From the NCBI RefSeq assembly GCF_029338295.1, contig NZ_CP119791.1, positions 1,240,001-1,304,000 on the forward strand: a stretch of 64,000 nt of DNA, written 5' to 3'. The position numbers were made by a program, and so were the translations under genes. The first letter of the stretch is position 1. Every line of letters starts with the position of its first letter. The notes beneath the pieces were generated by a model, which did not search any database, was not told the origin of the DNA, and saw nothing but the letters and a program-made list of their open reading frames with translations. Shown one piece after another: positions 1 through 64,000 of the stretch. This DNA comes from Haladaptatus sp. QDMS2. GTDB taxonomy: Archaea > Halobacteriota > Halobacteria > Halobacteriales > Halococcaceae.

Positions 1-39
1 CGGGTCTTCGGCCGCGTCGGCCTTGTCACTGGCCGCCAT
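1..39 (-). CDS. 5' end of an integrase-type gene, cut by window edge
   Basis: Only 13 codons are in the window, beginning with ATG at 39 and reading MAASDKADAAEDP before running off the edge. The start lies inside the last codons of the DUF5805 gene, a 14-base overlap that suggests translational coupling. In haloarchaea the gene following a DUF5805 protein is commonly a XerC/D-like tyrosine recombinase. That identity is inferred from context alone, because no catalytic residue is visible here. Confidence 0.45.
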   Translation of the reverse strand, partial: MAASDKADAAEDP

Positions 40-427
40 TCATCCCTCCGGAAACGGTGTATCCGCCGTGGCGACCGGAGTACTGGATTTGATTGGCTTG
101 CTGGAGGGTATCGAGAGCCGATTCGAGACGGTCATCGAAGGAACCCGACAGTTCTTCGACCAGCTCGTCCCACGACAAATATTGCCCGTTTTGAAGCAAC
201 GAGAGGATGCGTGTTTCGAGGCCATCACCCCCGGGGTTCGCGGGTGCAGAACGGGCTTCCGAAGGGCCGGATTCGAACCCTCGTCTCCCCGCCTGAACCA
301 TGGTCCTGACGTACTCACTCTGGCTCATGCCTAATTCCGCCGCGTGTTCTTGCCAAATTTCTTTCTGGTAGGCCGGCAGATACGCTTTGACCACCGTCCG
401 TTCAGTGTTCACCTCGTCATCAGTCAT
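26..427 (-). CDS. DUF5805 family protein, probable small DNA-binding partner of an integrase
   Basis: 133 aa. The N-terminal part (about 10-48) reads like a ribbon-helix-helix/CopG-type segment, with the phrase GMSQSEYVRTMVQAGRRGF typical of DUF5805. The C-terminal part (about 70-130) looks like a winged-helix domain, ending in a beta-hairpin around YSGRHGGYTV. No enzymatic motif is visible. It is followed with overlap by the gene cut at the window edge, so the two probably act together in recombination or its control. The family call rests on recognition of the N-terminal motif; the function is not established. Confidence 0.75.
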   Translation of the reverse strand: MTDDEVNTERTVVKAYLPAYQKEIWQEHAAELGMSQSEYVRTMVQAGRRGFESGPSEARSAPANPGGDGLETRILSLLQNGQYLSWDELVEELSGSFDDRLESALDTLQQANQIQYSGRHGGYTVSGGMNGGQ

Positions 428-524
428 TGTTTCTGAACACTCAGGCCACCCTCATCAGTGTATCCCCATATTACTCGATAAGAGACCTTATCCAGATATT
501 CGGGACTCAAATAGCCGTGCCAAA

Positions 525-547
525 CCCATATAATCACTAAATTTAGT
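525..547 (-). promoter_or_regulatory. TATA-like element with adjoining 12-bp palindrome upstream of the DUF5805 gene
   Basis: Read on the minus strand, GATTATATGGGT (525-535) resembles a haloarchaeal TATA box. Directly upstream of it lies the perfect palindrome ACTAAATTTAGT (536-547), and a half site TTTAGT recurs just beyond. This arrangement is what an operator next to the TATA box would look like. The start codon is about 100 bases downstream, so a leader would be implied. Inference only. Confidence 0.3.
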
Positions 548-2272
548 ACCGTAAAATCGCCCGTTTAGTCCCACATATATTGCTAAAATCCCACCACTCG
601 TGTCGGAATTGAAACGACAGAATACGCTCGAGGGTGGAACTCTGTGCTTCCATCACCTCAATAATCGTCCAAAAATGGGTCTGCAGTCAGTAAACTTACT
701 GTATCAAAAATCGGAATTATCGGCATAGATTTCCGCCCGAACGTTGACGAAATGTGCCGATTTTCGACCTCCAAATCGAACGTTTTAGAGACGCCATTTT
801 CTCCCTAACATGGGCGGGTAGCAGCGGGCCAACGCAACCTCGAGCCGAGCCTGTTGAATTCGAACGTAAGGAGCCAATCTGGCTGCAGTGAACGTAGAAA
901 ATTCGTCCCAAAAATACGGCAACCTCTCCAAACTTTGAGATTAATTTGGAGGTCCAGTTGCACGGTCAATTCGGGGGAACAATTTGCCGAGTTGCGCGCA
1001 AAACAGTCGAAATCGAGGACGTAGAGAGGACCCCTATTCTGGACGTGTGGACCCCCGGAGTAACGCGTCGAAAAGTGGGTTCTAGATTTGGTGGTCAGTG
1101 CATATTCTGTTCTTCTACAACCGACCCAATGCGTTCGATGCAACTGGAAATTCGTTGGTGTAGAAAATTGGACCAAGGGTATGATGTGTTAGCATGGGTT
1201 GCGGTGTGGAGAAGATGTCGTGAACCAATCGGGTAACGAAACTCAACTGAGTATCACGAGTAACTCACTCGCCGCGGCCGATCGTCGAGCCCGGTGGACC
1301 GTCGCCGAGGAATCAGGATGCGCAGTTGGTATCTCTCACGTTGGTATCGCCGGTCCTCCGTTGCATTACCAAAGATGGTTCGCCCCCACTGCTCGTCTTC
1401 TCTGTGGAGTGCTGAGGGTACCCACGACGCGTCTGCACCGGCCCAGCCCGTCACGGTCTTGGTTTCTCCCACCGTTCCGCTGAGAGCCCTACACGCACGC
1501 AGAGCAAGTCCCTGGGCAGGTGGGATGGCTGGTAGATGCCTGGACCTCCAGTACCAGCAATGGCTTGGACAAACCCCCTGGGATACCTGCAACTCGTCAC
1601 GAGGTCCGCCGCCGAAATCTGGGCCATCCTCTCTGAAATCACGCCCATCCATCACCAGTGGGCCGAAAAATAGCCTTCACAGCACCGCCACCATAGCAAC
1701 GGAGCAGGATTTCCGACCGTGGATGCATTCGAGTTCACGAATCCTACAGCAGGCCACACAGGCTGTCTGCGGCTGTCGCGGAACGAATTGCAGGCTAATG
1801 TGGGAAGATGGAGACACATGCCCATTGAGACCCTCTCGGAGTCGCAGCTGGTCGAACCACTAACCGCGATTCACCAATGTGCCGGTTTTCGCCGTTTCTG
1901 CGACAAAATTTTTTACCCGGTGAGTGAATTCGGTGTTCGAAATCAGAGATATATACTGCATATTGCTATACAGAATGTTGGGTCCTGGGCTTCGTCCGAA
2001 ATGACTCGTATAGTGGCCACATCCACGAATATCCCTCAGAAAAATCGCCGTCGGGTCACGGAGTCCCAAGACCACTCAAATCGGTTGATGGCATTCCCTG
2101 GTGGTACGCGATGCGTCCGGAGCTTATCCACGCCCAACTGACGTTGTTGTCAGATCACTCGGGAGGCTCCCATGGAACAATCACAATATTCCACTGCGCG
2201 GGGACTTCTCTCATTTCAGTATCGACGGGCGGCTTTCCACAGGTACTTACCAATCAGGGCCGAATCGCCACT

Positions 2273-2301
2273 CGTCTGTTGACGTAGGATACCAACAGAC
2301 G
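2273..2301. repeat. 9-bp inverted repeat upstream of the aldolase gene
   Basis: CGTCTGTTG (2273-2281) and CAACAGACG (2293-2301) are exact reverse complements separated by 11 bases. The repeat lies about 100 bases before the HpcH/HpaI aldolase start. It could be an operator, an RNA hairpin or a trace of a transposon end; there is no run of T after it. Confidence 0.4.
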
Positions 2302-2400
2302 GCCTCGGGCAACCTTACGCCCGGGGGATTCAACGTTCGTGAGCGATAGTGCTGTCCGTTACTGACGTACAGTTTTCCCGTTGGCTCGCCAAGATGTCGT

Positions 2401-3186
2401 ATGGCGAATCTGCAACAAAACTCACTTCGGCGAATGCTGACAGACGGCGACGTCGCACTCGGCGTCCTCGACAACACGTACAGTCCGACACTCGTCGAGT
2501 TCTACGGGGAACTGGGGATGGACTTCGTCTGGATCGATTTAGAACACGGCGGCCCGAGTCCGTGGGACGGTGAGCGCCTCGAAGGGTTGCTTCGCGCCGC
2601 AGAACTCGTCGATACCGAATTGCTCGTTCGTCTCCCCTCGACCGAACCTGGTCTCATCAGGAAGGCACTCGACGTCGGTGCTCGAAACCTGTTTCTCTCG
2701 CGCGTGAAGACTCCCGAAGAAGTCGAGCAGGCAGTCGAAGCAACTCGATTCCGTTACGACCACGGGGTCGGTGAGCGGGGTCTCGCGAACCCACGAGCGG
2801 CCCGCTGGGGACTCGCGGAGGATTACGTCGGCGGCGAAGATGCAGAGACGGTCATCGGCGTGACCATCGAAACCCGCGAAGCGGTCGAGAACATAGCGGA
2901 GATTCTCGCCGTCCCGGAACTCGGGTTCGTCTTCGCGGGGCCCCTCGACCTCTCGGTCGCACTCGGACACCCCGGTGAAGTGAATCACGACGAAGTCACG
3001 GAGGCAGTCGAGACGATTCGGGCGGCAGCAGTCGAGGCAGGCGTCCCGCTCGGCGGCCTCGGATTCGGAATGGACGACGTAAACGAGAAGGCGAAAGACG
3101 GGTATCAACTCATCAACGTCGGCAGCACCACGGGGGCGCTCAAAGGAGCCGTGCAGGGTTGGTTAGACGATTTCGAACAGCCCTGA
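2401..3186 (+). CDS. HpcH/HpaI aldolase/citrate lyase family protein
   Basis: 261 aa, the usual length for class II 2-oxo acid aldolases of the HpcH/HpaI type, which cleave 2-keto-3-deoxy or 4-hydroxy-2-oxo acids to pyruvate and an aldehyde using a divalent metal. Family marks are the early FVWIDLEHG strand (about residues 42-50), the GVTIETREAVEN metal-glutamate strand near 158, and FAGPLDLSVALG near 180 carrying the metal-binding aspartate. The ATG start at 2401 is the first in frame and the N-terminus fits the family. The gene stands alone, with its stop abutting the convergent gene at 3187. The exact substrate cannot be told. Confidence 0.88.
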   Translation: MANLQQNSLRRMLTDGDVALGVLDNTYSPTLVEFYGELGMDFVWIDLEHGGPSPWDGERLEGLLRAAELVDTELLVRLPSTEPGLIRKALDVGARNLFLSRVKTPEEVEQAVEATRFRYDHGVGERGLANPRAARWGLAEDYVGGEDAETVIGVTIETREAVENIAEILAVPELGFVFAGPLDLSVALGHPGEVNHDEVTEAVETIRAAAVEAGVPLGGLGFGMDDVNEKAKDGYQLINVGSTTGALKGAVQGWLDDFEQP

Positions 3187-3549
3187 CTACCGTTCCTCGG
3201 GGGGTGCCCACTCGGGTGGCGTCGTCTCGTAGTGATTCGAGTCTGGGTCTTCAGGGGCGAGTCGGTACAGGGCGTCGTGGGCGTGGCGATAGACCGTCTC
3301 GTCGTCGGTTTCTTCGGAGTCCTCCCTGGCAGAATCGTACACCACTCGCCAGCCATCGTCTTCGGCGAAGTGGACGGCGAGCACACCGCGCCCGACGATG
3401 TTGACGAGCAACTGGTAGGCGAGTTCCTCACCTTCGTAATGTCCGCGGACGGCGACGCACTGCTCAACGCCGTCCAGGGCTTCGATGTCGTTTGCGAGAC
3501 TCGCCGGGACTGGGTTGTTCGGAAGCGTGTCTGCGAATGAGTCGGTCAT
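3187..3549 (-). CDS. Conserved hypothetical acidic protein
   Basis: 120 aa, highly acidic and cytoplasmic, with no signal peptide or membrane segment. The central part (about 30-75) alternates strands as in a small alpha/beta fold. The C-terminal third holds YRHAHDALYRLAP and ends in a Pro/Glu-rich tail. Composition and codon use match neighbouring real genes, which is the main support for it being coding. I do not recognise the family and assign no function. Its stop codon directly abuts that of the convergent aldolase gene. Confidence 0.65.
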   Translation of the reverse strand: MTDSFADTLPNNPVPASLANDIEALDGVEQCVAVRGHYEGEELAYQLLVNIVGRGVLAVHFAEDDGWRVVYDSAREDSEETDDETVYRHAHDALYRLAPEDPDSNHYETTPPEWAPPEER

Positions 3550-3600
3550 CGTATCTTGGTCTTGGTCAGTGGCTACAAAAACGCACGCTTCGAGGGCGAT

Positions 3601-5271
3601 TTAGGTTGCGAACTCGGCGACCGAGTCGTCTGTTACGGTGCCGTCGTCTGCCCAGCCCCGAAGTTCGTAGTACTCGGTCAGTGCGTCGTCGAACCCATCT
3701 AAATCGTAGGGGAGCGTGTCGTCTGCGCGGCCGAACCCGCGCTTGTTGTTGAAGTGGCGTTCGAGGGCCACGATGCGCCCGCCAACGGCGAGGAGGTCGT
3801 CGTAGTCCGCGCCGAAGAGCAGTTCGTAGCGTTCCGGGGTCATCGACCCGCGCGAGAACTTACAGACGATGCCGCTGTCGTTTATCGCCATCTGGTTTTC
3901 TTTCTCGACGAGCACCTTCGGTTTGCCCTCGAAGCCCTCAGGTGGGAACGCATCCTTCGGGGACACGAGCGGGTATTCGAGCGAGTAGAACGTCGCGTAC
4001 ATGTGGTCTGCCCCACGGTTTGCGACCGCGAAAGAGAGGCCCTGACCGTTCAGGGTGCGCCCGTCGTGAGCGGGGAATTCCATGTCCTTTACAGTCCAGT
4101 TTTCGACGCCGAGTTCCTCGTGGAACCGGGCGATGCCCTCGGCGAGGAGGTCTCCGTCACCCTCGCGGTAGGCGATTTTCTCGACCAGTTCGTGGATGAG
4201 GTCGACGTTGCCGAACTCGTCGTTCGCCGCGAGGTAGGCAGAGACGGCATCCCCACACGAGATGGTGTCGAGACCGTACTCGTCGCACAGTTCGTTCGAC
4301 TTCATCACGTCCACGATGTCGTCTACGAGGGCGTTCGACCCGAACGCCATCACCGTCTCGAACTCCGGCCCTTCGGTTTCGACGCCAGACGCTTCGTCTT
4401 TGGTCGGGAGTTTGCACGCAAAGGCGCACGCAGAACAGGTGCCCTTCTTGTACTTCTTCGATTCGACGGCGTCGCCGTTGATGCCGGCGGCTCCCTCGAA
4501 TGAGGTCTCGGCGAAGTACTTCGTCGGGAACGCGCCGACTTCGTTCGCGAGGTCGGTCACGCTGGTCGTGCCCTGGCGTTTCATGATGTTGTCGCTCGTC
4601 GCCGCCTCGCGGTGGATGTCCATCTGGGTCGCCGGGATGTCGATAGCCGGGGTGGAGTCACCGTCGAAACTGATGGCTTTCACGTTTTTCGCGCCCATGA
4701 CCGCGCCGAGACCGCCGCGCCCGAATGCCCGGCTCTCCGAGGTCATGATGCAAGCGAAGCGAACCTGATTCTCTCCAGCTGGGCCAGCGACGACGAGTTG
4801 GTCCTCGCCGAGGTCGTGGGTCGCTTTCATGTAAGCGTCCGTCTCGCTGACGGTTGCGCCTTTCAGTTCGGACACTTCCTCGAAAGTTACCCCTTCGTCG
4901 GTGACGTGGAGGGCGACCAGTTCGTCGCTCTCGCCGACGATTTCGAGTGCGCTGTAGCCCGTCGCGCCGAAGTTTCGCGAGACGAACCCGCCCGCGTTAG
5001 AGGAGAGCAGTCCGTCTGTAAGCGGCGAGATGGCGGTGGCGTTCATACGCCCGGTGAAACTCATCTGGGAGGTCTGCATCGGCCCGGATGTGAAGTAGAG
5101 TCGATTCTCCGGTCCGAGTGGGTCCGCGTCGAACGGCGTCCGCTCGTGGGCGAGCCGAGTCGCGAGTCCTCGCCCGCCGATGAATTGCTCCAGTATCGCG
5201 TCGATGTTCGTCTCTGTAATCGACTGCGCACCGACATCGACGGTACACAGCGGCCCGCGTGCGTGTAACAT
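3601..5271 (-). CDS. Aldehyde:ferredoxin oxidoreductase (tungstopterin enzyme)
   Basis: 556 aa from the ATG at 5271, close to the roughly 600 aa usual for the AOR family, which oxidises aldehydes to acids with ferredoxin as acceptor. The [4Fe-4S] ligands appear as C279-x2-C282-x3-C286 and a distant C470 in SGIVCKFS, matching the family spacing. The N-terminal domain shows the RGLATRL, TSGP and FTGRMNATAISP segments of the pterin-binding region, and GLGAVMGAKNVKAI is also characteristic. The frame stays open upstream to 5715, but that extension overlaps the divergent lipoprotein gene and has non-haloarchaeal composition, so the start at 5271 is preferred. The paralogue (AOR, FOR or other) and substrate are not determinable. 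Confidence 0.9.
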   Translation of the reverse strand: MLHARGPLCTVDVGAQSITETNIDAILEQFIGGRGLATRLAHERTPFDADPLGPENRLYFTSGPMQTSQMSFTGRMNATAISPLTDGLLSSNAGGFVSRNFGATGYSALEIVGESDELVALHVTDEGVTFEEVSELKGATVSETDAYMKATHDLGEDQLVVAGPAGENQVRFACIMTSESRAFGRGGLGAVMGAKNVKAISFDGDSTPAIDIPATQMDIHREAATSDNIMKRQGTTSVTDLANEVGAFPTKYFAETSFEGAAGINGDAVESKKYKKGTCSACAFACKLPTKDEASGVETEGPEFETVMAFGSNALVDDIVDVMKSNELCDEYGLDTISCGDAVSAYLAANDEFGNVDLIHELVEKIAYREGDGDLLAEGIARFHEELGVENWTVKDMEFPAHDGRTLNGQGLSFAVANRGADHMYATFYSLEYPLVSPKDAFPPEGFEGKPKVLVEKENQMAINDSGIVCKFSRGSMTPERYELLFGADYDDLLAVGGRIVALERHFNNKRGFGRADDTLPYDLDGFDDALTEYYELRGWADDGTVTDDSVAEFAT

Positions 5272-5388
5272 ACACGTACCATCGGCTGGGGTCTCAAAAC
5301 AGTACTGGTCGGGAACCAGCCACGGGTATGACAAATAGCGATTTGAGACTACGCGACAGTTAATGTCCGAACCGCGAAAGGTTAGGCC

Positions 5389-6081
5389 ATGTCCCCAACA
5401 CGACGCTCGCTGCTCAGAGTGGGCGGACTCACGGCCGTAGGCCTGCTCGCCGGCTGTATCGCAGATAGCGGCGAACCAGCCGACAACGACACGACAGAGC
5501 CAGGGGACGATACGACAGAACCCGGCAACAACACGACGAACGATTCGCTGCTCGACCCCGGCAACCAATCGGGCGACCCGGCAGGTGGCACCCGTCCAGC
5601 GGGAACCGGCGGCCCCGGCGTCACGGTGGTTCACACCGACGAACAGCCGTCCCTCCCACTGGAGGTAGCCGTGACCGTCACGAACGAAGCGGCGACGGAC
5701 GACGCACCGCCGCAACTCGAAGTGTCGATTACGAACACGTCCGAACAGCCTGTGAACGTGGGCGAAGGACGCGCCATCTTCTTCCAGTACGCCATCGACG
5801 ACCGCGAACAGCTCCAGTTGCTCCCCGCGGGCGAAGCGTACCCGACGAAGAAGGGATGCTGGCGACTCACCGACGGTATCGCAATCACCGAAGAGTACCG
5901 GATTCGAACCATCGAAGCTGGAAAAACCGTCACGGAGAAACTAGACGTCTACGCGCTCAAGGGCGGCGATGGCTGTCTACCGGTCGGCACGTTCGACTTC
6001 GAGACCACTTACACCGTGATGAACGAGACGGGAGAAGAACAAAAACAGGATCGCTGGGGCTTTACCATCGCGATGGAGTAG
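5389..6081 (+). CDS. Putative Tat-exported lipoprotein
   Basis: 230 aa. The N-terminus has twin arginines (TRRSLLRVGG), a hydrophobic stretch and the lipobox LLAGC with the lipid cysteine near residue 21. A Thr/Asp/Asn/Pro-rich linker (about 25-75), likely extracellular and glycosylated, follows. The rest reads as an Ig-like beta domain (LEVAVTVTNEA, LEVSITNTSEQPV) with two further cysteines that may form a disulfide. It resembles haloarchaeal surface lipoproteins of unknown role. It diverges from the AOR gene across a 117-base gap. Confidence 0.75.
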   Translation: MSPTRRSLLRVGGLTAVGLLAGCIADSGEPADNDTTEPGDDTTEPGNNTTNDSLLDPGNQSGDPAGGTRPAGTGGPGVTVVHTDEQPSLPLEVAVTVTNEAATDDAPPQLEVSITNTSEQPVNVGEGRAIFFQYAIDDREQLQLLPAGEAYPTKKGCWRLTDGIAITEEYRIRTIEAGKTVTEKLDVYALKGGDGCLPVGTFDFETTYTVMNETGEEQKQDRWGFTIAME

Positions 6082-6137
6082 GCCTCCCTTTACTGTCTAC
6101 ACTGCGCGCGTGAAGAAAATCGAGACAACTTTTTCGC

Positions 6138-7364
6138 TCAGATGATGCCGTCGGCTTCGAGCCGTTCGATGTCTGCTTCGGTGTAACCGTATTCCTCGAG
6201 AATTTCTGCGGTGTGCTCACCGAGCAGCGGCGGGTGGTCGCGGACGCTCGTGGGCGTCTTCGAGAGGTGCATCGGACTGCCGGCCATTTCCACGTTGCCT
6301 GCCGTCGGGTGGGCCACCGACTGGCGCATCCCGCGGGCTTCGACCTGTGGGTTGTCGAAGACGTCCTCCATGTCCTTTACGTCGCTTGCCGGGACGCCGA
6401 ATTCGTCCATCGTGTCGAGGACTTCCTGGGTCGTAAACTGGGCAAACTCCTCCTCTAAGAGCGCGTCGAGCGTCTCTCGGTTCTCGACCCGCGCGGCGTT
6501 GTCGTGGAATCGGTCGTCGTCCACCAGGTCCTCGCGGTCGATTGCGGCACAGAATTTCGGCCACAGGTTCGGCGAAGGGACGGCGATGACGACGTAGCCG
6601 TCTTTCGTCGGGAACGCCTGGTACGGCGCGATGGTCGGGTGCTTGCTCCCCATCCGCCCGGGAGGCGTTCCCGTCGCGAAGTAGTTCGAGGCCATATAGC
6701 TCATCCACGCCACCTGCCCGTCGAGCAGCGAGACGTCGATTTTCTGGCCCGTGCCGTCGCCGAGTTCGCGTTCGAGGAGCGCCGCGAGGATGGCTTGTGT
6801 CGCGTACATCCCCGCGCCGATGTCGGCGATGGCGACGCCAACACGCACTGGTGCGCCGTCTTCCTCGCCGGTGATGCTCATCATGCCGCCTTCCGCCTGC
6901 ATGATGAGATCGTAGGCCGGGCGGTCGCGGTCCGGGCCCCACTCGCCATAGCCAGAGAGGGCACAGTAGACGAGGCCGGGATTCTCCTCGCGCAGTGATT
7001 TGTAATCGAGACCCCAGTCTTCCATCTTGCCCACGCGGAAGTTGGCCACGACGATGTCTGCCTCACTCGCCAGGTCACGAAACAGTTCACGCCCTGCTTC
7101 GCTGGCGAGGTTGAGCGTCATCGAGCGTTTGTTGCGGTTGACGCTCAGATAGTAGGCACTCTCCTCGGAATCGCCGTAGGTCGGTGGGTGCCACCCACGG
7201 GTCTGGTCGCCGCCGTCGGGGCGTTCGACTTTGATGACGTCCGCGCCGAGGTCGCCCAGTTGCATCGTGCAAAACGGGCCGACGAGGACGCGCGAGGCGT
7301 CCAGGACGGTCACGCCGTCGAGCGGGCCGGTGTTCGTCTCCGGCTTTTTCGCTTCGCCAACCAT
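6138..7364 (-). CDS. Class III CoA-transferase (CaiB/BaiF family)
   Basis: 408 aa, a standard single-domain family III CoA-transferase moving CoA between carboxylic acids. Marks are LDGVTVLDASRVLVGPF at the N-terminus, LGDLGADVIKVERPDGGD (about 36-53), NRNKRSMTLNL (about 76-86) and YDLIMQAEGGMMSITG (about 151-166), the region of the family's catalytic aspartate. It lies 6 bases downstream of the acyl-CoA dehydrogenase gene on the same strand, so the two form an operon. A glutaryl-CoA-dehydrogenase-like neighbour suggests activation of glutarate or a similar dicarboxylate, as for human SUGCT with GCDH; that is inference. Confidence 0.9.
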   Translation of the reverse strand: MVGEAKKPETNTGPLDGVTVLDASRVLVGPFCTMQLGDLGADVIKVERPDGGDQTRGWHPPTYGDSEESAYYLSVNRNKRSMTLNLASEAGRELFRDLASEADIVVANFRVGKMEDWGLDYKSLREENPGLVYCALSGYGEWGPDRDRPAYDLIMQAEGGMMSITGEEDGAPVRVGVAIADIGAGMYATQAILAALLERELGDGTGQKIDVSLLDGQVAWMSYMASNYFATGTPPGRMGSKHPTIAPYQAFPTKDGYVVIAVPSPNLWPKFCAAIDREDLVDDDRFHDNAARVENRETLDALLEEEFAQFTTQEVLDTMDEFGVPASDVKDMEDVFDNPQVEARGMRQSVAHPTAGNVEMAGSPMHLSKTPTSVRDHPPLLGEHTAEILEEYGYTEADIERLEADGII

Positions 7365-7370
7365 GGTCGA

Positions 7371-8534
7371 TTACTCGTAGGCCGGGATGCCAGTCAGGTC
7401 GTGACCGAGGATGAGGGTGTGGATGTCGTGGGTGCCCTCGTAGGTGTACACCGTCTCCATGTTGGCCATGTGGCGCATCGGCGAGTAGTCGGCGGTGATG
7501 CCATTGCCACCGAGCATCTCGCGGGCGATACGCGACTGGTCACGCGCCATGCGGACGTTGTTGCGCTTGGCCATCGAGACGTGTTGTGGTCGCAGGTCGC
7601 CGCGCTCTTTGAGTTCCGCGAGGCGGAAGGCGAGCAGTTGAGCCGTCGTAATCTGGGTGGCCATCTCCGCGAGTTTCTCCTGTTGGAGCTGGAAGCGGGC
7701 GATTGGACCGCCGAACTGGTCGCGGTCGATGGCGTACTGGCGAGCCGTTTCGAAGCAGTCGCGGGCCGCGCCGATTGCGCCCCAGGCGATGCCGTAGCGC
7801 GCCTGCGTGAGACAGGAGAGTGGGCCCTTCATGCCTTCGACGCCAGGAAGGACGTTGTCTTCGGGGATGCGCACGTCGCTCAGGCCGATTTCGCCCGTAA
7901 TGGACGCGCGAAGCGAGAGTTTCTCGTCGATTTTGTTCGTGGAGACGCCGTCGCGGTCGGTCTCGACGAGGAAGCCGCGAACCGGTGTATCCTCGGCCGA
8001 GCGGTCACGTGCCCAGACAACGGCCACGTCTGCGATAGGCGAGTTCGTAATCCAGGTTTTCGCGCCGTTCAGGACGTACTCGTCACCGTCTTTCTCGGCG
8101 TAGGTCTCCATCGCCGTCGGGTTCGAACCGTGCTGTGGTTCGGTGAGGCCGAAACAGCCGATGGCTTCGCCCGTGCCCATGTCGGGCAGCCACTTCTCTT
8201 TCTGCTCGTCGCTCCCGTACGCGTGGATGGGATACATGACGAGCGCGCCCTGGACGCTGGCCATCGAGCGAAGCCCGGAGTCACCGGCTTCGAGTTCCTG
8301 CATCAGGAGGCCGTAGGCCGTCTCGCTGATGCCCGGAAGCCCGTACCCCTCCAGGTTCGGCGCGAAAAAGCCCAGTTCCCCCAGTTCCGAGATGAGTTCC
8401 GTCGGGAACGTCCCGTTGATGTAGTGTTCGCCGATGTCCGGTTTGACCTGCTCGTCGACGAATTTGCGGGCGGTGTCTCGGACCATCCGCTCCTCTGATG
8501 AGAGGTCTGCTTCGAGTGAGACGAAATCTAACAT
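7371..8534 (-). CDS. Acyl-CoA dehydrogenase, glutaryl-CoA dehydrogenase-like
   Basis: 387 aa with the full flavoprotein fold of acyl-CoA dehydrogenases. Segments typical of the glutaryl-CoA dehydrogenase group are SGLRSMASVQGALVMYPI, GCFGLTEPQHGSNP and KTWITNSPIADVAVVWA. Near the C-terminus, TYEGTHDIHTLILG places the likely catalytic glutamate at about 366. It is the first gene of a two-gene operon with the CoA-transferase. Glutaryl-CoA dehydrogenases oxidise and decarboxylate glutaryl-CoA to crotonyl-CoA in lysine and aromatic breakdown; other short-chain substrates are possible. Confidence 0.88.
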   Translation of the reverse strand: MLDFVSLEADLSSEERMVRDTARKFVDEQVKPDIGEHYINGTFPTELISELGELGFFAPNLEGYGLPGISETAYGLLMQELEAGDSGLRSMASVQGALVMYPIHAYGSDEQKEKWLPDMGTGEAIGCFGLTEPQHGSNPTAMETYAEKDGDEYVLNGAKTWITNSPIADVAVVWARDRSAEDTPVRGFLVETDRDGVSTNKIDEKLSLRASITGEIGLSDVRIPEDNVLPGVEGMKGPLSCLTQARYGIAWGAIGAARDCFETARQYAIDRDQFGGPIARFQLQQEKLAEMATQITTAQLLAFRLAELKERGDLRPQHVSMAKRNNVRMARDQSRIAREMLGGNGITADYSPMRHMANMETVYTYEGTHDIHTLILGHDLTGIPAYE

Positions 8535-8660
8535 AGTCGTACTAGACCAATCGGAAATTCTGCGTTAAACTATTTCGATGGGGATTTCTCGGCAAATTCA
8601 GCCGTCTCGTGGTTCGTCGCTTTCTCAATACCTAAGTGCGAGGGGGAGGGTTTGTCACAC

Positions 8661-9452
8661 ATGGACCTACAGATTTCGGGTAACTCGGCCCTCGTCACGG
8701 CATCGAGCAGCGGGCTCGGCAAAGCGTCCGCGAAGGCACTGGCACGCGAAGGCGCGAACGTCGTCATGAACGGGCGCTCACAGGAATCACTCGACGAAGC
8801 GGTCGAAGAGGTACGCGAAGTCGCAACCGGCGAGGTCGTCGGCGTCACAGCAGACCTCACGGAACCTGACGACATCGAGAATCTCGTCCAGACGACCGTG
8901 GACGAATTCGGCGGCCTCGACCACCTCGTCACGTCCGCGGGCGGTCCACCGTCCGGACCGTTCCTCGAGACCACCGACGAGGATTGGTACGACGCCTTCG
9001 ACCTGCTCGTGATGAGCGTCGTCCGCCTCGTTCGTGAGGCCGCAGACCCCCTCGCGGCGGGCGACGGCGGCACCATCGTGAACATCACCTCCCGAAGCGT
9101 GAAAGAGGCGATTCCGTCGCTCGTGCTCTCGAATTCGGTGCGCATGAGCGTCATCGGCTTGGAGAAGACGCTCTCGACCGAACTCGCCCCCGACGTGCGC
9201 GTGAACGCCGTCCTGCCGGGGCCACACGAGACTCGACGCATCCGCGAACTCATCGAGCAGGGCGTAGACCGCGGCGAATACGATTCTTACGAGGAGGGAC
9301 TCGCGGCACGCGGTGAATCGAACCCGCTCACGCGTATCGGCAAGCCAATGGAACTCGGCGACACCGTCGCCTACCTCTCCTCGCCGCTCTCGGGGTACAT
9401 CAACGGGACGGCGCTTCCAATCGACGGCGGCCTCGGCAACTCGAACCTCTAA
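8661..9452 (+). CDS. SDR-family oxidoreductase with substituted catalytic pair
   Basis: 263 aa Rossmann protein. The nucleotide-binding loop is TASSSGLGKASAKAL (about 12-26), the NNAG-like segment is TSAGGPPSG, and the C-terminus PIDGGLGNSNL is typical of FabG-like SDRs. The usual Tyr-x3-Lys site is not present: the aligned stretch LSNSVRMSVIGL has Ser and Arg in those places. This matches a known atypical SDR subgroup, so activity may differ. ATG at 8661 is preferred over the in-frame TTG at 8652 because the purine-rich AGGGGGAGGG (8641-8650) lies just upstream. Confidence 0.85.
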   Translation: MDLQISGNSALVTASSSGLGKASAKALAREGANVVMNGRSQESLDEAVEEVREVATGEVVGVTADLTEPDDIENLVQTTVDEFGGLDHLVTSAGGPPSGPFLETTDEDWYDAFDLLVMSVVRLVREAADPLAAGDGGTIVNITSRSVKEAIPSLVLSNSVRMSVIGLEKTLSTELAPDVRVNAVLPGPHETRRIRELIEQGVDRGEYDSYEEGLAARGESNPLTRIGKPMELGDTVAYLSSPLSGYINGTALPIDGGLGNSNL

Positions 9453-9525
9453 GAGTCCCGTCCTTCGATTTTTTGCGGAGTGTGGTACAGGGTATCGCTA
9501 CACTAATGTCTGTGCCTCGTGACAA

Positions 9526-9879
9526 ATGCCCATGGAACCAGTCGATTTCGACGAAGCAGAAACGTACGAACCGGAGGACGGGTGGCGACGGGTATCGCTG
9601 GCGGGCAGCGAGAAGTTCACCTTCGAGTGGTTCGAGAAGCCACCGGGCCACTCCTCGCCCATGCACGACCACGAGAACGAACAGGTCTGTCTCGTGCTCA
9701 AGGGCGAACTCTCTATCTACACCGACGACGACGAGGTCACTCTCAGTCAGTACGACTCCGTCTGGCTGGACGCGTGGGAGTCCCACCGCGTCGAGAACAC
9801 GGGGGACGAACTGGCCATCGGCCTCGACGTGTTCGCGCCGGGCCGTGGCTTCGACTTCTGGACGGACCGGGAGGAATAG
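9526..9879 (+). CDS. Cupin-domain protein
   Basis: 117 aa, a single small beta-barrel cupin. Motif 1 is visible as PGHSSPMHDHENEQVCLVLKG, with the His-x-His pair and Glu expected as metal ligands. Motif 2 is around VWLDAWESHRVENTGDE with the final histidine. A second ATG lies two codons on. The stop is directly followed by the ATG of the FAH-family gene, so the two are co-transcribed. The substrate is not evident; cupins next to FAH hydrolases often act in sugar-acid or aromatic-acid catabolism. Confidence 0.85.
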   Translation: MPMEPVDFDEAETYEPEDGWRRVSLAGSEKFTFEWFEKPPGHSSPMHDHENEQVCLVLKGELSIYTDDDEVTLSQYDSVWLDAWESHRVENTGDELAIGLDVFAPGRGFDFWTDREE

Positions 9880-10698
9880 ATGCGGTATCTCGCACGCAGC
9901 GCCGACGGCACGGTACTGCTCGGCGACGACGAGGGGTTCGTCCCGCTTGCAGCGGCGGACTCGTCGCTTCAAACCATGGGCGATGCGCTCCGACGCGCGC
10001 CCGAAGGCCTCCCCGCACCCGGTGACGCGCGGGCGGCCCGCATCCCCGCCGAAGACATCACCTTTGGCCTGCCGCTCGCGCCGGTGAAAAAGCTCTGGGG
10101 AATCGGCCTCAACTACGCAGACCATGCCGCAGACCTTCACGAGGTGCGCCCGGAGGAACCCGCAAGTTTCGTCAAGCCGCCGAGCACGGCGACCGGACCC
10201 GGTGGCCCGATTCGCCTCCCCGACCCCGAGATTACGAATCGCGTGACCGCCGAAGCCGAGCTTGGCGTCGTTATGGGTCGCACCTTCTCGCACGTCGACG
10301 AAGACGAGTTCGACGACGTCGTCGCCGGATTCGTCCCCATCATCGACATGACCGCGGAAGATGTCTTGGAGAAGAACCCGCGATTTCTCACGCGGGCGAA
10401 AAGCTTCGACACGTTCCTCGTGGCCGGACCGTGGATTGCGGTCCCCGACTCACCGACCGAATTCTTGGACTCCGTGGCCGTTCGCACCGTCGTAAACGAC
10501 GAGGTTATCGCCGAGAACACGCTCGAAGGAATGTTGTTCGAGCCGCCGGAACTCGTCTCCTTCCACTCGCAGGTCATGACGTTCGAACCGGGCGACGTTA
10601 TTAGCACGGGCACGCCCGGTGCAGGCGTCATCGAACCCGGTGACAGCGTCCGGGCAGAGGTAGACCCGGTCGGCGTGCTCGAAAGCGAGGTGCGGTAG
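9880..10698 (+). CDS. Fumarylacetoacetate hydrolase (FAH) family protein
   Basis: 272 aa. The core FAH domain occupies about 68-270: KLWGIGLNYADHAAD, then FVKPPSTATGPGGPI, AEAELGVVMGRTF with the metal-binding glutamates, a central PIIDMTAED and the C-terminal EPGDVISTGTPGAGV. Members include 2-keto-3-deoxy acid dehydratases, 2-oxohepta-3-ene-dioate isomerases and acylpyruvases, all using Mg or Mn. The gene starts on the base after the cupin stop. With the HpcH-type aldolase and cupin nearby, a role in aromatic or sugar-acid breakdown is plausible but unproved. Confidence 0.9.
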   Translation: MRYLARSADGTVLLGDDEGFVPLAAADSSLQTMGDALRRAPEGLPAPGDARAARIPAEDITFGLPLAPVKKLWGIGLNYADHAADLHEVRPEEPASFVKPPSTATGPGGPIRLPDPEITNRVTAEAELGVVMGRTFSHVDEDEFDDVVAGFVPIIDMTAEDVLEKNPRFLTRAKSFDTFLVAGPWIAVPDSPTEFLDSVAVRTVVNDEVIAENTLEGMLFEPPELVSFHSQVMTFEPGDVISTGTPGAGVIEPGDSVRAEVDPVGVLESEVR

Positions 10699-11000
10699 GC
10701 AAAGGCCGACGAGTGGCGGTCTCGGGGGTTTTTGCTGGAACCGGAACTGCCGGCAAGCTATTGTTCGGTCATTTTGGTTTTTAATTTACACATGTGGAAT
10801 TGGATTCGGCTCGATTGTAACGCGATACGTGGCTATCAACCGATATTAGTTCAGAATTTCGAGGCAATATTTAAATTTCAGAGTTCGGGGCTGAAATTGG
10901 CAGCCAGACCCCCTCCATCGTGAGAGTGCATCACATAACAAGAATCATTATATACCAAGAGATTCGGTGCATTTATTATTATCTATCAGGGTTCTCGGAT
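10699..11000. promoter_or_regulatory. AT-rich intergenic region with terminator-like T run and promoter of the TRAP operon
   Basis: Just after the FAH gene, GGGGGTTTTTG (about 10726-10736) may end its transcript. AT-rich elements follow at 10866-10878 (AATATTTAAATTT), 10947-10955 (ATTATATAC) and 10970-10983. The last is 18-31 bases before the receptor ATG at 11001, suiting a nearly leaderless transcript; the middle one would give a short leader. No coding frame is supported in the 302 bases. Confidence 0.45.
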
Positions 11001-11999
11001 ATGGTTCGTGGTAATTCCAAACACGGTATCGACCGCCGTCGTTTTCTGAAATCGACCGCAGGCGTGGCTGCAGCGGCCGCAATAGCCGGCTGTTCGGGCG
11101 GCCCCGGCGGAAGCGGTGACGAAGGCGGCGACGGAACGCAGTTCGTCACCATCGGCACCGGTGGCACGGGCGGTGTCTACTACCCGCTGGGCGGCGGGAT
11201 GGCAGACATCATGAACAAGAACTTAGAGAACGTCGAGGCCACGGCGGAGTCCACAGGGGCCTCCGTCGAGAACTGTCGTCTCGTCGCTGACGAGGAGATG
11301 ACGATGGCGCTCGCCCTCGGCAACGCCGTCTTGCTCGCGGTCAACGGCGAGGGCGACTTCGACGAAGCGCTCGACCTGAAGGCGGCGTTCGGTGCCTACC
11401 AGAACAGCACGCAGGTCATCACGACGCAGGGCTCGGGCATCGAGACCATCCCGGACATGGAGGGCAAGTCCATCTCCGTGGGTGCACCCGGCTCCGGGAC
11501 GGAGGTCATCGCGAAGGAACTGCTGAACTGGTACGACCTCACCTACGACGACATTGACGCCCAGCGTCTCTCCTTTTCCGAGACGGCGACGGCGATTCAG
11601 GACGGACAGGTCGACGCCGGCTTCTGGTCGGTCGCCTATCCTGCCTCCTCGATTCAGAACCTCGCGAGTCAGCGTGACATCGCCTTCGTGACGTTCCCAG
11701 AGGAGGACCTAAACCAGATTACCTCCGAGTACGACTACTACTCGAAGGGCACGATTCCAGCGGGCACCTATCAGGGTGTAGACGAGGAAGTGCAGGTTCC
11801 CGGCGTCACGAACACGATGATCGTCCGCAGCGGCATGAGCGAGGACTTCGTGTACAAACTCACGAAGGCGGTCTTCGAGCACCTCGATTCGCTCGCTGAC
11901 GTCCACCCGGCGGCAAACCAGTTCGAGAGCACGGCTCGCGCCGCGCCAATCGAACTGCACCCCGGCTCTGTGAAGTACTTCGACGAAGCCGGACTCTGA
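11001..11999 (+). CDS. TRAP transporter solute receptor, TAXI family
   Basis: 332 aa from the ATG at 11001. Upstream codons in frame are AT-rich with non-haloarchaeal composition and are rejected. The N-terminus is a Tat lipoprotein signal: DRRRFLKSTAG, an alanine-rich core and lipobox IAGC. The mature protein begins with the TAXI signature VTIGTGGTGGVYYPLGGGMAD. Later segments ISVGAPGSGTEV and VDAGFWSVAYPASSIQ fit ligand binding. TAXI receptors capture small acids such as glutamate or 2-oxoglutarate outside the cell. It is the first gene of a three-gene uptake operon. Confidence 0.92.
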   Translation: MVRGNSKHGIDRRRFLKSTAGVAAAAAIAGCSGGPGGSGDEGGDGTQFVTIGTGGTGGVYYPLGGGMADIMNKNLENVEATAESTGASVENCRLVADEEMTMALALGNAVLLAVNGEGDFDEALDLKAAFGAYQNSTQVITTQGSGIETIPDMEGKSISVGAPGSGTEVIAKELLNWYDLTYDDIDAQRLSFSETATAIQDGQVDAGFWSVAYPASSIQNLASQRDIAFVTFPEEDLNQITSEYDYYSKGTIPAGTYQGVDEEVQVPGVTNTMIVRSGMSEDFVYKLTKAVFEHLDSLADVHPAANQFESTARAAPIELHPGSVKYFDEAGL

Positions 12000-12008
12000 G
12001 GACCACAC

Positions 12009-12503
12009 ATGCGCACTCGTCTCGCCTTCGTCCTCGTGGCCTGCAGCCTGCTCGTGGGTGCGGGCGCAACGACGAGTGTGACTGTGCTTCACATTCAAGA
12101 CGCGCGAACTGACGAGACGGTGGGAGTAGAGCGGGTCGAACCGGGGCAAGAAATCGCCCTCCACTACATCCACTCGTTCGATAAAACACCGATTCGTGAG
12201 GTGTACGTCATCAGAGACGGGAAACTCGTCCAGATTAGAGAGGAGTTCCAGTTTTATGCAATCGGTCTCGAGTACACCGAACGCGACCAAGAACGAGTGG
12301 GGAACTTCACCGTCCTCCACATGGAACGGGAGTTCGACTCCTTTGTCCTGCGCGTCGCGACGTACACCAACCAATCGCTAGTTATCGGTGACCAAGAGAA
12401 ACCACTCACCGCCTACGCAGACCGGTGGGACACCGTCGAACTCTCTCCGAAGCGCGTTTCGTATCTCGAATATGCCTATCTCAAAGCCAAAGCCACGTTA
12501 TGA
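12009..12503 (+). CDS. DUF1850 family protein of TRAP-TAXI operon
   Basis: 164 aa with an N-terminal signal or membrane anchor (about 4-24, LAFVLVACSLLVGAGA). The conserved DUF1850 core IALHYIHSFDKTPIREVY is at about 49-66. This small exported family is found mainly between TAXI receptor and fused permease genes, as here. It starts 9 bases after the receptor stop, and its TGA overlaps the permease ATG by 4 bases. Its molecular role is unknown; an accessory role in uptake is likely. Confidence 0.85.
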   Translation: MRTRLAFVLVACSLLVGAGATTSVTVLHIQDARTDETVGVERVEPGQEIALHYIHSFDKTPIREVYVIRDGKLVQIREEFQFYAIGLEYTERDQERVGNFTVLHMEREFDSFVLRVATYTNQSLVIGDQEKPLTAYADRWDTVELSPKRVSYLEYAYLKAKATL

Positions 12504-14494
12504 CAGACACACCTGAATCAGCACCCGAAGAACAGACCGAAGCGGAAACGAAAAAGGCCAGAGACGTCACCGGGTTCGCCCGCTATCTCGCGATGGCGGT
12601 TGCCGTCCTTGCGGGCGTATACCACATCTACACCGCCGGGTTCGGGACGCCCGGCGCGTTCATCAACCGGCCGCTCCACCTCGCGTTCGTCACCATCCTC
12701 GCATTCCTGTTGTTCCCGGGCCGCGAGAAGGATACCGACGGCGTGCCGTGGTACGACTGGTTGCTCCTCATCGTCTCGGTGCCGTCGGTGCTCTATATCG
12801 CCTACGCCATCGAGTTTGGCACGCTCGCAGATCGGTCGGGCAACCCCGTGATAGCGGACCTCGTGTTCGGAGCCATCACCATCCTCGTCGTCCTCGAAAT
12901 CACGCGCCGGGCGACCGGACGCGCCCTGCCAATCATCGCCGGGTCGTTCCTCGTCTACGCGTACTACGGGCGATTCATGCCCCAGCCAATCATCCACCGG
13001 GGCTACTCCATCGAGCGCATCATCTCCCACACCTACCTCACGACCGAGGGCATTTTTGGAATCCCACTGGGTGTCTCCGCGACGTTCGTCGTCGTGTTCA
13101 TCATCCTCGGGGCGTTCCTCGAAGTGACGGGCATCGGTGACTGGTTCATCGACCTCGCCTACGGCGCGACCGGCCGCACGACCGGCGGCCCGGCGAAAAC
13201 CTCCGTGATGGCCAGTGGCTTTCTCGCCAGCCTAAACGGCAGCGCCGTCGCCAACACCGCCACGACTGGCGCGTTCACCATCCCGCTCATGAAGCGCACT
13301 GGATTCAAATCACGTTACGCCGCCGCCGTCGAATCTGCGGCGTCCAGCGGTGGGCAAATCATGCCTCCGGTGATGGGCGCGGGCGCGTTCATCATGTCCT
13401 CGTGGACCGGCATCTCCTACGTCACCATCATCGCCGCGGCGTCGATTCCTGCGCTGCTCTACTTCCTCTCTATCGGTGCAGCAGTCCACTTCCGCGCGAA
13501 GCGCCAGGGACTCGAAGGCGTACCGGCGTCGGACCTGCCGAACCCGCGCAAACTCCTCATGACAGGCGCACACTACCTGCTGCCGCTCATCTTGCTGGTC
13601 TACATGCTCGTCCAGGGGAACTCCGCGATGAAGGCGGCGTTCTACGCCATCATGCTGACGATGGTGGTCGCGATTCCGCCCGCTCGGGTGAAGGAAATCG
13701 TCGGCGCGCTCGTAGATGGCGACACCGCGACGGCCGGCCGCATCGTCCGGAGCGCACTCGACACCATCGTCGCCGCGCTCGAACGCGGGATGCGCATGAC
13801 CATCACCGTGGCGGCGGCCTGTGCCACCGCCGGCCTCGTGGTGGGCATGGTCACGCTGACCGGGCTGGGCCTCAAATTCAGCACGCTCATCACGAGCCTC
13901 TCCGGCGGGGTGCTTATCATCGCGCTCATCTTGACGATGCTCACCTCCATCATTCTCGGGATGGGGCTTCCGACGACGGCGGCGTACGTCGTCCTCGCAG
14001 CACTCGGCGCACCCGCCCTCACGGCGATGGGCGTCGAACTGCTCGCGGCTCACATGTTCATCTTCTACTTCGGCATCATCAGCGCCATCACGCCGCCAAT
14101 CATGCTCGCCGTCTTCACCGCGAGCGGGATTGCGGAGTCCGACCCGTGGAAGACCGGGTTTACGGCGCTCAATCTCGCAGCCGCAGGATTCCTCGTGCCC
14201 TACATGTTCGTCTTCGGGCCGCAACTCCTGCTCATCGGGACCACGACCGAAATCGCAATCGGCGCAACGACCGCCATCGTGGGCGTCCTCGCACTTTCGG
14301 CCGGGACGCAGGGCTACCTCTACATGCCGGCAAACTACGTCGAACGCGTCGCGCTCGTCCTCGGGGCCGTCGTCCTCATCGCGCCGGGTCTGACGACTGA
14401 CGTCGTCGGCTTCGCGATTATCGCGGGCGTGCTCCTCAAACAGTACGTGCTGAACGACCCGCCAAAATCGAAGGCAGTCGCTGGCGCGGACTAA
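12500..14494 (+). CDS. TRAP transporter fused permease (4TM/12TM)
   Basis: 664 aa from the ATG at 12500, which overlaps the DUF1850 stop as ATGA. The short hydrophilic N-terminus is followed by about 16-18 hydrophobic helices. The first third corresponds to the small DctQ-like subunit and the rest to the large DctM-like subunit, with AKTSVMASGFLASLNGSAVANT and ESAASSGGQIMPPVMGAGAF as clear marks and a second symmetric half near ILGMGLPTTAAYVVLAAL. It carries substrate delivered by the TAXI receptor, driven by an ion gradient. The longer frame from 12425 overlaps DUF1850 and is rejected. Confidence 0.95.
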   Translation: MTDTPESAPEEQTEAETKKARDVTGFARYLAMAVAVLAGVYHIYTAGFGTPGAFINRPLHLAFVTILAFLLFPGREKDTDGVPWYDWLLLIVSVPSVLYIAYAIEFGTLADRSGNPVIADLVFGAITILVVLEITRRATGRALPIIAGSFLVYAYYGRFMPQPIIHRGYSIERIISHTYLTTEGIFGIPLGVSATFVVVFIILGAFLEVTGIGDWFIDLAYGATGRTTGGPAKTSVMASGFLASLNGSAVANTATTGAFTIPLMKRTGFKSRYAAAVESAASSGGQIMPPVMGAGAFIMSSWTGISYVTIIAAASIPALLYFLSIGAAVHFRAKRQGLEGVPASDLPNPRKLLMTGAHYLLPLILLVYMLVQGNSAMKAAFYAIMLTMVVAIPPARVKEIVGALVDGDTATAGRIVRSALDTIVAALERGMRMTITVAAACATAGLVVGMVTLTGLGLKFSTLITSLSGGVLIIALILTMLTSIILGMGLPTTAAYVVLAALGAPALTAMGVELLAAHMFIFYFGIISAITPPIMLAVFTASGIAESDPWKTGFTALNLAAAGFLVPYMFVFGPQLLLIGTTTEIAIGATTAIVGVLALSAGTQGYLYMPANYVERVALVLGAVVLIAPGLTTDVVGFAIIAGVLLKQYVLNDPPKSKAVAGAD

Positions 14495-14584
14495 ACTGCG
14501 ACGCTTCTTTTCTCTCGAACAGCCACGGCGACGGACTGCGCCGTCGGCAAGGGGATAACGTTTCCGTACCTCTAGGAAAGGTAA

Positions 14585-16540
14585 GTGACGGACCAGACGC
14601 CGGCTTCAGACACCCGAGTCGCCCGACTGCGCACACAGGTACAGTCGAACCCGATGTGGCGGCTGTACGCAGAGTACGGCAGAGCGCAGGTGCCACAGGC
14701 AATTCTCGGGGTGCTCGGGACGCTTACCTCGCGGAGCGTCGGCCTCATCTCGCCGTTCGTCCTCGGCCTCGCCATCGACACCGTGTTTCTAAGCCAGCGC
14801 CAGTACGCCCTGCCGTTCGTCCCCCAGGCGTGGGTGCCGGGGACCCCCACAGGGCTGCTCTGGTTCTCCATCGCCGTCATCGCGGTGGCCACCGTCGTCG
14901 GGGCCGTCTTCCAGTGGCTCGCTAACTGGGGCTGGAACAACTTCGCCCAGCACGTCCAACACGCCCTGCGCGTGGACACCTACGATACGATGCAACTGCT
15001 CGACATGGGCTTTTTCGACGAGAAGCAGACCGGTGAGATGCTCTCCATCCTCAACAACGACGTGAACCAACTGGAGACGTTCCTGAACGAGGGAATTAGC
15101 TCCGCCCTGCGCATCGGCGTGATGGTTCTCGGCATCGGCGTCATCATGTTCGCCATCAACTGGCCGCTCGCGCTCATCGCGCTCGTTCCCGTTCCCCTTC
15201 TCGCCGTGTTCACCTACCTGTTCGTAAAGCGCATCCAGCCGAAGTACGCCGCCGTCCGGGCGAGCGTCGGGGCACTCAACAGCCGACTCGAAAACAACAT
15301 CGGCGGGATTCAGGTCATCAAGACCGAGAACGCAGAGTCCTACGAAGTCGAACGCGTCGAAGGTGCGTCACAGCACTACTTCGATACGAACTGGGACGCC
15401 ATCACGACGCGCATCGTCTTTTTCCCCGGCCTCGGGGTCATCACCGGCCTCGGATTCGCGCTCACCTTCGCCGTCGGCGGTTTCTGGGTGCTGAACGGCG
15501 CACCGGCCGGGCTTCCGGGGACGCTCACGGCTGGCCAGTTCGTGACGTTCATGGTGTACACCCAGCAGTTCATCTGGCCGATGGCGCAGTTCGGGCAAAT
15601 CATCAATATGTACCAGCGCGCGAAGGCGAGCAGCGCCCGCATCTTCGGCCTGATGGGTGAGACGGCCCGACACATGGAATCTTCCGACGCGCCAGCCCTC
15701 GAGGTCACGGCGGGAACCGTCGAATACGACGACGTGTCCTTTGGCTACGCGAAGGCTGACGAACTCGTGTTACACGACGTATCGCTCACGAACGCTCGTG
15801 GCCGCCTACTCGGCGTCGTCGGGCCAACCGGCGCGGGCAAATCGACGCTGCTCAAACTCCTCGTCCGGATGTACGACGTGGCCGAGGGAGCCATCCGCAT
15901 AGACGGAACGGACATCCGCGACGTGAGCACCCAGAGCCTCCGTCGAGCGGTCGGCTACGTCAGTCAGGACCCCTTCCTGTTCTATGGAACCGTAAAGGAG
16001 AACATCGCCTACGGCACCTTCGACGCGACGGACGCAGAGATTCGGGACGCCGCAAAGCGCGCGGAAGCCCACGAGTTCATCGTGAACCTTCCCGACGGCT
16101 ACGACACGATGGTCGGCGAGCGCGGCGTGAAACTCTCGGGCGGCCAGCGCCAGCGCATCGCCATCGCGCGGACGATTCTCAAGGATCCGCCCATTCTCAT
16201 CCTGGACGAGGCGACGAGTCACGTCGACACCGAGACGGAGGCACTCATCCAGCGCAGTCTGAACCGGCTTGCCGCGGAGAAGACCACGTTCGCCATCGCC
16301 CATCGCCTCTCGACGATTCGGCAGGCCGACGAAATCATCGTCCTCGACGACGGGCGCGTGGTCGAACGCGGCACGCACGCAGAACTCATCGACAACGACG
16401 ACCTGTACGCGAACCTCTGGCGGGTGCAGGCCGGCGAAATCGACGACCTGCCCCCCGAATTCATCGAACGCGCCATTCGACGGCGGGCAGAGATTGCAGA
16501 GACTGAGTTCGCAGAGGCCGACACGAGCTGGGACTACTGA
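14585..16540 (+). CDS. ABC transporter, fused membrane and ATP-binding domains
   Basis: 651 aa. The N-terminal 6-helix exporter domain spans about 30-345, including GFFDEKQTGEMLSILNNDVN typical of MsbA/LmrA-like coupling regions. The nucleotide-binding domain (about 370-620) has Walker A GPTGAGKST near 414, signature LSGGQRQRIAIAR near 517, Walker B ILILDEAT near 537 and the switch histidine in IAHRLSTI. The likely start is GTG at 14585; no upstream ATG fits. Such half-transporters dimerise to export lipids or drugs; the substrate is unknown. A T-rich tract at 14498-14516 separates it from the TRAP operon. Confidence 0.92.
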   Translation: MTDQTPASDTRVARLRTQVQSNPMWRLYAEYGRAQVPQAILGVLGTLTSRSVGLISPFVLGLAIDTVFLSQRQYALPFVPQAWVPGTPTGLLWFSIAVIAVATVVGAVFQWLANWGWNNFAQHVQHALRVDTYDTMQLLDMGFFDEKQTGEMLSILNNDVNQLETFLNEGISSALRIGVMVLGIGVIMFAINWPLALIALVPVPLLAVFTYLFVKRIQPKYAAVRASVGALNSRLENNIGGIQVIKTENAESYEVERVEGASQHYFDTNWDAITTRIVFFPGLGVITGLGFALTFAVGGFWVLNGAPAGLPGTLTAGQFVTFMVYTQQFIWPMAQFGQIINMYQRAKASSARIFGLMGETARHMESSDAPALEVTAGTVEYDDVSFGYAKADELVLHDVSLTNARGRLLGVVGPTGAGKSTLLKLLVRMYDVAEGAIRIDGTDIRDVSTQSLRRAVGYVSQDPFLFYGTVKENIAYGTFDATDAEIRDAAKRAEAHEFIVNLPDGYDTMVGERGVKLSGGQRQRIAIARTILKDPPILILDEATSHVDTETEALIQRSLNRLAAEKTTFAIAHRLSTIRQADEIIVLDDGRVVERGTHAELIDNDDLYANLWRVQAGEIDDLPPEFIERAIRRRAEIAETEFAEADTSWDY

Positions 16541-16570
16541 CCACGCCCTTTTGTGCGCCCGCCTCCCTGA

Positions 16571-16957
16571 ATGCACATGGACGAATTCCTGCGACGCGTG
16601 TCCGCCATCGAACCGGGCGACGTCGAACACCTCGCGCTCGTGCTCACCGACCGCATCGAGCACCTCGCGGCCATCCTCGACGAACTGGAGGCCATCCGCA
16701 CCGAGCAGGACGCCACGCTCACCGAACTGGGTGAACGCCTCGAAGCGGCAGACGCCGTAGACCACGAGGAAGTGGCAGACGAGTCGCTCACTGTCGCCGC
16801 CCAACTCGACGAGATGGCCCGATACAACGACGAGGTGACGGCGGAACTCCGCGTCCACCGCGAAATCCTAGACGGCCTGCTCGCGGACTCCTACTCGGTC
16901 AGAGAGGCGAAAGCGCGAATCGCCGAATTTGCGGATGGTCGAAAAACGACGTTCTAA
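16571..16957 (+). CDS. Hypothetical acidic coiled-coil protein
   Basis: 128 aa, strongly acidic, almost entirely helical with heptad-like hydrophobics (LTDRIEHLAAILDELEAIR and following). No membrane segment, metal site or enzyme motif is seen. A second ATG lies two codons downstream of the first. It follows the ABC exporter by 30 bases on the same strand and may be co-transcribed. It resembles small haloarchaeal coiled-coil proteins of unknown role. Confidence 0.7.
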   Translation: MHMDEFLRRVSAIEPGDVEHLALVLTDRIEHLAAILDELEAIRTEQDATLTELGERLEAADAVDHEEVADESLTVAAQLDEMARYNDEVTAELRVHREILDGLLADSYSVREAKARIAEFADGRKTTF

Positions 16958-17008
16958 ATGGTATATTTCTAACCAATCGTCGCAATATTTACTGTTTTTT
17001 CTGAATTT

Positions 17009-17021
17009 GTAATTTATTTAC
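17009..17021 (+). promoter_or_regulatory. Putative TATA box of the GntP permease gene
   Basis: GTAATTTATTTAC lies 25-37 bases before the ATG at 17046, the distance expected for a nearly leaderless haloarchaeal transcript. The surrounding 16960-17030 is AT-rich between two GC-rich genes. Confidence 0.5.
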
Positions 17022-17045
17022 GGGACGTCACGAACCGTCTGGTGT

Positions 17046-18407
17046 ATGCTAGAAGGACTCCCGCTCGTACTGTTACTCCTTGGCGCCGTCGCCTTCATCA
17101 TCCTGGCGACGGCCAAGTTGAATCTCCACGCATTTCTCGCATTGCTCATCGCCGCCTACGGAACCGGGTTGGCGGCCGGACTCGACCCCAAAGAAGTGGC
17201 CTCGCTCGTCACCGAAGGATTCGGCGGTGTGCTCGCCTACATCGGTGTCGTCATCCTCGCGGGGACGATAATCGGCATCGTCTTAGAACGCACGGGTGCA
17301 GCCATCGTCATCGCCGAGACGATTCTCGACATCATCGGTGAAGAACACACGACGACGGTGATGGCCATCACGGGCAGTGTGGTCAGCATCCCCGTCTTCT
17401 GTGACTCCGGGTTCATCATCCTCTCGTCGCTGAACCGGTCGCTCGCAGAGCGGTCGAAGCTTTCGCTCGCCACGCTCGGGGTTGCCCTCGCTGGCGGTCT
17501 CTACGCGACACACGTTTTCGTGCCGCCAACGCCCGGTCCCATCGCAGCCGCCGGGATTCTCGGTGCAGACATCGGCCTCGTGATGCTCGCCGGTATCCTC
17601 GTCTCCGTCCCGGTGACGCTCGTCGCAGCGAAGTGGGCGTCTACGGTCGCCGCGAGGTACCACATCGACCCGAACCCGGACATGACCATCGAGGACATCA
17701 AGGCCGAGTACGGCCGCCTCCCCTCGAAAGTGGCCTCGTTCGCGCCGCTGCTCGTCCCAATTCTCCTGATTACACTCGGGAGCATCGCGGCGTACCCGGA
17801 GGTCGAAAACCCAGCAATTTTCACCGGCACAGTTCAGTCCGTCTTGCTGTTCCTTGGCGACCCTGCCGTCGCGCTGCTCATCGGTGCGTTCGTCGGATTC
17901 ACCACCGTTCCGGACTACTCCGCTGAAGTCACGAGCGACTGGGTCAGTGACGGCATCGAGAGCGCCGCCGTCATCCTCGCCGTGACCGGCGCTGGCGGAG
18001 CCTTCGGGACGGTTCTCAAGGCGCTCCCGCTCAAGGGCTTCATCGGTGATACGTTCGGCGGCCTCGGTATCGGTCTCATCGCCGCGTTCATCATCGCCGC
18101 CGCGCTCAAGTCTGCGCTCGGCTCTTCGACAGTTTCCATCGTCACGACGGCGGGTCTCATCGCGCCACTGCTTCCCGAGCTCGGCCTCGCCTCGACGTGG
18201 GGTCGCGTGTTCGCCGTGCTCGCCATCGGCGCGGGAAGCATGACCGTCAGCCACGCGAACGACTCCTACTTCTGGATAATCAAGGAGTTCACCGACATGA
18301 AGACGGCCACGGCGTACCAGGCGTGGACGCTCGCGACGCTCATGCTCGGGGTGACCAGTATCCTCTGGATTCTCGTGCTCAGAAACGTCGTCGCCGTGGT
18401 GCTCTAG
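17046..18407 (+). CDS. GntP family permease (gluconate/glycerate-type)
   Basis: 453 aa with about 12-14 hydrophobic helices. GntP marks include GFGGVLAYIGVVILAGTIIG, VVSIPVFCDSGFIILS and HVFVPPTPGPIAAAGILGADIG. The family imports gluconate, glycerate or related hydroxy acids with protons. The convergent neighbour is a glycerate 2-kinase, so glycerate is a reasonable substrate guess. Its TAG stop lies in a CTAG (18404-18407) that is also the stop of that kinase on the other strand. Confidence 0.92.
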   Translation: MLEGLPLVLLLLGAVAFIILATAKLNLHAFLALLIAAYGTGLAAGLDPKEVASLVTEGFGGVLAYIGVVILAGTIIGIVLERTGAAIVIAETILDIIGEEHTTTVMAITGSVVSIPVFCDSGFIILSSLNRSLAERSKLSLATLGVALAGGLYATHVFVPPTPGPIAAAGILGADIGLVMLAGILVSVPVTLVAAKWASTVAARYHIDPNPDMTIEDIKAEYGRLPSKVASFAPLLVPILLITLGSIAAYPEVENPAIFTGTVQSVLLFLGDPAVALLIGAFVGFTTVPDYSAEVTSDWVSDGIESAAVILAVTGAGGAFGTVLKALPLKGFIGDTFGGLGIGLIAAFIIAAALKSALGSSTVSIVTTAGLIAPLLPELGLASTWGRVFAVLAIGAGSMTVSHANDSYFWIIKEFTDMKTATAYQAWTLATLMLGVTSILWILVLRNVVAVVL

Positions 18408-19729
18408 GCGTCCACGACGACGATTCGCAGGTCGTTTACGTTCGTCCCCGTCGCGCCGGTGTGCAGGTGGGCACCTGCCGCCGCGAGCAGGGGATAGACG
18501 TCATTTTCCCGCAGGGCCGTGCTGGCAGCGGTGCGGTCGTCGAACGTCTCCGTATCGACGAGTGCGCCGGCCACGTCGGTGGCCCCGTCGATGCCGTCTG
18601 AATCGACCGCCGCGACGGTGATTCGCTCGTCTCGGAGTTCGAGCGCCGCGCTCACACAGAACTCCTGGCTCGGGCCACCCTCGCCGTCACCACGAACCGT
18701 GACAGTGCACTCGCCACCCGCAAGGAGAACGCACGGGGCGTCCAGTGGATTCCCCGTCGCGAGTACTTCCTCGGCCACGGCGACGTGAGACTTCGCCGCC
18801 TCGCGGGCCTCACCGCGGACGCTCGACGAGAGGACGAGCGGGTCGTACCCCTGTTCTTTCGCGACCTCACGGGCAGCGTCGAGCGCCGTGAAATTGTCCG
18901 CGAGGATGTGGGTGGTCACCCGGTCGAAAATCGGGTCGTCCGCCCGGGGCGTCTCCTGTAAGTCACCCGACGCGCCGCGTTCGAGGTGTGCCGATACCGC
19001 GTCCGGGACGGGCACGTCGTACTGTGAGAGCACCGACAGTGCGTCCTCGTAGGTCGAATCGTCGGGGACGGTCGGGCCGCTGCCGATGACCGAGAGGTCG
19101 TTGCCGACGACGTCAGAAAGGACGAGGCCGACGACCGTCGCGGGGGCGGCGAGACGGGCGAGTTGCCCGCCTTTGAGCGCAGAGAGGTGTTTTCTCACGG
19201 CGTTGATCTCGTGGATGGTCGCCCCCGATTCGAGCAGCGCGTTGGTCGTGGCCTGGAGGTCGTCGAGTGTGATTGCATCGACCGGTGCGGGCAGGAGGGC
19301 GCTCGCCCCGCCCGTGATGACGGCGAGGACGAGGGTGCGTTCGTCGGCGCGTTCTGCGGCCACCATCACCGCGGTGGCTCCTTCCACGCCGCGCTCGCTC
19401 GGGACCGGGTGGTCGCCGCGGTGGACGGTCACGCGGTCAGTTTCGGCCGGGTCGTCGGTGACCACGACGCCGCCGGAGAGCCGGTTCCCGAGGGCGGTTT
19501 CCAGGGCCGCGGCGACGTGTGCGGCTGCGTTCCCGCCTCCGAGGACGACTACGTCGTCGAACGCCGTGAGGTCGTAGGTGACGTTCGCGACGGTGAGGGT
19601 GTCGCCGTCGAGCGAGACGGCGTCGGCGATGACGCGGCGGGGGTGGGCCGCCTCGATGCCCGCTTTGAGACAGTCTAGGGCTACCGTCCGGGCCGGGGTC
19701 GTCGCGTGAATTTCTCGGTCAGTGAACAT
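18404..19729 (-). CDS. Glycerate 2-kinase (GckA/TtuD, MOFRL family)
   Basis: 441 aa, the usual length of class II glycerate kinases, which phosphorylate D-glycerate to 2-phosphoglycerate with ATP. The N-terminal DUF4147-type domain shows DDVVVLGGGNAAAHVAAALE and GDHPVPSERGVEG. It continues through VITGGASALLPAPVDAITLDDLQ, and the MOFRL domain holds LLAGGECTVTVRGDGEGGPSQE and the C-terminal HTGATGTNVNDLRI. Its neighbour, a GntP permease, could supply glycerate. It links to lower glycolysis in haloarchaeal sugar breakdown. Confidence 0.93.
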   Translation of the reverse strand: MFTDREIHATTPARTVALDCLKAGIEAAHPRRVIADAVSLDGDTLTVANVTYDLTAFDDVVVLGGGNAAAHVAAALETALGNRLSGGVVVTDDPAETDRVTVHRGDHPVPSERGVEGATAVMVAAERADERTLVLAVITGGASALLPAPVDAITLDDLQATTNALLESGATIHEINAVRKHLSALKGGQLARLAAPATVVGLVLSDVVGNDLSVIGSGPTVPDDSTYEDALSVLSQYDVPVPDAVSAHLERGASGDLQETPRADDPIFDRVTTHILADNFTALDAAREVAKEQGYDPLVLSSSVRGEAREAAKSHVAVAEEVLATGNPLDAPCVLLAGGECTVTVRGDGEGGPSQEFCVSAALELRDERITVAAVDSDGIDGATDVAGALVDTETFDDRTAASTALRENDVYPLLAAAGAHLHTGATGTNVNDLRIVVVDA

Positions 19730-19826
19730 CGGTGAGTTCCTTCAGTTGCATGATTGTCACACGTTTTCACCCCAGTCCCAAGTGCGTTTCTTTGCCCGCA
19801 GATTTCGAAATCAAGCGAGAAGGGTA

Positions 19827-21239
19827 ATGTGGCCGGAACGCCTACACAGCGCGATGGCACGCGCTCCAGTCGCGGCGGGATTGCTGGTGCTCGTCGTCTT
19901 CGCGGGGTGTCTCGGGGGCATCAGCGGCAGCCCAGACGGCACGACACCGACCGCAGAGACGACGACGGTCACGACGGCCAACGGCACGTTCTCGGTTCAC
20001 TACATCAACGTCGGACAAGGAGATAGCACGCTGCTCGTCGGTCCAGGGGGCGAGACAGTCCTCATCGACACGGGCGACTTCAAGGACGACGGTGAGCACG
20101 TCATCGCCTACTTGCAATCGCAGGGCATCACCAGACTGGACGCACTCGTCACCACGCACGCGGACGCAGACCACGTCGGCGGGAACGCCGCCGTCATCGA
20201 ATACTTCGAGACCGAAGCCGACGGCGTCGGCGCGGTGTACGACCCCGGTATCGTCGCCGACACGGCGACGTACACCCGGTATCTGGACGCCGTAGAGGAG
20301 TACGACGTGACGCTGTTCCGAACGCAAGCCGGAGACACGATTCCGATGGAAGGGGTGGACATCTCCGTGTTGAGTCCTCCCGAGAACTACCTCGCAGACG
20401 AGAATCGAAACGAGAACAGTATCGTCCTCCTCGCCACCCACGGCGAGAACCGCTTCCTGTTCACCGGCGACGCAGAGCACGAGGCAGAGGACTATCTCGT
20501 CGAAAAGTACGACCTCGACGTGACCGTGTTCAAAGCCGGTCACCACGGCAGTTCGACGAGCAACAGCCCCGAACTGCTGGACGAGGCCTCACCGGCCGTC
20601 GCGGTCATCTCCAGTGATTTCGACTCGCGCTACGGCCACCCCCACCGAGAGGTGTTAGACGCGTTCGCCACCCGCAACATCCCGACGTTCTGGACGGGCA
20701 CGCACGGTGACGTGGTTGCTGTGAGCAACGGGACGGCAGTGACTCTCAAGACGCAACGCGCCGCGCCGACGGACGCCGCCGACCTGCGGAATGCCGCGCC
20801 TGCGTCCCCGGACCTCGACGCGCCGGTCGAGCCTCGATTGGTCGTCCGCGGCGAGGCGACCAGTCCCGTCGGCGAGACGCCCACGACGGCCGAGCCGACG
20901 CCCGACGGCGGCGTCTCCTTCGTCGTCAAGGAGGTTCACGAGGACGCCGAGGGGCCGGACGGCGACAACCTGAACGACGAGTACGTCGTGTTCGAAAACA
21001 CGGGTGAGGAAGCACTCGACCTGTCCGAATGGACCGTCCGCGACGAGGCCGGAAAGACGTACACTTTCGAGGACCTGACGCTCGCTCCTGGCGCGACAGT
21101 GACGTTGTACACTGGTTCCGGAACCGACTCGGCGACCGAACGCTACTGGGGCGCTGGTAGTCCGGTCTGGAACAACGACGGCGATACGGTTACTGTCACT
21201 GACGCCGAAGGAGGAGTCGTGGTGGAGGTAACCTACTGA
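19827..21239 (+). CDS. Secreted ComEC/Rec2-like metallo-beta-lactamase lipoprotein with lamin-tail domain
   Basis: 470 aa from the ATG at 19827, with purine-rich GAGAAGGG just before it; an ATG at 19854 is also possible. The signal peptide ends in lipobox FAGC (Cys28). The MBL domain (about 54-320) opens with FSVHYINVGQGDSTLL and carries the metal motif HADADH at 111-116 and TGDAEHEAEDYL, as in the nuclease-like part of ComEC. A linker is followed by a lamin-tail (LTD) domain at about 360-470 (YVVFENTGEEALDLSEWTV). The stop overlaps the DUF3006 start. It probably acts outside the membrane as a hydrolase of phosphodiester-type substrates; that is inference. Confidence 0.88.
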   Translation: MWPERLHSAMARAPVAAGLLVLVVFAGCLGGISGSPDGTTPTAETTTVTTANGTFSVHYINVGQGDSTLLVGPGGETVLIDTGDFKDDGEHVIAYLQSQGITRLDALVTTHADADHVGGNAAVIEYFETEADGVGAVYDPGIVADTATYTRYLDAVEEYDVTLFRTQAGDTIPMEGVDISVLSPPENYLADENRNENSIVLLATHGENRFLFTGDAEHEAEDYLVEKYDLDVTVFKAGHHGSSTSNSPELLDEASPAVAVISSDFDSRYGHPHREVLDAFATRNIPTFWTGTHGDVVAVSNGTAVTLKTQRAAPTDAADLRNAAPASPDLDAPVEPRLVVRGEATSPVGETPTTAEPTPDGGVSFVVKEVHEDAEGPDGDNLNDEYVVFENTGEEALDLSEWTVRDEAGKTYTFEDLTLAPGATVTLYTGSGTDSATERYWGAGSPVWNNDGDTVTVTDAEGGVVVEVTY

Positions 21240-21523
21240 TGGTCACAGACGGGGCGTACACGGCGGTCATCGACCGAATCGAGGACAACCATGCAGTCTT
21301 GCTCATCGAGGAAGGCGGCAAGGACGTAGACGAACTCGTCGTCCACGAGACGAAACTGCCGTTCGACATGCGCGAGCCAAATCTCGTCGTCCACGTCACC
21401 CTCGAAGGCGGGAAACTCCGATCGGTGGATGCAGACCGTGAGGAGACGGCAGAACGCATGGAAGATGCCCAGAGCCGCTTCGACCGATTGGCGAAGCGCC
21501 CGCCAGAAACAGAACAGCCCTGA
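21239..21523 (+). CDS. DUF3006 family protein
   Basis: 94 aa, acidic. The core AVIDRIEDNHAVLLIEEGG is the usual start of DUF3006, a small beta-barrel-like domain. It overlaps the MBL lipoprotein gene (stop TGA and ATG share one base), so translation is likely coupled. DUF3006 proteins recur beside ComEC-like MBL proteins in bacteria and archaea, but their function is not known. It has no signal peptide, so if it partners the MBL protein the two are on opposite sides of the membrane, unless the pairing is regulatory. Confidence 0.82.
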   Translation: MVTDGAYTAVIDRIEDNHAVLLIEEGGKDVDELVVHETKLPFDMREPNLVVHVTLEGGKLRSVDADREETAERMEDAQSRFDRLAKRPPETEQP

Positions 21524-21538
21524 GGCCCGAATTTTCGA

Positions 21539-21913
21539 CTATCGAGGCGAGTGGAGGCCAATCGCGTTCCCCTCTGAATCCCGAATCACGCCGTAGAACC
21601 CCTCCTCGCCGAGCGACGTCTTCGGCGTGAGGACGCGACCCCCCGCGTGTTCGACCTTCGAGAGCGCGTTGTTGATGTCGCCGTCGACGCGGAGGTAGAC
21701 GCGAGTCCCGTGCTCCGCCGGTTTCACGTCTCTACGCTGGGTGAGTGCCCCGCTCACCCCGGTTTCGGTGACGGGAAACAGGGCGTGGGGGACGCCCATC
21801 AGGTTCGTCACTTGCAAGTCGATACCGAGTATCGTCGTGTAGAACGTTACCGCCCGGTTTAAATCTCGAACCGGAATCTCGAACCAGGTGATGGCATCTC
21901 CGGTTTGCATCAT
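21539..21913 (-). CDS. VOC (glyoxalase/bleomycin-resistance) family protein
   Basis: 124 aa from the ATG at 21913, a single VOC module of normal length. It opens with AITWFEIPVRDLNRAVTFY, then LGIDLQVTNL, and ends GFYGVIRDSEGNAIGLHS with the metal-side glutamate replaced or shifted. The longer frame from 21970 overlaps the DUF4112 gene and is rejected. Members include glyoxalases and dioxygenases; here no substrate can be named. Confidence 0.82.
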   Translation of the reverse strand: MMQTGDAITWFEIPVRDLNRAVTFYTTILGIDLQVTNLMGVPHALFPVTETGVSGALTQRRDVKPAEHGTRVYLRVDGDINNALSKVEHAGGRVLTPKTSLGEEGFYGVIRDSEGNAIGLHSPR

Positions 21914-21956
21914 CCCTAGGGAATAGGCCCGGACCGAGAATAACGTCTCGCAGACT

Positions 21957-22451
21957 TCAGAGGAGGCCAAGCCGGGTCACGAGCAACGACACGAGCGCGA
22001 CCACCGCGAAGGCGACGACCACGAGAACGAGCAACAGACCCGCGCTCGCGAGCAGGAGGAATCGTTCGTCGGCGACGGCCCCCGAGGCGTCTTGATGGCG
22101 CGCTTCGAGGAGCGCGACGTTCCGGGCGTTTGCTTTCCACACGGCGTCGAACAGGTCGCCGATGATGGGTATCGACCCGACGGTGGCGTCGATGACGAGG
22201 TTGAACACCATTCGGTACAGGGTCGGTCGTGGAACGCCGATAGAGGCGGCCTCGAAGACGATGTAGACGGAGAGCGCCGTCGTCGGCAGGTCACCGACGA
22301 CCGGTAGCATTCCGACCAGCGGGTCGAGGCCAATGCGGTAGTTCGTCCCGGGGACGCGAATCGAGTTGTCGAGCAGCGTGCTCAGCGAGCGCAGATTATC
22401 GAGCGTGTCCTCGGTCTGCTCCGCGGGCGTTTTTCTCACACTCGAGTCCAC
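21957..22451 (-). CDS. DUF4112 family membrane protein
   Basis: 164 aa. The signature is in two repeats: IGLDPLVGMLPVVGDLPTTA (about 41-60) and ATVGSIPIIGDLFDAVWKAN (about 89-108), both with the Gly-Asp turns typical of DUF4112. A hydrophobic C-terminal helix (about 128-158, LLLASAGLLLVLVVVAFAVV) anchors it in the membrane. Function is unknown for the family. It sits 27 bases after the old-yellow-enzyme gene on the same strand. Confidence 0.88.
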   Translation of the reverse strand: MDSSVRKTPAEQTEDTLDNLRSLSTLLDNSIRVPGTNYRIGLDPLVGMLPVVGDLPTTALSVYIVFEAASIGVPRPTLYRMVFNLVIDATVGSIPIIGDLFDAVWKANARNVALLEARHQDASGAVADERFLLLASAGLLLVLVVVAFAVVALVSLLVTRLGLL

Positions 22452-22478
22452 GCGCGCCGGGGTTTTCTGTGTTGTTGC

Positions 22479-23552
22479 TCACACCGCCCGGCGGTACTGA
22501 ACCGGCCACTCAGCCTCCTCGCCGAGTTCTTCTGCGGCGTGGAGGGCAAAGTACGGGTCACGGAGGTGTTCGCGCCCGACAATGGCGAGGTCGGCACGAC
22601 CGTTTCGGATGAGGGCGTCTGCCTGTCGCGCGTCCTTGATACCGCCGACTGCGCCGACGAGTGCGTCGGTCGCCTCCCCAACCTGCTCTGCGTACGGGAC
22701 CTGATAGTTGGGGCCGCTGTGGGGTAGTTGCTGGTCGGGGTGGAGGCCACCCGCGCTCACGTCGATGAGATCTGCACCGTCTGCGGCGAGCAGTGGGGCG
22801 AGTTTCACCGAGTCCTCGACCGTCCACGACTCGCGGTCTGGCAACCAGTCGGTCGCGGAGATACGCACGAATACGGGTTTGTCCTCGGGCCACACCTCGC
22901 GGACGGCGCGAGTTACTTCGCGGGTGAGGCGCGTGCGATTCTCGAAACTGCCGCCGTATTCGTCCTCGCGGTCGTTGCTCGCGGGCGAGAGGAACGAATG
23001 GAGGAGGTAGCCGTGAGCGGAGTGCACCTCGGCGATGTCGAACCCGGCGTCGCGGGCGAGTTCTGCCGACCGGACGAACTCGGCTTTCACGTCCTCGATA
23101 TCTTCGGCAGTCATCTCGCGGGTCTGGGGGGCGTCGTCTTTCGGGTAGGGACCGCTCGGCGCGAGCGTCTCCCAGCCGCCTTCGTCGGGCGAGAGTCCGT
23201 GACCGCCATCGAAGGGGCGGGCGTTGCTCGCCTTGCGCCCCGCGTGGGCGAGTTGGATGGCCGGAACTGACCCCTGTTCGGCGATAAAGTCAGCAATCGG
23301 GGCGAGTGCGTCAGCGTGCTCCTGACTCCAGAGACCGAGGTCGTTCGGGGAGATGCGCCCGGCGGGCGAGACGGCCGTCGCCTCGGCCATGACGATGCCC
23401 GCACCGCCGACGGCGCGACTGCCGAGGTGGACCTCGTGCCAATCGGTCGCCAGCCCGTCGGTATCACAGGAGTACTGGCACATCGGCGAGACCATGATTC
23501 TGTTGCGCGCGGTGGTTTCGCGGATGGTGAGCGGGTCGAAGAGGTGTGTCAT
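22479..23552 (-). CDS. NADH:flavin oxidoreductase, YqjM-like old yellow enzyme
   Basis: 357 aa from the ATG at 23552. It is an FMN-binding TIM barrel. N-terminal LFDPLTIRETTARNRIMVSPMCQYS is the classic YqjM/OYE start, with the Cys that tunes FMN. QLAHAGRKAS carries FMN-contact residues; EVHSAHGYLLHSFLSPASNDR and DEYGGSFENRTR are diagnostic. The end holds ALIRNGRADLAIVGREHLRDPYF. The family reduces alpha,beta-unsaturated carbonyls with NAD(P)H. The true substrate is unknown. Upstream ATGs in frame lie past the divergent promoter. Confidence 0.93.
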   Translation of the reverse strand: MTHLFDPLTIRETTARNRIMVSPMCQYSCDTDGLATDWHEVHLGSRAVGGAGIVMAEATAVSPAGRISPNDLGLWSQEHADALAPIADFIAEQGSVPAIQLAHAGRKASNARPFDGGHGLSPDEGGWETLAPSGPYPKDDAPQTREMTAEDIEDVKAEFVRSAELARDAGFDIAEVHSAHGYLLHSFLSPASNDREDEYGGSFENRTRLTREVTRAVREVWPEDKPVFVRISATDWLPDRESWTVEDSVKLAPLLAADGADLIDVSAGGLHPDQQLPHSGPNYQVPYAEQVGEATDALVGAVGGIKDARQADALIRNGRADLAIVGREHLRDPYFALHAAEELGEEAEWPVQYRRAV

Positions 23553-23664
23553 ACCGGGGGTAGGCCACTTTCCCTTAAATTCGTGCGTATGGTGGAGGGA
23601 CTTGCCGCGGGTCAAATCCGCCACAACGACACCTTTCAATACGCGTGGGTCTGTACCAATTCAC

Positions 23665-26442
23665 ATGGACGGACCGAACCCATTCGGTGCCATTCGCGAA
23701 TTCGAACACGATGGTACCACCTACAAAATGGCGGACCTCACAGTCCTCGAAGACGAGGGTATCTGTGAGCCGTCTCGCCTCCCAGTCAGCATCCGCATCC
23801 TCCTCGAATCTGTCCTTCGCAACGTAGACGGCGAGCTGATTACCGAGGAAGACGTGCGCAACGCCGCCTCGTGGGCTCCCGACGTGCCCGACGTGGAAGT
23901 ACCGTTTACGCCCTCGCGCGTCGTCCTCCAGGACCTGACCGGCGTCCCCGCAGTCGTGGACCTCGCCGCGCTCCGCTCTGCGGTCGAGCGCAAGGGCAAG
24001 GACCCGAAACTCGTCGAACCGAGCGTCCCCTGTGACCTCGTCATCGACCACTCCGTGCAGGTGGACTTCTACGGTTCGGAGGACGCCTACGAGCAGAACG
24101 TGGAACTCGAGTACGAACGCAACAAGGAGCGCTATCGCGCCCTGAAGTGGGCCCAGCAGGCGTTCGACAGTTTCCGCGTGGTGCCGCCGGGAACCGGCAT
24201 CGTCCACCAGGTGAACTTAGAGTACCTCGGCCAGGTCGTCCACGACCGCGAGACGGACGGCGAAAACTGGATCCTCCCTGACACCCTCGTCGGAACCGAC
24301 AGCCACACGCCGATGATCGGCGGCATCGGCGTCGTCGGCTGGGGTGTTGGCGGCATCGAGGCCGAAGCCGCGATGCTCGGCCAACCGATTACGATGAAAC
24401 TCCCCGAAGTCGTCGGCGTTCGCCTCACGGGCGCGCTCCCCGAGGGCGCGACGGCGACCGACCTCGTGCTCCACGTCACCGAAGACCTCCGCGAGGTCGG
24501 CGTGGTCGACCGGTTCGTCGAGTTCTTCGGGCCCGGCGTCGGTAACCTGACCGTCGCAGACCGCGCGACCATCTCCAACATGGCTCCGGAGCAGGGGTCC
24601 ACTATCAGCGTCTTCCCGGTGGACGACGCGACGCTCGACTACCTCGAACTGACCGGCCGCGACCCGGAACACATCGAACTCGTCAAGGAGTACCTGCAAG
24701 CGCAGGGCCTCTACGGGGAGCAGGAACCGGAATATACGGAAGTCGTCGAAATCGACCTCTCCGAGATTACGCCGAGCCTCGCCGGGCCAAAGCGCCCCCA
24801 GGACCGCGTCGGCATGCCCGAGATGAAGCGTCACTTCCGGAAGCTCGTCCACGGCGAGTTCGAGGACGAACTCCACGAACTCGACGAGGAGCAACTAGCC
24901 CGCTGGCTCGGCGAGGGCGGCCACGAGGACGACCCACGCCGGAAACCTGACGTGCCCGAGGTCGGCGAACTCTCGAAGAAGATTCCCGTCACGATGCCCG
25001 ACGGCACGGAGACCGAAATCGGCCACGGCTCGGTCGTCGTGAGCGCGATTACGAGCTGTACGAACACCTCGAACCCGTCGGTGATGATTGCCGCCGCCCT
25101 GCTCGCGAAGAACGCAGTCGAGCGCGGCCTCGAAGTGCCGTCGTTCGTGAAGACGAGTCTCGCACCCGGCAGCCGCGTCGTGACCGCGTACCTCGAAGCC
25201 TCCGGCCTGATGCCGTATCTGGAAGAACTCGGCTACAACGTTGTCGGTTACGGTTGTACGACCTGTATCGGGAACGCCGGGCCGCTCCCAGAACCAATCG
25301 AGGACGCCATCGACGCCCACGACCTGTGGACCACGTCGGTGCTTTCAGGGAACCGCAACTTCGAAGCCCGCATCCACCCGAAGGTGCGCGCGAATTACCT
25401 CGCCAGCCCACCGCTCGTCGTCGCCTACGGCCTCGCCGGGCGGATGGACATCAACTTAGAGAAGGAACCACTCGGCACGGACGACGAGGGCGAGCCAGTG
25501 TACCTCGCGGACCTCTGGCCCGGCGTCGACGAGATTCAGTCCACCATCCAGCAGAGCGTCGCTCCGGAGATGTTCAAAGAGAAGTACGCGGACGTGTTCG
25601 AGGGCGACGAACGCTGGGAGGCGCTCGAAGCCCCTACGGGCGACGTCTACGAGTGGGACCCCACCTCGACGTACATCCGCGAACCGCCGTTCTTCAAGGA
25701 CTTTCCGCTCGAGAAACCCGGCGTCTCCGACATCGCGGACGCCCGCTGTCTGATGCTCCTCGGGGACACGGTGACGACAGACCACATCAGCCCCGCCGGG
25801 CCGTTCAGTTCGAACCAACCGGCCGGCCGGTGGCTGCTCGACCAGGGCGTCGAACCCGTGGACTTCAACACCTACGGCTCCCGCCGCGGGAACCACGAAG
25901 TCATGATGCGCGGGACGTTCGCGAACGTTCGCATCCGAAACGAGATGTTAGACAACGTGGAGGGCGGCTACACCATCCACTTCCCGACGAACGACGAGAC
26001 CACCGTCTTCGACGCGAGTGGCCGCTACCGCGACGAGGACACGCCGCTCATCGTCATGGCCGGCGTCGAATTCGGGACCGGCTCTTCTCGTGACTGGGCC
26101 GCGAAGGGGACGGACCTCCTCGGCATTCGCGCGACAATCGCAGAGAGCTACGAGCGCATCTACCGCGACAACCTCGTCGGCATGGGCGTCCTCCCGCTCC
26201 AGTTCCAGGAGGGCGACGGCTGGGACAGCCTCGGCTTAGACGGGGACGAGCACTTCCACATCAAGGGTCTGGACGACGGCCTCTCGGTGAAGGACGAACT
26301 CACCGTCGTCGCCGAACGTGCTGACGGTTCGACCGTCGAGTTCCCAGTGACGGCACAGGTCGGGACGCCTGCGGCCGTGAAGTACGTCGAAAACGGCGGC
26401 ATCCTGCACCTCGTGCTCCGCCGACTGTTGCAGAACAACTGA
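23665..26442 (+). CDS. acn: Aconitate hydratase (AcnA/IRP type)
   Basis: 925 aa from the ATG at 23665, the length of AcnA-type aconitases that interconvert citrate and isocitrate in the TCA cycle. The [4Fe-4S] cysteines appear as SAITSCTNTSNPSV and GCTTCIGNAGPL. Substrate-binding GTDSHTPMIGGIGVVGWGVGG and the swivel domain motifs NTYGSRRGNHEVMMRGTFAN and FGTGSSRDWAAKG are complete. The frame is open far upstream, over the oxidoreductase gene, but the N-terminus MDGPNPFGAIREFEHDG is the usual one. No broken region is seen. Confidence 0.96.
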   Translation: MDGPNPFGAIREFEHDGTTYKMADLTVLEDEGICEPSRLPVSIRILLESVLRNVDGELITEEDVRNAASWAPDVPDVEVPFTPSRVVLQDLTGVPAVVDLAALRSAVERKGKDPKLVEPSVPCDLVIDHSVQVDFYGSEDAYEQNVELEYERNKERYRALKWAQQAFDSFRVVPPGTGIVHQVNLEYLGQVVHDRETDGENWILPDTLVGTDSHTPMIGGIGVVGWGVGGIEAEAAMLGQPITMKLPEVVGVRLTGALPEGATATDLVLHVTEDLREVGVVDRFVEFFGPGVGNLTVADRATISNMAPEQGSTISVFPVDDATLDYLELTGRDPEHIELVKEYLQAQGLYGEQEPEYTEVVEIDLSEITPSLAGPKRPQDRVGMPEMKRHFRKLVHGEFEDELHELDEEQLARWLGEGGHEDDPRRKPDVPEVGELSKKIPVTMPDGTETEIGHGSVVVSAITSCTNTSNPSVMIAAALLAKNAVERGLEVPSFVKTSLAPGSRVVTAYLEASGLMPYLEELGYNVVGYGCTTCIGNAGPLPEPIEDAIDAHDLWTTSVLSGNRNFEARIHPKVRANYLASPPLVVAYGLAGRMDINLEKEPLGTDDEGEPVYLADLWPGVDEIQSTIQQSVAPEMFKEKYADVFEGDERWEALEAPTGDVYEWDPTSTYIREPPFFKDFPLEKPGVSDIADARCLMLLGDTVTTDHISPAGPFSSNQPAGRWLLDQGVEPVDFNTYGSRRGNHEVMMRGTFANVRIRNEMLDNVEGGYTIHFPTNDETTVFDASGRYRDEDTPLIVMAGVEFGTGSSRDWAAKGTDLLGIRATIAESYERIYRDNLVGMGVLPLQFQEGDGWDSLGLDGDEHFHIKGLDDGLSVKDELTVVAERADGSTVEFPVTAQVGTPAAVKYVENGGILHLVLRRLLQNN

Positions 26443-26561
26443 AACGAACAGGGGCATCCCTCGTTTTAACCGGCGAGGAGTCCCGCACGGAAGCCACCGC
26501 GGCCGTCGTGCTTTTTTGTAGATGTATTTTGCGGGTGCTCGTATGCGCTCTCCAGCCCGTA

Positions 26562-27599
26562 TCAAGAGCTACTGAGTAGTTGTGTGAGTCCAACGGTTTC
26601 TGCAAAGACCCACCCGAAGAACAGTATATACAGGATGAGGAGGACGTACGCTTCGGGGCTAGACAGCGAAAGATTCGTTCGCAGAAGGGTAAACAGCACC
26701 ACGGTTACGACGGTTAAAACGGCAAGCATCGGTATCGCGACCGCGAAGTCGATGCTGACACTGCCTACGATAAGCACCCCAATGGGGATGGCGACGAGGA
26801 GGTCGAACGTGTTCGACCCGAACACGTTTCCGAGGCTGGTTACGCCTCGTCCGGCCCGCGCTGAGCGAACACTCACGAGCAGGTCTGGCAGACTCGTTGC
26901 CGCCGCGAGGATGGTCACGCCTGCGAGGAAGTCGGGGACGCCGAACGTCTCACCTGCCGATTCGATACCGCTGACGAGCAACTCGACGGCGATGAGGATG
27001 ACCACGAGGCCGAGGAGTAATCGTCGCCATTCGTGGCCGACGGCGATTTGCTCGGGTTCGACGCCGGGGTCGAAATCTGAAACATCTTGCCACTGGATGA
27101 ACAGATACAACCCATACAGCAACAGTGGAATCAGGGCGAGAAGCCGTGTGAGTTCTCCGACCAACGCACCGGCGGCTGGAACTGGTTCGTAGATGACGGC
27201 GAGCGCCAGTGTCAACACGAACACGGCCACGGCAACCATGTAAAACAGCGCCTCTTTGTAGACGATCGCGCGACCGGCCTCGAGGTCCTGGTCGGACAGG
27301 ATGTTCGAGACGGCCGGGATGACGAGGATGTTGAAAATAGCCGACCCAACGATTGCTCCCACCCCCATATCGAACACCCCAGAGAGCGCAGTAAAGACCA
27401 CACTGGCGAGTTCCGGAAAACTCGAACCGACAGCGACGACGACGGAGCCTTGCACGACGGCAGGAAGCCCGTAGTACGCAGACAGCTGCTCGGCTGATTC
27501 TTCGAGCCATTGACTGCCGAACCAGGTGGCGACGGTCCCTGCCAGGATTACGATGGCTGCGATACCCGGCGCATCGGCGGGCACGAAGTCGAAGACCAT
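26562..27599 (-). CDS. Sodium/calcium exchanger family antiporter
   Basis: 345 aa from the ATG at 27599, with about 10 hydrophobic helices in two inverted halves. The alpha-1 repeat is GSVVVAVGSSFPELASVVFTAL (about 53-74) and includes GAIVGSAIFNILVIPAVSN. The alpha-2 repeat is VTILAAATSLPDLLVSVRSA with LGNVFGSNTFDLLVAIPIGV. The acidic residue after P in each repeat (PE, PD) is the cation ligand. The family exchanges Ca2+ or other cations for Na+ or H+. It diverges from htpX with about 130 bases between starts. Confidence 0.9.
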   Translation of the reverse strand: MVFDFVPADAPGIAAIVILAGTVATWFGSQWLEESAEQLSAYYGLPAVVQGSVVVAVGSSFPELASVVFTALSGVFDMGVGAIVGSAIFNILVIPAVSNILSDQDLEAGRAIVYKEALFYMVAVAVFVLTLALAVIYEPVPAAGALVGELTRLLALIPLLLYGLYLFIQWQDVSDFDPGVEPEQIAVGHEWRRLLLGLVVILIAVELLVSGIESAGETFGVPDFLAGVTILAAATSLPDLLVSVRSARAGRGVTSLGNVFGSNTFDLLVAIPIGVLIVGSVSIDFAVAIPMLAVLTVVTVVLFTLLRTNLSLSSPEAYVLLILYILFFGWVFAETVGLTQLLSSS

Positions 27600-27690
27600 T
27601 CGATTTGGGTATTCAACGCTGACAGAAAGAAACCACCGATGTGTCTGCCGATTCGAGGGACAATCCAGTCGGCACAATTCGACAGCCAGA

Positions 27691-27705
27691 TGAAATACAT
27701 AAGTA
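27691..27705 (+). promoter_or_regulatory. Putative TATA box of htpX
   Basis: TGAAATACATAAG lies about 26-36 bases before the htpX ATG at 27729, in an otherwise GC-rich divergent spacer. The spacing suits a leaderless transcript. Confidence 0.4.
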
Positions 27706-27728
27706 GTTCAAGAGAGATACTTCGCCAA

Positions 27729-28556
27729 ATGAGACATTTCGGCCTCAAAGTACGGATGGCGGTTGCAGGGACAATCCTGTTCGCCTTCTACATGGTGATT
27801 GCCACAATTGCGTGGAGCATGACGGGATCTATCGCTCTCGTCGCCGTGCTGAGCCTGCTGCTCGTCGCCGGGCAGTACAAACTCGGCAAGTGGCTCGCGG
27901 TTCGCAGCGTCGGCGCGGAGGACTTGCCAGAAGACCGCTTTGCGGACATCCACCGCACGACCGAGCGCCTGAGCGAGGACATGGGCATCCCGAAGCCACG
28001 GCTCATGTACGCGCAGATGGGGTCGCCGAACGCCTTCGCCGTCGGGCGCAAGGGCAGCGGCACGGTCGTCATCAGCACGGAACTCATGCAGCTTCTCGAC
28101 GACGACGAACTGGAGGGCGTCATCGCCCACGAACTCGCGCACATCATGAACCGCGACGTGGTGACGATGGTGCTCGGCCAGTCCGTCGCGATGCTCATCG
28201 GCTGGGGCGTCTACTTCATGGTGCGCCAGGTCGCAGACGGCATCTTCGGCTGGATTCTCGCGTGGATTGCGAGCGTCATCGCCAACATGCTGGTCATGAT
28301 ATTCGTGCTCGTCATCTCGCGGGTCCGCGAGTACGCCGCAGACGAGGACGCCGCCTACTACACTGGCAACCCGGAGGCACTCGCCAGCGCGCTCGCGAAA
28401 CTCGGCCACGTAAACCAGCAGATAGAAGAGACGAACATCGACGACAGCGTGAGCGCGATGTGCATCTTCGGCGTCCAGAAGGGCCTGTTCGCCTCGCTGT
28501 TCGCCACGCATCCGCCAATCGAGAAGCGCATCAACCGGCTTCGCCAGCGGAACTGA
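27729..28556 (+). CDS. htpX: HtpX-like membrane zinc metalloprotease
   Basis: 275 aa from the ATG at 27729; the longer upstream frame runs through the divergent gene and is rejected. Two N-terminal helices (about 9-48), then the catalytic motif HELAH at 134-138 with the third zinc ligand glutamate in VREYAADEDAAYYTGNP, then two more helices between (about 150-195). Ending TTHPPIEKRI-like (FATHPPIEKRINRLRQ) is typical of HtpX. The enzyme degrades misfolded membrane proteins on the cytoplasmic side and is often heat-induced. Confidence 0.94.
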   Translation: MRHFGLKVRMAVAGTILFAFYMVIATIAWSMTGSIALVAVLSLLLVAGQYKLGKWLAVRSVGAEDLPEDRFADIHRTTERLSEDMGIPKPRLMYAQMGSPNAFAVGRKGSGTVVISTELMQLLDDDELEGVIAHELAHIMNRDVVTMVLGQSVAMLIGWGVYFMVRQVADGIFGWILAWIASVIANMLVMIFVLVISRVREYAADEDAAYYTGNPEALASALAKLGHVNQQIEETNIDDSVSAMCIFGVQKGLFASLFATHPPIEKRINRLRQRN

Positions 28557-28617
28557 GTCACCCTCGGCTTAATCGTGTTTCCTCGCTTTCTGATATAAAT
28601 TTCAGATCTATAAAATA

Positions 28618-28634
28618 CAGAAAAAATATATCTA
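28618..28634 (+). promoter_or_regulatory. TATA box of the AT-rich lipoprotein gene
   Basis: The tract AAAAAATATATCTAA is centred about 27 bases before the ATG at 28654, the spacing expected for a leaderless haloarchaeal transcript. The whole 28585-28650 region is unusually AT-rich. Confidence 0.5.
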
Positions 28635-28653
28635 ACTCACACTTATTTTGGTT

Positions 28654-29052
28654 ATGGAATATTCGCGTCGGACTGCTCTCAACTTATTGAGTGCTGGATG
28701 TATGGCTGGACTCGCAGGCTGTTCACTCCCATTTAATCAAGACGCTGCCTCTATTGTGATAGTAAACAATCACGATATTTCACACACATTTGCAATCAGG
28801 GTAACCACACAAGGTGAAGATGAAACGGGAGGCACTGACTATTACGGGGGCAAAGCATCGGTAAACTCAGGTACAGAACATAGGATCAATAACGCAATCT
28901 CCCATCCAGATTATGTACCAGACGTATATGTCTACGTCGTCGTCGATACCGAGAAGAAGGGGCAGAACGAAGTCGCATTTGATTTTCGGGAGCTGCGAAT
29001 AACCTATACAGCAAACGAACAGATTGAGATTGAACCGGTCGGAAAAGTATAA
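28654..29052 (+). CDS. Putative small lipoprotein, AT-rich
   Basis: 132 aa from the ATG at 28654 (an in-frame TTG at 28648 is less likely). Twin arginines near the start (YSRRTALNLL) and lipobox GLAGC suggest Tat export and lipid anchoring. The rest is a beta-rich domain (IVIVNNHDISHTFAIRVTT, VYVYVVVDTEKKG), perhaps Ig-like. Codon use is clearly richer in A/T than neighbours (many third positions A or T), which suggests acquisition by transfer or weak selection. No family was recognised. Confidence 0.7.
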   Translation: MEYSRRTALNLLSAGCMAGLAGCSLPFNQDAASIVIVNNHDISHTFAIRVTTQGEDETGGTDYYGGKASVNSGTEHRINNAISHPDYVPDVYVYVVVDTEKKGQNEVAFDFRELRITYTANEQIEIEPVGKV

Positions 29053-29109
29053 ACTCGCTGCCTGTCTCCGCGCTAACGTTTTTCCACCCTGACCGAGTAG
29101 TGAGCAGTA

Positions 29110-30684
29110 GTGACTGCTTCGACAATCTGGCCCCCGCGAACCGACCGGGAGCACCTGGACGACCTCGTGAAGACGGTCACGGTCGCGGCCGACGACCGTG
29201 CGCAACGCCCGGTGTTGTCGCCCTACTCCGACGAGAACGTCGGGTCGGTCCCCGACTGTACGGCAGACGACGTGGAACTGGCCGTCTCTCGCGCCCGGAA
29301 AGCCCAGCGTGAGTGGGCCGACCGTGACCCAGCGGAGCGTGCCGCCGTGTTCACGCGCTACCACGATATGGTGCTCAACCGGCAGGACGAACTGCTCGAC
29401 GTGATGCAACTGGAGAGCGGGAAGGCTCGCCGCCACGCCTTCGAGGAAGTCCTCGACGTGGCGAACACGGCCCGCCACTACGCCCACCGCGCCGAAGGGT
29501 ATCTCAAAGATGAGGAGCGAAAGGGCGGCCTTCCACTGCTGACGAAAACACACCAGTATCGCCACCCGATCGGCGTCGTGGGCATCATCTCGCCGTGGAA
29601 CTACCCGCTGACGCTCGCCGTCTCGGACGCGATTCCTGCACTGCTCGCGGGGAATTCGGTCGTGCTCAAGCCGGCGGAGGAGACACCGTACACCGCCCTG
29701 CTCGCCGTGAAGTTGCTCCGAGAGGCAGGCATCCCGCCGAACGTGTTTCAGGTGGTTACGGGTTCGGGGTCGAAACTCGGCCCCGCGCTCGTAGACGACG
29801 TGGATTTCGTCCAGTTCACCGGGAGCACAGAAACGGGGCGGAAAGTGGCGGAACAGGCGGGGCGCAACCTCGTCCCTTCGTCGCTCGAACTCGGCGGGAA
29901 GAACCCGATGGTCGTCTTCGACGACGCGGACATGACGTGGGCCGTCGACGGCGCGATTCGCGGCTGTTTCACCAACGCCGGCCAACTCTGCATCGCCTTC
30001 GAGCGCCTCTACGTCCAGTCGGGCGTCTACGAGGAGTTCCGCGACAAACTGGTCAACCGGACGCGCAGCCTCCAGCTCGCGGCGAGTTACGACCACGACG
30101 CCGAGGTGGGGTCGTTGATGGGCGAGGAACAATTGCAGAAGGTCCAGGACCACGTGGACGACGCCGTCGAGAAGGGCGCGAAGGTGCTCACGGGCGGCCG
30201 ACACCGCCCCGACCTCGGGCCGTACTTCTTCGAACCAACCATCCTCGAAGGCGTCACCGACGACATGAAAGTCGCCCGCGAGGAGACATTCGGGCCGGTC
30301 GTGACGCTCCGGTCGTTCCGCCGGGACCAGGAAGCCATCGAACTCGCGAACGACTCCGAGTACGGCCTAAACGCGGCTATCTGGACGGAAGACACAGAGC
30401 GGGGCCGCGACGTCGCCCGGCAAATCGAGTGCGGAACCGTGAATCTGAACGACCCCTACACCGCGGCGTGGGGGTCTGTAGACGCGCCGATGGGTGGGAT
30501 GAAACAGTCGGGACTCGGCCGACGGCACGGTGCGGAGGGATTCTTGAAGTACACCCAGACCCAGACGGTCGCAGAACAGCGCATCCACCCAATCGCCCCA
30601 CCGCGGCCGATTCCGATGCGTCTCTACGCGAAGGGGATGAGCGCGATTCTGAAGGTCATGCGCCGAATTCCGGGGCTGCGGTGA
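29110..30684 (+). CDS. Aldehyde dehydrogenase (succinate-semialdehyde dehydrogenase type)
   Basis: 524 aa from GTG at 29110. The ALDH fold is complete: GVVGIISPWNYPLTLAVSDA, VVLKPAEETPYTALLAV, FTGSTETGRKVAEQAG, the catalytic glutamate in SLELGGKNPMVVFDDAD and the catalytic cysteine in FTNAGQLCIAFERLYV, then EETFGPVVTLRSF. It is closest in style to NAD(P)-dependent succinate-semialdehyde dehydrogenases with an extra C-terminal tail of about 40 basic residues (IPMRLYAKGMSAILKVMRRI). It lies 4 bases before the SDR gene, so the pair is an operon. Confidence 0.92.
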   Translation: MTASTIWPPRTDREHLDDLVKTVTVAADDRAQRPVLSPYSDENVGSVPDCTADDVELAVSRARKAQREWADRDPAERAAVFTRYHDMVLNRQDELLDVMQLESGKARRHAFEEVLDVANTARHYAHRAEGYLKDEERKGGLPLLTKTHQYRHPIGVVGIISPWNYPLTLAVSDAIPALLAGNSVVLKPAEETPYTALLAVKLLREAGIPPNVFQVVTGSGSKLGPALVDDVDFVQFTGSTETGRKVAEQAGRNLVPSSLELGGKNPMVVFDDADMTWAVDGAIRGCFTNAGQLCIAFERLYVQSGVYEEFRDKLVNRTRSLQLAASYDHDAEVGSLMGEEQLQKVQDHVDDAVEKGAKVLTGGRHRPDLGPYFFEPTILEGVTDDMKVAREETFGPVVTLRSFRRDQEAIELANDSEYGLNAAIWTEDTERGRDVARQIECGTVNLNDPYTAAWGSVDAPMGGMKQSGLGRRHGAEGFLKYTQTQTVAEQRIHPIAPPRPIPMRLYAKGMSAILKVMRRIPGLR

Positions 30685-30688
30685 GCCG

Positions 30689-31777
30689 ATGACGCACGTT
30701 CTGTTCACCGGCTTTCCCGGCTTCCTCGGCGACGCGGTGCTCGAACGCCTGCTCGCGGTAACCGACGAGGAGACGACGTTCACCTGTCTCGTCCAGCCAC
30801 GCTTCCGAAAGCGAGCAGAGCGCAGGCGCGGTGTCGTCGCCGCGTGGGCAGACACGACTCCAGACCGGGTGGAATTCGTCGAGGGCGACATCACGGTGGA
30901 AGGATTGGGCCTCGATGCGCCCGAGGAATTACACGAGGCGGTGGACCAGGTGTTCCACCTCGCCGCCGTCTACGACCTCGGCGTCTCGCGAGACGTGGCG
31001 ATGGCAGTCAACCGCGACGGGACGGAGAACGTCCTCGCGTTCGCCCGAGAAGCCGACGCAGACCGGTTTCACTACGTTTCGACGTGCTACGTGAGCGGTC
31101 GTCACGAAGGCGTCTTCGGCGAGGAAGACCTCGACGTCGGTCAGTCGTTCAACAATCACTACGAAGAATCGAAGTTCGAAGCCGAACTGGCCGTCCAGCG
31201 AGCGAAGCGCCGGGGACTCGCGACGACCATCTACCGGCCCGCCATCGTCGTCGGCGACAGCGACACCGGCGGCACGCAGAAGTACGACGGGCCGTACTAC
31301 ATTCTCCAGTGGATGCTCCGCCGGAGCGGGCGCGTGGTGCTTCCGGTCGTCGGGAAACCATCGCGAACGGAGGTGAATCTCGTCCCCCGCGACTACGTGG
31401 CGGCGGCCATCGCCCACCTTAGTCAACAGCCGGAATCGAAAGACACGGTCTACCAACTCTGTGACCCCGATCCGCCAACGGCGAGCGAACTACTCGCCGC
31501 GTTCGAGGCGGCGGCCGACCGGCGCTTGCTCCGTGTTCCGCTGCCGAAATTCCTCGCGAAGAACGCGCTGGACTACGTGCCCGGCGTGTACGACCTGTTC
31601 CGAATTCACCCGGCGGTCGTCGATTACTTCGACCACCCGACGAGTTACGTCTGTCCGAACACGATTCGCGACCTCCACGGCTCTGGTATCGAGTGCCCGC
31701 CGCTCGTGACCTACGCGCCGGCGCTCGTCTCGTTCATGCGCAAACACCCCCACCTCGGCTGGGGAGCGCGGGTGTGA
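30689..31777 (+). CDS. Extended SDR, fatty acyl-CoA reductase/male-sterility-like
   Basis: 362 aa. The N-terminal Rossmann motif is LFTGFPGFLGDAVLERLL (about 5-22, G-x2-G-x2-G). The mid region has VFHLAAVYDLGVSRDVAMAV and the catalytic motif YEESKFEAELAVQ, an intact Tyr-x3-Lys. It resembles NAD-binding domains of acyl-CoA or thioester reductases (NAD_binding_4). Its operon partner is an aldehyde dehydrogenase, so the pair may interconvert acids, aldehydes and alcohols of a lipid or acyl substrate. This pathway is inferred. Confidence 0.85.
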   Translation: MTHVLFTGFPGFLGDAVLERLLAVTDEETTFTCLVQPRFRKRAERRRGVVAAWADTTPDRVEFVEGDITVEGLGLDAPEELHEAVDQVFHLAAVYDLGVSRDVAMAVNRDGTENVLAFAREADADRFHYVSTCYVSGRHEGVFGEEDLDVGQSFNNHYEESKFEAELAVQRAKRRGLATTIYRPAIVVGDSDTGGTQKYDGPYYILQWMLRRSGRVVLPVVGKPSRTEVNLVPRDYVAAAIAHLSQQPESKDTVYQLCDPDPPTASELLAAFEAAADRRLLRVPLPKFLAKNALDYVPGVYDLFRIHPAVVDYFDHPTSYVCPNTIRDLHGSGIECPPLVTYAPALVSFMRKHPHLGWGARV

Positions 31778-31778
31778 A

Positions 31779-31910
31779 CTACCCTGCCCTACCGCGCTCG
31801 GGGCTACTCGCCCCTCGCGTGTTGAGGACAGGGCTTCCTGTTTCTGTGTCGGAATTTATACCCGAAGGCACAGGGATTCCAGACTCCGCAGGCGACTTCC
31901 CTTTACAGGC
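31779..31910 (-). pseudogene. Possible TnpB C-terminal remnant
   Basis: The minus-strand frame reads SPAESGIPVPSGINSDTETG and then SPVLNTRGASSPERGRAG before a stop at 31779. This ending resembles the variable tail of haloarchaeal IS1341-type TnpB proteins. None of the RuvC motifs or zinc finger is present, so the body of the gene has been lost. Based on memory of related tails, not on a search. Confidence 0.4.
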
Positions 31911-31982
31911 GGTTCGGAGTGTCCCACTCCTACCAGATGGACACTCGGCCACAACCGACGGTGCGCGCTTCTTGTCGGCGTT

Positions 31983-32005
31983 CGAAAGGCGCGACGCGCC
32001 TTTCG
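31983..32005. repeat. Perfect 10-bp hairpin, first of a tandem pair
   Basis: CGAAAGGCGC and GCGCCTTTCG are exact reverse complements with a 3-base loop (GAC). It lies in the mobile-element remnant, 6 bases before a second similar hairpin. Confidence 0.75.
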
Positions 32006-32011
32006 TGATGA

Positions 32012-32032
32012 CGAAACGGCTTCGCCGTTTCG
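32012..32032. repeat. Perfect 9-bp hairpin, second of a tandem pair
   Basis: CGAAACGGC and GCCGTTTCG are exact reverse complements with a 3-base loop (TTC). Like the hairpin just before it, its stem begins CGAAA, so the two may share a role or origin. Confidence 0.75.
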
Positions 32033-32256
32033 AACCACGCTTGAACACCGTCGGAGACGTGGTGAGCATCGTACTACCGCGTTCGACCGTGTGGGTAGTA
32101 AACATATCGATAGACGTGCAAACAAACTGTGCGGCGCTGAATCCCCTCCCTACGCCCTCACTCCGTTCGGGCGTTGAGGAAGGGGGCTTAGCGCCTCAAT
32201 TATGCTAATTTCGTCGGAAAGCAAGCGTTATCCGCGACTGCGGCCGACCATTGTGT

Positions 32257-32937
32257 ATGTCTGCTGCTCGGGCCAGTTTTCGCTCGGGAGTCGTCGATTG
32301 TCTCCCCCTCATCCTCGGCATCGTGCCCTTCGGCCTCATCTCCGGGGTGGCCGCCATCGAGGTTGGGCTCTCTGCGGCCCACGCTCTCGGCATGTCTGTC
32401 ATCATCTTCGCGGGCGCGTCGCAACTCGCGGCCATCGAACTCATCGGTCAGGACGCCCCGGCGCTGGTCATCGTCGTCACCGTTCTCGTCATCAACGTTC
32501 GCATGATGATGTACAGCGCCTCCATCGCACCACACTTCCAGCGGTTAGAGGAACGCTGGAAACTCATGCTCTCCTACGTCCTCACTGACCAGGCCTACGC
32601 CCTCTCAATTCTCAAGTTCGAACAGGAAGACGTCCAGAAGCGGTGGTACTACCTCGGCGTCGCGCTCCCGCTGTGGATCGTCTGGCAAATCGCGACCGTG
32701 GTTGGCATCGTCCTCGGCGCGAGCATTCCGTCGGAGTGGAACCTCGGCTTTACCGTCCCGCTCATCTTCCTCGCGCTACTCGTCCCCACGATGAAAAATC
32801 GCCCCTCCGTCGCGGCCGCAGTCGTGGGCGGAGGTGTCGCTGTCGCCGCGGCGGGATTCCCGTTCAACCTCGGCCTCCTCGTCGGCGCACTGTGTGGCAT
32901 CGTCGTCGGCGTCGTCGTCGCGGAGCGTGGTCGGTAG
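32257..32937 (+). CDS. azlC: AzlC family branched-chain amino acid exporter, large subunit
   Basis: 226 aa from the ATG at 32257 (in-frame TTG at 32251 is less likely). Several hydrophobic helices; the AzlC start SFRSGVVDCLPLILGIVPFGLI-like region and FAGASQLAAIELIG (about 49-62) with NVRMMMYSASIAPHF are diagnostic. AzlC works with AzlD to export branched-chain amino acids and analogues. The azlD ATG directly follows its stop, so both are one operon. The region upstream is the mobile-element remnant, which could carry or disturb its promoter. Confidence 0.92.
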   Translation: MSAARASFRSGVVDCLPLILGIVPFGLISGVAAIEVGLSAAHALGMSVIIFAGASQLAAIELIGQDAPALVIVVTVLVINVRMMMYSASIAPHFQRLEERWKLMLSYVLTDQAYALSILKFEQEDVQKRWYYLGVALPLWIVWQIATVVGIVLGASIPSEWNLGFTVPLIFLALLVPTMKNRPSVAAAVVGGGVAVAAAGFPFNLGLLVGALCGIVVGVVVAERGR

Positions 32938-33276
32938 ATGGCGGTGAACATCGACCCGCTCACCCTGTGGGGCATCATCCTCGTCGCAGGCCTCGGAACG
33001 TTTCTCATCCGTCTCTCGTTCATCCAATTGTTCGGCTGGATGAACGACCTTCCGCCGCGAGCAGAGCGCGCGCTCGGATTCGTCCCGGCGGCGGTGCTTG
33101 CGGCGCTCGTCGTCCCCAGTTTCCTGCTCGTAGACGAATCGCTCGCCCTCACGTTTTCGAATCATCGACTCATTGCGGGCATCATCGCCGGAGCTGTCGC
33201 CTGGCGCACCGAGAACCTGGTCGCGACGCTCGTGACGGGCATGGTCGTCCTCTGGATTCTCACCGTCCTGCTCTAG
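32938..33276 (+). CDS. azlD: AzlD family branched-chain amino acid exporter, small subunit
   Basis: 112 aa with about four hydrophobic helices. ITLLGTFLIR-like GLGTFLIRLSFIQLFG and LPPRAERALGFVPAAVLAALVVP are the AzlD core. It begins on the base after azlC ends, as usual for this two-subunit exporter. Its TAG stop is inside CTAG at 33273-33276, shared with the stop of the convergent SLC13 permease gene. Confidence 0.9.
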   Translation: MAVNIDPLTLWGIILVAGLGTFLIRLSFIQLFGWMNDLPPRAERALGFVPAAVLAALVVPSFLLVDESLALTFSNHRLIAGIIAGAVAWRTENLVATLVTGMVVLWILTVLL

Positions 33277-34793
33277 GCGAGCAGGACGGGCCACACCCGA
33301 AGCAGCAGCGAGAACAACACGGTCAGGACGAGCGACATGACCACGTCGAGGAGGAGCCCCGCCCGTAACATCTCTCCGCGAGTGAGTTCGCCCGTGCCGT
33401 ACACGATGGCGTTTGGCGGCGTCGCCACGGGAAGCGCGAAGCCGTAACTCGCGGCGAGTGCGCCGGCCAGCGCGAGCGACAGGGCGACGTCAGTTGGTCC
33501 GACGCCGAACGCACCCCCACTTTCGAGGCCGGCGGTGATGAGAACCGGGGCGAGAATCGCGGCCATGGCGGTGTTCGATGCGAGTTCGCCCGCCAGGATG
33601 GTCACGGACACGATGACGAATAGTACCACGACTAGCGGTGCGTCGATGACCGAACCGAACACACTGGTCGCGAGCCACGCGGTGGCTCCGGTTTCGGTGA
33701 GTGCGTTCGCAAGCGAGAGGCCGCCACCGAGAAGTAAGAGCGTGCCCCAGTCGATGTCCGCAAGGTCGTCCCAGGTTACGGTGTCAGCGAGGAGGAGTGC
33801 CGGAATCGAGAGCAAACCGACGATGACGAAGTAGAGCGCGCCCTGGTGAGCACCGCCACCGACCAGACTCGGTCCCGGACCGCCAAACAGCGTCGTATAC
33901 ACCGGGGCTGGCAGGACGTCCTCGAAAAGAACCCCGAGTCCGCCGAGTACCCACAGGCCGGCTGTCACGCAGAAGATGAGGGCGACACGGCGAGCTGCTG
34001 GCGTGAGCGGACCGTCACGTTCGAGCGCGGTCTTCGTCTTGCGGCGGGCCGCAGAGACGTCGCTTGTGGCCGGTGGAAAGACCACGAACGTGAGAACGAA
34101 CCAGACAAGCGGGAGTGTGAGCGCGACCACTGGGATGCCGACGACCATCCACTCGAGGAAACTGATTTGGATGCCCGCAAACTCGTCGAGTGCCGCGACC
34201 ACGATGGCGTTTGGTGGTGTGCCGATGAGCGTCCCGACTCCGCCGACGCTCGCCGCGTAGGCGATGCCGAGCAGCAACGACCGATGGAGATTCGTGTGCC
34301 CGGCGTTCGGCCCCGTCACCTGCGTCGCCAGACCGAGTCCGATAGGGGCCATCATCGCCGTCGTCGCCGTATTCGAGATGAGCATCGAGAGTGACGCCGT
34401 CGCCACCATCACCGCGAGGACAAGTCGTCGCGGCGACGTGCCGAGCCTGAGCAGCAAGACGTACGCGATTCTGCGGTCCAATCGCTGACGCTGGAGCGCC
34501 GCGGCGAGCATGAATCCCGCGAGCAACAGGAAGACGACGGGGTCTGCAAATCCGGTGAGCGCGTCTCCCAGTTGCGGAGTGACACCAAAGAGCGTGAGCA
34601 GGACGGGTATCAACAGTGCCGTGACCGGGAGCGGGAGTGCCCCAGTCACCCAGAGAACCGCGGCAAAAATGGCAGTCGCGAGTGCGAATTGCCCCGTCTG
34701 TGTGAGTCCATCTGGTGTGGGAATGGTCGCGAAGAGCCCTGCCAGTGCAACGGCGAGCACGACGAGCCTCGCGTCTCCCGAACCCATTGCCAT
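33273..34793 (-). CDS. SLC13/DASS family anion permease
   Basis: 506 aa from the ATG at 34793; the start at 34838 and another ATG at 34787 are possible. About 11-13 hydrophobic helices. Marks are ISNTATTAMMAPIGLGLATQ (first SNT motif, sodium and substrate site), GTPPNAIVVAALDEFAG, and in the second half ASNTAMAAILAPVLITAG with ATPPNAIVYGTG. The family carries dicarboxylates, citrate or sulfate with Na+. It stands alone and shares a CTAG stop with azlD. Confidence 0.92.
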   Translation of the reverse strand: MAMGSGDARLVVLAVALAGLFATIPTPDGLTQTGQFALATAIFAAVLWVTGALPLPVTALLIPVLLTLFGVTPQLGDALTGFADPVVFLLLAGFMLAAALQRQRLDRRIAYVLLLRLGTSPRRLVLAVMVATASLSMLISNTATTAMMAPIGLGLATQVTGPNAGHTNLHRSLLLGIAYAASVGGVGTLIGTPPNAIVVAALDEFAGIQISFLEWMVVGIPVVALTLPLVWFVLTFVVFPPATSDVSAARRKTKTALERDGPLTPAARRVALIFCVTAGLWVLGGLGVLFEDVLPAPVYTTLFGGPGPSLVGGGAHQGALYFVIVGLLSIPALLLADTVTWDDLADIDWGTLLLLGGGLSLANALTETGATAWLATSVFGSVIDAPLVVVLFVIVSVTILAGELASNTAMAAILAPVLITAGLESGGAFGVGPTDVALSLALAGALAASYGFALPVATPPNAIVYGTGELTRGEMLRAGLLLDVVMSLVLTVLFSLLLRVWPVLLA

Positions 34794-34873
34794 CGATAGG
34801 TCTCCCTGGCTCAAAAATACTGCCCAGTGACCTGTCACAACACCTTTGGTACTGACCTCGGTAGCAACGAGCG

Positions 34874-35260
34874 ATGGACGACGCCCCCACCCGGAAGCCC
34901 GTACTGCAAATCGGCGGGTTCTTCGTCCTCGTGAACGCCGGCCTCGGGAGCATTGGACTGCTTGCGAGTCTCCTTCGGGGGCAGTTTCTCGGCTCGATTT
35001 TCGTCCTCGTCGCGGCCACCGTGACGCTGCTTTGTGGCCCGCTGTTGGCCGGCATCTGCGGGTTCTGGGTCGGGACGAGAGAGGCTGCCCGGCTGGTCGG
35101 CGTACTCGTCGCCCTCGGCTACGTTGGCGGGAGCCTCGTCTCGCTCGGCCTGTTGAGTCTCGTCGGTGACCTCCCGCTCGCCCAACTCGGCGGCAGTCTG
35201 CTGTTGTTCGCGGTGCCGACGGGGCTGGTCGGCGCTGGCGTGAGCTATCTGGTCAAATAA
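34874..35260 (+). CDS. Small membrane protein of unknown function
   Basis: 128 aa with four predicted hydrophobic helices (about 12-34, 40-64, 72-95 and 104-126), linked by very short loops. The sequence is Gly/Leu-rich, with a charged N-terminus MDDAPTRKP. No motif was recognised. It diverges from the SLC13 gene with 80 bases between starts and ends 15 bases before the convergent CAP-protein gene. Confidence 0.7.
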   Translation: MDDAPTRKPVLQIGGFFVLVNAGLGSIGLLASLLRGQFLGSIFVLVAATVTLLCGPLLAGICGFWVGTREAARLVGVLVALGYVGGSLVSLGLLSLVGDLPLAQLGGSLLLFAVPTGLVGAGVSYLVK

Positions 35261-35275
35261 AGGAAAAAGCCGACG

Positions 35276-35971
35276 TTAGCAGTACGTGGCGGTGGCGTAC
35301 ACGATACCATCGTCGGTGACTCGAACGCCCACACCAACCTCGTCTGCGTCCTCGAAGACGACGTATCGCGAGTCAACGTTCCGGTCGAGCCACGCATTCA
35401 CCAGTGCGTCTGCGACCTGCTGTTCGTTCTCGTTGATGCGCTGTTCGCCGTTGACGGTGTAGTTCATCCCGACTGTGGTGCGACCGATGTTCTCTGCGCC
35501 GCGGTGGTAGTAGCCCTTCGAATTATCGAGGATTTTACACTGCTCGTAGAGGCCGTAGTTGCGATACCGGTCCTCTGCGGTTTCACCGCTCGGCGAGGTG
35601 TGGCTGTAGTAGTCCTTCTCAACCATATCGTCGGTGTGGTAGGTCGCCATCTCTACCAGTGTCTTGTCAGTTCGAAGCGTCTGCACGCCCCGGTCTTTCC
35701 GCTCTGCGTTGATCCGTTCGTAGACGAGCAGCTCGACCCGCGTCTCGTTTATCGAATTGGGCCGGACCGATGGACGCTCGGTGGTCGCGACTTCCGTCGT
35801 CTGTGCTCCCGGTTGTTGTGTCTGTACGTCCGTCTGCGTCGTCGTGCTGTCTCCCCCAAGGTCAGCGTCATCTCCTTGCTTCGTCGCCAGTTGCATCCCC
35901 AGCAACCCCCCAACTGACAGGGAGGTAAACACGACAACCGCGAGCGCGATAACTGCGGCCTTGTTTACCAT
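35276..35971 (-). CDS. CAP-domain (SCP/PR-1) exported protein
   Basis: 231 aa. An N-terminal signal or anchor helix (about 4-25) is followed by a Thr/Gln-rich linker (about 32-72). The CAP domain (about 78-230) shows LLVYERINAERKDRGVQTL, YHTDDMVEKDYYSHTSPSG, AENIGRT and a final cysteine pair position (QCKI, TYC) able to form a disulfide. CAP proteins act outside the cell, some as proteases or binding proteins, but the role in archaea is unknown. The AT-rich 35972-36200 upstream holds its promoter. Confidence 0.88.
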   Translation of the reverse strand: MVNKAAVIALAVVVFTSLSVGGLLGMQLATKQGDDADLGGDSTTTQTDVQTQQPGAQTTEVATTERPSVRPNSINETRVELLVYERINAERKDRGVQTLRTDKTLVEMATYHTDDMVEKDYYSHTSPSGETAEDRYRNYGLYEQCKILDNSKGYYHRGAENIGRTTVGMNYTVNGEQRINENEQQVADALVNAWLDRNVDSRYVVFEDADEVGVGVRVTDDGIVYATATYC

Positions 35972-36255
35972 CTTCAGGTAATATACACAGAATGAATAGA
36001 TTAATGTATCGGACAGTCAGATAATCGTGAACATTGGGCTCGGTTCCGTCCGCAGAACCGAGATACGCTGACGCATAGGGCAGCGAACACAAACGAATCA
36101 TCGTTCAAACAATAGTGACTTCCCGTCGGTCGAAACCATCTGGATTAAGATATCAATAATGGCCCCAGTCACGTATTCGTGAAGTATACCAAAGATTCGA
36201 CCTGGTGAACTGTCACTTGCCCATGGTACATATCGATGATGACCAGACAGGCGAG
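35972..36255. other. Divergent intergenic region of CAP and blue-copper genes
   Basis: 284 bases between divergent starts, AT-rich near 35975-36010 and 36105-36170. No coding frame with haloarchaeal composition, tRNA or repeat was seen. AATATACACAGAATGAATAG near 35981-36000 may hold the CAP promoter, which lies upstream on the minus strand. If the copper-protein gene instead starts at 36205 or 36223, this region is shorter. Confidence 0.4.
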
Positions 36256-37128
36256 ATGAAGACCGCGTGGCCGCGACGCCGCAGCGTGCTGAGAGCGGTT
36301 GGCGCGGGTGCCGCGATACCGTTTCTGACCGGCGTTGGAGCGTCCTCGACGGCCGACCCGGCTACCTGGACCTACGGTCGGTTACAGGAAGACGACGAGG
36401 GAGAAAATGGAGAAAATGGCGATGGAGAGACGGTGACGGCACACGTCGTCCACTTACTCGAGACCTTCCCGCCGACGAATCCGAATCGACCGCTCGATTT
36501 CTTCTTCCAGCCGACGGGACTGCACGTCGAACCGGGCGACGTCTTGAAATTCGTCTTCGACACGCCGCGACACACGGTAACGTCGTATTCGAACGCATTC
36601 GGCCAGGCGAGACGCCACCCGGAGGGGGTTCGGGGGTTCTCCTCGCCAGTCCTCGGTTGGGTCCCGGGGACCGCACCGGTCCCGGGCGAAGGGGGTGACG
36701 GTGGCCAAGGCGGCAACGGCGACGATTCCGGTCAGAACGACACTGACGACCAGACGGGACCGGTTCCCGAAGTCTGGCTGCTGACGCTCGAAGAGGCAGG
36801 CGTCTACGACGTCTACTGTGCCCCGCACGAGGTGTTCGGCATGGTCATGCGCGTCGTCGTCGGCGACGTCGCAGACGAGGACGTGGACTTCGAATTCGAA
36901 GACGCGGAGAATCTTCCCGAAGAGGGAGTCGGTCCGGTGGGTCTCGCACGGGAAGTCCTCACGGACCCGCAACTCACGCCGGCGGCGATTCAGGAAGCCG
37001 GGTCGGTCCGGTGGGAAGACCTCGATGCGAACCAGTCGAACGGTAGCGACGGAAATGGGAACGGAACCGATGGCAACGGAAACGGTGGCGAAGGCTCCGA
37101 CGAAGACCCGGACGCTGGTGGCCAGTAA
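36256..37128 (+). CDS. Blue-copper (plastocyanin/halocyanin-like) protein, Tat-exported
   Basis: 290 aa from the ATG at 36256; earlier in-frame ATGs at 36205 and 36223 are possible. A Tat signal, RRRSVLRAVGAG, begins at about 7. The cupredoxin domain carries plausible type-1 copper ligands H106 (TPRHTV), C188, H191 and M196 in YCAPHEVFGM. Within the domain (about 143-170) a Gly/Asn/Asp-rich loop is inserted, and the C-terminus is a similar low-complexity tail. There is no lipobox, unlike classic halocyanin. It likely carries electrons outside the membrane. Confidence 0.85.
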   Translation: MKTAWPRRRSVLRAVGAGAAIPFLTGVGASSTADPATWTYGRLQEDDEGENGENGDGETVTAHVVHLLETFPPTNPNRPLDFFFQPTGLHVEPGDVLKFVFDTPRHTVTSYSNAFGQARRHPEGVRGFSSPVLGWVPGTAPVPGEGGDGGQGGNGDDSGQNDTDDQTGPVPEVWLLTLEEAGVYDVYCAPHEVFGMVMRVVVGDVADEDVDFEFEDAENLPEEGVGPVGLAREVLTDPQLTPAAIQEAGSVRWEDLDANQSNGSDGNGNGTDGNGNGGEGSDEDPDAGGQ

Positions 37129-37137
37129 CGGTTCCGA

Positions 37138-38376
37138 CTATACACTGTTTTGCGGCGAGACGAGCGAATCGACGGCTCCGAGGAGGTCACTCGGCGTGAC
37201 GACGGCACCCCACGCACAGAGGTCACGGTAGGCGATGCTCGCCGCCGAGCCGGCGTAGTTTCGCTCGGCGAACGGTCGTTCTTCGACGACGAGCAAGCGG
37301 TCTGCTGCGCCCGCGAGGTCGAGGATGGGCTGATTGCCGATGCCGATTTCCACGTCCGCGAGGACGGTTACGTCGGCTTCCCTAACGAATTCGCGGGCCG
37401 CGGCTATCGTCTCGTCTGAAAGTGGGGCGAACGGGGCTTCGACCACGGTTTCTAAGCCGAGCAACCGCGCGGTTTCGAGGTCCGAGTCACCCTCGTTGAG
37501 AACGCCGACGGTCACCTCGTAACCCGCCGCAGAGAGGAGATACTGGAGTCGTGAACTGGTGCCACCGCCGCCGATGACGTGGACGTGTGCGTCTCGGGAT
37601 GCGCCGCGTTCGGGCAGTGCGGTCACGTAGACGGAGTGGGTTACCGGGTGGCGGGCGACGACCGCTCGCGTGTCGAATGCGCTCGCGAGAGCCTCTTCCG
37701 TGAGGACGGACTCCGGCGCGCCTGCGGCGAGCATCTGCCCGTCTGCGAGCAAGAGCAGTTCGTCGCAGTAGTGGGCCGCGAGGTTCAGGTCGTGAATCGC
37801 CGCGACGGCGGTCTTGCCCTCGGCGACGAGGTCGGAGACGAGTTCGAGCGTCCTGACCTGGTGGTTGATGTCGAGACTTGCCGTCGGTTCGTCGAGCAGG
37901 AGCACGGGCGTTTCCTGAGCGAGTGCGCGGGCGAGGATGACGCGCTGGCGTTCCCCGCCCGAGAGTTCGTCGATGTTCCGGTCGGCGAATTGTTCGGTCT
38001 GCGTCCGTGCGAGGGCGCGGTCTACCGCGTTCGCGTCAGCCGTCGTCTGGCGGTCGAACCGGGACTGGTAGGGATGACGCCCCATCGCGACGATGTCGCG
38101 GACGGGGAACGGGAAGGCCACCGACGTGTCCTGCGGGACGGTCGCGACCAGCCGACTGGCCGCCTTCGCCGAGAGGTCGTGGACGTTCTGTCCATCGACC
38201 GCAACCGTCCCAGAATCCGGGTCGATTGCACCGTTTATCGCCCGAAGGAGCGTCGTCTTGCCCGCACCGTTCGGGCCGACCAGTCCGACGAACGTGCCAG
38301 CCTCGACGTTCGCGGAAATCGCGTTGAGCACGTCCACCGGGCCAAAGGATACGGAAATTCCGTCTATTGAAATCAC
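37138..38376 (-). CDS. btuD: Cobalamin-type ABC transporter ATP-binding protein BtuD with C-terminal extension
   Basis: 412 aa. The ATPase occupies about 1-255: Walker A GPNGAGKT at 34-41, signature LSGGERQ at 138-144, Walker B VLLLDEP at 158-164 and switch His195. This is the FecCD-partner class used for cobalamin, heme or siderophores. Residues about 262-412 are an extra domain not in standard BtuD: HVHVIGGGGTSSRLQYLLSA and EVTVGVLNEGDSDLETARLL suggest a Rossmann-like fold. The start overlaps the btuC stop as ATGA. Confidence 0.9.
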   Translation of the reverse strand: MISIDGISVSFGPVDVLNAISANVEAGTFVGLVGPNGAGKTTLLRAINGAIDPDSGTVAVDGQNVHDLSAKAASRLVATVPQDTSVAFPFPVRDIVAMGRHPYQSRFDRQTTADANAVDRALARTQTEQFADRNIDELSGGERQRVILARALAQETPVLLLDEPTASLDINHQVRTLELVSDLVAEGKTAVAAIHDLNLAAHYCDELLLLADGQMLAAGAPESVLTEEALASAFDTRAVVARHPVTHSVYVTALPERGASRDAHVHVIGGGGTSSRLQYLLSAAGYEVTVGVLNEGDSDLETARLLGLETVVEAPFAPLSDETIAAAREFVREADVTVLADVEIGIGNQPILDLAGAADRLLVVEERPFAERNYAGSAASIAYRDLCAWGAVVTPSDLLGAVDSLVSPQNSV

Positions 38377-39482
38377 AGGCGATGCACCTCCCGACGACGG
38401 AGCAAGTAGAGGAAGAAGGGAGCGCCGAGGGCGGCGGTGACGATGCCGACGGGAAGTTCTGCGGCCCCCGCTCGGGCGACGGTGTCCGTGGCGACGAGGA
38501 ACACTGACCCGGCGATGGCACTCGTCGGCAACAGAATGCGATGGTCGGGGCCGACGAGCAGGCGCATGACGTGGGGGACGATGAGGCCGACGAAGCCGAT
38601 GACGCCAGAGACCGCGACTGCGGCGGCGGTGACGATGCTCGCGACGGCAAGCAGGATGCGCTTCGTCCGCTCGACTTCGACACCGAGTGAGTGAGCATCT
38701 TCCTCGCCCATGAGCAGGATGTTGAGGTCGCTCGTGTAGGCGAACAGAATCGCCACGCCGAGGCCGACGAACGGGATGGTCACGGTGACGCTCGCCCAGG
38801 TGCTCGCGTGGAGGTGCCCCATCAACCAGAAAACTGCCTCCCTGAGGCCGTCGCCGCTCTGGAGCAGGGTGTACGAGATGACCGCGCCGAGGAAGGTCTG
38901 GACGGCGACCCCGGCGAGCAGGAGCGTGGCGACGGGGGTTCGACCGTTCTCGGTGGCGAGGACGTACACGGCGAAGGCGGTGACGAGTGCCCCGGCGAAC
39001 GCCGCCGCCTGCAGTCCGAAGGGGATGGCGAGGGGGAAGGCGATGGTCGCGACCGCGCCGAGGGCCGCCCCGGAGGAGACGCCGACGATGGACGGGTCGG
39101 CCATCGGATTGCGGAAGAACCCCTGCATCACCGTGCCGGCGGCGGCGAGGGCGAACCCGACGACGGCCCCGAGCAGGATGCGTGGCAGTCTGAGTTTGAA
39201 AACGATGGTCTCGCTCGTCGCGGGGACGTCAAACGCAAGGAGTGGGCGAACCGAGACGTCGATGTTGGGGACCGGAACGCCAGCGTTGAGGAATGGAATC
39301 GACGCGGATTGCAGCTGAAGCGACACGTCCGAGGGCACAACGAGGGTGTGTTCCAGGAGAATTTTTGCCACGGTGAGTGGGTCGATGCGGACCGGCCCCA
39401 TGGCCGCGCTCACGAGGATTACCGCGAAAAGCGCGACCAGCAGGCCCGAAACCCACGCACTCACTCGTAGCTCCTGGCGCAT
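38373..39482 (-). CDS. btuC: FecCD/BtuC-family ABC transporter permease
   Basis: 369 aa from the ATG at 39482. About 10 hydrophobic helices; LRLPRILLGAVVGFALAAAG and GFFRNPMADPSIVGVSSGAALGAV are the BtuC/FhuB signature, and GVIGFVGLIVPHVMRLLVGPDHR is the cytoplasmic loop that meets the ATPase. A long loop (about 45-90) between helix 1 and 2 is outside the cell. Imports a cobalamin- or siderophore-type ligand with BtuD and BtuF. Overlaps btuD by 4 bases and diverges from btuF. Confidence 0.93.
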   Translation of the reverse strand: MRQELRVSAWVSGLLVALFAVILVSAAMGPVRIDPLTVAKILLEHTLVVPSDVSLQLQSASIPFLNAGVPVPNIDVSVRPLLAFDVPATSETIVFKLRLPRILLGAVVGFALAAAGTVMQGFFRNPMADPSIVGVSSGAALGAVATIAFPLAIPFGLQAAAFAGALVTAFAVYVLATENGRTPVATLLLAGVAVQTFLGAVISYTLLQSGDGLREAVFWLMGHLHASTWASVTVTIPFVGLGVAILFAYTSDLNILLMGEEDAHSLGVEVERTKRILLAVASIVTAAAVAVSGVIGFVGLIVPHVMRLLVGPDHRILLPTSAIAGSVFLVATDTVARAGAAELPVGIVTAALGAPFFLYLLRRREVHRL

Positions 39483-39500
39483 GATTGAAAGCGTGCTTGC

Positions 39501-39522
39501 GTTAGATAAATACTTATTGCAT
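39501..39522. promoter_or_regulatory. Shared AT-rich promoter of btuC and btuF
   Basis: The 61-base gap between the divergent starts (39482, 39544) holds one AT-rich block, GATAAATACTTATTGC. Its centre is about 28 bases from the btuC start and 33 from the btuF start. It may act as TATA box in both directions. No long cobalamin riboswitch can fit. Confidence 0.45.
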
Positions 39523-39543
39523 AACGGGCGAGGGTGTACTACG

Positions 39544-40635
39544 ATGAACACGAGACTCATCCGAGTGCTTGCGGTTTTCGTGGTGCTCGTCGGCGGGGTT
39601 GGTCCCGCGATGGCTGCCACGTCCGACACAGCACCCGCGATGCAACAGGAGAACTGCTCGTTCCCGTTCACGGCGACGGACGCCACGGGAACCGAAGTCA
39701 CCGTTGACGGCGAACTCGAATCGGTCGTCGCCCTTCAGCCGAGTGCCGCCCAGACGATGTGGGAAATCGGCGCGGAAGAGAAGGTCGTCGGGATGCCCGT
39801 AAACAGCTACACCAGCTCCCTCGAAGGGGCTGACTCCCGCGAAAACGTCGTGAACGAAGACCAGTTTTCGGTGAACGTAGAGAAGGTCGTCGCGCTCGAC
39901 CCGGACCTCGTTCTCGCCCCGAACATCGTCCCCGACGAAACGGTGTCGAAACTCCGTGAGGCCGGCCTCACCGTCTACAAATTCGAAGCAGCTGCATCTC
40001 TCGACGCCGTCTACGAGAAGACGCTGTTGACCGGCAACCTCGTGGGTGCCTGTGAAGGCGCAACCGAGCGAGTCGACGCCATGAAAGGACAGGTCGCCAT
40101 CGTCGAGAACGCCACCGAGGGCGAGGACGAACCCCGCGTGCTCTACCTGACCGGTGGCTTCACCGCCGGTAACGGGACGTTCATCCACTCGCTCATCGAG
40201 CGCGCCGGCGGCCAGAACGTCGCCGCAGAGGCGGGCATCACGGGCTACGCCCAGATTTCCGACGAAGTCGTGGCCGAACAGGACCCCGAGTTTATCGTCG
40301 TGGACACGGGCGTCCCGGAGCCGCGCGTTCCTGAGCAGGCTCCCTACACAGAAACGACCGCCGTGAAGCAGGGGCAGATCGTGACCCTCGACGCGAACGA
40401 ACTGAACCAGCCGGCGCCTCGAGTCGTCAACCCGCTCGCCGAGATGGCGAAGGCGTTCCACCCCGAGGCGTACGCCGCAGCGAACATCACCGAGACGGCG
40501 ACGGCCACGCAGACCGAGGCGAACGAGACGACGGAGAATTCGACCGAGACGAACGCTGACGGACCCGGCTTCGGCGTCACGGCCGCCGTCGTCGCGCTCG
40601 TCGCAGCGACGCTGTTCGCGCTCCGGCGCGTCTAA
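39544..40635 (+). CDS. btuF: BtuF-like substrate-binding protein with PGF-CTERM anchor
   Basis: 363 aa from the ATG at 39544. A Sec signal peptide (about 1-24, VLAVFVVLVGGVGPAMAA) is followed by the periplasmic-binding fold of the BtuF/FhuD class: ESVVALQPSAAQTMWEIGA, VEKVVALDPDLVLAPNIVPD and EQDPEFIVVDTG. A Thr/Glu/Asn linker near 315-340 precedes PGFGVTAAVVALVAATLFAL and a final arginine cluster, the PGF-CTERM tripartite signal recognised by archaeosortase A. It binds the ligand outside and delivers it to BtuC. Confidence 0.93.
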   Translation: MNTRLIRVLAVFVVLVGGVGPAMAATSDTAPAMQQENCSFPFTATDATGTEVTVDGELESVVALQPSAAQTMWEIGAEEKVVGMPVNSYTSSLEGADSRENVVNEDQFSVNVEKVVALDPDLVLAPNIVPDETVSKLREAGLTVYKFEAAASLDAVYEKTLLTGNLVGACEGATERVDAMKGQVAIVENATEGEDEPRVLYLTGGFTAGNGTFIHSLIERAGGQNVAAEAGITGYAQISDEVVAEQDPEFIVVDTGVPEPRVPEQAPYTETTAVKQGQIVTLDANELNQPAPRVVNPLAEMAKAFHPEAYAAANITETATATQTEANETTENSTETNADGPGFGVTAAVVALVAATLFALRRV

Positions 40636-40692
40636 GCTACCACCCGTTTCGACAACAGAAGGCGTTTAATCCGGGCGGGCATTCTCACGGAT

Positions 40693-40971
40693 ATGGTCGA
40701 GAACGTCATCTGGCCCGCCTATCTCGATGCTGCGTTGACGCGAAGCGAGGGCCGTCGCGTCCCAGAAGACCTCGCCGTCGAGAACCCCACGGTCGATGAA
40801 ATCGCAAAGGCCGTCCAGCAGGTCGGCTACGACGCGGTCATCGAGCGCGACAAAGCCTACTCCCGCGAGTTCGAGACCCGCGGGCGCGTCCTCGTGAAGA
40901 ACGCAGACGATGCGGGCAAAAGCGACCTCGTGCAAGCGGTCGCCGTTTACGTCGGAGTCCTTCGCGAATGA
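40693..40971 (+). CDS. srp19: Signal recognition particle 19 kDa protein
   Basis: 92 aa, standard length for archaeal SRP19, which binds helices 6 and 8 of 7S RNA. Marks are [20 protein letters not shown] at the start and the helix [20 protein letters not shown], then RVLVKNAD. It overlaps the gar1 start by 4 bases (ATGA), a pairing commonly seen in haloarchaea. Confidence 0.95.
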
Positions 40972-41189
40972 AGCGCGTCGGCGAGGTGTCGCGGGTCGCA
41001 CAGGGACTCGCCATCGTTCGGCTTCCGGGCGAGGAATACCCGAACATCGGGACCGAGGTGATAGACGAGAATCTCGAGGAAGTGGGCCGCATCGTGGACG
41101 TGTTCGGCCCCGTCTCCCAGCCCTACGTCGCCATCTCGTCTGACCGACGCCCGGCGACACTCATCGGCGTGAAGCTCTACGCCCGGTAG
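40968..41189 (+). CDS. gar1: H/ACA ribonucleoprotein subunit Gar1
   Basis: 73 aa, close to the minimal archaeal Gar1. The beta-barrel core reads [18 protein letters not shown], then [18 protein letters not shown]. Gar1 joins Cbf5, Nop10 and L7Ae in guide-RNA-directed pseudouridylation. It is translationally coupled to srp19 and precedes the presenilin-type gene by about 36 bases. Confidence 0.93.
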
Positions 41190-41225
41190 CGAAACGAAAA
41201 AGGCGACGGCCCGCCTGCTTTTTGT

Positions 41226-42212
41226 ATGGACCATCGCTCGCGGATGTATCTCGCCACCGCCGCCACGGTCGGCATCTTCCTCCTCGTCCAACTGGGTGCG
41301 CTCGCACTCGTCCAGCCCTTCGATACGGCCGGCTATCAGGCAGTCGAGAACCCCGAAGACCCGACGAACAGCGTCGTCTACATCGCCGCAATACTCGTCG
41401 CAACGGGCGTGATGCTCCTCGCATTTAAACTCGACCTGACGTGGATCATCCGCGGCCTCATCGTCTTCTCAAGCGCGCTCGTCTCACTCTACGTCTTCAC
41501 CATCCTCATTCCGCCAGTCGTGACTGTCTCCATCGGTGGTGCGCCAACGCACATCCTCCCGGTGGTCGCCGCAGGGTTGCTCGCCGTCCTCCTACTCGCC
41601 TACCCCGAGTGGTACGTCATCGACGCCGTCGGCATCGTGATGGGCGCGGGCGCAGCAGGCCTCTTCGGCATCAGCTTCGGCCTCCTGCCGGCCATCGTCC
41701 TGCTCACCGCCCTCGCCGTCTACGACGCCATCAGCGTCTACGGCACCGAACACATGCTCACGCTCGCCGAGGGCGTGATGGACATCAAAGTGCCCGTCAT
41801 CCTCATCGTCCCGCTGTCGCTCTCGTATTCGTTTCTCGCAGAAGGCTCCGACGACGATGCGACGGAGGATGACGACGCAGAACCAACGGAAGCCGACGAC
41901 GACGGCGAGCGCGACGCCTTCTTCATCGGCCTCGGCGACGCCGTCATGCCCACCGTGATGGTGGCCAGCGCGGCCGTGTTCGCGCCCGCGCCGATGTTCG
42001 ACGTTGGGGCACTCACGATGAATCTTCCAGCCCTCACCGCCCTGATTGGGACGATGCTGGGGCTGCTCGTCCTGATGTTCATGGTCATGAAGGGGAAGCC
42101 ACACGCCGGTCTGCCACTGCTGAACGGCGGCGCAATCGGCGGCTACTTGCTCGGTGCGCTCGTGAGCGGGATTTCGCTGGTGCAGGCGGTTGGACTGGCG
42201 TCGTATCTCTGA
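41226..42212 (+). CDS. Presenilin-family intramembrane aspartyl protease (PSH)
   Basis: 328 aa with nine predicted helices. The first catalytic aspartate is D167 in AVYDAISVYGTEHML. The second is D238 in IGLGDAVMPT (GxGD), and the PAL motif is at 268-270. An acidic cytoplasmic loop (about 205-230) separates them, as in archaeal presenilin homologues such as MCMJR1. It cleaves membrane proteins within the bilayer. It follows srp19-gar1. Confidence 0.93.
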   Translation: MDHRSRMYLATAATVGIFLLVQLGALALVQPFDTAGYQAVENPEDPTNSVVYIAAILVATGVMLLAFKLDLTWIIRGLIVFSSALVSLYVFTILIPPVVTVSIGGAPTHILPVVAAGLLAVLLLAYPEWYVIDAVGIVMGAGAAGLFGISFGLLPAIVLLTALAVYDAISVYGTEHMLTLAEGVMDIKVPVILIVPLSLSYSFLAEGSDDDATEDDDAEPTEADDDGERDAFFIGLGDAVMPTVMVASAAVFAPAPMFDVGALTMNLPALTALIGTMLGLLVLMFMVMKGKPHAGLPLLNGGAIGGYLLGALVSGISLVQAVGLASYL

Positions 42213-42230
42213 TTATACGGCGGTGCGGGC

Positions 42231-42268
42231 GTGGGAAGCCCACGACTTTAGTCGTGGGAGGATGTCAC
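42231..42268 (+). mobile_element. Solitary IS200/IS605 right-end-like sequence
   Basis: The block contains the hairpin CCCACGAC-TTTA-GTCGTGGG at 42239-42258, preceded by GTGGGAAG and followed by AGGATGTCAC. This is the well-known right end of IS1341/IS605-type TnpB elements. No tnpA, tnpB or left end lies nearby, so it is either the scar of a lost element or a spread small fragment. It overlaps the stop codon of the next gene. Confidence 0.65.
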
Positions 42269-43275
42269 TCGCCTGTCAACGCCTGACTCGCAGGCGAGAA
42301 GTCGATTTCCTGTCCTAATTCCTGCTCGACTGCTTTCTCGTAGAGCAACTGCGCCGCTGCCACGGTTTCGATACCCGTGCCGCCGCTGTCGAAGACGGTG
42401 ATTTCGTCGTCGGATTCGCGACCCGGTTCCTTTCCGGCGACGATTTCACCGAGTTCGGCGTGGATGTGGTCTTCGGTGACGACGCCCTCGTCCATCGCTT
42501 GCAGGAACGACCCGGCGTCAGAGAGTGCCCGGGCGCGGAGGTCGGGGACGTACTTCGCGTTCTGGATGGTCGTCGCGTCGAGTTCGCGTTTGGTCGGGTT
42601 GTACTGGCCCATCGCGGTGACGTGGGTGCCGGGGGCGAGTCGGTCGCCGTCGAACACCGGTTCCGAGGCGTTCGTCGCGGTGATGACGATGTCCGCCTTC
42701 TCGACGGCGGCAGCGCTTGAGGCGACGGCCGCGACGGTGGCGTCGAGTATTTCGTTGAACTCGGCAGCGAACGACTCGCGATTCTCCTTTGTCGGCGAAT
42801 AAACGTACACCGACTCGAGGTCGCGGACGGTGGCGGTAGCTTTCAGTTGACCGCGGGCCTGTGCGCCGCTGCCGATGATAGCAAGCGTAGAGGCGTCTTC
42901 ACGGGCGAGGGCATCGACGCCCACCGCGCCTGCCGCGCCGGTCTTGAAGGGGTTCATGCTCGCGCCGTCAAGGAGGGCCTTCATCGCGCCCGTCTCGGCG
43001 TCGAACAGCGGCGTGGCGAACTGGGCGTCCCGGCCGGTGAAGCCGGCGGCGTACATGTAGCCGCCCATCACGCCCATCTCGGGGAGGATGGCGAGGTAGC
43101 TCGTGAGCATCCCCGGTGGTGACTCGTTTACGAGTTTGGTTCGGGGTTCGGCTGGTGCGCCGTTTCCGCGTTCGCGGTAGCCCTCGCGAACCGCGGCTAG
43201 GTACTCTGCGGGCGTTGCCAGTCCGGCAAGGTCGTCGCTGGTCAGGAATCTGACGGCGGCGCTCTCGTGGGGCAT
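42265..43275 (-). CDS. Ornithine cyclodeaminase/mu-crystallin family protein
   Basis: 336 aa from the ATG at 43275; the frame open to 43638 is not coding-like and is rejected. The family start SAAVRFLTSDDLAGLATPAEYLAAV is followed by the Rossmann motif LAIIGSGAQARGQLKATATV (about 132-151) and VITATNASEPVFDG. Substrate residues GMNPFKTGAAGAVGVDALA-like (SMNPFKTGAAGAV) match NAD-dependent ornithine cyclodeaminase or alanine dehydrogenase (archaeal type). Its TGA stop lies in the IS605-like end, so the last codons may derive from an insertion scar. Confidence 0.9.
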   Translation of the reverse strand: MPHESAAVRFLTSDDLAGLATPAEYLAAVREGYRERGNGAPAEPRTKLVNESPPGMLTSYLAILPEMGVMGGYMYAAGFTGRDAQFATPLFDAETGAMKALLDGASMNPFKTGAAGAVGVDALAREDASTLAIIGSGAQARGQLKATATVRDLESVYVYSPTKENRESFAAEFNEILDATVAAVASSAAAVEKADIVITATNASEPVFDGDRLAPGTHVTAMGQYNPTKRELDATTIQNAKYVPDLRARALSDAGSFLQAMDEGVVTEDHIHAELGEIVAGKEPGRESDDEITVFDSGGTGIETVAAAQLLYEKAVEQELGQEIDFSPASQALTGE

Positions 43276-43362
43276 AGCGAGAGATAGTGGCGTCTCCGCC
43301 TTAGGTGTGGTGACAGCAGAAATCGCGGCAGGAACGCGCGCAGAGAAAAGCGCCGAGAGAGT

Positions 43363-43378
43363 AGAGAGAGAGAGAGAG
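43363..43378. repeat. (AG)8 dinucleotide tract
   Basis: Eight uninterrupted AG units, preceded by a shorter GAGAGA at 43355-43360. It lies in the gap between two minus-strand genes, about 90 bases upstream of the ornithine-cyclodeaminase-family start, where the coding strand reads (CT)8. Length could vary by slippage. Confidence 0.9.
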
Positions 43379-43388
43379 GTGACTGGTG

Positions 43389-43622
43389 TTAGTCTGCAGA
43401 GCCGATTTTCGGTGGTCGTTCGTTGGCCGTGTTCGGGGCCGGTGGCGTGGTCGCATCGACGGGGCCGTTTACGAACAGGCCGTGGACGATGAGCCCGACG
43501 GAGACGAGTGCCGCAATTGGCACGGCGGTAGTCAGTTCGAGGCCTGCGAGCATGAGCAAGCCGGTGATGCCTCCGAGGGAGAGGGGGATGAGTCCCAGAA
43601 TGATGTCGTAATAACCAGTCAT
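43389..43622 (-). CDS. Small two-helix membrane protein
   Basis: 77 aa. Two hydrophobic segments (about 5-27 LGLIPLSLGGITGLLMLAG and 32-51 TAVPIAALVSVGLIVHGLF) followed by a Pro/Ala-rich soluble tail. It resembles small conserved haloarchaeal membrane proteins without a known role. A TATA-like sequence sits about 30 bases upstream of the ATG. Confidence 0.75.
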   Translation of the reverse strand: MTGYYDIILGLIPLSLGGITGLLMLAGLELTTAVPIAALVSVGLIVHGLFVNGPVDATTPPAPNTANERPPKIGSAD

Positions 43623-43647
43623 AATCTGTTACTAACAAGGGGAATTA

Positions 43648-43657
43648 GATGTATAAG
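43648..43657 (-). promoter_or_regulatory. Putative TATA box of the small membrane protein gene
   Basis: On the minus strand CTTATACATC is centred about 30 bases before the ATG at 43622, fitting a near-leaderless transcript. Its place inside the upstream minus frame argues that this frame is not coding. Confidence 0.45.
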
Positions 43658-43903
43658 TGTTTCCCATAGGTGGCAGATATCATAAGGAAAAGGTACTACA
43701 TAAATTCGAAATACGATATTCAAATTATCCTCATAACTTATAGAAATGGCAGATTGGCGAAAAACCGAATCCCAGGGGCGTACTACACGAAATCTCCCGG
43801 GAATCGTCCGGTGCGCATATATGTCTGATTTTGTATGTATCAACAACTTGAAGGCGAAACTTAACTCCATCTCAACGTTCATGCTGTGTGTAACCGTACC
43901 ACA

Positions 43904-44053
43904 ATGCGCGAGTTCATCCAATTCACGTCACGTGGATGCTGTTACTGTCAACTCGCACAATACGACGGGACGTGCCGGCGCGCCCCGGCACGACCTATCA
44001 TCTGCCGGTACCGACGGTTTTTCACCCCTGGCAGGCGACTTCCTGGCCAGTGA
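43904..44053 (+). CDS. Candidate small Cys-rich protein overlapping the MFS start
   Basis: 49 aa starting MREFIQFTSRGCCYCQ and containing five cysteines (12, 13, 15, 24, 34) and many arginines. Its TGA overlaps the GTG start of the transporter as GTGA, as in coupled haloarchaeal genes. Against it are the very basic composition, which is unusual for haloarchaea, a hairpin inside it, and no recognised family. It may be a spurious frame. Confidence 0.25.
   Translation: MREFIQFTSRGCCYCQLAQYDGTCRRAPARPIICRYRRFFTPGRRLPGQ
43971..43992. repeat. 8-bp GC-rich hairpin upstream of the MFS gene
   Basis: CGTGCCGG and CCGGCACG pair around a 6-base loop, ending 57 bases before the GTG at 44050. There is no T run, so it is more likely a leader structure or operator than a terminator. 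Confidence 0.5.
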
Positions 44054-45306
44054 ACCGTAACGACAAATCCATCGTGGGGCTCGTGATGGTCGCCCACGCG
44101 ATGGTCCACACCTACGAACTCTCTATCCCCATCCTATTACTCATCTGGATGGCCGAGTTCGGCGTAAACGAGGCCACCATTAGCCTCGTCGTCTCCGCCG
44201 GGTTCGCGCTGTTTGGCATCGGGGCGCTCCCGAGCGGCGTGCTGGTAGACCGGTTTGGCTCCGGCCCGCTCATCACCGCGTGCCTGCTCGGCATGGGCGG
44301 CTCGTTCCTGCTGCTCGGCCTCGCACCGAATCTGCTCGTCGTCGCCGCCGCGCTCCTGCTGTGGGGCGTCGCCGCGAGCGTGTACCACCCCTCTGGCCTC
44401 GCGCTCATCAGCCGCGGGGTCACTGAACGCGGCAGCGCCTTCGCCTACCACGGCGTCGCCGGGAATCTCGGCATCGCGCTCGGCCCGCTCGTCACCTCGC
44501 TGCTCTTGCTGGCCTACGACTGGCGCATCGTCGTCGGTCTGCTCGCGATTCCGGCGGGCCTCGCCGCGCTCTACGCCGGGCGTGTCAAGGTCGACGAACA
44601 GGCCGCAGTCACTGCTGACGGCGGTGAGGAGACGGACAGCGAACCCATCTCTTCGGTTTCTGAATTCGTTAGCGAATCGCGGGCGCTCTTCGTCGGTGGA
44701 TTCGCCCTCGTGCTCACCGTCGCCATGATGTCGGGGCTCTACTACCGCGGCGCACTCACTTTCCTACCCGCACTCATCACCGAGTTCCTCGGCTTCGACG
44801 GCACGACCGTACAACTGGCCGGCTTTTCCTTTGACATCGCTCGTGACGAACTGAGCCGGTACGTCTACTCCGGCCTCCTGATGGTTGGGGTGATGGGGCA
44901 GTATGCTGGTGGCAAACTCACCGACCGCGTCCCCGTCGAGTACGGCATCATGGCCGGGTTCGGCACGCTTTCGGTCATCGCGCTCGTCATCGTCCCGGCC
45001 GCAGCAATTGGCGTCATTCCGTTCTTGCTGGTGGGCGTCGCACTCGGCTTTACGCTGTTCATGGTGCAACCAATCTACCAGGCGAGCATCGCCGAATACA
45101 CGCCTGCCGCGGCTCGTGGGCTCTCCTACGGCTACACGTACTTCTTCGTCTTCGGCGTGGGGGCGGCCGGCGGCGTCATCGCAGGAACCTTACTCACGTA
45201 CTTCTCACCGATGGTGCTCTTTACCGTCCTCGCCTGCTTCGGCGCGACGGGGTCGCTCATCGGATTCGTCCTCTCCCGGCGTGCCCAGCGCGCTCAAGTC
45301 GCGTAG
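44050..45306 (+). CDS. Major facilitator superfamily transporter
   Basis: 418 aa from GTG at 44050, giving VNRNDKSIVGLVMVAHAMVHT, an N-terminus that fits the family better than the earlier frame start at 43936. Twelve helices; GALPSGVLVDRFGSGPLITA is the MFS loop 2-3 motif, repeated weakly as MGQYAGGKLTDRVPVEYGIM in the second half. A charged central loop is at about 180-215. The substrate is not evident. Its 3' end overlaps the convergent DUF3054 gene by 13 bases. Confidence 0.9.
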   Translation: MNRNDKSIVGLVMVAHAMVHTYELSIPILLLIWMAEFGVNEATISLVVSAGFALFGIGALPSGVLVDRFGSGPLITACLLGMGGSFLLLGLAPNLLVVAAALLLWGVAASVYHPSGLALISRGVTERGSAFAYHGVAGNLGIALGPLVTSLLLLAYDWRIVVGLLAIPAGLAALYAGRVKVDEQAAVTADGGEETDSEPISSVSEFVSESRALFVGGFALVLTVAMMSGLYYRGALTFLPALITEFLGFDGTTVQLAGFSFDIARDELSRYVYSGLLMVGVMGQYAGGKLTDRVPVEYGIMAGFGTLSVIALVIVPAAAIGVIPFLLVGVALGFTLFMVQPIYQASIAEYTPAAARGLSYGYTYFFVFGVGAAGGVIAGTLLTYFSPMVLFTVLACFGATGSLIGFVLSRRAQRAQVA

Positions 45307-45680
45307 GCCACGAGCGCCCGGAAGGGGACGAGCAGCACGAGACCGACCACAATCGAGACGATGACGAAGGCGATGGCCAAGCCACCGGGGAAGAATTCTG
45401 TCGCACGGAGCGCCTGCCCAATCAGCGCCGCGCCGACCCAAGCCCCGGCCGTGAGGCCGACGGTTGTCTTCAGGTCGTACTGGCGGCCGTCGTAGAGGCC
45501 GACGAGCGGAGCGACGAGGAGCCAGCCGATGAGGAACGGCGCGGCGACCATGAGCAGGCCCTCGGTGCCGTGTTCCTGTTGGCCGAGGAAGACGAACAGG
45601 GCGATGAGGGCGAGGTCACCGAGCGCGAGCAGGGCGGTTCGAGGCGTCGCAGCGACACGGGCGGAGGCGGTGTCACTCAT
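45294..45680 (-). CDS. DUF3054 family membrane protein
   Basis: 128 aa with four helices. Marks are LALGDLALIALFVFLGQQEHG, APFLIGWLLVAPLVGLY and TVGLTAGAWVGAALIGQALRAT, the DUF3054 core found in actinobacteria and haloarchaea. Function is unknown. It lies 9 bases after the methyltransferase gene on the same strand and may be in its operon; it overlaps the MFS gene end. Confidence 0.87.
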   Translation of the reverse strand: MSDTASARVAATPRTALLALGDLALIALFVFLGQQEHGTEGLLMVAAPFLIGWLLVAPLVGLYDGRQYDLKTTVGLTAGAWVGAALIGQALRATEFFPGGLAIAFVIVSIVVGLVLLVPFRALVAYAT

Positions 45681-45689
45681 ACGAAGTAC

Positions 45690-46292
45690 TCAGGACTCGG
45701 AGACTATGTGCGTCTCGCTTTCAGTCATCCGCCCGACGACGGTGAAGCCAAAGCCGGTGTCGGGAACCGCGGGTTCAAGGCCCGCAGCCTTCATCAATCC
45801 GGCGAGTTCGTGAGGCGTGTCGAACGTCGAATCGAATCCCACCAACCGCTCCACGGCGACGAGCGCCCGCCCGCGGAGCGTTTCGGGGTCAAATTCACGA
45901 ACCACGAGGACGCCGCCGGGTCGCAGGACGCGGGCCGCCTCCGCGATTACAGCGCGATGCCGAGGCATGTGGTGGAGCGCATCCACGATGACCACCGCGT
46001 CCACGCTCGCCGTCTGCACCGGCAACCGGGTCGCGTCGCCCTGGACGGCGGCGAGTCCGCGCGTGGTCGCCTCACGAAGCATTCCGCCTGCCGCATCGAC
46101 GACGACGGGTTCTGGGACCGAGAGCGCCCGCGAGGCCCGTCCCGTGCCCCCGCCAACGTCGAGCAGACGCGTGACTGGGCGGGTCGCATACGCGAGTCCC
46201 GCTTCGAGCACGTCGCGGTCGGCAGCGGGCATGGCCCGTTCGTAGAGCGGAGCGAATCGGTCGAAGAGCGTGACATCACGTCCACCGTGCAT
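45690..46292 (-). CDS. Class I SAM-dependent methyltransferase
   Basis: 200 aa from the ATG at 46292; the ATG at 46328 is also possible. SAM motif I is RLLDVGGGTGRASRAL (about 41-56), the acidic end of strand 2 is VVDAAGGML, and VDAVVIVDALHHMPRHRAVI is motif II to III. It has the style of ubiquinone/menaquinone UbiE-like methyltransferases with the ARVLRPGGVLVVREF segment. The substrate is not known. Confidence 0.9.
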   Translation of the reverse strand: MHGGRDVTLFDRFAPLYERAMPAADRDVLEAGLAYATRPVTRLLDVGGGTGRASRALSVPEPVVVDAAGGMLREATTRGLAAVQGDATRLPVQTASVDAVVIVDALHHMPRHRAVIAEAARVLRPGGVLVVREFDPETLRGRALVAVERLVGFDSTFDTPHELAGLMKAAGLEPAVPDTGFGFTVVGRMTESETHIVSES

Positions 46293-46391
46293 ACTGAATT
46301 TATTCACACAGGAGTGATTTACGTTCATCGCCGGTCAGTCTGTTACTCAAAGCATGACAAGTATTAAGATAATCTCGGAAAATGTCGGAGT

Positions 46392-47609
46392 ATGCAACGG
46401 GCGCTTCCCATTTTGCTTGCATTACTCGTTTCTCTCGCCGGGTGTGGGGCGACGAACCAGACGAATCAACAACTTCCTGCGGAATCAGAGACCGCCACAC
46501 AGACCGAAATCGTCACTGCGAACGCGACGGCGAAGACGGCCGATTCGACGACGGCCGTCACGAAGACCGAGACGGGCACCACGACCGCTCCGCCGGCAAC
46601 GACAACACAGACTGCGACGCAAACACCCGCACCCACCGCGACTCCCGCGGTGACGCCGCCGCCAACGACGACAGCGACACCGACGCAGACAGCGATGACC
46701 ACACAACCGTCGGCACAGCCGGCCCCCTCGGGCGGGAGCAGTGCGTCGCCAACATCGGGTGGGAGTTCGGGCGGTCAACAAACCACAGAACCGACGGCGA
46801 CGGCAACGCCGACGGTAACCCCGACGCCAACGCCGACGCCGACTCCCACGCCCGAACCGCTCGACAAATTCGAGGGTCCATCCTACTCTGACGCCGAAAT
46901 CGAGGCCGGGGAGGCAGTATCGCTCGACGCGGGTCGCCTCGTTGCCGCCCACGTGACCGGGCTCGCTGGCTTAGAGAGCGTCACGAGTTTCGCCCGCCAC
47001 TGGTCTGCGAACGAGGGCGAAGACCGCGAGTTCCGGGCCGAGGAGACCATCGAAGTGGACGAGAGCCGCGACATCTCCCACCTCCACTGGGCCGACCACA
47101 TCCGGAGTGCCGGGAGCACGACGCGCCACTTTGACCGGCGAGTGACCACCGACGCGTGGACCGCCTATAACGCGACGACGGTGTACCCCGAGAAGCCGAC
47201 CAACTACCTGACGGGGAAGACGTGTGAACCGTACGAGAACGACTCACTGCGCGTACCGGTGGACGTGGCCGCCGTCGCAGACGCCCACCGCCTCACCTAC
47301 CTCGTCTCCGAACTCGACTTCGCGAAAGTCGAGCGGATTCGCTACGACGGCGTGAACGCGACGGTGTACGCCACCGCAGATCCGCAGGGGACGCTCTCGA
47401 CCGGCGCTGCGACCACCGTCGAATCCTACCGAGCCGTCCTCGTAATCTCTACGGACGGCCTCGTGCGCTACTCGCACACCGACGTGACGCTCACCCGCGA
47501 CGGCGAAACCGTCACGTGGGGCGAGACGCGCACGCTCAGGGACATCAATTCGACCACCATTGGCGTCCCCGACTGGACCGACGACGTTGAGCCGGGGCCG
47601 AACTGCTAG
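46392..47609 (+). CDS. Thr-rich putative lipoprotein
   Basis: 405 aa. A Sec or Tat-independent signal ending in the lipobox SLAGC (Cys18) is followed by a long Thr/Ala/Pro-rich region (about 30-155), partly in TPTPTP repeats, likely exposed and glycosylated. The C-terminal part (about 160-400) is an acidic globular domain of alternating strands, unrecognised but well formed (DEITVDESRDISHLHWADH-like). A TATA-like AAGTATTAAGAT is centred 27 bases before the ATG. Perhaps a surface protein. Confidence 0.75.
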   Translation: MQRALPILLALLVSLAGCGATNQTNQQLPAESETATQTEIVTANATAKTADSTTAVTKTETGTTTAPPATTTQTATQTPAPTATPAVTPPPTTTATPTQTAMTTQPSAQPAPSGGSSASPTSGGSSGGQQTTEPTATATPTVTPTPTPTPTPTPEPLDKFEGPSYSDAEIEAGEAVSLDAGRLVAAHVTGLAGLESVTSFARHWSANEGEDREFRAEETIEVDESRDISHLHWADHIRSAGSTTRHFDRRVTTDAWTAYNATTVYPEKPTNYLTGKTCEPYENDSLRVPVDVAAVADAHRLTYLVSELDFAKVERIRYDGVNATVYATADPQGTLSTGAATTVESYRAVLVISTDGLVRYSHTDVTLTRDGETVTWGETRTLRDINSTTIGVPDWTDDVEPGPNC

Positions 47610-47647
47610 TCGGAGGCTACTTCTCGCGGGCGTTCCGTATCGGTCGT

Positions 47648-48160
47648 ATGGAGTACGCGGTACTCGGCTGGCCGCCCGACGGGCCGACGCTCAGACTCGA
47701 CTATCGCGCGTTTTCCTACGCCGGTAAGTTCGTCATGTCCAGTACCGGGAAGGCGGTGGCCCGAGACGGCGAGGAACTCGTGGCCGCCATCGCGTTCAAC
47801 GAGGACCGAACCGACGAGACGACCCTCTGGTTGCGCTACGTGACGGTGAAGAAAGCACGTCGCGGCGAGGGCATCGGGGCTGAACTGGTCTCGTTTGCCA
47901 CCGACGCGGCTCACGAGCGAGGGTACGAGACGGTGAAAATCGCCGTCAACAACCCCTTCGCCTACGAGGCAGTCTGGAAGGCAGGGTTTGGCTACACCGG
48001 GGAACAGACGGGGCTCGCAGAACTCGTCTGTGCGCACCCGGGCGACCGGTCTCGTGACCGTTACCAAGCGGGTCTCGACGTGTTTCGGAGCCGTGATGGA
48101 CTCTCTGCGGAGGAACTGTCGTTTCTCGAAGACAAACGCTCCGCTCAGCCGCCGAAATAA
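47648..48160 (+). CDS. GNAT family N-acetyltransferase
   Basis: 170 aa. The acetyl-CoA site is VKKARRGEGIGAELVSFATD (about 74-93), with the R/Q-x2-G-x-G/A loop. The strand LWLRYVTV before it and the VKIAVNNPFAYEAVWKAGFGY stretch after fit the GNAT fold. The C-terminal 40 residues are an unrelated tail. Substrate unknown. It is 38 bases downstream of the Thr-rich lipoprotein. Confidence 0.88.
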   Translation: MEYAVLGWPPDGPTLRLDYRAFSYAGKFVMSSTGKAVARDGEELVAAIAFNEDRTDETTLWLRYVTVKKARRGEGIGAELVSFATDAAHERGYETVKIAVNNPFAYEAVWKAGFGYTGEQTGLAELVCAHPGDRSRDRYQAGLDVFRSRDGLSAEELSFLEDKRSAQPPK

Positions 48161-48178
48161 GGAAAATACTCAGTTTCG

Positions 48179-48373
48179 CTAGAGTCGCTTTACGTTCTGT
48201 GCGCGAGGACCGTTGTCCGATTCGACAATGTCGAATTCAAGCTCCTGACCCTCTTCTAAGTCGGGGCCGCCGATGTCTTCCATGTGGAAGAACACATCGT
48301 CGTCGTAATCGTCGGTCTCGATAAATCCGTACCCCTTCCGGTCGTGGAAGAAGGTCACTTTGCCTGTAGCCAT
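48179..48373 (-). CDS. cspA: Cold-shock domain protein CspA
   Basis: 64 aa from the ATG at 48373. RNP1 is KGYGFI and RNP2 is VFFHM, in the frame GKVTFFHDRKGYGFIETDD then DVFFHMEDIGGPDLEEG. It is a very acidic five-stranded barrel that binds single-stranded RNA or DNA. The longer frame upstream has no coding character. On the minus strand GTATTTATCG (about 48407-48416) could be its TATA box, leaving a short leader. Confidence 0.95.
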   Translation of the reverse strand: MATGKVTFFHDRKGYGFIETDDYDDDVFFHMEDIGGPDLEEGQELEFDIVESDNGPRAQNVKRL

Positions 48374-48463
48374 TCGATAAGCTCCAGCTTCATATTGAGC
48401 CTCTGACGATAAATACCCACCGGCGGTCGGGAGATTGAAACGCTCACCGCCGAATGGAGGAGT

Positions 48464-49444
48464 ATGGGAAACGCAGACCTCCGCCAGCTCGCCGTCATCG
48501 AGGACGTGTCGTTCGACGAACTCGGAGGCTCCGTCGTGGCGGTGGACGCCCACAACTGGCTGTATCGCTACCTCACGACGACGGTCAAGTGGACCCGCGA
48601 CGAAATCTACACCACGAGCGGCGGCGAGGAGGTCGCGAACCTCATCGGCCTGATTCAAGGTCTTCCCAAGTTCTTCGAACACGACCTCACGCCGGTGATG
48701 GTGTTCGACGGCGCCGTCGTCGATTTCAAAGCAGACGAAATCGAGGAGCGCCGCGAACAGAAGAAGAAGGCTGAGAAAGCTGCCGAGGAGGCACGAGAAC
48801 GCGGCGACGCCATCGAGGCCGCCCGTCAGGAGGCGCGGACGATTCGCCTCACCGACACCATCCACCAGACGACTCGGGACCTGCTCAGGCTCCTCGACGT
48901 TCCCATCATCGAAGCACCCGCAGAAGGTGAAGCACAGGCCGCGTACATGGCCCGCAACGGCGACGTGGACTACGTCGGGAGCGAAGACTACGACGCGCTC
49001 TTGCTCGGCGCACCCTACACCCTGCGACAACTCACGAGCAAGGGCGACCCCGAACTGATGGACCTGGAAGCCACGCTTGCGAAACACGACATCACGTGGG
49101 AACAGCTGGTCGACATCGGGATTCTCATGGGCACTGACTTCAACGAGGGCGTCTCGGGCATCGGGCCGAAAACGGCCGTGAAGCTGGTCAAAGAACACGG
49201 CGACCTCTGGGCCGTCCTCGAAGCCAGAGACGCCTACATCGAACACGCGGACCTCATCCGCGGCCTGTTTCTCGAACCGGACGTAACCGACGACTACGAG
49301 TTCAACACCGACATTTCACCCGACCTGAAGGCCGCAAAGGAGTACGTCACCAAGACGTGGGAGATTCCGGCAGCCGAAGTCGCCCGCGGGTTCGAGCGCA
49401 TCGAAGAATCCGTCGTCCAGACCGGCCTCGACCGCTGGACCTGA
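48464..49444 (+). CDS. fen1: Flap endonuclease 1
   Basis: 326 aa. The N and I nuclease domains are complete: [18 protein letters not shown] with the first aspartate, [18 protein letters not shown], the [20 protein letters not shown] acid cluster and DYDALLLG, and the helix-hairpin-helix [20 protein letters not shown]. The C-terminus ends QTGLDRWT, a plausible PCNA-binding (PIP) motif. It cuts 5' flaps in Okazaki fragment maturation and repair. Confidence 0.96.
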
Positions 49445-49450
49445 GCCGAG

Positions 49451-50173
49451 TTAAGCGAACTCCGCGGCGAGTTCGAACTGGCAGGAGAGGGTTGTGGTAC
49501 AATAGTCTCGGAGCATCGCCTGCAGTTCGGCGAACTCATTGCTCGACCCTTCACCGGCGTCACACCGCGACAAGTAGTGGTTGCCGAGCAGCGGGATGTC
49601 TGTGGCCTGGAGTTCGGGCGAAGTGGGGTCGAGACCCGCCGTCTCTCGCGCCCCTTCGATGTCGAATCCGTGGTCGTACGCCCGCCAGCGGGTCGCCGGA
49701 ACGGGCCGTCCCGTCGCCTCGTAGACCGCCTCGTCGAATTTGAGCACCCGACCGAACCGTGACCAGACCGATTTCTTCAGGTCGATGCTCCGCGTCGTGC
49801 GGAGAAATTCCTCGACTCGTTCGGTCGCCGTCTCCGAGACGCCAGCCTCCGCGGCGGCCAGTTCGGGTCTACGTGCCAGCTGGACGAATCCGACGGACTC
49901 GCCGTTGTAGGAGTACACCACAGACGGGTTCTGTGCCGTACACCACTCCATCGCCGTCTCGATGAGGGAGAGTTCGCTCGTCGGTCCCGATGCATCGCGA
50001 AAGAAGGTTCGTGTCGAGATGTCGCCACTATCGTCGCGAAGAGCAGCATTGACGGCAAAAATCTCAAAATCAGAAGAGTTTCGAAAGCGCGGCTGTTTCC
50101 CGGGAGCGAGCGCCGGAGCTATCGTTTTGATATCGAGTGCCAGCGCATTCTGTTCGGTTCCAGTCATGTCCAC
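49451..50173 (-). CDS. PolB-exonuclease-like (RNase H fold) protein, apparently degenerate
   Basis: 240 aa. Motifs line up with the predicted 3'-5' exonuclease PolB-like group: LALDIKTIAP at 11-20 (Exo I, but the usual D-x-E is D-I-K), VVYSYNGESVGF at 85-96 (Exo II, normally YNG-x2-FD, here the aspartate is lost) and a C-terminal MLRDYCTTTL at 220-229 resembling the Y-x-x-x-D region without the aspartate. D14 and D131 remain. So it likely lacks nuclease activity or uses other residues. The fold call is from motif spacing alone. Confidence 0.5.
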   Translation of the reverse strand: MDMTGTEQNALALDIKTIAPALAPGKQPRFRNSSDFEIFAVNAALRDDSGDISTRTFFRDASGPTSELSLIETAMEWCTAQNPSVVYSYNGESVGFVQLARRPELAAAEAGVSETATERVEEFLRTTRSIDLKKSVWSRFGRVLKFDEAVYEATGRPVPATRWRAYDHGFDIEGARETAGLDPTSPELQATDIPLLGNHYLSRCDAGEGSSNEFAELQAMLRDYCTTTLSCQFELAAEFA

Positions 50174-50259
50174 AATAGTTATCGGTAATCACATATGATA
50201 CTTTCTGTGACAGACGCGACCGCCCGACCTGAACCGTTTTCAGGCTCGGGCAACCTTGT

Positions 50260-50511
50260 ATGGGCATGGACCTCGCAGCAATCGAGCGGCTCATCGAGGA
50301 GAACATCGAGGATGCAGAAGCCACCGTCAGCGACCCGCGAAACGACGGCGAACATCTCGCCGCCCTCGTCGTCTCGCCCGCCTTCGAAGGCAAGACGCTC
50401 GTCCAGCAACACCAGATGGTGTACGACGCCCTCGGCGAGCATATGACGACGGACATCCACGCCCTCGAACTGAAAACGTACACGCCCGACGAGTACACGT
50501 CACACCAATAG
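50260..50511 (+). CDS. BolA family protein
   Basis: 83 aa (a second ATG two codons on). The BolA core is LIEENIEDAEATVSDPRNDG followed by HLAALVVSPAFEGKTLVQQH, with the helix MVYDALGEHM. BolA proteins pair with monothiol glutaredoxins in iron-sulfur and redox control. It stands apart from neighbours, diverging from the preceding unknown gene with 86 bases between starts. Confidence 0.93.
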   Translation: MGMDLAAIERLIEENIEDAEATVSDPRNDGEHLAALVVSPAFEGKTLVQQHQMVYDALGEHMTTDIHALELKTYTPDEYTSHQ

Positions 50512-50531
50512 TAAAGAAGTAGGAACCGGGG

Positions 50532-51665
50532 TCAGGGACGGGGTTCGGGGGCCGATTCGAGCGTCCGATTGTGAAGCGCCGCCCCGGAATCGCCGAACAG
50601 ATGAATCGCTTCTTCTGGAATGTGGACGACGACGTGGTCACCCGCGGTTGCCGGACGAAGACTTCGCTCGCTCACGACGAACTGCGTCTCGGACTCGTCG
50701 TCGGCAAAGCGGAGGTAGATGTGGTTTTCGTTGCCCATCGGCTCGACGACGTCCACGACGGCTTCGAAGTCGTGTGGGTCGGTCGCCGTCTCGACGAGTT
50801 CGATGTCGTCAGGTCGGACGCCGAGCGTAACTCTGTCTTCGCCCGCCACGGCCTCCCGTCGCTGGCCGGTGAGTGAATAGTCGAGCCTGTCTGCGACGAG
50901 CCGGTCACCCTCGACGGCGCACTCGAAGAAGTTCATCGACGGGTCACCGATGAACCCGGCGACGAAGCGATTGGCCGGCTGGTGATAGGCTTCGAGCGGC
51001 GTCGCCACCTGCTGGAGTTCGCCGTCGTCGAGGATGGCGATGCGGTCGCCCATGGTCATGGCCTCGGTCTGGTCGTGGGTGACGTACACCGTCGTCACGC
51101 CGAGGTCTTCCTGTAACTGCTGAAGTTCGAGACGCATCTGCGAACGCAGTTTTGCGTCCAGATTCGAGAGCGGTTCGTCCATCAGGAAAATGGCCGGGTC
51201 GCGGACGATAGCGCGGCCGAGCGCGACGCGCTGTTGCTGGCCCCCAGACAGTTCCGCGGGCTTGCGACCGAGCAACGGTTCGATGCCGAGTTTATCGGCG
51301 GTGGCCTCGACTCTGCTGTCGATTTCGGCCGACGAAAGGTCGCTCGACTCTTCTAAGCCAAATCGCATGTTCGCCCGGACGGTCATGTGTGGGTAGAGCG
51401 CATAGGACTGGAACACCATCGCGATGTCTCGGTCCTGTGGCTGGCGGTCGTTGATGCGCGTCCCGTCGAGTTTGAGTTCACCCTCGGAGATGGTTTCGAG
51501 ACCGGCAATCATCCGGAGCGTCGTCGATTTCCCACAGCCAGACGGGCCGACGAGAACGAGGAACTCGCCGTCTTCGATTTCGACGGAGAGGTCGTCTACG
51601 GCGACGACCTGATTGCCGCCGTCGTCGAAGAACTTGCTCACGTGTTCGAGCGTCAGTGCTGCCAT
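50532..51665 (-). CDS. Sugar-type ABC transporter ATPase (MalK/UgpC family)
   Basis: 377 aa from the ATG at 51665. The ATPase has Walker A GPSGCGKST, Q-loop, signature LSGGQQQRVALGRAI and Walker B IFLMDEPLSNLDAKLRSQM. The C-terminal TOBE/regulatory domain (about 240-377) includes VTLGVRPDDIEL, as in MalK-type carbohydrate importers. It is the last gene of the four-gene operon 50532-54884. Confidence 0.94.
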   Translation of the reverse strand: MAALTLEHVSKFFDDGGNQVVAVDDLSVEIEDGEFLVLVGPSGCGKSTTLRMIAGLETISEGELKLDGTRINDRQPQDRDIAMVFQSYALYPHMTVRANMRFGLEESSDLSSAEIDSRVEATADKLGIEPLLGRKPAELSGGQQQRVALGRAIVRDPAIFLMDEPLSNLDAKLRSQMRLELQQLQEDLGVTTVYVTHDQTEAMTMGDRIAILDDGELQQVATPLEAYHQPANRFVAGFIGDPSMNFFECAVEGDRLVADRLDYSLTGQRREAVAGEDRVTLGVRPDDIELVETATDPHDFEAVVDVVEPMGNENHIYLRFADDESETQFVVSERSLRPATAGDHVVVHIPEEAIHLFGDSGAALHNRTLESAPEPRP

Positions 51666-51696
51666 CGGTCTTTCCTCCGTTGAATCGAATGTCGTC

Positions 51697-52587
51697 TCAT
51701 GTTTCTCCTGCAACCCCGCGTGCGAATTGGTCGCCGAACAGGACGTAGACGACCAGCGTCGGCAGCGCCGCGAGGAACGCGCCTGCCATCTGTAGGTTGT
51801 ACTGCGTCACCATCGAGCCCTGAAGTTCGTTCAGCGCAAGCGTGACGACCTGATTCGACGGGGACGTGACGAGCACCAGTGCGAACAGGAGGTCGTTCCA
51901 GATGTTCGTGAACTGATAGATTAGCGTCACGGCGAACATCGGCTTCGAGAGCGGGAGGACGATTTTCCGGTAAACCCGCCACAGCGACGCGCCGTCCAGT
52001 CGCGCGGCTTCGAGCATCTCCGTGTTCAGCGTCTGGTAGTAGCCCCGAAAGAGCACGGTACAAATCGGAATCCCGTAGGCCGTGTGGGTCACCGTCAACT
52101 CGATGAGGCCCACCCGCTCCGCGAGGAACGGCACGCCCGCGAGCAGCGATTGCAGGTTTACGATGGTCCAGAACCGCGAGAGCGGGACGAGCACGGACTG
52201 GTAGGGAATGAACACGCCGGCGACAAACAGGAGCAACACCACGACCTGTCCGCGCCAATCGACGTGGGTCAGCCCATACGCCGCGAGACTGCCGAGAACC
52301 GCAGAGAGGACGGTCGCTGGAATCGCGAACAGCATGCTATTGACCATCGGTCCCTGTAGCGTGGCCCACGCATCCATCCAGGCGGAGACGGTGAAGCCAT
52401 CGCCAAATGCGGGGACGAACGGCGTCGTCTCGAAGAACGCAGACTGCGTCTTGAACGCCGTCGTGAGGCCGCTTTCGAGCGGTGCGAGGTAGAATCCAGC
52501 GAAGCCGAGGAGGACGGCGTACAGCCAGACGCGTCGCCAGTCGAGACCCTCGAAACGGGCGGTGAGACCGGTCTGTTCGGTGCTCAT
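51697..52587 (-). CDS. Carbohydrate ABC permease (MalG-like)
   Basis: 296 aa with six helices. The EAA loop reads EAARLDGASLWRVYRKIVLP, the site that docks on the ATPase. It starts with ATG overlapping the preceding permease stop by 4 bases and ends 31 bases before the ATPase gene. Confidence 0.93.
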   Translation of the reverse strand: MSTEQTGLTARFEGLDWRRVWLYAVLLGFAGFYLAPLESGLTTAFKTQSAFFETTPFVPAFGDGFTVSAWMDAWATLQGPMVNSMLFAIPATVLSAVLGSLAAYGLTHVDWRGQVVVLLLFVAGVFIPYQSVLVPLSRFWTIVNLQSLLAGVPFLAERVGLIELTVTHTAYGIPICTVLFRGYYQTLNTEMLEAARLDGASLWRVYRKIVLPLSKPMFAVTLIYQFTNIWNDLLFALVLVTSPSNQVVTLALNELQGSMVTQYNLQMAGAFLAALPTLVVYVLFGDQFARGVAGET

Positions 52588-53564
52588 AGGTCACCCCGCT
52601 GGTACTGTTTGGCGAGATACGGGCCGATGACCGCGAGGGCCATCAGGAACAGGACCGTCGCCACCGCAGAGCCGTAGGCCCAGTTCGTCGACGAAAACGC
52701 CTGTCTGAACATCATCACCGAGAGGATATCCACCGAGGGGCCGGGCGTGTCGCCGAACAAGACGTAGAGGAAGTCGAACGCCTTGAGCGCGAACACCATG
52801 AGGACGACGGCGGCGCTCATCGTCGAACCGCGAAGTTGTGGGATGATGACCCGCCGATAGACGCGCAGCGTGCTCGCGCCGTCTACTTTCGCGGCCTCGT
52901 ACTGGTCAGATGGAATCGCACGCAATCCAGCGAGATAGACGACCATGCAGTAGCCGCTGAACTGCCACATCAGCGCGAAGATGACGGCGGCGAGTTTGAA
53001 CTGCGGGTCGCTAATCCACTGCTGTTTGAGGAAGCCGAGGCCGACGGTGTCGAGAAAGACGTTTATCAGCCCGATTTCCGGGTTGTACATCCACGACCAG
53101 AAGATGGCCGTCACGACGAACGAGAGGCTCATCGGCAGGAGGTACACGGTCCGAATCGTGTTCTCGAACCGGATGTCCCGGTCGACGAGGATGGCGAGAA
53201 TTAGCCCGAGGACGAGCGAGACGGCCGTGAACGCGACGAGCAAGACGACCGTGTTTCGCGCGGCGGTGATGAAGGTGGGGTCTGCGAGCAGCTGGCCGTA
53301 CATCTCGAAGTCGACGGTCGCGTAGTCGGGTTGGCCGAGGCCGCTCCAGTCGGTGAGCGAAATGAGGAAGTTCCAGCCAACCGCGCCGTAGACGAACAGC
53401 ACGACCAGCAGCGTCGGGGGCAACCAGAACGGGAGCGAGCGAACGAAGTCACTATCGAGCGAGCGGCGCGTGCCCGTCTCCGTGACGGTCCCGCCGTCGG
53501 TTCGGGCGGGTGATTCGTCTCCGCCCCGAACGCGGTCACGAAGTCGCCTGAGCAACGAGTACAT
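52584..53564 (-). CDS. Carbohydrate ABC permease (MalF-like)
   Basis: 326 aa. A long hydrophilic N-terminus (about 1-40) precedes six helices; the EAA loop is EAAKVDGASTLRVYRRVIIP. It lies 6 bases after the binding-protein gene and overlaps the MalG-like gene by 4 bases. Confidence 0.93.
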   Translation of the reverse strand: MYSLLRRLRDRVRGGDESPARTDGGTVTETGTRRSLDSDFVRSLPFWLPPTLLVVLFVYGAVGWNFLISLTDWSGLGQPDYATVDFEMYGQLLADPTFITAARNTVVLLVAFTAVSLVLGLILAILVDRDIRFENTIRTVYLLPMSLSFVVTAIFWSWMYNPEIGLINVFLDTVGLGFLKQQWISDPQFKLAAVIFALMWQFSGYCMVVYLAGLRAIPSDQYEAAKVDGASTLRVYRRVIIPQLRGSTMSAAVVLMVFALKAFDFLYVLFGDTPGPSVDILSVMMFRQAFSSTNWAYGSAVATVLFLMALAVIGPYLAKQYQRGDL

Positions 53565-53570
53565 GAGACG

Positions 53571-54884
53571 TTACTCGAAGGCGCTCTTGATGCCCTCGTA
53601 GGCCGCCGCCACGTCCCACTGTTCGGTGAACCCGGAGAACGCTTGCTCTACGCTGCTCTTGACCTCCGGCGTGACGCCCGTGCCGTGGGCGATAGTCGGC
53701 GGCTGCGTGTCCGAGTTCTTGAAGTCCTCGATTTGCTTCGTGAGGAACGGCCCGAAGGCGTCCGTTGGGACGTCGGTTCGCGGCGGAATGGAGCCTTTCT
53801 CTCGGTTGAACCGCTTCTGTGCGTCGACCGACCCACAGTATTTGAGGAACTTCTCGGTGGCAGCTGGTGACGGATTGTTCTTCGGGAAGACGAACGAGTC
53901 CATGACGAGCGTGTAGACACCCTCGGTTCCCGGGAACGGTACCTGTCCCCACTGGGAGTCGTACTCGAAGTTCTCAGCAGCGCGGTATTGGCCTGCCGCC
54001 CAGTCGCCCTGCTGGATGAATGCGGCGTCGCCGTTCACGATTTTCCCGTTCGCCTGATCCCAGGCGATGGACCCGGCGTCGTCGTTGAAGTACTGTTCGT
54101 ACTCCGTGACGGTGGTGAGCGACGATTTGACCGCCGACTCGTGGGCTGCGACATTACCAGAGAGCAGGTCGAGGAAGGCGTCCGTCCCATGCTCACCGAT
54201 GAACACGGCCTCCCAGAGTTGGAGCGTGGACCACGGCGATTGGGTCTGCTGGGCCATCGGAACCGCGTCGGTTTCCGAGGCGACCGTTTCGAAGGCATCG
54301 ACGAGCGCCTTCGGGTCCGAGATGGACGCGGGGTCGACACCCGCCTGCTTGACGACATCGACGTTGTAGAACAGGTTGTTCAGGCGGTGGATGTTGATGG
54401 GAACGGCGACGAACTCGCCGTTGGCTTTCGCCGCGTCTTTGACGCCCCCGAGGTAGTTGTCCTGCATCTCGCTGCTCCAGACCGACTCTGTGAGCGTGTT
54501 GAGGGTGTCGCTCTCGGTGTAGGGGGCGAGCGCCTTCCCTGGCCAAATCTGGAATGTACTTGGGGGGTTCTCGTTCAGGACGCGGTTTTTCACGACCGTG
54601 TCGAGGGCACTGCCTGCTCCGCCCGGAGCCGGGTTGTTCTCGACTTCGACATCTGGGTACTCCTCGCCAAATCCTTCGAGGAGGGCGTTCAGCGCCGCTT
54701 TTTCGCCACCGGCGGTCCACCAGTGAACCACTTCGAGTTTGTTGCCGCCGTCTCCGCCGCCCTCATTGCCCTCGTCGCCACCGCCGGTACACCCGGCGAG
54801 CGCAGAGAGCCCGAGCGTGCTTGCGAGTGCGGTTGCTTTGAGATACGAACGACGGGACTGCTGTGGGGAGGGGGTTTCTGTCAT
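53571..54884 (-). CDS. Extracellular solute-binding lipoprotein of sugar ABC importer
   Basis: 437 aa from the ATG at 54884. Tat-type signal RRSYLKATALAST, then lipobox LAGC and a Gly/Glu-rich linker. The family 1 binding fold starts KLEVVHWWTAGGEKAALNAL and includes VAVPINIHRLNNLFYNVDVV, with aromatic residues for sugar stacking. It heads the operon, followed by two permeases and the ATPase. Sugar specificity is unknown. Confidence 0.94.
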   Translation of the reverse strand: MTETPSPQQSRRSYLKATALASTLGLSALAGCTGGGDEGNEGGGDGGNKLEVVHWWTAGGEKAALNALLEGFGEEYPDVEVENNPAPGGAGSALDTVVKNRVLNENPPSTFQIWPGKALAPYTESDTLNTLTESVWSSEMQDNYLGGVKDAAKANGEFVAVPINIHRLNNLFYNVDVVKQAGVDPASISDPKALVDAFETVASETDAVPMAQQTQSPWSTLQLWEAVFIGEHGTDAFLDLLSGNVAAHESAVKSSLTTVTEYEQYFNDDAGSIAWDQANGKIVNGDAAFIQQGDWAAGQYRAAENFEYDSQWGQVPFPGTEGVYTLVMDSFVFPKNNPSPAATEKFLKYCGSVDAQKRFNREKGSIPPRTDVPTDAFGPFLTKQIEDFKNSDTQPPTIAHGTGVTPEVKSSVEQAFSGFTEQWDVAAAYEGIKSAFE

Positions 54885-55049
54885 AGTACGATAACACCAA
54901 TGGGGTGCATTGTCAGACATAGGAACACCCTCTGATTAATAATTAACCATATTTATTCGGAAACGAGTGAATTTGCCCGTTTTGGGGCAGTGCGAGCAAT
55001 TCGGGCCAGTATCGGTGGGTTTTACCTCAGGCTTCGTGTACGCACGTCC
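54885..55049. promoter_or_regulatory. Divergent promoter region of the sugar ABC operon and fumarase
   Basis: 165 bases between divergent starts. An AT-rich block GATTAATAATTAACCATA (54934-54951) with ATTTATT beyond is the only strong TATA-like stretch; TTAAT/ATTAA halves make it partly palindromic, so either strand could use it. No coding frame is supported. Confidence 0.4.
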
Positions 55050-56459
55050 ATGAGCGAGGAATTCAGGACCGAGAAGGACAGCCTCGGAGAGATGCAGGTG
55101 CCAGCCGACGCCTACTGGGGTGCCCAGACCCAGCGCGCGATTCAGAACTTCCCAATTTCGGGGATTACGTTCGGTCGCCGGTTCGTCCGCGCCCTCGGCA
55201 TCGTAAAAAAGGCCGCCGCACAGGCGAACAAGGACCTCGGCATGATTCCCAACGACAAGGCGGACGCCATCATCGAGGCCGCAGACGAGGTCATCGCGGG
55301 CGACTTAGACGACCAGTTCCCCGTCGACGTGTTCCAGACTGGTTCGGGAACCTCCTCGAACATGAACGCAAACGAGGTCATCTCGAATCGCGCCACCGAG
55401 ATTTACGGCGGCGAAATCGGCACGCGCGAGATCCACCCGAACGACCACGTCAACTTCGGCCAGTCTTCTAACGACGTGATTCCGACGGCGATGCACGTCG
55501 CCGCCTACGAGGCAGTCGAGAAGGACCTCCGTCCGGCACTCGAACAGCTCCGCGACGCCCTCGCCGCGAAAGAAGACGAGTTCGACGACGTCGTGAAGAC
55601 GGGCCGTACCCACCTCCAGGACGCCACGCCGGTTCGTCTCGGACAGGAGTTCGGCGGCTACCGCACACAGGTAGAGAAGGGACTCGACCGCCTCGACGAC
55701 ATCGGCCCGCACCTCGCCGAACTCGCCCTCGGCGGGACGGCCGTCGGCACGGGGCTCAACACACACCCAGAGTTTCCACCGAAAGCAGCCGAGTACATCG
55801 CAGAAGAGACCGGTCTCGCCTTCCGCGAAGCGGACAACCACTTCGAGGCGCAGGCCGCCCACGACGCCATGGGTGAGGCCCACGGCGCACTTCGCACCAT
55901 CGCGGGTTCCACCAACAAAATCGCGAACGACCTGCGGCTGCTCGCCTCCGGCCCGCGAAACGGCCTCGGCGAAATCGACCAGCCGGAGAACCAGCCCGGC
56001 TCCTCCATCATGCCCGGAAAGGTCAACCCGGTCGTCGCGGAAGCGGTCAACCAGGTTCACAAGCAGGTCGTCGGTAACGACGCCGCCGTCGCCGCCGGGG
56101 CCGCGGAGGGTCAACTCGACTTGAACCTCTATAAACCGGTTCTCGCCTACAACTTCCTCCAGTCGACCGAACTGCTCGCGAACTCCGCTGCGGTGTTCGC
56201 AGAGCGCTTCGTCGCCAAACTCGAAGCCGACCGCGAACACTGCGCCGAGCAGGTCGAACAGAGCATGGCGCTCGCCACGGCGCTCAACCCGCAAATCGGC
56301 TACGACAAGGCCTCCGAAGTCGCGAAGACGGCGCTCAAAGAGGGCAAGACCGTCCGGCAGATCACGCTCGAAAAGGGATATCTCACCGAAGCAGAGGTAG
56401 ACGAGGTCTTAGACCCACGGAAGATGACCGAGCGCGGCATCCTCAGTAAGGACGACTGA
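55050..56459 (+). CDS. fumC: Class II fumarate hydratase
   Basis: 469 aa from the ATG at 55050. Diagnostic segments: GSGTSSNMNANEVISNRATE, the flexible loop motif GSSIMPGKVNPVVAEAVNQV with the catalytic serine, GRTHLQDATPVRLGQEFGG and HPNDHVNFGQSSNDVIPTAM. It interconverts fumarate and malate in the TCA cycle and needs no iron-sulfur cluster. It stands alone. Confidence 0.96.
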   Translation: MSEEFRTEKDSLGEMQVPADAYWGAQTQRAIQNFPISGITFGRRFVRALGIVKKAAAQANKDLGMIPNDKADAIIEAADEVIAGDLDDQFPVDVFQTGSGTSSNMNANEVISNRATEIYGGEIGTREIHPNDHVNFGQSSNDVIPTAMHVAAYEAVEKDLRPALEQLRDALAAKEDEFDDVVKTGRTHLQDATPVRLGQEFGGYRTQVEKGLDRLDDIGPHLAELALGGTAVGTGLNTHPEFPPKAAEYIAEETGLAFREADNHFEAQAAHDAMGEAHGALRTIAGSTNKIANDLRLLASGPRNGLGEIDQPENQPGSSIMPGKVNPVVAEAVNQVHKQVVGNDAAVAAGAAEGQLDLNLYKPVLAYNFLQSTELLANSAAVFAERFVAKLEADREHCAEQVEQSMALATALNPQIGYDKASEVAKTALKEGKTVRQITLEKGYLTEAEVDEVLDPRKMTERGILSKDD

Positions 56460-56560
56460 GGCCTCCGGACCACCCGGGGCTATCACTTTTGCCGACGTTT
56501 TGTCCGTGTGACCAGTCAGTGACGGCAACATTCTTATCACCGGGGCTGTGTGTGAATACC

Positions 56561-56992
56561 ATGGCTGATGCCAAACGGCAATTAGTGGAGTGCATCGAGT
56601 CGTTCGGTGGCGACGCACTCCGAGATATCTGGCTCTTCGACCCCTCACGGTACGAGGCGCTCTACATTCGGGAGGACGTGAAGGCGAACATCGACAACAT
56701 CGAGGTGAACGACTTCGTCGACAACGAACGCTTCGGCTACATCACCCGCGATACGTACAACGCTCTTTCACACGCCACGTACCAGTACTCCGTCCACGGC
56801 TTCGACGAGTTCGAGCAGTTCCGGGCATTTCTTGGGTCGAACACGACTGACCCGGGCGTCTTCATCAGCTTCGACTGCGATACCGACGGCTACAACTTCG
56901 CTAAACTGTACGGAACACTCATGGATTTCAGCGCGACGACCGACAGTTCCAGACTCACGCCCGAAAACAGCGGACGCTGGGCGGGCGACTGA
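56561..56992 (+). CDS. DUF7522-like haloarchaeal protein, first of two tandem paralogues
   Basis: 143 aa from the ATG at 56561. The motif SRYEALYIREDVKANIDNIE is shared with the next gene (HRGVYLRDDVKSRFSEAEND), and both end with a domain of strands and a helix. Acidic, no membrane segment. The family assignment is tentative; the function is unknown. The gap to the next gene is 84 bases. Confidence 0.7.
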   Translation: MADAKRQLVECIESFGGDALRDIWLFDPSRYEALYIREDVKANIDNIEVNDFVDNERFGYITRDTYNALSHATYQYSVHGFDEFEQFRAFLGSNTTDPGVFISFDCDTDGYNFAKLYGTLMDFSATTDSSRLTPENSGRWAGD

Positions 56993-57076
56993 CCAACCGG
57001 CCGGTTGGTTTCTCATCTCGGCTCGATTCCTGTTTGCCGAAATATTGATGAATTAGCGAATGAACTGTTCTGTAAC

Positions 57077-57475
57077 ATGATCGCAGCGTCCGAGCAACTG
57101 CAGACAGCAGTGCTCGAAAAAGCGGGCGATGCAGTGACTGCAATCGTCGCATACGACGGCGACTCCCACCGCGGGGTGTATCTCAGAGACGACGTGAAAT
57201 CCAGATTCAGCGAGGCGGAAAACGACGAGATACGCAAGGAGTTCTTCCTCGCCGCGCTCTCAGACCCCGCAACGAATCCAGATTCTGCGTACTTTGGCCC
57301 CCTCGAATTCACGATACGGTGCTTTCGAAACGAGTTCATCGCCCACCTCCCAGTTGGAGAGTGGACTGGCGTTCTCGTCGGATTCGAGCGAAGGGAAATC
57401 ACGAACAGCGCCCAGTTGTTCGACTGGCTCGAAGCCATCCACCGTGACCTTCAGGACGGCGAGACTGTCGCCTAG
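57077..57475 (+). CDS. DUF7522-like haloarchaeal protein, second of two tandem paralogues
   Basis: 132 aa from the ATG at 57077. Shares the YLRDDVKSRF core, the central FGPLEFTIRCFRNEFIAHLP and the layout with its upstream neighbour, so the two arose by duplication long ago. Its TAG stop lies in a CTAG (57472-57475) shared with the convergent PhoU-like gene. Confidence 0.7.
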   Translation: MIAASEQLQTAVLEKAGDAVTAIVAYDGDSHRGVYLRDDVKSRFSEAENDEIRKEFFLAALSDPATNPDSAYFGPLEFTIRCFRNEFIAHLPVGEWTGVLVGFERREITNSAQLFDWLEAIHRDLQDGETVA

Positions 57476-58146
57476 ACCTGCGAGGTGCTCATGTAGAGCA
57501 ATTGGTCGAGGGCGTCTTCGACAGCATTGGTGACGTCGTCGAGTGCGAACAGGAGTTCCCGGAGGACGAGCGCGTTCACCGAGGCCCCGGGGTCGAAGAT
57601 GGTCGAGAGGAGGTCGTACTGTTTCTCGTCGCAGGTGACTTCGAGCGTGCGAATGTCTTCTTCGACAGTGGGCAGCGTCGGGTTAAGAGTAGGGTTACAG
57701 AGCGATTCGACGTAGTGGGTCGTCGCGTTGACGAGCGCGACCGTCGCCTCGACGGTCAGTTCCGCCATCTCACGGAGGCCCTCGTGGACCACGTCGGGGA
57801 TGTCCGGTTGAATGGCGAGCAGTTCGTTCGCGAAGCGCTCTGCGTGGTTCGCGATGCGGTCGACGTCGTCTACGTACTCGACGAAATCGTCTGCACGGAG
57901 GTAGAGGCCAGTGAAGTTCGGCGACTGACGACGGCCGACGAGCGTCTGTACTCGCCTACCAGTGCGGTCACACTGGGCCTCTCTGGCGCTCAGCCTGAGG
58001 ACGCTGTCACGGACGCGATCCCAGTCGTCGGGGTAGGCGTCGAGCGTCGTCTCGAGACAGGTGACGCACTCTCGAATCCCGTCCATAAAGATGCCAGTCG
58101 TTTCGACCACCGCCGTTGGAAGGTCCGCCGTCTCCTGCGTGCTCAT
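57472..58146 (-). CDS. PhoU/DUF47-like protein
   Basis: 224 aa from the ATG at 58146, all-helical. Segments such as DDFVEYVDDVDRIANHAERF, TVEEDIRTLEVTCDEKQYDL and ALDDVTNAVEDALDQLL have the acidic repeats typical of PhoU and DUF47 helical bundles that bind metal clusters. DUF47 proteins often pair with phosphate permeases, but no pit gene is nearby. It diverges from gatE. Confidence 0.8.
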   Translation of the reverse strand: MSTQETADLPTAVVETTGIFMDGIRECVTCLETTLDAYPDDWDRVRDSVLRLSAREAQCDRTGRRVQTLVGRRQSPNFTGLYLRADDFVEYVDDVDRIANHAERFANELLAIQPDIPDVVHEGLREMAELTVEATVALVNATTHYVESLCNPTLNPTLPTVEEDIRTLEVTCDEKQYDLLSTIFDPGASVNALVLRELLFALDDVTNAVEDALDQLLYMSTSQV

Positions 58147-58281
58147 ACGCTGGCTTTCGCCCGCCGGTCTAAAGCGACTGCTAAGAGCCCAATTGACCAC
58201 TCGGGAGGGCTCAATAGCCAGTCGCGCACGCCCGCCGGCGACTGGATGGTTTTTTGCCCTTCGATACCCCATCGCCGAGTA

Positions 58282-60150
58282 ATGAGTGAGTACGATTACG
58301 AGGAACTCGGCCTTATCGCGGGGCTCGAGATTCACCAGCAACTCGACACCGCGAGCAAACTGTTCTGTAACTGTCCGACGGTCCGCCGGGAACCCGACGA
58401 GTCGGTGCGCAGTTTCACTCGCTATCTCCATCCGACGCGCTCCGAACTCGGCGAACTGGACGACGCCGCCGTCGAAGAAAGCCGCGTCGAACGCGAGTTC
58501 ACCTATCTCGCCTACGACACCACCTGTCTCGTCGAAGAAGACGACGAACCGCCCCACCGCCTCGACCACGAAGCGGTCACGGTCGTCCTCGAAATCGCCC
58601 AATTGCTCGACATGGACGCGCTCGACCAGGCGCAAATCATGCGCAAAATCGTGGTCGATGGCTCGAACACGTCCGGGTTCCAGCGGACGACCCTCATCGC
58701 GGGCGACGGCGAGATTCAAACCTCCGAGGGGCCCGTGGGCATCGAGGACCTCATGCTCGAAGAGGAGAGCGCCCAGCGCATCGAGGAATCTGACCGCGCG
58801 GTCACCTTCGGTTTAGACCGCCTCGGCATTCCACTGGTCGAAATCGGCACGAAACCGGACATCCGAACGCCGGCACAGGCCCGCGAGGCCGCCGAACAGA
58901 TCGGGATGCTGCTTCGCTCTACGGGGCAGGTCAAACGCGGTCTCGGGACCATCCGCCAGGACGTGAACGTCTCCATCGCCGACGGCGCGCGCGTCGAAAT
59001 GAAAGGCGTCCAGAGTCTCGACGGCATCGAGGACCTCGTGCACAACGAAGTCCACCGGCAGGTTCGCCTGCTCGAACTCAAGGACAAACTGAACGAGCGC
59101 GGCGCGAGCGTCGGGAACGTACAGGACGTGACCGACGTGTTCGCAGACTCTGAGAGCGGCGTCATCAAGGGTGCACTCGACGCCGGCGGCAAGGCGATGG
59201 CCGTCCCCCTCTTTGGCTTCGACGGCCTCGTCGGCGCGGAGATTCAGCCTGACCGCCGCCTCGGCACGGAGTTCGCAGACCACGCCAAACGCAACGGCGC
59301 GGGCGGCATCTTCCACACCGACGAACTCCCCGCCTACGGCGTGACCCAGGAGGAAGTAGACGCCCTCCGCGAGGCAGTCGGCGCAGGCGAAGCCGACGCC
59401 GTCGCCATGGTCGCCGCGGGCGCAGACGTGGCCGAACAGGCAATCGAGGCCGTCGCCGCTCGCGCGACCGTGGCCCTCGAAGAAGTCCCAGAAGAGACGC
59501 GCGGCGCGAACGAAGACGGCACCTCCCAGTACCTCCGGCCACTCCCCGGCGCGGCCCGGATGTACCCCGAGACGGACGTTCCACCGGTGGACTTAGACCC
59601 CTCTGAAGTCGAGATTCCGGAACTCCTCACCGAGAAGGAAGAGCGCTACCAGAAGGAATACGGCTTCAACGCGGACCTCGCGAACCAGATGGCCTACTCG
59701 CGGCGCATGCCGCTGTTCGAACGCGGCGTGGAGATGGGCGTGGACGCGAACACCGCCGCAAACGTCGTCGAGAGCACGGTCATTGAACTCCGCCGCGACG
59801 ACGTGCCCGTGAGGCAACTCACCGAGAAGCACTTCGAGGGCGTCTTCCAACTGCTCGCAGACGGTGAGCTGGCAAAAGAGGGGATTCCAGAACTCCTCGC
59901 CGCGCTCGCGAAGAATCCTGAACTGGACGCAGAGACGGCCGCAGAACAGGAAGGGCTCGGCTCTGCCGGCGCAGACGAAGTCCGTGAAATCATCGTGGAA
60001 GTCGTCGAACGAAACGAGGACCAGGTCAAAGAACAGGGCATGGGCGCGTTCTCCGCGCTGATGGGCGAGTCCATGGGCGCACTCCGCGGCAAAGCAGAAG
60101 GCGAAGTCGTCAGTTCGATTCTCCGCGAGGAGATTCAAAAGCGTTCGTAG
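58282..60150 (+). CDS. gatE: Glu-tRNA(Gln) amidotransferase subunit E
   Basis: 622 aa from the ATG at 58282; the long open frame from 57502 covers the convergent-strand gene and is rejected. GatB-like N-terminal kinase domain with the archaeal start LGLIAGLEIHQQLDTASKLF, CNCPT cysteine pair, GLDRLGIPLVEIGTKPDI and IRQDVNVSI. The GatE-specific inserted AspRS-like domain and the C-terminal YqeY tail (about 500-622) are present. With GatD it makes Gln-tRNA(Gln) in archaea. A T-rich tract (CCTTTTCTTCT) follows the stop. Confidence 0.96.
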   Translation: MSEYDYEELGLIAGLEIHQQLDTASKLFCNCPTVRREPDESVRSFTRYLHPTRSELGELDDAAVEESRVEREFTYLAYDTTCLVEEDDEPPHRLDHEAVTVVLEIAQLLDMDALDQAQIMRKIVVDGSNTSGFQRTTLIAGDGEIQTSEGPVGIEDLMLEEESAQRIEESDRAVTFGLDRLGIPLVEIGTKPDIRTPAQAREAAEQIGMLLRSTGQVKRGLGTIRQDVNVSIADGARVEMKGVQSLDGIEDLVHNEVHRQVRLLELKDKLNERGASVGNVQDVTDVFADSESGVIKGALDAGGKAMAVPLFGFDGLVGAEIQPDRRLGTEFADHAKRNGAGGIFHTDELPAYGVTQEEVDALREAVGAGEADAVAMVAAGADVAEQAIEAVAARATVALEEVPEETRGANEDGTSQYLRPLPGAARMYPETDVPPVDLDPSEVEIPELLTEKEERYQKEYGFNADLANQMAYSRRMPLFERGVEMGVDANTAANVVESTVIELRRDDVPVRQLTEKHFEGVFQLLADGELAKEGIPELLAALAKNPELDAETAAEQEGLGSAGADEVREIIVEVVERNEDQVKEQGMGAFSALMGESMGALRGKAEGEVVSSILREEIQKRS

Positions 60151-60151
60151 C

Positions 60152-60176
60152 GTCTCGCGTCCTTTTCTTCTGCCGT
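60152..60176 (+). terminator. T-rich terminator-like tract after gatE
   Basis: CGTCCTTTTCTTCTG follows the gatE stop. Archaeal transcripts often end in T runs without a hairpin. Weak call. Confidence 0.3.
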
Positions 60177-60216
60177 AGGTGGCAAGATATTTAGCAGTGT
60201 GCTTCGAGCGGAAACT

Positions 60217-60672
60217 ATGGATTTCCGTGTTTTTGGTGTTGCCCTTCTCGTCGTTCTTGCAGGGTGTGGCGGACTCGGTGGGACGGAAGAGGACGGCCAT
60301 CCAGGCCCCGATGTCTTTGCCGATGTTTACGTTGCAAATGAGGACTCGAAACCGTACACGGTCGATATCCTCATCCTCCACAATGGGAGCATCGAACATT
60401 GGTCGACCCAGCACATCGCGGCCAGCAATGAGAGTGTCACCCACGGCGCGCTCATCAGGCCAGACGGAATCTCGAATACGACGCGTGACTACAGTATCCT
60501 CATCCGGTTGAACAACAGTTCGGAAGGGGTTCGCTACGAAACCGAACCGTACGCAAGGGAATGCTATGGTATCGGGGCAGATATCGTGGACGGCGAGTTG
60601 ACCGGCCCGATTATCATGCATCACCAGGAGCGTTACTGCACCTTCCCGAACGATACGACGAGTAGTGCGTAA
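60217..60672 (+). CDS. Putative small lipoprotein
   Basis: 151 aa from the ATG at 60217. Hydrophobic start and lipobox VLAGC (near residue 17). The rest is beta-rich with NDTT/NSS glycosylation-like sites and a Cys pair near 125 and 140. It resembles small haloarchaeal surface lipoproteins of unknown role. It lies 66 bases after gatE. Confidence 0.7.
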   Translation: MDFRVFGVALLVVLAGCGGLGGTEEDGHPGPDVFADVYVANEDSKPYTVDILILHNGSIEHWSTQHIAASNESVTHGALIRPDGISNTTRDYSILIRLNNSSEGVRYETEPYARECYGIGADIVDGELTGPIIMHHQERYCTFPNDTTSSA

Positions 60673-60719
60673 TCCTCGTTGCCGAACCAACAAATCAGTT
60701 CTAACCGAAAATACGAAGC

Positions 60720-61118
60720 TTACGAACTGACCGTGTGAACGTTCGAGAGGTACTTCGCTAAGTCAGTCGTCGTGATGATACCGAGCACTTCGCCATCTTC
60801 GACGACGGGCATGTGGTGGAAGCCGTGTTCTATCATCTCGTCTGCGACGTCGCGAATAGAGACTTGCGCCGTCGTCGTAATGACGTCCGTGCTCATGTAC
60901 TTGGAGACGGGCGTCTGGTCTTTCGGCTTTTGTTCGGCGACGATTTTCACGAAGTCGGTGGTCGTGAGGATGCCTTCGAGGTGGTTGGCCTCGTCCGTGA
61001 CGATGACCGAGCCAATCTTGTTCTCCAGCATCAACTGGGCGGCGTCCTCTACGAGCGTGTCCAGGGAGACGGTCTTGAGCGAGGTGGACATGAGTTGCGC
61101 GACGAAAATATCATCCAT
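60720..61118 (-). CDS. Protein with two CBS domains
   Basis: 132 aa: one CBS pair (Bateman module) and nothing else. CBS1 is MSTSLKTVSLDTLVEDAAQL then IGSVIVTDEANHLEGILTTT; CBS2 is YMSTDVITTTAQVSIRDVAD then HHMPVVEDGEVLGIITTTDL. Such modules bind adenosyl ligands and control partner proteins. It may form an operon with nothing seen here; 50 bases separate it from the next gene. Confidence 0.92.
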   Translation of the reverse strand: MDDIFVAQLMSTSLKTVSLDTLVEDAAQLMLENKIGSVIVTDEANHLEGILTTTDFVKIVAEQKPKDQTPVSKYMSTDVITTTAQVSIRDVADEMIEHGFHHMPVVEDGEVLGIITTTDLAKYLSNVHTVSS

Positions 61119-61168
61119 ACAGACACGAGAGGAGTCCCAGCCTTAAGCCTTGGCCGGGTTCCAGGTCG

Positions 61169-62824
61169 TTATCGGTCGAGCCACCAGCGCGTGTTGTGGA
61201 CACGCAACTGGAGGCGCACCGGAAGCGTGTGAATCTCGCGGTTGTCGGGGAACAACTTCTCTGCGAGGCCGTACTCGTCGTAAATCTGCTTGCGATTTGG
61301 CCACGCGGGTTCGAACTCCTCGACGAACGGGAGTTTTCGGCGGAAAAAGCGTTCGAGCTGGTTGATTTTGTTCGAGTCGTGGGGTTGGCTCGGCGGGCGG
61401 TGATGGAGGATGTCGCCGTCGATGCGCAAGAGCGCCTTGCGGAACGTCTCGCTGTTGCGGTGTTCCGGCGGCGTCTTCAGGTGCCAGTCGAGCAGGCGGG
61501 TGTCGATGGCGACGAACGGTTCGTGGTAGTTGTCGGCCAGTTGTGTCCGGAAGGGCATCACCGGCTGGTTGCGGATGACCAGCAGGTCCATCGCGTTGTG
61601 GACGGAGTCGGTGCGGTCCCAGCAGCGGTTCAGTTCCTCTTGGAGGCTCGATTTGAGGAATTCCCGCGGGGAGTCGATATCGAGGTCGAGTTCCGGGAAC
61701 GTCGCGCCGACGAATTGGGTCAACCGCTCGCTCGGGCCGGGGAAGAAGCCGAGGGTCGAGAGCAGCGAGTCGACCGGGTTCGGGTCGGAGACGAGCGTCG
61801 TGGAGGGGAGTTTCGAGCCGAGGACCTCGACACCGTCCCACTCGAGGAAGTACCCCTTGAACAGGGTGTCGAACAGCAGGCCGTGGTACATCACGTCGAC
61901 GTCGAGCAGGTCGTCGTAGCCGGCGTGGTGGATGTGGAGCGCCTCTTTTATCGACTGAGAGTAGCGCAACTTCTCGTCGCTCGTAGAGAGGTAGCGGTCG
62001 CTCGGTTCGAGCACGGAGTGGGCGGCGTCGTACTGATTTGCGATTCGCCGCGCGACGCGTACCTCCCGCGAATTCTCCCGTCCGATGGTGTACGTCTGTT
62101 CGATATCGGGCAGCTGCGAGAGGAAGACTCGCGAGTCTTTACCACCCGAGAGGAGGATGCCCTTCTTCCCGGGGAAGTGCGAACGGAGGTGGACCGCCCG
62201 CCGGAGTCGGGTCGTGAGTTCGCTGACGTAGTCGAACTCCTGTGGTTCGTATGTAAACCGCGAGAGGGGACGAATGTCGGTCGCCGTCAAGCAGCTATCC
62301 AGCGGGGCGCGTGAAATCTCCTCGAACAGGGTTCGCTCGCCGAGGACGGTTCCGAGGTGGAGGAATTCGAGTACGGACCGGCGGTCTGGCGTCGGGTCTG
62401 AGACGAGGTGTTTCAGCATCGCGATGTCGGTGCTGAACACACGCTTGCCGTCCACCTCAGTGTAGTAACACTCCCAGGACCGAATCGAGTCCGTCGCCAC
62501 GAACGAGTCGCCCTCGTACGCGATAAACGCGAGGTACGAGCCGTTGAGTTGCGAGAGTGCGTCGAGGCCAGAGTCGGCGTAGCGGTCGAGCAGCCACCGT
62601 GCTGTGTTCGGCGTGCTCTCGCCGCGCGGATACGCCTCGCCGAAGATGATACAGGTGCCTTCGGTTCCCGTGTAGAGCGAACTGCACCCGCGGATGCCCA
62701 GGCTGTGGGATCTGACCCCGACGGTCGCCGCCGATTCACTCACGACGGTGTCGAACTCGTCTACCGATCGGAATCGCTCGAAATCACCCTGACTGCCGAA
62801 GACGCCGAACAGTTCCGTGTTCAT
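61169..62824 (-). CDS. Asparagine-synthase-like protein lacking the glutaminase cysteine
   Basis: 551 aa from the ATG at 62824. The N-terminal part (about 1-200) keeps the class II GATase-like fold (LNGSYLAFIAYEGDSFVATD and YYTEVDGKRVFSTDIAML), but the residue after Met is Asn and no Cys is near the N-terminus, so glutamine hydrolysis is unlikely. The synthetase part has the pyrophosphatase loop ILLSGGKDSR at 223-232 and DTLFKGYF. It may use free ammonia or serve another amide or adenylation reaction. A second gene of the family lies 38 bases upstream. Confidence 0.85.
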   Translation of the reverse strand: MNTELFGVFGSQGDFERFRSVDEFDTVVSESAATVGVRSHSLGIRGCSSLYTGTEGTCIIFGEAYPRGESTPNTARWLLDRYADSGLDALSQLNGSYLAFIAYEGDSFVATDSIRSWECYYTEVDGKRVFSTDIAMLKHLVSDPTPDRRSVLEFLHLGTVLGERTLFEEISRAPLDSCLTATDIRPLSRFTYEPQEFDYVSELTTRLRRAVHLRSHFPGKKGILLSGGKDSRVFLSQLPDIEQTYTIGRENSREVRVARRIANQYDAAHSVLEPSDRYLSTSDEKLRYSQSIKEALHIHHAGYDDLLDVDVMYHGLLFDTLFKGYFLEWDGVEVLGSKLPSTTLVSDPNPVDSLLSTLGFFPGPSERLTQFVGATFPELDLDIDSPREFLKSSLQEELNRCWDRTDSVHNAMDLLVIRNQPVMPFRTQLADNYHEPFVAIDTRLLDWHLKTPPEHRNSETFRKALLRIDGDILHHRPPSQPHDSNKINQLERFFRRKLPFVEEFEPAWPNRKQIYDEYGLAEKLFPDNREIHTLPVRLQLRVHNTRWWLDR

Positions 62825-62862
62825 CGAGGCGCGCTGGGCCTGTTCTGTCTGCCCTTCGACAC

Positions 62863-64000
62863 TCACGGGGACCCCTCCGGCGTGGACGGTTCCCGGTCCG
62901 CGTTCGGCCCGGTACCCAGGGTGAGGGAGTCGTCGGGAGACGACGAGCGGGCGACTGCTTCGGTGACGGGCATCTCGAGAAGCGTGAGGAGGGAGTAGAG
63001 AAGTGTCATGTGATCGTCGCCGTCGAGGTGGGCTTCGTAGGTCTCCTCGATTCCCGACGCGTCGAGGAAGGGCAGGGCGCGAATCAGGTCGGCCCGCCGG
63101 TCGAACGTATCCGGGGCGAACCACTTCGCGCCGAGCAGTTCGGTGCGGTTCGGCCACGGACTGTGGTCGATGTGCGGGGCCGGAGTCGGCCGGTCGTGGA
63201 TGTGCTTTCTGTAGAAGGCAGTGATCATGCCACCAATGTATTCGAACGGGTAGGCGTACGAGAGTGGAACCCCGGTTCTGGCGTGTGGAATCGCGGCGAG
63301 GTCGGGACTCACCGCGTCGAGAGCCGCGTTGACGACGTTGCGTCTTGCACAGTACTTCATCGGAATTTGCTGGTGGAGGTCGAAGATGCGATTGTCTAAC
63401 AGGGGTGTTCGGACGGGGCGCATGTGCATGAGACTGCGCGGGAAGATGGCTTCGGTATCTCCCCCGAACGGATAGTAATCGCTGTACATTGCGAGGTCTG
63501 TGAGCGATTCGTACCGTACCCCATGGCTTACGATACCGTCGCCGTCCCAGTAGATATTTGTTCGCAGTTCATCTCGCAATGAGTACTTTGGGGTAAAGTA
63601 CGGAAGACGGTCGGTGCTCTCTGCAAGTTTTGCGTCGAGATAGTCGTCGATGGTGTCGATGGATTCTCGCGCCGGAAGCGGAACCGTCCCGACCGGGCCG
63701 AGCGACAGTGAGCGCGTCTCGAACGATTCGCCGTCGAACAGCATATCCGCGAACAGGCCCGTAACAAGCACGTCCACCGAGGAGACGATTTCGGCTTCGA
63801 ACTCGCTGAAGTAGGCCTGGTCGAACCAGCCGCTGAAGTTCGCCCGCCGCGGCGTTCGCGCCAGCGTTCGTGCTTCGTGGTCGTCGTAGCGTTCGAGCAG
63901 GCGGAACTCGTCACCTGCGGTCTCCGCGACGCGCTTTGCCACCTCGGCTTCGTGGCTCATCCAGTCTGCGTTGTGAAAGCCAATCGCTGGCTGGTCGAGG
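62863..64000 (-). CDS. Asparagine-synthase-like protein, C-terminal part, cut by window edge
   Basis: The frame is open through the window edge, so the 5' end (and its PP-loop) is outside. The visible 378 codons start LDQPAIGFHNADW and show AEVAKRVAETAGDEFRLLER, then SVDVLVTGLFADMLFDGESF, equivalent to the ADELFGGY region of asparagine synthases. It continues with YDLHQQIPMKY-like segments (FDLHQQIPMKYCARRN). Whether it has a GATase domain cannot be seen. It is 38 bases before its paralogue, so the two are one operon. Confidence 0.8.
   Translation of the reverse strand, partial: LDQPAIGFHNADWMSHEAEVAKRVAETAGDEFRLLERYDDHEARTLARTPRRANFSGWFDQAYFSEFEAEIVSSVDVLVTGLFADMLFDGESFETRSLSLGPVGTVPLPARESIDTIDDYLDAKLAESTDRLPYFTPKYSLRDELRTNIYWDGDGIVSHGVRYESLTDLAMYSDYYPFGGDTEAIFPRSLMHMRPVRTPLLDNRIFDLHQQIPMKYCARRNVVNAALDAVSPDLAAIPHARTGVPLSYAYPFEYIGGMITAFYRKHIHDRPTPAPHIDHSPWPNRTELLGAKWFAPDTFDRRADLIRALPFLDASGIEETYEAHLDGDDHMTLLYSLLTLLEMPVTEAVARSSSPDDSLTLGTGPNADREPSTPEGSP

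What the first reader, a model, noticed from the sequence alone, without database searches (positions are those of the whole stretch)
19827..21523. Secreted MBL-lamin-tail lipoprotein coupled to a cytoplasmic DUF3006 protein
The lipoprotein joins a ComEC-type MBL nuclease-like domain to a lamin-tail domain, and its stop overlaps the DUF3006 start. DUF3006 has no signal, so the two seem separated by the membrane. Possible role in DNA uptake, nuclease defence or nutrition from extracellular DNA.
Basis: partly seen in the sequence, partly recalled or inferred. Interest (0 to 1): 0.55.

Follow-up and report, generated by a model that had tools for sequence, protein, structure and literature searches.

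The report
Exported nuclease-like lipoprotein with intracellular partner
A salt-loving archaeon carries an overlapping gene pair, one for a surface enzyme that probably cuts DNA and one for a small protein that seems to stay inside the cell; the same pair recurs in many archaea and bacteria, yet the small protein has no known job.

Summary
Window 19827-21239 (+) encodes a 470-aa lipoprotein, MBL domain plus C-terminal lamin tail domain (LTD). Its TGA overlaps by one base the ATG of a 94-aa DUF3006 protein without a leader (21239-21523). The MBL keeps the catalytic residues of the experimentally active ComEC nuclease domain, but no ComEC pore is present. The pair is not local. In 242 Halobacteria genomes, 152 have both genes, 80 neither, 3 only DUF3006 and 7 only the MBL; three of four checked 'MBL only' cases had a weak DUF3006 downstream. 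Of 80 bacterial loci chosen by DUF3006 alone, 68 have the MBL directly upstream. Of 20 loci from other Halobacteriota, 17 have it nearby. No fusion was seen. DUF3006 models as a small OB-type barrel with a C-terminal helix; bacterial copies are unusually acidic. Some haloarchaeal paralogues away from MBLs have export-like leaders. Best reading: a surface-anchored DNA nuclease with a dedicated cytosolic partner, most likely an inhibitor guarding against unexported enzyme; a chaperone or regulator is possible. Inhibition is inferred. Three intact MBL genes without DUF3006 argue against an absolute antidote requirement. DUF3006 appears in no paper of the searched library.

The parts
19827..21239 (+). 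MBL-LTD lipoprotein gene, 470 aa (a later ATG at 19854 is an equally good start)
19854..19910 (+). Export leader with lipobox FAGC, no twin arginine (Sec-type by inspection)
20007..20609 (+). Lactamase_B domain as bounded by Pfam, residues 61-261, with THADADH, FTGDAE and GHHGS motifs
20922..21236 (+). Lamin tail domain, residues 366-470
   Evidence: PF00932 E 1.3e-22
21237..21241 (+). TGATG stop/start overlap of the two genes
21239..21523 (+). DUF3006 gene, 94 aa, leaderless; predicted OB-type barrel (strands in residues 5-65) plus C-terminal helix (67-85)

Best explanation
A two-gene unit shared by archaea and bacteria. Gene 1 is exported, lipid-anchored outside, and most likely an Mn-dependent DNA nuclease of the ComEC-MBL type; the LTD serves as its nucleic-acid- or surface-binding arm. 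Gene 2 is a dedicated cytosolic OB-fold partner, most likely an inhibitor that holds enzyme which folds before export, as Nin is thought to do for NucA in Bacillus. Shown by sequence: pairing, leader on one and none on the other, intact MBL site, OB-like model, acidity of bacterial copies. Inferred: nuclease activity, site of action, binding, inhibition.
For: MBL: best solved match 9ic4, the ComEC nuclease domain; a DUF3006-paired relative models onto 9ic4 at Z 37.3, 1.8 A over 250 residues. PMC12455585 (passages read) shows Mn-dependent endo- and 5'-exonuclease for that domain, near loss of activity on changing most metal-binding residues, and a boost when any of three DNA-binding domains is fused; here the accessory domains include LTD (10 of 31 picked MBL proteins), Ada_Zn_binding 3, Excalibur 1, SLH 1. 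Pairing: 152 both, 80 neither of 242 Halobacteria; 75 of 80 distinct haloarchaeal MBLs in fetched loci have DUF3006 directly downstream; 68 of 80 bacterial loci; 32 of 38 over-cut-off Bacilli hits within 2.5 kb, in four gene arrangements; 17 of 20 in other Halobacteriota. No fusion in 80 bacterial loci. DUF3006 more acidic than local ORFs in 57 of 60. DUF3006 stays open beside broken MBLs, e.g. L104, L115, L123. Nin/NucA precedent: PMC5758888 (passages).
Against: Three intact lipoprotein MBLs (L151, L178, L179) have no DUF3006 beside them; G004, the genome of L151, shows none at all by Pfam. In Bacilli 13 of 45 MBLs with open frames under 700 aa lack a nearby DUF3006 (some may be ComEC fragments). 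Some DUF3006 sit away from any MBL, some with export-like leaders, which a purely cytosolic inhibitor does not explain. The in-frame read-through model gives pTM 0.81, about what the MBL part alone (255 of 326 residues) would give, so no docking is shown. MBL and DUF3006 charge do not correlate (rho -0.16, p 0.21). OB folds often bind nucleic acid rather than inhibit enzymes (recalled).
Confidence: 0.4

Rival explanations
1. DUF3006 is a cytosolic secretion chaperone that keeps the MBL pre-protein unfolded or steers it to Sec.
For: Partner stays inside while the MBL has a leader; CsaA of B. subtilis is a cytosolic export chaperone (PMC12445088, passages; that it has an OB fold is recalled).
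Against: Three haloarchaeal MBL lipoproteins do without it; DUF3006 paralogues with export-like leaders exist; a dedicated chaperone for one small Sec lipoprotein would be unusual.
Confidence: 0.2
2. DUF3006 is a nucleic-acid-binding OB protein that tunes expression of the pair or handles imported DNA products.
For: Structure matches are translation and RNA-binding barrels: EF-P, IF5A, cold-shock, S1. In two Clostridia loci DUF3006 follows an OB-HD protein.
Against: Bacterial copies strongly acidic, median net charge -6 in about 71 aa; no conserved basic or aromatic patch stood out in alignments A1 or A4; fold alone shows no function.
Confidence: 0.2
3. The MBL is not a nuclease but another phosphodiesterase or esterase, and DUF3006 is its partner for that role.
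For: Second-best structure match is the pneumococcal phosphorylcholine esterase domain, Z 28.1; the MBL fold serves many substrates.
Against: 9ic4, an active DNA nuclease, leads by far (Z 37.3), and its key residues are kept. LTD also occurs on a secreted nuclease homologue (PMC3929857, passages); Excalibur on secreted nucleases is recalled.
Confidence: 0.15

Closest known systems
Haloarchaeal ComA (Halobacterium NRC-1, Hlac_1867)
   Same: MBL plus LTD with a lipobox; Hlac_1867 is reported more abundant in biofilm (PMC5118699, passages; PMC3929857, passages). The Halobacterium R1 homologue is also followed by DUF3006.
   Different: The passages read do not mention the DUF3006 partner or test activity.
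ComEC/Rec2 MBL nuclease domain (9ic4)
   Same: Closest solved relative; catalytic residues kept.
   Different: No channel domain, separate exported protein, LTD instead of the N-terminal OB; forms a branch apart from 15 ComEC MBLs (quick tree, support 100).
NucA/Nin and NucA/NuiA nuclease-inhibitor pairs
   Same: A nuclease gene beside the gene of a small inhibitor (NucA/Nin) and a solved nuclease-inhibitor complex (NucA/NuiA) (PMC5758888, passages).
   Different: Unrelated folds; inhibition by DUF3006 untested.
PF11213 DUF3006
   Same: Window protein scores over cut-off.
   Different: Pfam calls it a protein of unknown function; no mention in the library searched.

Membership tests
DUF3006 (PF11213) | Score over curated cut-off | tested here: met
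   46.6 against 32.3 bits
LTD (PF00932) | Score over curated cut-off | tested here: met
   80.7 against 34.3 bits
MBL superfamily (PF00753) | Score over cut-off and metal motifs | tested here: met
   64 against 22.7 bits; motifs
ComEC/Rec2 (TIGR00361) | Equivalog cut-off | tested here: not met
   130.9 against 190.05 bits
ComEC/Rec2 | Competence channel domain | tested here: not met
   no such Pfam match
ComEC/Rec2 | N-terminal OB related to DUF3006 | tested here: inconclusive
   no profile match with 15 ComEC N-termini; fold class alike
Active DNA nuclease | Catalytic residues of 9ic4 kept | tested here: met
Active DNA nuclease | Cleavage in vitro | not testable with these tools
Nuclease-inhibitor pair | Exported nuclease-like protein next to leaderless small protein | tested here: met
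   (leaders judged by inspection)
Nuclease-inhibitor pair | Partner binds and inhibits | not testable with these tools
   model gives no docking evidence
6A-MBL or Avs1 defence MBL | NCBIfam cut-off | tested here: not met
   45.2 against 220; 58.7 against 420 bits

The most novel reading that the evidence does not exclude
DUF3006 is an OB-fold cytosolic antidote to an ancient family of exported ComEC-type DNA nucleases found across Bacillota and Halobacteriota, with exported haloarchaeal paralogues that protect against the same enzymes outside the cell.
Probability: 0.3. Interest if true: 0.75.

Novelty: new variant of a known kind. Interest (0 to 1): 0.5.

Why it matters
The lipoprotein alone was described; its near-constant partner, a domain of unknown function, was not found in print in the searches made here. 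A pair kept together in two domains of life, in several gene orders and repeatedly gained or lost together, makes the function of DUF3006 directly testable and bears on how cells handle extracellular DNA without a ComEC pore.

Tried and rejected
DNA-uptake machine: rejected, no channel domain. Defence system: PADLOC matches cover parts of MBL models only, none for DUF3006; neighbours are GntP permease, DUF4147/MOFRL (glycerate-kinase-like by recall), glyoxalase, DUF4112, flavin oxidoreductase and aconitase. Solved relative of DUF3006 by sequence: none credible. DUF3006 derived from ComEC's OB domain: no profile match. Tat hitch-hiking of DUF3006 with a folded MBL: the window leader has no twin arginine, and RR occurs in 29 of 75 leader strings (by inspection, no signal predictor). 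Charge complementarity: no correlation. Does DUF3006 pair with other secreted nucleases? The Geobacillus lipoprotein beside one copy is YkyA-like by a sub-cut-off match, not a nuclease. Full-length ComEC chains did not show in the structure comparison of the joint model. The careful tree did not finish; the quick one is used. dN/dS for the second same-genus MBL failed on a stop codon in the alignment.

Full report
What is there. Two overlapping genes on the + strand. The first encodes a lipoprotein with an MBL domain and a C-terminal LTD, the second a leaderless DUF3006 protein. The divergent upstream gene starts at 19729, so the pair probably has its own promoter in the gap before 19827 (inference). 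Neighbours are metabolic.

The enzyme. phmmer against solved structures ranks 9ic4, the MBL domain of Moorella ComEC, first (E 3.2e-29). The residues that PMC12455585 tested (H598, D600, D602, H603, D700, H725, S728; passages read) align with H111, D113, D115, H116, D215, H239 and S242 of the window protein by the motifs. In 31 picked relatives H111, D115, H116, D215, H239, H240 and H271 are invariant. A paired Paenibacillus relative models onto 9ic4 at Z 37.3. So nuclease activity is likely but not shown. The same paper finds that each of three fused DNA-binding domains speeds the enzyme; the variable accessory domains here (LTD 10, Ada_Zn_binding 3, Excalibur 1, SLH 1 of 31; the 31 were picked for long heads or tails, plus the window) fit that idea.

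The partnership. Halobacteria: DUF3006 in 155 and the MBL in 159 of 242 genomes; both 152, DUF3006 only 3, MBL only 7, neither 80. The Fisher p of 1.7e-51 ignores relatedness, but at least nine genera in the two tables hold both states (read by eye). Of the four MBL-only genomes looked at, three have a weak DUF3006 just downstream and one, G004, has none; three of the seven had no listed coordinates. By coordinates 105 of 150 listed DUF3006 matches had a listed MBL upstream; both lists are cut short, so this is a lower bound. In the fetched haloarchaeal loci, picked partly as best hits and partly as exceptions, 75 of 80 distinct MBLs have DUF3006 directly downstream; the five others are L151, L178 and L179 (none), L161 (reverse order) and L175 (contig end). 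67 of the 75 overlap if the start nearest the stop is taken, a choice that favours overlap.

Beyond haloarchaea. A genome scan with bacterial DUF3006 kept 80 of 185 confirmed stretches. 68 have the MBL directly upstream; in L120 the MBL lies further up, with a TnpB-like ORF between. The other 11 sit beside unrelated genes (GH3, YceG, OB-HD and others) or had no clear neighbour. No fusion was found. In 151 Bacilli genomes, 34 have DUF3006 matches; of 38 matches over the cut-off, 32 lie within 2.5 kb of an MBL with an open frame under 700 aa: 27 downstream, 1 upstream, 3 divergent, 1 convergent; the 10 matches under the cut-off had none. Linkage kept without a shared operon argues for a functional tie. 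Of 45 such MBLs, 13 lack a near DUF3006; one, L216, has a small downstream protein that looks DUF3006-like by eye but has no Pfam match. Other Halobacteriota: 17 of 20 fetched loci have the MBL; the 20 were the higher-scoring matches outside Halobacteria.

The partner. An AlphaFold2 model of the window DUF3006 (70 sequences, pLDDT 77.8, pTM 0.59) shows five strands and a C-terminal helix. The best VIA matches are OB-type barrels: EF-P 9a6x_B Z 9.0, 1.9 A over 61; IF5A 8.1; cold-shock and S1 rows below. Foldseek E-values are weak (best 0.036). Z near 8 can be common, so the fold class is likely and kinship is not claimed. Bacterial copies carry a median net charge of -6 and are more acidic than other ORFs nearby in 57 of 60 loci. 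Haloarchaeal and bacterial DUF3006 are one family (hhalign E 1e-12).

Compartments. None of the 80 bacterial copies shows a hydrophobic leader; they start at the domain or shortly before it. In haloarchaea, L155-L159 and L167 carry leader-like N-termini and have no MBL in the fetched stretch; L161, L010 and L012 have twin-arginine-like starts, and L161 lies beside an MBL. L026 (second copy) and L168 were flagged too but are ambiguous. Leaders were judged by hydropathy and by eye. So the cytosolic form seems the common one, and exported paralogues probably exist.

How it works. I favour a cytosolic inhibitor at 0.4, a chaperone or a nucleic-acid-binding regulator at about 0.2 each. The absolute-antidote form is weakened by the three MBLs without partner. 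The joint fold gives no evidence of docking.

Novelty. 'DUF3006' and 'PF11213' gave no paper; a wider search gave two papers, both for COG2333 only (one passage read, the other seen in the listing). Of the papers cited, passages were read; no paper was read whole. The library lacks most subscription journals, so this is not proof that nothing is in print.

Noticed in passing
L120: MBL and DUF3006 separated by a TnpB-like ORF and another ORF, as if an IS200/IS605 element had split the pair.
   Followed up: partly
L121, L130: DUF3006 directly downstream of an OB-HD protein (YhaM-like by recall) in Clostridia.
   Followed up: partly
L216:2367-2657: 96-aa protein after an MBL looks DUF3006-like but has no Pfam match.
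   Followed up: partly
L026; G156:C15; G159:C33: Two DUF3006 copies close together on one strand.
   Followed up: no
L155-L159, L167, L161, L010, L012: DUF3006 with leader-like N-termini, mostly away from MBLs.
   Followed up: partly
L210:2673-2921: DUF3006 copy also weakly matches DUF7686, under that family's cut-off.
   Followed up: no
L219:793-1626: A weak DUF3006-like hit lies downstream of an MBL of another type.
   Followed up: no
L066 (Klebsiella grimontii plasmid pNY3A): The MBL-DUF3006 pair, otherwise seen here in Bacillota and archaea, annotated on a gammaproteobacterial plasmid.
   Followed up: no
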